From: Acidobacteriaceae bacterium
GTDB taxonomy: Bacteria > Acidobacteriota > Terriglobia > Terriglobales > Acidobacteriaceae
Reading direction: 5' to 3'
Length of the DNA stretch: 22,834 nt
NCBI GenBank assembly: GCA_031296355.1
Contig: JARLFX010000171.1
Coordinates: forward strand, 1 to 22,834
Every line of letters begins with the position of its first letter. The first letter of the stretch is position 1. Under the pieces are notes generated by a model, which made no database searches, had not been told where the DNA came from, and saw only the letters and a list, made by a program, of their open reading frames with translations. A program made the position numbers and the translations under genes. Shown here one piece after another: positions 1 to 22,834 of this stretch.

Positions 1-123
1 GATGCAAGCGGCATGCAGGTGCTACGCCAGATCTACCGCGAAACCAGCGCAGAAATTGTCGCGAACACTCCGCTCACCGAGTCTTTCGCCAACCAGATTC
101 AACAGAATGCATTGAGCAACTAA
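1..123 (+). CDS. Unidentified protein, C-terminal 40 residues (5' end outside window)
   Basis: Frame 1 is open from the first base of the window and ends at TAA 121-123, giving 40 residues that finish in QQNALSN. The stretch is polar and probably helical, with no motif I recognise. The following regulator gene begins 14-23 bases downstream, so the two may be co-transcribed. No function is proposed. That it is a real coding end rests on the uninterrupted frame at the window edge and the tight spacing to a gene on the same strand. Confidence 0.55.
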   Translation, partial: DASGMQVLRQIYRETSAEIVANTPLTESFANQIQQNALSN

Positions 124-131
124 CAGACCCC

Positions 132-136
132 AGGAG
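132..136 (+). promoter_or_regulatory. Shine-Dalgarno AGGAG deciding the Crp/Fnr start
   Basis: AGGAG lies 1 base before the ATG at 138 but 10 bases before the in-frame ATG at 147. The second ATG is therefore the better start. Confidence 0.5.
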
Positions 137-146
137 AATGATTGAC

Positions 147-857
147 ATGCCAACCCCGCACGCTATCGATCACAAACAGCCCGCCATGAGCTGCACCACC
201 AGCGAGATATTCAAGACGCTGCCACCCGCCGCTCTCGCAGAACTTGCAACCCTGGAACTCGTAGAGCCCTACGCTGCAAATCAGACGCTATTCGAAGAGA
301 AGCAGGCGTCAACGCGCGTCTTCATTCTGCTTGAAGGACAGGTCAAGCTCTCCATGAACTCGATCGACGGCAAGCGCTTGATCCTGCGCATCGCCCGGCC
401 CGGCGAGTTTCTCGGTCTCACCTCAGTGCTCTCCGGCACCGAACACGAGATGATGGCAGAGTCGCTCTATCCCTGCAAAATTGCGTCGTTGCGCCGCCAG
501 GATTTTCTCAACTTCCTGCTGCGCTACCCGGCTGCTTACGAGAGCCTGGCCCGCTGTCTGAGCCATGACTACAGCCATGCTTGCGAACACCTTCGCACCG
601 TCGGCCTTGCGTCCACCGCACCTATCAAGCTGGCGCGGCTTTTGCTGGAGTGGTGCACCTTTGGCCAGCAGACTGAACTGGGCACGCGGCTGCGGCTTAC
701 CCTGACGCACGGCGAGATTGGCGAGTGCATCGGCACATCGCGCGAAACAGTCACCCGTACATTGAGTGACTTCAAACATCGTCAACTAGTGGATATGCGC
801 GGCTCGACGCTGATGATCCCGAATCGCATGGCACTTGCAAGCTACGCGGAGATGTAA
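147..857 (+). CDS. Crp/Fnr family transcriptional regulator
   Basis: This is a DNA-binding regulator of the Crp/Fnr superfamily, 236 residues from ATG 147 (239 from ATG 138). Numbered from ATG 138, the cyclic-nucleotide-binding-type jelly roll spans about 33-125 and includes a GxVKL strand and an RPGEFLGL turn. A long dimerisation helix covers about 128-155. A winged helix-turn-helix spans about 188-228, with the recognition helix around SRETVTRTLSDF. The N-terminal four-cysteine Fe-S set of Fnr is absent (only C19 lies there), so an oxygen-sensing Fnr role is not supported. The effector cannot be told from sequence. It follows an unidentified gene and is convergent with the nucleoside hydrolase gene. 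Confidence 0.9.
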   Translation: MPTPHAIDHKQPAMSCTTSEIFKTLPPAALAELATLELVEPYAANQTLFEEKQASTRVFILLEGQVKLSMNSIDGKRLILRIARPGEFLGLTSVLSGTEHEMMAESLYPCKIASLRRQDFLNFLLRYPAAYESLARCLSHDYSHACEHLRTVGLASTAPIKLARLLLEWCTFGQQTELGTRLRLTLTHGEIGECIGTSRETVTRTLSDFKHRQLVDMRGSTLMIPNRMALASYAEM

Positions 858-870
858 TGCTGCAAGACTC

Positions 871-894
871 CGCGCAGGCTTGTGCTGCTGCGCG
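871..894. terminator. Possible hairpin between convergent genes
   Basis: CGCGCAG (871-877) and CTGCGCG (888-894) are perfect inverted arms around a 10-base loop, in the 40-base gap between two convergent stop codons. No T-run follows on either strand, so it is at best a weak or factor-assisted terminator. Confidence 0.3.
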
Positions 895-897
895 TGT

Positions 898-2034
898 TCA
901 TGGCGCCGGTGCATGCGAGCCCGGCGTCGGCGATGTGAGCAGCTGAATCAGCATATGCTGCAACCTGGGAAGATCCACATCCATCTGCGCATGCACTTTG
1001 TTAAGCGGGAGTGCCGGCCTGGCATGCTCGCTCCATGTAAGCGTGTCGCCATAGTTCGGCCCATGATTGATATTCACATCCATGTACACAAAGCGCTCTG
1101 CGGTAATGATCTCAGGATCAAGCCATGCCGCCGCGGCCAATTCGTCCCACAGATAATTGATCGTCAGCGGTTTGCGTACATATTGCAGAACATACTGCGC
1201 GGCAACGGCCTTTGATCCTACAAGTCCGTCGAGCACTTCAGGAGCAAGCCGCGTCTTAAGCGAAACATCAATAGTCGTGACCGTAATGCGCGCCCACTTT
1301 GCCTGCAATGTAATGTTCGCGGCCTCAGGGTCAAACCAGAAATTAAATTCGTGGCGAGGATCGTTCGCCCATTCCTCTACATCAGTCTGCGGCACAATAC
1401 TGCCGCCCATGACCACCAGCTCCTGCGCCAGCTCCGCAAACTCCGGATCAATCCGAATAGCCAGCGCCACATTCGTCAGCGGGCCAGCCGCATAGATCGT
1501 CACCTTATGCGGATACTGGTGCACCATGCGCACCATGAAGTGCGCAGCATCTTCGTCAGCCGCTTGCGTCACCGGAGCGCCCTCCCGCATGGGCGGTATC
1601 AGCTTGTAGCCGTCCTTTGCCGTGCGCTCGCCCCATGCTCCCTTGTAGAGCTGTTTTCCATAGAGCGCCTCCGCCGCCTGCGTCCACTGCTGCGTTCGTA
1701 CCAGAGGGGTCGCCGCTCCGGGGTATACCTTAATGTCTGTTCGGCCCACGATCTCCAGCAGACGTAGCGCATGCGCCACTTCAGGATCGCGCCATGCATC
1801 GCCCGTCACCACAGTGATGCCGAGCAGATCCACCTGCGGAGATTGAAGCAGCACAAGCAGCGAAGCCATGTCTGATCCGCCTGGCCCATTCGCATCCTGA
1901 TCCGCAATCACCAGGCGCTTCTCCGGCGTTGCCGCGCTTAGCATAACCGTCAGCAGGCACAGCGCAGCGCCCGCGACTACGCGCACAGCGTATCTCCAGA
2001 CTTTGCTCATTGGCTCTATCGCTTTCCGCATCAT
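898..2034 (-). CDS. Exported nucleoside hydrolase-like protein (IunH fold)
   Basis: Resembles inosine/uridine-preferring nucleoside hydrolases, which cleave the N-glycosidic bond of ribonucleosides. Numbering is from the ATG at 2034, which has GGGAG ten bases upstream. The open frame continues to an ATG at 2118, but that adds a non-signal-like stretch and lies next to a weak TATAAC -10 candidate (2124-2129). A signal peptide covers about residues 1-34. The usual DTDPGxDD calcium motif is replaced by DQDANGPGGSD (45-55), so one Asp of the terminal pair is missing and a loop is inserted. Later active-site elements are kept: an EFNFWFDPEAA block near 229-239, and WDELAAA with D297. Family membership is good, but substrate and even activity are uncertain. 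Confidence 0.82.
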   Translation of the reverse strand: MMRKAIEPMSKVWRYAVRVVAGAALCLLTVMLSAATPEKRLVIADQDANGPGGSDMASLLVLLQSPQVDLLGITVVTGDAWRDPEVAHALRLLEIVGRTDIKVYPGAATPLVRTQQWTQAAEALYGKQLYKGAWGERTAKDGYKLIPPMREGAPVTQAADEDAAHFMVRMVHQYPHKVTIYAAGPLTNVALAIRIDPEFAELAQELVVMGGSIVPQTDVEEWANDPRHEFNFWFDPEAANITLQAKWARITVTTIDVSLKTRLAPEVLDGLVGSKAVAAQYVLQYVRKPLTINYLWDELAAAAWLDPEIITAERFVYMDVNINHGPNYGDTLTWSEHARPALPLNKVHAQMDVDLPRLQHMLIQLLTSPTPGSHAPAP

Positions 2035-2187
2035 CCGCTTATGACTCCCACAGTGTATCGTGCTGGCCATGGTCGCTGGCACAACCGCACTACGGAAGGG
2101 GCGCATAGTGTTCCGCATGACAGCGTTATATCGGGAATTTAGCGCGGCATTTTTATGGTGTGGTTATTCCTGAAGGTTTCAAGGCGG

Positions 2188-2196
2188 TGCTATCAT
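2188..2196 (+). promoter_or_regulatory. Extended -10 promoter of the TetR-exporter operon
   Basis: TGC followed by TATCAT fits the extended -10 pattern TGnTATnnT. Transcription would start near 2203, about 15 bases before the ATG and inside the adjacent palindrome. No convincing -35 box was found. The assignment is from sequence only. Confidence 0.4.
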
Positions 2197-2198
2197 AA

Positions 2199-2214
2199 TT
2201 AACTAACTGGTTAA
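2199..2214. promoter_or_regulatory. Palindromic operator candidate for the TetR repressor
   Basis: TTAACTAACTGGTTAA is an inverted repeat with outer arms TTAAC/GTTAA, 12 of 16 positions being symmetric. It lies immediately before the TetR start codon and over the predicted transcription start. Position and AT-rich half-sites are typical of TetR-family autoregulation. Confidence 0.55.
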
Positions 2215-2217
2215 TCA

Positions 2218-2949
2218 ATGGCTGAAATACTAAAAAATCATGCCCACAATATCCGCGCTGACCAGACACGCACAAAGATTCTGCGCGCTGCTGTGCAGGA
2301 ATTTAGCCTGCATGGCCTTTCTGGCGCACGTATTGATGCAATTGCTGCGACCGCAGGAGCTAACAAGGCGCTCCTTTACTACTACTTCAGAAGCAAGGAT
2401 GAGCTGTATGCAGAGGCGCTCAAGTCGGTATCTGCGAAGGTACTACAGGACATGCTGGCAGCTCTCGACTCCAGATTCAGTCCCGGTGAACGCTTACTGC
2501 GCTCGGCGCTCACTCATTTTGACAGGATTTTTTCGCAGCGCGAATTTCAAAGCTTGATGCAGCAGGAGATGGTTCGTTATCGCCATGGAGCATCCATGCC
2601 GGATTTCTTTCGCAACGCATTTCATCCCATGCTCGAAAAGCTGCTCACCACTATCGATGAGGGCCAACGCTCCGGCGAACTCTGCGAGAATGATCCGCTA
2701 CATCTGCTCTATGTCATGCTTGGTGCAAATGTCTTTTATTTCCTTAGCGCACCTATCATGCAGGTCGCCCTTCCTTTCAAGCCACTGGAATCGCGTGCGC
2801 TCAAAGCGCGTCGCATAGCGGCCGTTAAATTCCTCGGCAATGCGGTCTTCCGCAATCGTACGCATGGCAACAAGCTCGCGCAGCGCGTGCTGGACGATAT
2901 GCCCATGCCGCAAATCAAGAATTTAAAGCTTCGGAGTAAGCCCCTATGA
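2218..2949 (+). CDS. TetR/AcrR family transcriptional regulator
   Basis: 243 residues. The N-terminal TetR helix-turn-helix spans about 16-63 and is clear: a helix leading into EFSLHGLSGARIDAIA, then AGANKALLYYYFRSKDELY with the diagnostic LYYYF-SKDELY end. The remaining 180 residues form the ligand-binding helical domain, whose ligand cannot be predicted. The ATG has no Shine-Dalgarno sequence. The palindrome 2199-2214 fills that space, suggesting a short-leader mRNA and autorepression. The stop overlaps the next start as ATGA (2946-2949), so it heads a translationally coupled operon with an HlyD protein and ABC exporter. By analogy with E. coli CecR (YbiH), it probably represses that exporter until an inducer or toxic substrate binds. 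Confidence 0.92.
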   Translation: MAEILKNHAHNIRADQTRTKILRAAVQEFSLHGLSGARIDAIAATAGANKALLYYYFRSKDELYAEALKSVSAKVLQDMLAALDSRFSPGERLLRSALTHFDRIFSQREFQSLMQQEMVRYRHGASMPDFFRNAFHPMLEKLLTTIDEGQRSGELCENDPLHLLYVMLGANVFYFLSAPIMQVALPFKPLESRALKARRIAAVKFLGNAVFRNRTHGNKLAQRVLDDMPMPQIKNLKLRSKPL

Positions 2950-4010
2950 GCGCTCGCAACCGTATTTTTATACTGATTGGCATTCTCTTTGTTGTCTCGC
3001 TTGTCTGGTACTTCATTTCAACCGAACGCACCGGGGATCTGCAACTTATCGGCACTGTCGATGCCAACGAAATCGTTGTCAGCTCCCGCATCCCGGGCCG
3101 CATTCAGACACTCACCGTCGATGAGGGTGATGATGTGCAGGTAGGGCAGCTCATCGCGGTAATCGAGAGCGACGACCTCGCTGCAGCAAGGAACGCAGCC
3201 GGCGCTACTGCGGAGAGTCAGCATTTCAAGCTGTTGCAGGCCGGCGATGTAGAGCGTCAAACCAAGGGCGGAACCGCCAGCCAGGTCACAACCGCGCAGG
3301 CGCAGGTGCGCTCCGCACAGGCAACACTGGCGCAGATGCAGGCGCAGTACGAACATCAGCATGCCGACACCTCGCGCACCGTCGCGTTGGCCGAACAGGG
3401 TGTAATGAGCCAGCAGGCGCGCGATGAAGCCGTCACATCATTGCATGCAGCGCAAGCTGCGGTAGATTCTGCCCGCGAGAACGTCTCGGCTGCGCAAGCG
3501 TCACTGAAAGTTGCGCTCGCCAATACCATCCAGGCGCAGGCTGCAGCGCAGACCGTGGATGCTACCCGCAGTGATGCGGCAGCGGCGCAGGCGATGCAGC
3601 GGCAAGCGCAGGTGCAGCTCGGCTATGCGCGCATTGTTGCACCGCTTGCCGGCAAGGTAAACGTTCGTGCTGCGCTGCAAGGCGAAGTCGTTACGGCCGG
3701 TACGCCGATTGTGACCATCACAGATCTCACCCAGACCTGGGTTTATGCTCCGCTGCCGGAGACCCAGGCCGACGCAGTAAAGCTCGGCGACAGTCTGCGC
3801 GTGGTAATGCCAAGCGGAGTGACAGTACAAGGTAAAGTCATCGCAAAGTCTGCCGAAGGAGACTTTGCCACGCAGCGCGACGTAAGCCGCCGCAAGCGCG
3901 ATATTGAAGTCATTCGCCTCAAGCTGTTGATTGACAACCCTGGGATGCGCTTTGTACCCGGCATGACCGCGCAGGTCTACATCCCTAAAGCCAGGCTGGT
4001 AAAGCAATGA
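2946..4010 (+). CDS. HlyD-family membrane fusion protein (periplasmic adaptor)
   Basis: 354 residues. This is the adaptor that would bridge the inner-membrane ABC transporter with an outer-membrane channel, similar in layout to E. coli YbhG. It has one N-terminal membrane anchor (about 6-24). A first half-lipoyl segment (about 33-78) includes GTVDANEIVVSSRIPGRI. A long Ala/Gln-rich alpha-helical hairpin follows (about 80-215). The second lipoyl half (about 220-255, ARIVAPLAGKV) and a beta-barrel end with GMRFVPGMTAQVYIP. GGAG at 2930-2935, inside the TetR gene, is a plausible ribosome site. Both ends overlap neighbours by ATGA. No TolC-like gene is in the window, so the outer-membrane partner must be elsewhere. 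Confidence 0.92.
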   Translation: MSARNRIFILIGILFVVSLVWYFISTERTGDLQLIGTVDANEIVVSSRIPGRIQTLTVDEGDDVQVGQLIAVIESDDLAAARNAAGATAESQHFKLLQAGDVERQTKGGTASQVTTAQAQVRSAQATLAQMQAQYEHQHADTSRTVALAEQGVMSQQARDEAVTSLHAAQAAVDSARENVSAAQASLKVALANTIQAQAAAQTVDATRSDAAAAQAMQRQAQVQLGYARIVAPLAGKVNVRAALQGEVVTAGTPIVTITDLTQTWVYAPLPETQADAVKLGDSLRVVMPSGVTVQGKVIAKSAEGDFATQRDVSRRKRDIEVIRLKLLIDNPGMRFVPGMTAQVYIPKARLVKQ

Positions 4011-5020
4011 GCTCTGGTGAACACGTTCCTGCGATCTCGGTGAAAAATATCGTGAAGCGCTACGGCGATTTTGAGGCCGTCAGTGATATCTCCTTTGAAG
4101 TTGCAGATGGTGAGATATTCGGCCTGCTCGGCCCCAATGGCGCGGGTAAGAGCACGCTGATCCGTATGATGACCACGCTCATTCCGCTCAGCGGTGGCAG
4201 CGCTGCCATCGCGGGTTACGATGTCACACTTCACCCTGATGCCGTGCGACGGAAGATTGGTGTGATTCCTCAGGCACTCACCAGCGATATCGATCTCACC
4301 GTCGAAGAGAATCTCTCTATCTACGCTAAACTCTACGAAGTTCCGAAGGCGAAACGCAAGCACAATATCGATGAACTGCTGCGCGCTGTAGATCTGGAAA
4401 AGTGGCGCGATGCGCAGACCAAGACACTCTCCGGGGGCATGCGCCGACGCCTGGAGATTGCTCGCGGGCTGGTTCACGATCCGGAGATATTTTTTCTCGA
4501 TGAGCCCACCACCGGACTGGACCCCGTCTCGCGTGTCGCCGTATGGGAGATGCTGAATCATCTGCGCGAAGAACGCGAGCTGACCATGCTAATCACCACT
4601 CACTATATGGATGAAGCGGATCGCCTGTGTGACCGCATCGCTATCGTCGATCATGGCAAGCTGGTCGCGTTGGATACGCCCATGGCGCTCAAGGCCAGCG
4701 TGCCCGGCAACAACGTGGTGGAGGTGCAGTTCGCGCAGGAGTCGACGGAGTGGCCTTCGCGCCTACAGCAGCTGGACGGCGTAACCAGCGTGGAAGCACA
4801 CTCTGCCGGCATGTATCGCGTACTTACATCCAACGGCCCGCTCACCACAACGCAACTGGTTGAGATGGTGACAGCGCACAAAGGAACATTGAAATCACTG
4901 AGCGTACAGAACACCACGCTCGACGACGTCTTTGTCTACTACACTGGCCGCCAACTGCGCGATGAGCAGGTGAAGGCACACGCCTTTGTGATGCCGGATA
5001 GACCGGGAATGAGACCATGA
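4007..5020 (+). CDS. ABC transporter ATP-binding protein (DrrA/YbhF-type exporter)
   Basis: 337 residues. It would power the adjacent ABC-2 permease. A single nucleotide-binding domain occupies about 10-235. It has the A-loop aromatic Y19, Walker A GPNGAGKST (42-50), a Q-loop near Q89, signature LSGGM (141-145), Walker B IFFLDE (161-166) with catalytic E166, and H-loop H199 in TTHYMDEADRL. The C-terminal 100 residues, ending in the LDDVFVYYTGR-type segment, are typical of DrrA-like exporters. E. coli YbhF has two ATPase domains, this protein only one, so a homodimer is inferred. Its start overlaps the HlyD stop and its stop overlaps the permease start, both as ATGA. The substrate is unknown; a drug or other toxic amphiphile is likely by family. 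Confidence 0.95.
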   Translation: MSSGEHVPAISVKNIVKRYGDFEAVSDISFEVADGEIFGLLGPNGAGKSTLIRMMTTLIPLSGGSAAIAGYDVTLHPDAVRRKIGVIPQALTSDIDLTVEENLSIYAKLYEVPKAKRKHNIDELLRAVDLEKWRDAQTKTLSGGMRRRLEIARGLVHDPEIFFLDEPTTGLDPVSRVAVWEMLNHLREERELTMLITTHYMDEADRLCDRIAIVDHGKLVALDTPMALKASVPGNNVVEVQFAQESTEWPSRLQQLDGVTSVEAHSAGMYRVLTSNGPLTTTQLVEMVTAHKGTLKSLSVQNTTLDDVFVYYTGRQLRDEQVKAHAFVMPDRPGMRP

Positions 5021-6129
5021 CGCGAATGTGGGCAATCGTTGAACGCGAGATGCGGAAGTTCTTCCGCTCACCCGCCCTGATGATGGTGTCGATGACCCTG
5101 CCCCTGGTGCAGCTGCTCGTATTGGGCAACGCCATGGGCGGCAGAATCCAGGGTGCGCGCATGGGCGTGGTGGACTATGACCATGGCTCGCAAGCGCTCA
5201 GAATTCACGAAGCATTCACCTCCATCGCCGTCGTCAACCGCACCTTCACCACCGTCACGTATACAGATGAACAGAAGGCGCGTGAAGATGTGCGCACCGG
5301 CAAGATCGATGGAGCCGTGGTTATTCCGGCGCAGTATTCCCGCCGCGTACTTGCAGGCGACACACCGCGCATCGGTCTGGTCGTAGACAACAGCGATCAA
5401 ATCATGAGTGGCGCCCTGGAAACTGAGATGCAGTCCCTGGTGGATGCACTTAACGCCCCGGTAGTACAGCCGCTTGTCGTGCACAACATTGCTCTGCGCA
5501 TCGTAGAGCTTTATCCCTACGTGGAGTATATGAAGTATCTGCTCGCGGGATCGATCACGCTCTCCATGTTCGTTGCCGTCATGATCGGCGGGGGCATGCT
5601 CTACATCGACGACAAAGCACGCGGTGTGCACGAAGGCTACCTCGTCACGCCCATCACCCGGCTCGAACTGGTCATGGGGCTGAACGCGGCAGGCACCATT
5701 AAAGCGATCCTGTCAGGGGTCTGCCTCACGGTTATCGGGTCGCTCATGGCCGGGCTAGGCGTAATATTTCATCCTGGCACGCTCCTGCTTCTTCTCTTGC
5801 TCATCATTTCCACGTCGATTGCATTCAATGGAATGATGTTCCTGATGATGGTGCGCGTGGAAGATCCACTGGTGCCGAGAGCCATGTTCGGAGTCCTCAA
5901 CACACTGCTCTTCTTCCCCAGCGGCGCACTTTCGCCGGTAACCGGATTCCCCTCGTGGCTGCGAGGTCTTGCCTTTGTAGATCCCTTCACCTACGCGGTG
6001 CACGGCTTCAAATCTGTCCTGTTGAAGGACGGGGGACTTGTCGCTATCCGTGGAGATCTCGCCTTCCTGTTCATTTTCGGCTTTGCCATGTTATTGATTG
6101 CAACTCCTCTTTTCAAGCGTACCCTGTAG
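5017..6129 (+). CDS. ABC-2 type transporter permease
   Basis: 370 residues. This is the membrane-spanning component of the exporter. One membrane segment lies near residues 17-38. It is followed by a large soluble extracytoplasmic domain (about 40-170), typical of YbhR/YbhS-like ABC-2 permeases. Five hydrophobic segments then run between about 175 and 370, with the family-typical FFPSGALSPVTGFPSWL segment around 290-310. Only one permease gene is present where the E. coli locus has two, so a homodimer is the simplest model. It is the last gene of the ATGA-linked cassette. No clear terminator follows in the 74 bases before the adenosyltransferase gene, so read-through is possible. Confidence 0.93.
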   Translation: MTRMWAIVEREMRKFFRSPALMMVSMTLPLVQLLVLGNAMGGRIQGARMGVVDYDHGSQALRIHEAFTSIAVVNRTFTTVTYTDEQKAREDVRTGKIDGAVVIPAQYSRRVLAGDTPRIGLVVDNSDQIMSGALETEMQSLVDALNAPVVQPLVVHNIALRIVELYPYVEYMKYLLAGSITLSMFVAVMIGGGMLYIDDKARGVHEGYLVTPITRLELVMGLNAAGTIKAILSGVCLTVIGSLMAGLGVIFHPGTLLLLLLLIISTSIAFNGMMFLMMVRVEDPLVPRAMFGVLNTLLFFPSGALSPVTGFPSWLRGLAFVDPFTYAVHGFKSVLLKDGGLVAIRGDLAFLFIFGFAMLLIATPLFKRTL

Positions 6130-6203
6130 CTCCATTCATGCCTTGAAAGATAGTTTGCAAAGTAACTCGCGCACACAGCCCGGTTTGCGAGAAGATAGAC
6201 GGA

Positions 6204-6782
6204 ATGAGCATTGCCACCAAATCCGGGGACTCGGGCCAGACCAGTCTTGCTGGCGGCTTTCGCCTGTCGAAGGCTGCGCTACGCGTAGAAACCTATGGCA
6301 ACGTGGATGAGTTGAACGCCAACCTCGGTCTGGCGCGCGCGCTCTGTGAGAATGAGAATCTGCGCAACCGTACTCGGCTTATTCAGAGTGAACTTTTTCT
6401 GGTTGGCTCTGCGCTCTCTGCGCCTCCTTCGGATAAGCCCATCTCATCTCCGGTTACAACCGCCATGGTAGAAGCACTGACCGAACAGGTACATGAACTG
6501 GAATCCATCGAAGGCATCCTGTCTGATTGGTCTATTCCCGGCGAACACGTGGCAGCTGCTGCCTATGATGTGGCGCGCACTGTATGCCGCCGCACAGAAC
6601 GCAGCGTAGTTGCGCTCAAGGAGCACGGAGAAAGCGTAGACGGCCATGTTCTCGCCTATCTAAATCGCCTCTCTGACCTGCTTTGGCTCTTCGGTCGTAA
6701 GCTGGAGCATGATGCCGGCCTGGATGGATCACTGCGCAAAGTTAGCGGCAAGACGGGTTCGCGCTGGTCTCGCGCCTGGTAG
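6204..6782 (+). CDS. PduO-type corrinoid (cob(I)alamin) adenosyltransferase
   Basis: 192 residues. It transfers the 5'-deoxyadenosyl group of ATP to cob(I)alamin or cobyrinic acid diamide (EC 2.5.1.17), making coenzyme B12 in the cytoplasm. The N-terminal ATP-binding stretch TKSGDSGQTSLAGG (5-18) and K23 fit the family, as do R27 and YGNVDELN (31-38). So do the helix CRRTERSVVAL (128-138) with R129/R130/E132, and the YLNRLSDLLWLFGR helix (152-165). Length matches the all-helical trimeric PduO class rather than CobA/BtuR or EutT. A modest GAGAAGA at 6189-6195 precedes the ATG. I see no cobalamin riboswitch in the short upstream gap. The gene may be read from the exporter promoter, but no functional link to the exporter is evident. 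Confidence 0.93.
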   Translation: MSIATKSGDSGQTSLAGGFRLSKAALRVETYGNVDELNANLGLARALCENENLRNRTRLIQSELFLVGSALSAPPSDKPISSPVTTAMVEALTEQVHELESIEGILSDWSIPGEHVAAAAYDVARTVCRRTERSVVALKEHGESVDGHVLAYLNRLSDLLWLFGRKLEHDAGLDGSLRKVSGKTGSRWSRAW

Positions 6783-6868
6783 CGCCCAATCCCACTTCCT
6801 GAAACTTCCCCACTGCAAATGCTGACGCTGCGTGCTACTCTGAACCGCGCCAGAGGATACCAAACTTT

Positions 6869-8098
6869 ATGTCAATGAATCGTCGCCACTTTCTCAGTAT
6901 CGCCGCCATTTCTGGGGCCCTATCACCCGTATCCCGCGTCCTCTCACAGATCACGCCCGGCAAGCCTTCCGCCCCAGACAGCATTATGGATGGCGCTGCA
7001 CTGGTAGCTACGACGGATCGTGCGCGCATTTTGCGGGCAGCGAACGCTTACCTCACCCAGCGGCCCATTACGGTAACGGCATCGCATGCAACGCGCAGCC
7101 CCGGTGGCCCACACGATTATTTTTCACAAGGCGATTACTGGTGGCCAAATCCGAAGGATCCAAGCGCGCCCTACATTCAGCGCGACGGAGAAACCAATCC
7201 GGAGAACTTTGAAGATCATCGCACTGCCATGCGCCGGCTCAGCGTCCAGGTACCAGCTCTGGTCGCGGCCTATGTGCTCACCAAAGATGAGAGGTATGCG
7301 AAGCATGCTGCACTGCATCTGCGGGCCTGGTTCGTCACGCCCGCCACACGCATGAATCCCAATCTTGAGTATTCGCAGACGGTCATCGGCATGAAGACCC
7401 TCCGCGGCATTGGCATTATTGATACGCTGCACCTGGCTGAAGTCGCCCAGGCTGCCCGTTTTCTACAGCACAGCAAGGCGCTGCCGCCGAAGGAGTACGC
7501 CGCCGTGCAAAGCTGGTTCGCAGAGTACATCACCTGGCTGACCACATCGCCCAAAGGTCTCAGCGAGCAGTCGCAGAAGAATAATCACGGCGCATGCTGG
7601 GTGCTACAGGTTGCAGCCTTCTCTGCCTTCACTGGCAACACCGGGCTGACCGCTTTCTGTCGCGACCGCTTCAAGACGGTGCTTGTACCCACGCAGATCG
7701 CGCCAGACGGCAGCCTGCCGCTGGAGTTGCGCCGTACCAAGCCGTATAGCTACTCCATCTTCTGCCTGGATGTGCTGACGGATCTCTGCCAGTTACTGTC
7801 TACGCCCACAGATAATCTATGGCAGTTCAAGGGCCCGAACGGCGCGGGCATCCGCGAGGCGATCGCCTTCCTCTATCCCTACCTGAAGGACAAGAGTAAG
7901 TGGCCGTACGCGCATGACGTGCAGCATTGGGATGACTTCCCCGTGCGCCAGCCCAACCTGCTCTTTGGCGGCCTGGCCTACAACAACCTGGATTACATCG
8001 CGCTTTGGAAGACGCTCAATCCCGATTCAACAGTGGAAGAAGTGATCCGCAACTGCCCCGTCCGCCAGCCGCTGCTCTGGGTAAGCAAGCCGGCATAG
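6869..8098 (+). CDS. Tat-exported alginate-lyase-family polysaccharide lyase
   Basis: 409 residues. Predicted to cleave a uronic-acid polymer by beta-elimination outside the cytoplasm, leaving unsaturated ends. The N-terminus has a twin-arginine pattern, NRRHFLSIAA (4-13), and a hydrophobic stretch to about residue 26. The rest is helix-rich with the alginate-lyase-fold blocks DYWWPNP (89-95), NNHGACW (238-244) and RRTKPYSYSIFCLD (288-301). N239/H240, R288 and Y295 are spaced almost exactly like the Asn-His, Arg and Tyr set known for PL5 lyase A1-III (N191/H192, R239, Y246). PL38 glucuronan lyases share this fold, so the true substrate may be glucuronan, alginate or another polyuronate. AGAGGA (6852-6857) sits 11 bases before the ATG. 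The downstream cupin gene is convergent. Confidence 0.85.
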   Translation: MSMNRRHFLSIAAISGALSPVSRVLSQITPGKPSAPDSIMDGAALVATTDRARILRAANAYLTQRPITVTASHATRSPGGPHDYFSQGDYWWPNPKDPSAPYIQRDGETNPENFEDHRTAMRRLSVQVPALVAAYVLTKDERYAKHAALHLRAWFVTPATRMNPNLEYSQTVIGMKTLRGIGIIDTLHLAEVAQAARFLQHSKALPPKEYAAVQSWFAEYITWLTTSPKGLSEQSQKNNHGACWVLQVAAFSAFTGNTGLTAFCRDRFKTVLVPTQIAPDGSLPLELRRTKPYSYSIFCLDVLTDLCQLLSTPTDNLWQFKGPNGAGIREAIAFLYPYLKDKSKWPYAHDVQHWDDFPVRQPNLLFGGLAYNNLDYIALWKTLNPDSTVEEVIRNCPVRQPLLWVSKPA

Positions 8099-8120
8099 CG
8101 CCCAGGGCAACGCATTGCGG

Positions 8121-8645
8121 TTAGTCCTGATGGACCTTAATCACGATGGCCGTGAAGGTCTTGCCCGGCGTCATGAGACTCTGGTGCGGGGTGTTTGCGG
8201 AGATATGCAGCACGTCTCCCTTCACCAGCTTATGTTCCGTTCCGCCTACTATGGTTGCACCATGCCCCTCACCTGTTGCCGCATCCATCTTCAGATCAGG
8301 AATCGTTCCGCCGGTCACTTCCGTCACTTCGCCGTCCAGCACCACGAAGATGTCGCTGTAGTGCTGATGCAGCTCCGCGCCGCCGCTCTTGACGCGCGCC
8401 GTGATGTTGATAAAGTGCCCGGGATACTTCTCCAGCGTCATATTTCCGGAGCCATTGGGGCTTGCCTTCGCCTGCTTCAATACCTCAGCACCCTTCGCCT
8501 GTAAATCTGCAGAAGCAAAGTAGCTGCCTGCCGGTGATGCAGTCGCTCCATCCGCCTTGCCTGCCTGTCCGGCATAGAGCCGCGCCGCTGCCGCCACAAC
8601 CACAATCGTCAACACAGCAAAAGAAATATTCCGTAGCATCTTCAT
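8121..8645 (-). CDS. Exported single-domain cupin protein
   Basis: 174 residues from ATG 8645. GAGGAG (8652-8657) lies six bases upstream of this ATG; ATGs at 8651 and 8639 are alternatives. The open frame runs on to 8828, but that part overlaps the ROK gene and is an artefact. A signal peptide is visible (hydrophobic 8-22, cleavage probably near AGQA). A cupin barrel spans about 70-172. Its motif 1 has H93 and H95, then D98 where a Glu is usual, then VLDGE. Motif 2 is GDVLHISANTPHQ with H154. The metal site therefore looks intact but with Asp for Glu. It is co-transcribed with the ROK regulator (19-base gap). Function unknown; a metal-dependent sugar-acid enzyme, perhaps KdgF-like, is a speculation prompted only by the neighbourhood. 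Confidence 0.8.
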   Translation of the reverse strand: MKMLRNISFAVLTIVVVAAAARLYAGQAGKADGATASPAGSYFASADLQAKGAEVLKQAKASPNGSGNMTLEKYPGHFINITARVKSGGAELHQHYSDIFVVLDGEVTEVTGGTIPDLKMDAATGEGHGATIVGGTEHKLVKGDVLHISANTPHQSLMTPGKTFTAIVIKVHQD

Positions 8646-8651
8646 TTTCAT

Positions 8652-8657
8652 CTCCTC
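8652..8657 (-). promoter_or_regulatory. Shine-Dalgarno GAGGAG of the cupin gene
   Basis: On the minus strand GAGGAG is followed by ATGAAAATGAAGATG. The spacings are 0, 6 and 12 bases, which favours the middle ATG at 8645. Confidence 0.6.
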
Positions 8658-8664
8658 AAACACC

Positions 8665-9891
8665 TTAGATAGCGCGTTCATTCCAGACAAGAGCCACTGC
8701 ACTCCGCAACCGTGCAGCCTTCGCATCGTAAGCAGGCCGCAGCACCGTACTGCGCGCCAGCGAATTCTTCCGGAACTCATTCTCCACGACTGGCCCAAAT
8801 ACATGCCACGCCATGGTGATATCGCCAACCACTATGATCTCCCTTGGCGACAATGCAGACGCGATCATACGCATGCCGCGGCCCAGGTAACGCGCCATCT
8901 TTTCCATGGATTGCGTAGCATACACATCGCCCGTCTGCGCCAACTTCAACAACGCGTCAAAGGTCATACGTCCGTTACGCTCCGCCGCTTTGCTGCCTGC
9001 CAGCTCATGGTAGTACCGCAGCGCGGCACGATTCGAGGCGACTGTCTCCCAGCACCCGTGATTTCCGCACGCGCACAGCGGCCCATTCACCACCATCTCC
9101 ACGTGTCCGAACTCACCGGCCATACCGCCTTCGCCACGCAGCAATTTGCCATTAGCAAAGATGCCTGTGCCGATGCCTTCCGAGACATTCACCACGACAA
9201 GATCGCGTGAGCCGTCTGTATCACCAAACCACACCTCGGAAAGCGCACAGGCATTAGCCACATTATCCATTTCAACGCGCAGTCCGGTGGCGCGCGCGAT
9301 CTTTGCCTTGATATCGGTCGTGCGCCAGCTCAGGTTCGGCGCAAAGATAAGTTGCTGCCGCTCGTCAGCGCGTCCCGGCAAGCTAATGCCAATCCCATCA
9401 AACGAGCGCTCGCTGTGAACCGCAATCATCTTACGGATCACGTTTACGATAGTGGCTATCTCCGCTTTTCCTTCGTCGCTGGGCTTCTTCGACCGGTCAT
9501 TGGTGATAACGCTTTGCGCCACAATGTGTCCGCCCAGGTCTGCCACGGCCACGGTCGTCTGATCTGGATGGATATCCAGCGCAATCACTGCGCGGCTGTC
9601 ATTCACCTGCAAAAACGTAGGCCTGCGACCGCGTGGCAGCCGCCCCATGGAGCCTTCCGATATCCAGCGGCTCTCGATCAAGTCCTCAACGATCAGCGAG
9701 ACGGTGCTACGCTGCAGCCCGGAGACGCGCGCCAGGTCTGCGCGAGAGATCGGCTGGCGCATGCGCACCAGGTTGAAAACCAGATTCCGATTGATTCGCC
9801 GCGGCGTTTTATTGGATGCGCTTTGCTTTCGGGTGAAGGTAAAGCCTTGCATATCCGCCTGTGTCTTATCGTGGGATGAAGTTCTTGACAT
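8665..9891 (-). CDS. ROK family transcriptional regulator (NagC/XylR type)
   Basis: 408 residues from ATG 9891. It combines an N-terminal winged helix-turn-helix with a sugar-kinase-like ROK domain, as in sugar-responsive repressors. The HTH spans about 38-92 (ISRADLARVSGLQRSTVS, then a basic GRLPRGRRPTF wing). The ROK domain starts near residue 102 and contains GIGISLPG and GIGTGIFANGKLLRGEGGMAGEFGH. A zinc site is formed by H263 and CxCGxxGC (C273, C275, C280). The kinase motif DNDANAA reads DNVANACA, so the catalytic Asp is replaced by Val, in line with a regulator and not a kinase. There is no Shine-Dalgarno sequence, and an extended -10 lies very close upstream. It is divergent from the GH2 gene and heads an operon with the cupin, and probably controls both. 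Confidence 0.93.
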   Translation of the reverse strand: MSRTSSHDKTQADMQGFTFTRKQSASNKTPRRINRNLVFNLVRMRQPISRADLARVSGLQRSTVSLIVEDLIESRWISEGSMGRLPRGRRPTFLQVNDSRAVIALDIHPDQTTVAVADLGGHIVAQSVITNDRSKKPSDEGKAEIATIVNVIRKMIAVHSERSFDGIGISLPGRADERQQLIFAPNLSWRTTDIKAKIARATGLRVEMDNVANACALSEVWFGDTDGSRDLVVVNVSEGIGTGIFANGKLLRGEGGMAGEFGHVEMVVNGPLCACGNHGCWETVASNRAALRYYHELAGSKAAERNGRMTFDALLKLAQTGDVYATQSMEKMARYLGRGMRMIASALSPREIIVVGDITMAWHVFGPVVENEFRKNSLARSTVLRPAYDAKAARLRSAVALVWNERAI

Positions 9892-9906
9892 CACTTAGCA
9901 TCAGCC

Positions 9907-9915
9907 TTTATACCA
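9907..9915 (-). promoter_or_regulatory. Extended -10 promoter of the ROK gene
   Basis: The minus strand reads TGGTATAAA, a good TGnTATAAT-type extended -10. The transcript would start around 9900, leaving a leader of roughly 9 bases before ATG 9891, which agrees with the missing Shine-Dalgarno sequence. Confidence 0.5.
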
Positions 9916-9925
9916 CTGAGGTCAG
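9916..9925. promoter_or_regulatory. Palindrome CTGA-GG-TCAG, candidate operator
   Basis: A perfect 4-2-4 inverted repeat directly upstream of the ROK extended -10. It is well placed for repression by the ROK protein or a partner. Its short length makes chance occurrence possible. Confidence 0.3.
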
Positions 9926-9939
9926 ATCATTTTTGTAGC

Positions 9940-9951
9940 TAGTTGGAACTA
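9940..9951. promoter_or_regulatory. Palindrome TAGTT-GG-AACTA, candidate operator
   Basis: A perfect 5-2-5 inverted repeat between the divergent ROK and GH2 genes. Its centre is 25 bases from the centre of the neighbouring CTGAGGTCAG palindrome, and both are centred on GG. Confidence 0.4.
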
Positions 9952-9988
9952 TATCCCTTACCGTCGCACCCGCGCCATCCGAGCGCCC

Positions 9989-9993
9989 GAGGT
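9989..9993 (+). promoter_or_regulatory. Shine-Dalgarno GAGGT deciding the GH2 GTG start
   Basis: GAGGT ends 9 bases before GTG 10003, which directly precedes the twin-arginine signal. The TTG at 9943, the farthest upstream in-frame start, lacks such a site. Confidence 0.5.
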
Positions 9994-10002
9994 CCCAATC
10001 CC

Positions 10003-12495
10003 GTGAACCCCACCCGCAGACAGTTTCTCAGTACCTCAGCACTTGCCGGCGCCGCTGCAACTCTCGGCACTACTGCCCTGAATGCCACCATTGCCCGCAC
10101 GTTTTCCTCTGGCAGCCTATCCATTCCGACAGCCCTGGCAAACCACCGTCTCAGCGCCGGATGGGAATATTTTCAGGGCCCGCTGAGCGCCGCCGCTGCG
10201 TGGAAACCAGCCCCGGGCTGGAAGCCGGTTGAACTGCCCCATTGCTTCAACGCCTACGACGCCTGCGACCCCGACGTCAGCTACTATCGCGGGCAGGGCT
10301 GGTACCGCACCCATCTTCACGCCGGCAACCCCTTCCCCGGGGGCCGTACGCTGCTGCACTTTGAAGGCGCCGGGCAAACCTCCACCGTCTACATCGGCGA
10401 GACGCTAATCGGTAAGCACGTTGGCGGCTACGACGAATTCATCTGGGACATCACGGACGCCATCTCCGCCCAGCCTGACAAGACGCGCGTTCCTCTCACC
10501 GTCGTCTGCGACAACACTCCTGACGTAAACCGCATGCCAGCGGATGCCAGCGATTTCTCGCTCTACGGCGGCCTGTATCGCCACGTGAATCTGGTCTACG
10601 TGCCCGCAGTGTCCGTTGCCGCGGCGCATATGCATGTTGCGCTGCCTGAGAAGAAAGACGACAACAGCCGCGCCACCGTCAGCGTCACCGCGCGCCTGCA
10701 CAATCCCACAGCACTCACAACGCCGCTACAGATTACGCTCTCCATCAGCCGATTGAACGGCAAGCCGGTTGCCAGCAAGACTCTGAAGCTTGCTCCATGG
10801 GAAGGCGAAAAGGATATTGCCACCTTCACCATCGAGCGCCCTGATCTTTGGTCGCCGGATTCGCCCGCACTCTACGATTGCACCGTCAGCATCGCATCCT
10901 CCGTAGGCGTTTCCACGCTGCACGAGCGCTTCGGCATCCGCCGCACCGAGCTCGTCGATCATGGGCCTTTCCTGCTCAATGGCCAGCGCCTGTTGCTGCG
11001 CGGAACCCAGCGCCATCAGGACCATGCCGGTGTCGCCGCCGCCGTGCCAGACAGCGTCACCCGTCAGGAACTGCATCTGGTCAAGGAGATGGGCGCTAAC
11101 TTTATCCGCCTGGGCCACTACCAGCAATCCTCGCTGGTACTTGAACTCTGCGATGAGCTCGGCATTCTGGTATGGGAAGAGGTGCCGTGGTGCCGCTCCG
11201 GCATTGTGAGTGAGGAATTCAAACAGCAGGGCCGCGACAAGCTTACCAACATGATTGACCAGCATCGCAACCACCCCTGCGTGCTCTTCTGGGGCCTTGG
11301 GAACGAGGACGACTGGCCCGAGGAAAATGGCGGCGTGAACAAGGACGCCATCCGTGCCTACATGACGGAGTTGCACGAACTCGCCCATAAACTGGATGCC
11401 ACTCGTTACACCTCATACCGCCGCTGTGACTTCGCCCACGATATTCCTGACGCCTACTCGCCCTCTATCTGGGCCGGCTGGTACAGCGGCAGCTACACCG
11501 AGTACAAGCAGTCTCTTGAGAAGGCGCGTGAGACCGTCAAGCACCTCATCCACATCGAATGGGGAGCAGACTCGCACGCCCGCCGCCACTCTGAGAACCC
11601 TGACAAGGTGCTCTCCAAGATTGCGCTTGGTCACGGCACCGCGGAGACCGGCTTTGCCTTCCTCAACACCGGAGGCGCTGCACGCGTCTCGCGCGATGGC
11701 GACTGGTCAGAGACCTACGCCTGCAACCTCTTTGACTGGCACCTGAAGACACAGGAGACGCTGCCCTGGCTGACGGGCTCGGCTCAGTGGATCTTCAAGG
11801 ACTTTACTACCCCCATCCGCCCTGAAAATCCCGTCCCACGCGTAAACCAGAAGGGCTTGCTGGAGCGCGACATGACGAAGAAGGAAGGTTACTTCGTCTT
11901 CCAGTCTTACTGGAGCAAGCAGCCTATGGTGCACCTCTACGGCCATAGCTGGCCTGTACGCTGGGGCGATGTGGGCGAAGAGAAAATGGTCAAGGTCTAC
12001 TCAAACTGCGCCAGCGCCGAGCTCTTCCTCAATGGAAAATCACTCGGCGTACGCCAGCGCGATTCACAGAACTTCCCTGCTGCAGGCCTCCGTTGGATGA
12101 CGCCATTCCTCACAGGAAAAAATCATCTCCGCGTCGTAGCGCATCAGGACACAACCATCGTCACGGACGAGATCGACTTCATCTATCAGACAGATAAGTG
12201 GGAAAGCCCGGCCGCCTTCACCTTGCACCAGATCGCGCGCCACGGCGATCTGGTCACGGTAGAGGCAAAGCTGTTCGATGCCAAAGGTGTACTCTGCCTG
12301 GATGCGCGTACGCCGGTGCGCTTCGCGCTCAGCGGAAACGGATCCCTGCGCGACAATCTAGGCACTTCCACCGGCTCACGCGCCGTACAGCTCTACAACG
12401 GTCGCTCTGAGATCAGCCTGCACCGCGGCAGCGGCCCTGTCAGCCTCACCGTCACGGCTGAAAAGTTGCCTCCAGCTACTCTTTCCATTAGCTAG
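10003..12495 (+). CDS. Tat-exported glycoside hydrolase family 2 protein
   Basis: 830 residues from GTG 10003. A retaining exo-glycosidase of GH2 (beta-galactosidase, beta-glucuronidase or beta-mannosidase type). A Tat signal NPTRRQFLSTSALAG covers about 2-30. A sugar-binding jelly roll follows (about 45-195, with HFEGAGQTSTVYIG and GGYDEFIWDITD). An Ig-like domain spans about 205-320, and a TIM barrel about 325-615. The acid/base is predicted as E435 in FWGLGNEDDW and the nucleophile as E519 in HIEWGAD. The C-terminus resembles DUF4982 (about 640-715) and a GH2 C-terminal Ig-like domain (to the end). Substrate cannot be read from these motifs; the neighbourhood suggests trimming of uronate-rich polysaccharide side chains. 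The gene is divergent from the ROK regulator and ends at a convergent terminator. Confidence 0.9.
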   Translation: MNPTRRQFLSTSALAGAAATLGTTALNATIARTFSSGSLSIPTALANHRLSAGWEYFQGPLSAAAAWKPAPGWKPVELPHCFNAYDACDPDVSYYRGQGWYRTHLHAGNPFPGGRTLLHFEGAGQTSTVYIGETLIGKHVGGYDEFIWDITDAISAQPDKTRVPLTVVCDNTPDVNRMPADASDFSLYGGLYRHVNLVYVPAVSVAAAHMHVALPEKKDDNSRATVSVTARLHNPTALTTPLQITLSISRLNGKPVASKTLKLAPWEGEKDIATFTIERPDLWSPDSPALYDCTVSIASSVGVSTLHERFGIRRTELVDHGPFLLNGQRLLLRGTQRHQDHAGVAAAVPDSVTRQELHLVKEMGANFIRLGHYQQSSLVLELCDELGILVWEEVPWCRSGIVSEEFKQQGRDKLTNMIDQHRNHPCVLFWGLGNEDDWPEENGGVNKDAIRAYMTELHELAHKLDATRYTSYRRCDFAHDIPDAYSPSIWAGWYSGSYTEYKQSLEKARETVKHLIHIEWGADSHARRHSENPDKVLSKIALGHGTAETGFAFLNTGGAARVSRDGDWSETYACNLFDWHLKTQETLPWLTGSAQWIFKDFTTPIRPENPVPRVNQKGLLERDMTKKEGYFVFQSYWSKQPMVHLYGHSWPVRWGDVGEEKMVKVYSNCASAELFLNGKSLGVRQRDSQNFPAAGLRWMTPFLTGKNHLRVVAHQDTTIVTDEIDFIYQTDKWESPAAFTLHQIARHGDLVTVEAKLFDAKGVLCLDARTPVRFALSGNGSLRDNLGTSTGSRAVQLYNGRSEISLHRGSGPVSLTVTAEKLPPATLSIS

Positions 12496-12513
12496 CGCAA
12501 CGCTCATCAGTAC

Positions 12514-12552
12514 AAAAAAGCAGCGGATGCAATGTATCGCATCCGTCGCTTT
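12514..12552 (-). terminator. Intrinsic terminator of the receptor-NHL operon
   Basis: CGGATGC (12524-12530) and GCATCCG (12539-12545) pair around an 8-base loop. After a 2x2 internal mismatch the stem is extended by AAAGC/GCTTT. On the minus strand the stem ends in a run of six T (12514-12519), so it mainly serves the NHL gene. A shorter TTTAG tail on the plus side may also help end GH2 transcription. Confidence 0.75.
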
Positions 12553-12571
12553 AGCTTTGTATGGCCAGCTT

Positions 12572-15500
12572 TTACTGTGACGTAACTGTGAAGTTGAAGC
12601 TGATCGAGTGGCTCACCTGCGGCGTATTACTGTCGGCAAAGGTCACGGTCACCGTCTGCGAACCAGTGGGTGTCAGTACTGCAGGCGGAGTCGCCAGTGG
12701 GTTCGTGCATCCTGTCAGCGCCATTACGCTGGCAAGCGATATCACCATAGCCAAGGCTACCAGTGCAGCACGGCCCAACAGGCGCTTGCGACGTGCCAGC
12801 AGAAGTCCGGCAAATCCCAGCGGCGAGAGTAGCGCCCACGTCAACGGCGGCATTTCCCGCGGCGTGTTGCGATTCTGCGCGCTCAGCGTGCTATCAGTGT
12901 AGACCACTACCGAGTAGCCCACTCCCGCGGTACCGCTTATCACCGTACCGATGGGCTGGAAGCGGCAATACGCATACTGCGGCAGCCCCGAGCAGCTCAG
13001 AATCGGCGTGCCGGTGTACCCGAAGTACGGAGTAAGGATGATGCCGCTGCCGTCTGCCGGCAGTTGGGCATTGCCCCCCTGCGGTACCGAAACAGTCGAA
13101 GAGTCCACTGAAAGGGTGAAATCACCGGCTGGACGCACTACAGCAGAGGTAGAGCCGCTAAAGTTCTGTGCGCCCGCGTAGATTGACGTGAAATTATTTG
13201 CTGGGAAGCAATTGGCAATCGGCGTAGCTGCACAGCCTGCCGCATCACTAAAGGGAAGTTGATGCCCATAGGAGTAGGTCGCAACGCCGCCGCTGACCTG
13301 CCCAGTTCCCATCAATCCTGCATAGAGCGTCTCATTGGCCGGCAGGCTGCACATCACCGTGCCGCCTGCAGTTCTTGTACTCGCCGTGTTCGACAAGGTC
13401 ACAGTATTGCCCGCAATAGCGGAGACATATCCAGCCATATTGATGACAACGGCGTTGCTGCTATTTACGCAGGTCCCGACGATGTTCTGGCCTACATACA
13501 GGCTCGCAACGCTCGATGCAGAGCTAAGCACCGCTGCCGTTGTCCCATTATTCAGGCTGCCCGTCACAATCACGGGTGTGCCGGAAAAGAAGATAACCGG
13601 GCCGGTCATGTTGGTGCCGCTGATCGGAGTCACCGTAGCTGTCAGCAGTGTTCCCGGTACCCCTGAAGTCACGGTCGGCGTTAAGGTCAGGCGAGTGGTT
13701 GTGGTGGCGGGCAGCACGGTAAAGCTAATTGCGCTACCACTGCTGGCGTACACATAGCCGCTGAACACAACGCTCACGCTAACCGTGTGCGTACCCACCG
13801 TCAGGTTGGGCAGCGAAATGGCGTTTACCCCTGACGTGTTGAAGGTCGATACAGTCGGCGTGCCCCCATCCACAGTAAACGACGCCGTGCCTACGGGAGT
13901 GCCGCCATTGCTCGCGAACGACGTCGTTGCGGCTATGGTCACAATCTGCCCATAGTAGATACTGGATGTGGTCGGCTGCGTGATGGCCGTCGTCGTAGTC
14001 GACACGATAAGAAGCACCGCCTCACCCGACAGCGAACCGCTCAGGCTGCCATTATTTGCCGCACTGGTCAGCGGTGAAATCGTCGCAGTATAGTTTCCCT
14101 TCACCACAGGCGAGAAGTTCGCCGTCAACTGGCACTTATTGCCCGCTGCAACTGGCGTCCCCAACACGCAACCATTCGTCGATGCTGACGCCAGAGAGAA
14201 GACCGCAGTGTTGCCGGTAGCATTCGCAAACTGCGTTCCATTGAAAGTAAACGGCAGGTTGCCGCTGTTCGTGAAGCTAAGCGAGGCATTGCTCACTGAA
14301 CCCAAATTCGTGACCGGGAATGCGATGTTGGCCAGCGTGCGATTGATTGCTATCACACCGCCCGCACCCTGGTCCGCAATGTAGAGACTGCCATTCACAT
14401 CCGCAGCGATACCGATCGGCGCGGTAAGCCCGTTCAACAGCATGTTGCCGCTGCTGCTGCCTGCAAGATAGCCCACCACTTGCAGGTTCGTTGCATCGGT
14501 GATGTAGAGATTGCCCGCCGTGTCCACTGCGACCGCAGACGGTATCGGTGCGTTCGTGCCCAGAGGAACCGTGATCTGGCTGAAGTTTGCACCCAACTCT
14601 ACGATTTGCTTGTTGCCCTGGTCCACTATGTAGAGATCGCCAGCACCATCCAGCGCAAGATTTCCGGGTGCGCTCAGCCCGCTCAGGCTCAATGTCTTCT
14701 GTCCGCCGATGGCAAAGATTTCCACCACGCGATTCGCTCCGGTATCTGCCACATACACGTTGCCGACTGCATCCACAGCAACGCCTGTGGGCGCCGTAAA
14801 TCCTGTAGCGAACGTTGTGGCTGCACCGCCTGCCGCGGTGGTGATGGCAATACGGTTGTTCCCCGTATCCGCCACGTAGATGTTGCCCTTTCCATCAACC
14901 GCCACTTCCGCGGGATTGCTCAGGCCGGTAATCAGAGTGGCTGGCGTACCGCCTGCTGCGGCCACCTTCTTCACCGTATTGGAAGTAGCGTCCGAGATAT
15001 ACAAATTGCCGATCAGATCGGCCGCCACTCCATTCGGCTTCAGCCCTGTGCCAATCGTCGTCTGCGTGCCGGGATCCATAGAAGCCATAGCCGCCTGACC
15101 AATGCCGCTCAGGTACAGTGATGCAGCAGAGCCAGTGAAGTTAATTGCTCCTTCGCGCAGCCCAGCAGTAGTCGGCGCAAACTGCGCATAGAACACGCAG
15201 GTCTTCGCCACCGGAATCGCGGTGTTCAATGTGCAGGTATCGCCGCCCGGTGCAGAAAACTCCGTTGTGGCCGCGCCCTGCATGCCAAAGCTCTCTGCCG
15301 TAAAGTTCGCAGCAGTCACCGCCAGGAAGGCCAGCGGCTGTGTCGCCGTTGAACCAGTGGCCGTCGCCGGAAACTGGGTATTGAAGGAGAACTTGCGCAC
15401 CACCGCATTGCCGCTCTCGGTCTCGTAGAAATTACCCTGGTTATCAAAGCTAACCTGACCGCTGGGGCTGATCGTGAGCTGCGTACCCGGGCAACCATCT

Positions 15501-16933
15501 CCACCCGTATCCACAGATTTTGGCCCGGTGGAACCAGAGCAATATGCGCCTGCTACCGGTGCGGTTCCCGTCATGCCGACCAGTACCGTCGCGATACCCG
15601 TCGTTCCGTTTACCTTCCATATCAGGCGATTGGTGCTGTCGTACACATAAATATTGCCTGCCTGATCAATGCCGCCAACCGAGACAGCGCCGAAAGCCAG
15701 CTGCGTCGCGAGTACGCCATTATTGGCAGTGGTCGCGGTCAACGACCCTCCACCCGCAACGGTATACACATACCCGGCCTGCGGATTGCTCACGTTCACC
15801 AGCCCGCCCGTTCCCTGGTAGATTGCGCGGATACGCGCATTCGTGGCGTCCGCTACATACACATTCGCATTCACATCCAGAAAGAGCGCATAGGGCGAGT
15901 TGAACGTGGCATTGATCGCCAGTCCGCCATCGCCATCCGCACCGCCCACCGTGCCTGGTGTGCATCCAGTCGAGCCCTGAGCGCAGCCCGGACTGCCGGC
16001 AAATGTCGTAATGATCGCCGTCGTTCCATCCACCCGCCGAATATTGTTATTCGTTGACCCGCCCGAGGTATTGCCGTCAGAGATATACAGGTTTTCGTTC
16101 GCATCTACTGCGATATCGCGAACACTGTACATTGTGCCTGCCTTGGCCTTACCACCATCGCCGTTATATCCACCGGAATTGCCGACAATGCTGTACACGG
16201 ATCCAACTGTTGGAACCAGATTCGTTCCAAGTGAACCATTCGCCAGCAACAGTGTAGTGATTGCCGTGCTCGGATTCACCACAAACACCCGCACCAGACC
16301 GCCCGATGCACTGGTGAAAAACACATTGCCATCTTTATCGAGCGCAGGCGTACGCGGCTTAATATACGCATTCGTACCCGGGCATCCATTGCCGGAGGAA
16401 TCAAGCCCGAGCGGACTCGACGTTCCCGTATTGCAGTAGTAGCCCGATGGCGATCCGGACTTGCTGATGGCGCCAGTGCGCCCGCCAGCCAGTGCATAGA
16501 TGTGCCCAACCTGCGGCACCAGACTTGAGTTGGTGTTGGCAGCTGCGATAGCCGCAGCCAGCGCAGCACCGCCGTTATAGATCACCCGCAGCTCATAGTG
16601 CCCATAGTCGCCAATGTAGACATTGCCCAGCGAATCCACCACAGAGGTGTACGGCGTCAAGAAACTCGCCTGTGTCGGCAGGCAGCCGTCACCCGTGTGC
16701 ACTACCGCGTTGTAGGTCGGGGTGTCGTTGGAGCACAGCGTGGATGAGCTGCCGATCGCAAGACCAGCTATAGCTGAAGCGAACGGAATGGGCACCACAT
16801 TCGGAGCCTGGGCGCGCGCTGCGCCGGTCACCGCGATAGCAGCCAGCATTGCCGCCACTCGCATCACGAACCTCATGCCGAACCCTTTATCAGCCTGCGC
16901 TTGATTATTCTTGTACTCATTCAGCTGCTTCAT
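12572..16933 (-). CDS. Giant secreted NHL-propeller, Hydin-like and Ig-like repeat protein
   Basis: 1,453 residues from ATG 16933, which has AGGAG (16942-16946) 8 bases upstream; an open frame continues to 16999. A Sec signal lies at about 20-42 (ending ARAQ). Then come a first NHL beta-propeller (about 60-510), an ASPM/SPD-2/Hydin-like domain with a Cys pair, and a second propeller of six blades of the form VAVDxxGNxYVADxxNxRI. A second Hydin-like domain with paired Cys follows, then Ig-like domains. The C-terminus has two hydrophobic segments separated by ARRKR. The second ends in a lipobox-like LTGC (C1409), followed by a 44-residue tail. The protein probably works at the cell surface or periplasm in binding or adhesion; no enzymatic motif is seen. 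It lies 67 bases downstream of the TonB-dependent receptor and is probably co-transcribed with it. Confidence 0.85.
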   Translation of the reverse strand: MKQLNEYKNNQAQADKGFGMRFVMRVAAMLAAIAVTGAARAQAPNVVPIPFASAIAGLAIGSSSTLCSNDTPTYNAVVHTGDGCLPTQASFLTPYTSVVDSLGNVYIGDYGHYELRVIYNGGAALAAAIAAANTNSSLVPQVGHIYALAGGRTGAISKSGSPSGYYCNTGTSSPLGLDSSGNGCPGTNAYIKPRTPALDKDGNVFFTSASGGLVRVFVVNPSTAITTLLLANGSLGTNLVPTVGSVYSIVGNSGGYNGDGGKAKAGTMYSVRDIAVDANENLYISDGNTSGGSTNNNIRRVDGTTAIITTFAGSPGCAQGSTGCTPGTVGGADGDGGLAINATFNSPYALFLDVNANVYVADATNARIRAIYQGTGGLVNVSNPQAGYVYTVAGGGSLTATTANNGVLATQLAFGAVSVGGIDQAGNIYVYDSTNRLIWKVNGTTGIATVLVGMTGTAPVAGAYCSGSTGPKSVDTGGDGCPGTQLTISPSGQVSFDNQGNFYETESGNAVVRKFSFNTQFPATATGSTATQPLAFLAVTAANFTAESFGMQGAATTEFSAPGGDTCTLNTAIPVAKTCVFYAQFAPTTAGLREGAINFTGSAASLYLSGIGQAAMASMDPGTQTTIGTGLKPNGVAADLIGNLYISDATSNTVKKVAAAGGTPATLITGLSNPAEVAVDGKGNIYVADTGNNRIAITTAAGGAATTFATGFTAPTGVAVDAVGNVYVADTGANRVVEIFAIGGQKTLSLSGLSAPGNLALDGAGDLYIVDQGNKQIVELGANFSQITVPLGTNAPIPSAVAVDTAGNLYITDATNLQVVGYLAGSSSGNMLLNGLTAPIGIAADVNGSLYIADQGAGGVIAINRTLANIAFPVTNLGSVSNASLSFTNSGNLPFTFNGTQFANATGNTAVFSLASASTNGCVLGTPVAAGNKCQLTANFSPVVKGNYTATISPLTSAANNGSLSGSLSGEAVLLIVSTTTTAITQPTTSSIYYGQIVTIAATTSFASNGGTPVGTASFTVDGGTPTVSTFNTSGVNAISLPNLTVGTHTVSVSVVFSGYVYASSGSAISFTVLPATTTTRLTLTPTVTSGVPGTLLTATVTPISGTNMTGPVIFFSGTPVIVTGSLNNGTTAAVLSSASSVASLYVGQNIVGTCVNSSNAVVINMAGYVSAIAGNTVTLSNTASTRTAGGTVMCSLPANETLYAGLMGTGQVSGGVATYSYGHQLPFSDAAGCAATPIANCFPANNFTSIYAGAQNFSGSTSAVVRPAGDFTLSVDSSTVSVPQGGNAQLPADGSGIILTPYFGYTGTPILSCSGLPQYAYCRFQPIGTVISGTAGVGYSVVVYTDSTLSAQNRNTPREMPPLTWALLSPLGFAGLLLARRKRLLGRAALVALAMVISLASVMALTGCTNPLATPPAVLTPTGSQTVTVTFADSNTPQVSHSISFNFTVTSQ
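14388..15010 (-). repeat. Six NHL blade-coding repeats, period 123-126 bases
   Basis: The plus strand shows a recurring TTGCC-type anchor after a GTAGAGA-like stretch at 14388, 14511, 14637, 14760, 14883 and 15006. The intervals are 123, 126, 123, 123 and 123 bases. Each copy encodes the GNxYVAD core of one 41-42-residue propeller blade. Copies are diverged, so this is an old protein repeat and not a recent tandem duplication. Confidence 0.8.
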
Positions 16934-16941
16934 ACCCATAA

Positions 16942-16946
16942 CTCCT
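16942..16946 (-). promoter_or_regulatory. Shine-Dalgarno AGGAG of the NHL gene
   Basis: AGGAG is 2 bases before ATG 16939 and 8 bases before ATG 16933, which favours the latter start. Confidence 0.55.
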
Positions 16947-17000
16947 GCAATCCTTGTAGTGCTTTCAGTTCCCATACACTGCGCGCGGTGCGTCCGCACG

Positions 17001-20000
17001 TCAGTAGCGCACCGTCAGCGAAAGCTGCACGCGACGACCGTTCGTACCCACATTACCGTTCGTTCCCACTGTCTGTTGCACCACGCCAAAGGTGTTGACC
17101 ACCTGGTTTGATACCGAGCCGGAAAGGCTGGAAGCCGGGTTAGCAAGATTCGGCGTGTTGAACACGTTGAACGCTTCCGCCCGGAACTGCCCCGTTGTCT
17201 TTCGCGGCAGCGTAAAGTTACGTTGCAACGAGAACTGCGTATTGATGAATGCAGGCCCGCGCAGCGAGTTGCGGCCCACATTGCCGAAGGTTCCAAGATC
17301 GGGCGTGGCGAATGCGTCGGTATTGAACCACTCCAACACCTTATCCACACGATGGCGATTCTTCGGCAGATTCGGATTCACGCCGGGCACGGCATTGGGC
17401 CGCTGCGGACGATCACCGGTGAACGATACGTCGCCGGAGACCTGCACGTTGATCGGCATGCCCGTGCGTGCGTTGTACAGCCCGCCAAACGCCCAGTCGT
17501 TGATTACCGCTCGTACCGGTGCAACAAAGCGCCTCGTCTTCGGCAGCGTCCAGGTCCAGCCCAGCGTCAAATTGTGCGTTGCATCGTAGTCGGAGGCCGC
17601 ATAGTTCAAACGCAGGTTCTGTGGCTGCGGGAACGTTGCAGTATTCGATTGCCCGTTGCTCTGGATGTCCAGCGATTTGGAATAGGTGTACGAAGCCTGC
17701 AGGCTGAGCGACTTGCGCGCGCGGTACCGGTACTGTATCTGCAATGCGTTGTAGTTCGAGCTGCCTACCGTAGCATTATCCACAATGCCCTGCCCTGCAT
17801 ACGCATAGCCCGGATAGATTACGCGATTGGGTTGCGAAGTGCTTGCCACGGTAGAGGAAAGAGGATTCGTAGAGCTGGGTGCTCCTCCGTTGGTCGTAGG
17901 GCAATACACTGGATTCGCGTGAAAGTACGATCCTGTGCAATCGAAGATGTTGGAGTTTCTGTCAAACTGCACCATCTGGTGCCGGCCAAACTTGCCAACA
18001 TAGTTCATCTCGAAAGTTCCAGAAGCCCGTACCTTTTTCTGGAAGCCTAGATTGATCGCCTCCGTATAGGGCGTCGTGATGTTCGGGTCAGCGTAGTTCA
18101 CGCTATAGGGCGTGCCAAAATACGTGCTGCCCGGCGTATAGTTGGGCGCGATCTGCGACAGAAACTGCAATGGCTGAGAGAAGCCGCCTGCTGGATAGTT
18201 GTACTGCGCGCTGTAATGGTACGGCGCACCAATCCCGACAACGTTCGCATTGATCGCATCGTAGAAGAGGCCGATACCTCCACGGATCGTCATCGAACCA
18301 TTGCCGAACAGGTCATAGGCAAAGCCAAAACGCGGTGCCAGATTGTTATAGCGCGACCGCACATTCGCATTTCCCGAACCTGGATCACCTTCATAACCCA
18401 GACCCGCCGGCGCCGTCGGAAATACGGTGGACTGGTATCCAGGGATGAACGTGATTCCCTGTCCATCCGCCGAGTGCCATGCAAAGGGAAGCTCATAGCG
18501 CAGACCATAGTTCAGTGTCAGCTTCGAAGTCAGCCGCCAGTCATCCTGCGCATACATGTAGACGACGTTCTGTTTTGCGCCCAGGTTGGAGTAGTTCGCG
18601 ACCTGCGCCTGGTACATCAAACCAGCCAGAAAATCCGCGGCGCCCGCCTGAGTGTACTCTTGCTCTGATTCCAAAAACGGAGTCGCATCCCAGCGGTGCA
18701 GATACTGCAGATAGAGATATTGCGCACCAAACTGGAAGTTGTGGTTCCCGTGTGTCCACAGAAAGCTTTCATCCAGTTCCGTATTTTCGTTCACCGTAAA
18801 AGAGTAAGTCGAGTTATTGCTACCCACGGTAAACCGGTTGGTGATCTCGATCTTTGGCAGAGAATCTGTCGTAGCTGGCTGATACAGATTGCCGCCTAGG
18901 TCCTGCCAGGTCGTGTGATCCAGCGGATAGATGGTGTAGTTATAGCGCTTGTACCCTATACGCAGGTTGTTCAGCATCGTCGGCGTAACCACGTAGTTGT
19001 CGCCAATATTACCCGCATAAATGCCCCCGGTATTTGAGGCCTGCTCGTAGGTGGCCACACCCGGTGCCGATCCAGCCGCGGTGGCGCTGTTCGATGTCGT
19101 GTCATTCGCGTTGGTCACGTAGAAGCGGGCGTCAATCGTGTGGCGTCCGAGGTTGAAATCCACGCGCGCCAATCCGTCCCATTCATTGCGCGGCTGCTTC
19201 GCGGTCGAGTTTGTCTGTGGAAAGCCTGCGGCGTTCACCGCATTGGGCAGAGGAATGTACTGGTTCAGGAAGTTGACCGTGACCGGGTTGAAGCAAATCG
19301 ACGGCAGCTCTTCATACGGCAGAAAATTCTTGTGATACGGTCCCGCCGTTCCCAATGTGTTGTACATGGCATTGAGTGCGGTTACGCAGGGCGAAGTACC
19401 GGTTCCGCCTGCCCACTGGTAGGCCGAGTTCTGCTGCGACTGGAACCCTGAAGAATACGTCGTGCTTTCCAGCGGGTTGCGCAGGTAGCAGTTGTAATAT
19501 GGCGATCCCGGGCAACTGGGCAATCCGGTCGTCGTCGAGAGCGGGGTTGTCGTCGGGAAATCAATCGCAAAATTCGCGCACTGCATGCCGGAGAATCCGG
19601 GATACTGGCACATGTGCGGAATGCCAGGGCTGGTCGCCGTGGGCGCAACGTCATAGCCGCGCTCCAGCGCCGTCGGTGTCTCCGAACGGGAAAATACCGT
19701 CTGTACCGCGCGCAGATCCTGCGTGCCGATGAAGAAGTAAATCTTGTCTCGCTTGATAGGGCCGCCCAGTGTCGCACCAAACTGGTTCTGCACCAGACCG
19801 GGATTGATCTGCGAAATATAATCCGCCGCATTCAGTGCGCGGTTCTGGATGTACTCCCACAGCGAGCCGTGGTACTGGTTTGTGCCAGACTTCGTCAGCA
19901 CGTTCACGATACTGCCCACGTTGCGGCCATACTGCGCCTTGAAATTGTTGAGCAGGATGCTCATCTCGCCTACCATCGGGCGCGGCGGAAAATTCAAGCC

Positions 20001-20681
20001 CGTGTTGTAGAACATGTTGTTCCACAGCACGCCGTCCAGTAGAAACAGGTTCTGGTTGTTGCGCGAACCGCTGATGTTGAAGGTCGGCCCGCCGGTATCA
20101 CTGGTAAACGTCGTCGGCGCGTTCACGTTGGAGACGCCCGGCAGCAACGCCGCCAGGGACACCACGTTATTGCCGTCCACCGGAAGGCTTTCGACCATCT
20201 TGCTGTCGATCATGGCGCCGATGGTCGCGGAACGCGTATCCACCGTCGTACCTTCTGATTGAACCGTAGTCTGCTCTGACGCTGCACCCACGTTCAGCTT
20301 CGCATCCGTCCGGACATTCTGGTCGGCATCGAGCTGCAGGTTTTCCACCACGTAGGTTTCAAACTGCGGCGCAGTCACCGTTAGGGTGTACATACCCACA
20401 GGGACGTCACTGAAGCCGTACTCACCCCGGCTGTTACTCTCCGCGGTGCGCTGCGCATTCGTCGCCGTATTCACCAGCGTAATGCTCGCGCCCACCACGA
20501 CCTTGCCCTGTGGGTCCAGCACATTTCCGCCAATCGTGCCCGTGTTCTGTCCCTGGCCCAGGGCCATCACAGTACAGCCCAGCACAATCGCGAGAACTGC
20601 CACCGCGCACTTCGCTATGCCGCGGCCCATCCTTGCCAACGTACTCATGTACTCACCCGATGTATTGCTCAAATTCAACAT
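17001..20681 (-). CDS. Oar-like TonB-dependent receptor with carboxypeptidase-regulatory domain
   Basis: 1,226 residues. An outer-membrane receptor expected to import ligands, probably glycan fragments, using TonB energy. A signal peptide ends near residue 43 (ALGQG). The carboxypeptidase-regulatory-like beta-sandwich spans about 47-130 (GTIGGNVLDPQGKVVVGA, GEYGFSDVPVGMYTLTV). The plug covers about 145-290 (VESLPVDGNNVVSLAALLPG, NISGSRNNQNLFLLDG, YGRNVGSIVNVLTKSGTN). The rest is a very long beta-barrel ending in an aromatic-terminated strand (LSLTVRY), the usual outer-membrane signature. Size and domain order match the Oar-type receptors expanded in Acidobacteriota. ATG 20681 has GAAGGT upstream with good spacing; ATG 20648 is possible and would give a shorter signal peptide. 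No SusD-like lipoprotein is adjacent; the NHL protein gene follows. Confidence 0.92.
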   Translation of the reverse strand: MLNLSNTSGEYMSTLARMGRGIAKCAVAVLAIVLGCTVMALGQGQNTGTIGGNVLDPQGKVVVGASITLVNTATNAQRTAESNSRGEYGFSDVPVGMYTLTVTAPQFETYVVENLQLDADQNVRTDAKLNVGAASEQTTVQSEGTTVDTRSATIGAMIDSKMVESLPVDGNNVVSLAALLPGVSNVNAPTTFTSDTGGPTFNISGSRNNQNLFLLDGVLWNNMFYNTGLNFPPRPMVGEMSILLNNFKAQYGRNVGSIVNVLTKSGTNQYHGSLWEYIQNRALNAADYISQINPGLVQNQFGATLGGPIKRDKIYFFIGTQDLRAVQTVFSRSETPTALERGYDVAPTATSPGIPHMCQYPGFSGMQCANFAIDFPTTTPLSTTTGLPSCPGSPYYNCYLRNPLESTTYSSGFQSQQNSAYQWAGGTGTSPCVTALNAMYNTLGTAGPYHKNFLPYEELPSICFNPVTVNFLNQYIPLPNAVNAAGFPQTNSTAKQPRNEWDGLARVDFNLGRHTIDARFYVTNANDTTSNSATAAGSAPGVATYEQASNTGGIYAGNIGDNYVVTPTMLNNLRIGYKRYNYTIYPLDHTTWQDLGGNLYQPATTDSLPKIEITNRFTVGSNNSTYSFTVNENTELDESFLWTHGNHNFQFGAQYLYLQYLHRWDATPFLESEQEYTQAGAADFLAGLMYQAQVANYSNLGAKQNVVYMYAQDDWRLTSKLTLNYGLRYELPFAWHSADGQGITFIPGYQSTVFPTAPAGLGYEGDPGSGNANVRSRYNNLAPRFGFAYDLFGNGSMTIRGGIGLFYDAINANVVGIGAPYHYSAQYNYPAGGFSQPLQFLSQIAPNYTPGSTYFGTPYSVNYADPNITTPYTEAINLGFQKKVRASGTFEMNYVGKFGRHQMVQFDRNSNIFDCTGSYFHANPVYCPTTNGGAPSSTNPLSSTVASTSQPNRVIYPGYAYAGQGIVDNATVGSSNYNALQIQYRYRARKSLSLQASYTYSKSLDIQSNGQSNTATFPQPQNLRLNYAASDYDATHNLTLGWTWTLPKTRRFVAPVRAVINDWAFGGLYNARTGMPINVQVSGDVSFTGDRPQRPNAVPGVNPNLPKNRHRVDKVLEWFNTDAFATPDLGTFGNVGRNSLRGPAFINTQFSLQRNFTLPRKTTGQFRAEAFNVFNTPNLANPASSLSGSVSNQVVNTFGVVQQTVGTNGNVGTNGRRVQLSLTVRY

Positions 20682-21111
20682 TGCATACCTTCAACGACGT
20701 AATTTTGGGCTCTTGATAGACCCACGCCCGATGCTGTCCGTTCCAATGCATTGTGCATACCGTAGCAGCTTGTGCGACCGGTTGCACGTCCTTTTTCCCA
20801 GTGAACGCTAACACTTTTATGGCGGCAATAACCATGCTCTTTCCTACGTGCCGCTGTCAAGCAAAAGTCGTACTTCGAACTATTTTCTTTATCCGCTCCA
20901 TTCGCGGATTTTCTTGCCCCTGCTTCGTCTCATCCAGTGAGATATCTGAAGCATATGTGAACGATAACTTCCTAACAGCAATAAACACACCGCTTACGCG
21001 CATTCGCCCTCGCTTTTACCCTACAAAAAAGCAAGCCTGCCGCCTGTAAAGTGAGTACGATCTCCACGTTCACAGGTGACAGGCCCCAAAGCTCTGCTTC
21101 GGTGCCGCGAA
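20682..21111. other. 430-base intergenic region upstream of the TonB receptor gene
   Basis: No credible gene is present. The right end holds the kduI terminator. Elsewhere I see a TTGACA on the minus strand (20855-20860), the only good -35-like box, with a poor -10 downstream. There is a perfect 10-base palindrome CAATGCATTG (20744-20753). Two inverted repeats are also present: ATCCGC/GCGGAT with a 7-base loop (20891-20909) and TCTCA/TGAGA with a 5-base loop (20928-20942). These are candidate regulator sites or leader structures for the receptor gene. Confidence 0.5.
21024..21084 (-). terminator. Intrinsic terminator of the GH105-kduI operon
   Basis: Arms 21035-21047 and 21072-21084 pair at 11 of 13 positions; on the minus strand one of the two mismatches is a G-U wobble. 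The 24-base loop can fold a little further (GTGGAG with CTCAC). The minus-strand stem is followed by TTGCTTTTTT. It lies 28 bases after the kduI stop. Confidence 0.8.
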
Positions 21112-21945
21112 CTAAAGAAGTTCCGGCACCTTGATGGCGTCCATATCGTCGTACGCCTGGTTCTCGCCGCCCATACCCCAGCAGAAGGTATAGTTCCGCG
21201 TGCCAACGCCGGCGTGAATGCTCCAGCCCGGCGACACTACCACCTGCTTGTCTGCAATGAGCAGATGCCGCGTCTCCTCCGCTGGCCCCATCAGGTGCAC
21301 AATGCGGTCGTCCGCCTGCATGTTGAAGTAAAGATAAACCTCCGACCGCCGCATATGCGTGTGCGGCGGCATGGTATTCCACGCACTTCCCTCTGCCAGT
21401 TCGGTAAAGCCCATCACTAGCTGGCAGCTCTTCACGCCGCCCATCCAGATATGCTTACGGATCTCCCGCTTGTTCACTGTCTCCAGCGAACCCAGCTTCA
21501 CCGGCTCCAAGTCGGCGCGCTTCGAGAGCTGTACCGGGTACTCCTTGTGCGCCGGGTAGCTCAGCAGGTAGAACTCCGCCGGCTTCGCCGCATCCGCACT
21601 GCTGAACTCCACATTCTCGTTACTGCGGCCAATGTATAGACAATCAAGGTTGTTCAGTTCATAGCTGGTATTGCCAACCTTCACCGTTCCGGCGCCGTTG
21701 CCGATATTCAACACGCCGATCTCGCGGCGCTCCAGAAAAAATGAAGACCGCAGCTCCGGCGCAGTCTCCAGCTTCAGCGCAGTCTGGGTCGGCACTGCCC
21801 CGCCGATCACCGTCCGATCCAGGTCCACATAAACCATCTCGATTGCTCCCGGCTTGAACAAATCCGTCAGTAGGAATGTCTCCCGCAGCTCAGCCGTTGT
21901 CATGCGTGGATAGCGAACCTTATCTGCCATCTCCATTATCTTCAT
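21112..21945 (-). CDS. kduI: 5-dehydro-4-deoxy-D-glucuronate isomerase (KduI)
   Basis: 277 residues from ATG 21945, which has AGGGAG (21955-21960) nine bases upstream; ATG 21954 abuts that site. KduI converts 4-deoxy-L-threo-5-hexosulose uronate to 3-deoxy-D-glycero-2,5-hexodiulosonate (EC 5.3.1.17), in the cytoplasm, downstream of pectin or other polyuronate lyases. The bicupin zinc site is seen in PPHTHMRRSEVYLYF: H195, H197 and E202, plus H244 in SPGWSIHAGVGTRNY. This is offset by one from E. coli H196, H198, E203, H245. Other family blocks such as FFLERREIGVLNIG and IRKHIWMGGVKSCQLVMGFTEL are also present. The gene starts 15 bases after the GH105 fusion gene and is clearly in its operon. 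No kduD is in the window. Confidence 0.97.
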   Translation of the reverse strand: MKIMEMADKVRYPRMTTAELRETFLLTDLFKPGAIEMVYVDLDRTVIGGAVPTQTALKLETAPELRSSFFLERREIGVLNIGNGAGTVKVGNTSYELNNLDCLYIGRSNENVEFSSADAAKPAEFYLLSYPAHKEYPVQLSKRADLEPVKLGSLETVNKREIRKHIWMGGVKSCQLVMGFTELAEGSAWNTMPPHTHMRRSEVYLYFNMQADDRIVHLMGPAEETRHLLIADKQVVVSPGWSIHAGVGTRNYTFCWGMGGENQAYDDMDAIKVPELL

Positions 21946-21954
21946 TGCGTACAT

Positions 21955-21960
21955 CTCCCT
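21955..21960 (-). promoter_or_regulatory. Shine-Dalgarno AGGGAG of kduI
   Basis: The minus strand reads TAA (stop of the upstream gene), then AGGGAG, then ATGTACGCAATG. Nine-base spacing favours the second ATG (21945). Confidence 0.55.
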
Positions 21961-22834
21961 TTACCGGCTCTGCGCCGGAACCTGCTCGATCAGCCAGCGC
22001 GCCAGTTCCCTGGCAGCCGGATAGTTTTCAAAGTCCATCGTTAGCTTGCGGCCATCCGTGTACTCGTTATAGAGCCAGGGGTCGACCACTGCATACACCG
22101 TCCCCTTGCCCACCTTCGCTACCGCCATCACCGTATTGCCCTGCCACGTCATCGTCGCATGGGCCGGTGCCGTCGGCGTAATGCTGTCGATCTCTTTCAT
22201 GAAGATCTTCTTCGGCGTGAAGATCGGGTTGCCAGCTGGAACCAGCAGCTTACCCATCTCTTCATCTTTGCCCGGGACCATGTTGTTGTCCACCGGGTTG
22301 AAATGGATGCCAAATGCCTCAGCCAGCTTATTGAAGTGCTCATACTCCGTGTTGTTTACGTCGTTGTGCATCAGCACCAGCACGCCGCCCTGCTTCACCC
22401 ATGCCAGCACCTCGCGCACATCCTCCGGAGCTACATAGTGCGGCTTCGGATTCTTAACTGGAATATCCGGCGACACAATAATGTAGATCTGCGCCTTCTT
22501 CAGCACGGCCAGTGTCGGCGGCGCAGGCAGCGTCTCCGTCTTCACTCCATACGACTCAAACACATGCCCAAAGAGTGAAAATCCACTGTTCGCTTCATCC
22601 TGCCACTTATAGTGGAAGCTCTCTGTCTGCCCCGCTGCATTCTGGCGAGTCTGCGAATTGAACCATGCGTCCATCACCACGGTATCACCGCGGCCCTTCA
22701 GCGCCGTCGCAGCCATCTCCGCTTCGGTTGCAGCCAGGATGAATGCGCCCACGCCCTTGGCGTCGTCCGTCACTTTTGGCTCGCTCATGTAATACGCATA
22801 GCTGCCATCACGATATGGTGTGCCGCCCAGCCCC
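21961..22834 (-). CDS. GH105-type unsaturated uronyl hydrolase fused to a DUF4350/GATase-like domain (5' end outside window)
   Basis: The C-terminal 290 residues are visible. An ATG at 22788 looks like a start, but the frame stays open to the window edge and upstream codons read GLGGTPYRDGSYAYY, directly joined to MSEP. GG-PYRDGSYEYY-SEP followed by a DxKGVGAFILA segment is the hallmark end of GH88/GH105 unsaturated glucuronyl/rhamnogalacturonyl hydrolases, so the gene extends beyond the window. After this barrel end, about 240 residues form an alpha/beta domain of the DUF4350 / glutamine-amidotransferase-like type (LKKAQIYIIVSPDIP, VKQGGVLVLMHND, GKGTVYAVVDPWLYNEY). GH105 hydrates and releases terminal unsaturated uronate, which rearranges to the substrate of KduI, encoded 15 bases downstream. 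The role of the fused domain is unknown. Confidence 0.85.
   Translation of the reverse strand, partial: GLGGTPYRDGSYAYYMSEPKVTDDAKGVGAFILAATEAEMAATALKGRGDTVVMDAWFNSQTRQNAAGQTESFHYKWQDEANSGFSLFGHVFESYGVKTETLPAPPTLAVLKKAQIYIIVSPDIPVKNPKPHYVAPEDVREVLAWVKQGGVLVLMHNDVNNTEYEHFNKLAEAFGIHFNPVDNNMVPGKDEEMGKLLVPAGNPIFTPKKIFMKEIDSITPTAPAHATMTWQGNTVMAVAKVGKGTVYAVVDPWLYNEYTDGRKLTMDFENYPAARELARWLIEQVPAQSR

Follow-up and report, generated by a model that had tools for sequence, protein, structure and literature searches.

Analysis of the C-terminal end of P0001, a 1475-residue NHL/Ig protein from an Acidobacteriaceae bacterium, revealed a hydrophobic hairpin and a lipobox that, as judged from sequence profiles and structure models, are an insertion within the last Ig-like domain, an anatomy that is new here. 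On the same comparisons, the Thr/Val-rich tail that follows is the last two strands (F-G) of the Ig domain begun before the hairpin. The hairpin, the conserved [GAS]C and the split domain are shown by the sequences and models compared. Overall, our analysis suggests, as a fairly probable reading, a lipid anchor in which Lgt and LspA would treat the second hydrophobic segment (TM2) as a type II signal, and the lipidated F-G pair would be retained in the Ig domain with no sortase involved. The results bear on how diderm soil bacteria anchor giant proteins of beta-propeller and Ig domains by their C-terminal ends.

Gene and protein layout

The window, i.e. the whole stretch of DNA analysed (22,834 nucleotides), carries P0001 on the minus strand as an open reading frame at 12572..16999, which is uninterrupted throughout. 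Pfam models NHL, TEN_NHL and SBBP matched the protein above their cut-offs and Big_3_5 matched below its cut-off. The true start is likely residue 23 (base 16933), the homologue P0004 beginning at the equivalent methionine, and a putative Sec-type signal peptide, recognised by eye, occupies residues 23-65 (16805..16933, minus strand) and ends in ARAQA. A match to SUKH-3, which is an immunity model, in the NHL region (residues 797-843; 25 bits against a cut-off of 23 bits) is most likely spurious.

All features of the C-terminal end lie on the minus strand. Strands A-E of the last Ig-like domain (residues 1292-1368; 12896..13126) were modelled by AF2 with block pLDDT values of 84-97 and match positions 1-64 of 98 in the intact-Ig HMM. 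They are followed by the linker from strand E to TM1 (residues 1369-1384; 12848..12895), in which no conserved motif was seen, by the first hydrophobic segment (TM1; residues 1385-1402; 12794..12847), evident in the sequence and modelled as a helix, and by the basic turn RRKRLLGR (residues 1403-1410; 12770..12793), which is presumed to be cytoplasmic and to serve as the n-region of an internal type II signal. TM2 (residues 1411-1430; 12710..12769; modelled helix 120-138) ends in ALTG and leads to the lipobox cysteine, residue 1431 of 1475 (12707..12709), an invariant column in alignments A2, A4 and A5, the rows of which were picked for having the hairpin. The C-terminus therefore reads MPPLTWALLSPLGFAGLLLARRKRLLGRAALVALAMVISLASVMALTGC (TM1, basic turn and TM2 to LTGC), followed by a tail of 44 residues and the stop codon. 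Within the tail, the models place a post-Cys linker (residues 1432-1445; 12665..12706), strand F of the same Ig domain (residues 1446-1455; 12635..12664; AF2 strand 156-165, block pLDDT 94-96) and strand G (residues 1463-1473; 12581..12613; AF2 strand 173-183), which stops two residues before the end. No Pfam family matched the last 185 residues at E <= 0.001.

The two hydrophobic segments, the basic turn and ALTGC, with the Cys codon at 12707-12709, had been claimed in the original prediction, and both sequence and coordinates confirm them. The same holds for the position of a lipoprotein-like signal about 1,400 residues into a protein with its own Sec-type signal. TM2 has the anatomy of a type II signal, i.e. 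a basic n-region, an h-region and ALTGC, at a location that is not N-terminal.

The NHL/Ig gene (12572-16933, minus strand) sits directly after a gene for an Oar-type TonB-dependent outer-membrane protein (17001..20681, minus strand; Pfam OMP_b-brl_4, CarboxypepD_reg and Plug), and the spacing suggests that the two genes are possibly co-transcribed. At loci L010 and L013 a carboxypeptidase-regulatory or TonB-dependent receptor gene likewise adjoins an Ig or FG-GAP gene of the same kind. The surroundings also include an Alginate_lyase family protein (6869-8098, plus strand), a GH2 enzyme with a TAT-like start that scored under the cut-off (9943-12495, plus strand) and a KduI/IolB-family protein (21112-21954, minus strand), and the region looks like one for uronate/polysaccharide utilisation.

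Conservation of the module among homologues

A search for homologues at first yielded two proteins, one of which was P0001 itself, and scanning contigs with the full-length P0001 sequence picked up a single locus, which belongs to a Woeseia MAG. A profile search then supplied a short homologue set of 48 proteins, and a search started from a long member yielded 576, of which the first 120 were examined. Hairpin and cysteine were present in 43 of the 48 short homologues and absent from five (P0023, P0040, P0046, P0051 and P0053); the cysteine count in this set is circular because the detector demanded a cysteine. A test blind to cysteine found the hairpin in 103 of the best 120 of the 576 long homologues, and all 103 carry a cysteine 8-25 residues past the start of the second hydrophobic segment. 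It is preceded by glycine in 89 proteins, alanine in 12 and serine in two, the cysteine after G/A/S having been chosen where several lay in range (26 of the 103 have another cysteine within 12 residues). Among the 17 others of the 120, four (P0098, P0110, P0128 and P0147) visibly possess the hairpin and GC when inspected by eye, and 13 end in an intact Ig domain or something else, as judged from their last 110 residues. A hydrophobic 12-mer occurs within the first 70 residues in 86 of the 103 hairpin-bearing proteins, and a lipobox-like stretch near the N-terminus in five.

Pooling these 103 sequences with the first set of 55 gave 158 sequences with 156 distinct ends. Glycine (119), alanine (30) and serine (9) account for the residue before the cysteine in all 158, and aspartic acid at position +2 was found in none. 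Every one of the 55 sequences in the first set has at least three R/K residues in the basic turn. The conserved features standing out in the 158 sequences are the basic cluster, [GAS]C and a Gly-rich linker. The distance from the first basic residue to the cysteine is 17-35 residues overall and 22-28 residues in 138 of the 158, and 31-133 residues follow the cysteine among homologues. Conservation of the cysteine and the basic turn, on which the original prediction depended, is thus borne out. A PROSITE-style lipobox pattern fits 48 of 55 hairpin cysteines but also 50 of 241 other cysteines. In the linker before TM1 (34 to 19 residues before the first basic residue) no position exceeded 0.70 bits over background in the 158 sequences; this comparison was ungapped and anchored on the basic cluster, so that a motif whose spacing varies might be smeared out.

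Among the matches listed, the named split homologues (P0006, P0054, P0071, P0140, P0148 and P0154) all belong to Acidobacteriaceae, the lineage having been checked for the genera Terracidiphilus (listed under Occallatibacter), Acidicapsa and Granulicella. Named listed matches that lack the hairpin are P0056 (Thermoanaerobaculia), P0059 (Thermoplasmata) and P0064 (Terriglobales). Annotations and Pfam matches indicate NHL, FG-GAP-like, Kelch-type and protease pro-enzyme activation domains and Ig arrays as passengers of the module. Three proteins of 317-320 aa (P0018, P0022 and P0035) are apparently complete and consist of a signal-like start, a Big_3_5 match and the split Ig domain with its hairpin.

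Split Ig domain

Comparison of intact and split domains of the same type locates the insertion. The intact Ig repeat L009 runs '...STLTLTGVTAGTYSVVVTGTSGTLVHTANVSVTV'. In the split member P0011 the residues '...TSTLTIATAA' are the last of the domain before the interruption; after hairpin and lipobox, the sequence continues as 'GTPAGTYTVTVTATAGSTTHSATYALTVN' up to the C-terminus. P0046 carries this Ig domain at its own end, uninterrupted, and all eight split members tested align to both of its parts with scores reached by none of 200 shuffles; for L003 the downstream alignment is limited to residues 8-27 of 28. P0001 shares 25 of 71 residues with the upstream part of P0046 and nine of 27 with the downstream part.

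Profile-profile comparison was made with an intact-Ig reference alignment of 13 domains, two of them near-identical. The part before the hairpin in the 103 long homologues corresponds to intact-Ig columns 1-75 (E 1.2e-23) and the tail to columns 72-101 (E 8.8e-10); among 50 tail alignments with shuffled columns, the lowest E value was 0.032. In the first set, the part before the hairpin in 55 sequences fell on columns 1-74, and the 50 tails no longer than 60 aa fell on columns 72-101. The similarity of the intact domains is partly selected because they were found via searches with split members; their register was not selected. Single tails beat all 20 shuffles in 102 of 103 cases in the long set versus 39 of 55 in the first set, in which 38 of 55 tails start at HMM position 60 or later. 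The tail of P0001 itself matches the intact-Ig HMM weakly, its best hit spanning 17-92. Joining the pieces before and after the hairpin, with linkers left in, gave no single-sequence gain in the first set (mean -2.5 bits), and the score was equalled or exceeded by 435 of 1100 shuffled joins.

Structure models agree with the profiles. Two AlphaFold models (pTM 0.66 and 0.63, without an inter-domain error estimate) superpose on one contiguous solved Ig domain, 2ber 404-502. Plain Foldseek gave no match at E <= 0.001, and when alignment A4 was searched against the sequences of solved structures, the two hits obtained were weak (E 0.005 and 0.072). Taken together, the models, the superposition and the complementarity of the profiles indicate that the strands on either side of the hairpin make up one Ig-like beta-sandwich.

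The original prediction had described a 44-residue tail that might be a membrane-anchor or sorting module. The tail is present after the cysteine, and a conserved anchor-like module with a lipoprotein-type signal was found; the profiles and models assign the tail to strands F-G of the preceding Ig domain, and a free-standing, independent sorting module, being unsupported, was rejected. The converse suggestion, that the segment is made up of hydrophobic Ig strands, does not hold for the hairpin, which gave no match to the intact-Ig profile (E 0.73), and applies only to the tail behind it. In L030, L031 and P0052, with 124, 124 and 133 residues after the cysteine, a Big_3_5 domain (70.2, 75.5 and 67.3 bits; cut-off 35.5) lies between the cysteine and the last strand pair.

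NCBIfam NF058595 and its distribution

NCBIfam release 20.0 contains NF058595 'invert_tail', the 'lipo-invert putative C-terminal anchoring domain', and the anchoring module is hence already catalogued. The model scores 40.9 bits on the last 114 aa of P0001 and 39.4 bits on the last 185 aa (cut-off 37), and it is absent from the match lists of the whole-length P0001 and P0004 scans. The hairpin and lipobox that its name implies are present in P0001. Neither 'lipo-invert', NF058595 nor invert_tail is mentioned in open-licence PMC papers, and a search of open-licence PMC by title and start of abstract found no publication describing the hairpin module or the split-Ig anatomy.

NF058595 also reached 38.5 bits (cut-off 37) on P0046, whose C-terminal Ig domain lacks hairpin and lipobox, through profile positions 79-113 only. 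By sequence, then, the model is not specific for hairpin plus lipobox and can mislabel ordinary Ig ends, and its last third is Ig strands, though its name mentions no Ig domain. The split-Ig reading would explain both what NF058595 measures and why a plain Ig domain can trigger it.

Plasmid pACIX901 of Granulicella tundricola (Acidobacteriaceae) gave seven NF058595 matches, four of them above the cut-off; L009, the intact internal Ig repeat, is among the seven, and the same protein also ends in L005. Six further Acidobacteriaceae plasmids gave five matches, one above the cut-off, confined to two of the six, and one of these five (L028) spans profile positions 78-113 only. Two Granulicella tundricola plasmids together carry the hairpin arrangement at 10 loci. 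Together with the long homologues, these loci support the earlier claim of similar endings in other acidobacterial proteins, within Acidobacteriaceae.

No match above the cut-off was found in 20 relatives of a Woeseia genome, in 299 genomes of its phylum, which we take to be Pseudomonadota (often only 14 candidates were scored per genome), or in 14 control genomes. Matches below the cut-off at E <= 0.001 occurred in 10, 69 and five of these genomes, respectively, and many of the weak matches listed span about positions 40-100. Eight weak matches from the Woeseia relatives were read and appear to be lipoprotein-type signals that terminate in [GAS]C; in four, a stop codon lies within the matched stretch, upstream of the signal. 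Since the weak matches resemble lipoprotein signals, the middle of NF058595 seems to behave like an ordinary type II signal peptide.

Proposed mechanism and alternative explanations

Lipidation and cutting of lipoprotein signals by the Lgt/LspA pathway are established, and similar processing of Cys1431 would be expected from its setting. In the proposed mechanism the last Ig domain is split, with strands A-E before and F-G after a cassette of TM1, basic turn, TM2 and lipobox cysteine. After Sec export the hairpin would lie in the inner membrane with both ends periplasmic, as closure of the Ig domain needs, so that the basic turn would be cytoplasmic and TM2, with the anatomy of an ordinary type II signal peptide, would be oriented N-in, C-out as in a lipoprotein signal. 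The E-F loop of Ig domains is at the same pole as the C-terminus, and this pole of the last domain would face the membrane. Lgt would lipidate Cys1431, LspA would cut before it, and strands F-G would fold back onto A-E. Because the cut leaves the passenger on the signal side, only Ig strand pairing would then join lipid to passenger. The lipidated 45-residue tail (Cys included), held non-covalently in a two-piece Ig domain that would survive cleavage, would tether the protein by its C-terminal end.

No motif for a dedicated second protease was seen, so the protein would either stay in the inner membrane, doubly anchored, or have its hairpin cleared by general proteases. For the same reason release from the inner membrane is unsupported, and we propose only tentatively that, once LspA has severed the chain and the F-G pair is plugged in as a non-covalent anchor, hairpin clearance, e.g. 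by signal peptide peptidases, frees the assembly for the outer membrane. If the mechanism holds, Acidobacteria lipidate the C-terminal ends of very large proteins via ordinary N-terminal lipoprotein machinery, and strand complementation provides them with a C-terminal anchor that is sortase-free. Use of the lipobox would mean that LspA acts inside a folded domain, with non-covalent re-assembly.

The strongest rival, which we judge rather unlikely, keeps the chain uncut. The helices would be a permanent inner-membrane anchor extending from the Ig pole, braced by the split domain, and the cysteine might be lipidated with no LspA cut. Pairing of F-G with A-E requires no cut, and the E-TM1 linker, with no conserved second-cleavage motif seen, fits such an anchor. 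A pure anchor, however, has no need of a conserved [GAS]C and a Gly/Ser/Thr-rich linker, and the prevailing distance from the first basic residue to the cysteine is close to the length of a type II signal.

The lipobox anatomy is also what a release device would display, and lipoprotein signals are known to give rise to peptide pheromones. Here the LspA cut would yield a C-terminal lipopeptide product, or free the big protein, and the strand pair would not be retained. That the tail supplies, in register, the F-G pair fitting this type of Ig domain and is modelled with high confidence as part of it makes this improbable, and the passenger would keep TM1-TM2 after the cut.

A still smaller chance attaches to TM1 and the basic cluster being a sortase signal of PEP-CTERM, MYXO-CTERM or GlyGly-CTERM type, with the rest an add-on. 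PLTWALLSPLGFAGLLLARRKR resembles a CTERM helix and basic end. We rejected this signal since no conserved motif was seen before TM1 in the ungapped comparison and the TM1-basic cluster unit is not at the C-terminal extreme, the cysteine lying 17-35 residues after the first basic residue and 31-133 more residues following. Neither the tail nor the last 185 residues had a CTERM domain model among their matches. The model for ScyF, a PEP-CTERM protein, has its best stretch at residues 654-766 of P0001, in the NHL region and under the cut-off. Chance or artefact (a hydrophobic stretch, a misread frame or a functionless fused gene) was rejected as scarcely credible, the frame being open throughout and the arrangement recurring in 43 of 48 short and 103 of the 120 listed long homologues.

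Comparison with known systems

Ordinary bacterial lipoproteins are processed by the Lgt/LspA/Lnt pathway. TM2 of P0001 resembles their signals in its basic n-region, h-region, [GAS]C and flexible linker; the signal instead lies near the C-terminal end, behind a Sec-exported passenger and TM1, and cleavage there would keep the passenger joined to the signal. PEP-CTERM and GlyGly-CTERM signals consist of a TM and then a basic cluster near the C-terminus. P0001 has the TM and basic cluster in common with them, but no recognition motif was seen, the unit is not terminal and no such family matched.

The Ig-like domain of Micromonospora sialidase (2ber, 1eut; 404-502) is contiguous, whereas that of P0001 is interrupted by about 77 residues containing the hairpin and lipobox. 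The module catalogued as NF058595 invert_tail is the same as that at the end of P0001. In the MYXO-CTERM/myxosortase system (PMC11980579), surface proteins are anchored C-terminally, an invariant cysteine, for which the authors propose lipidation, precedes a single TM, and the C-terminal end is Arg-rich. Both systems are C-terminal with an invariant cysteine, and in P0001 the cysteine instead follows the second TM, in the usual lipoprotein orientation.
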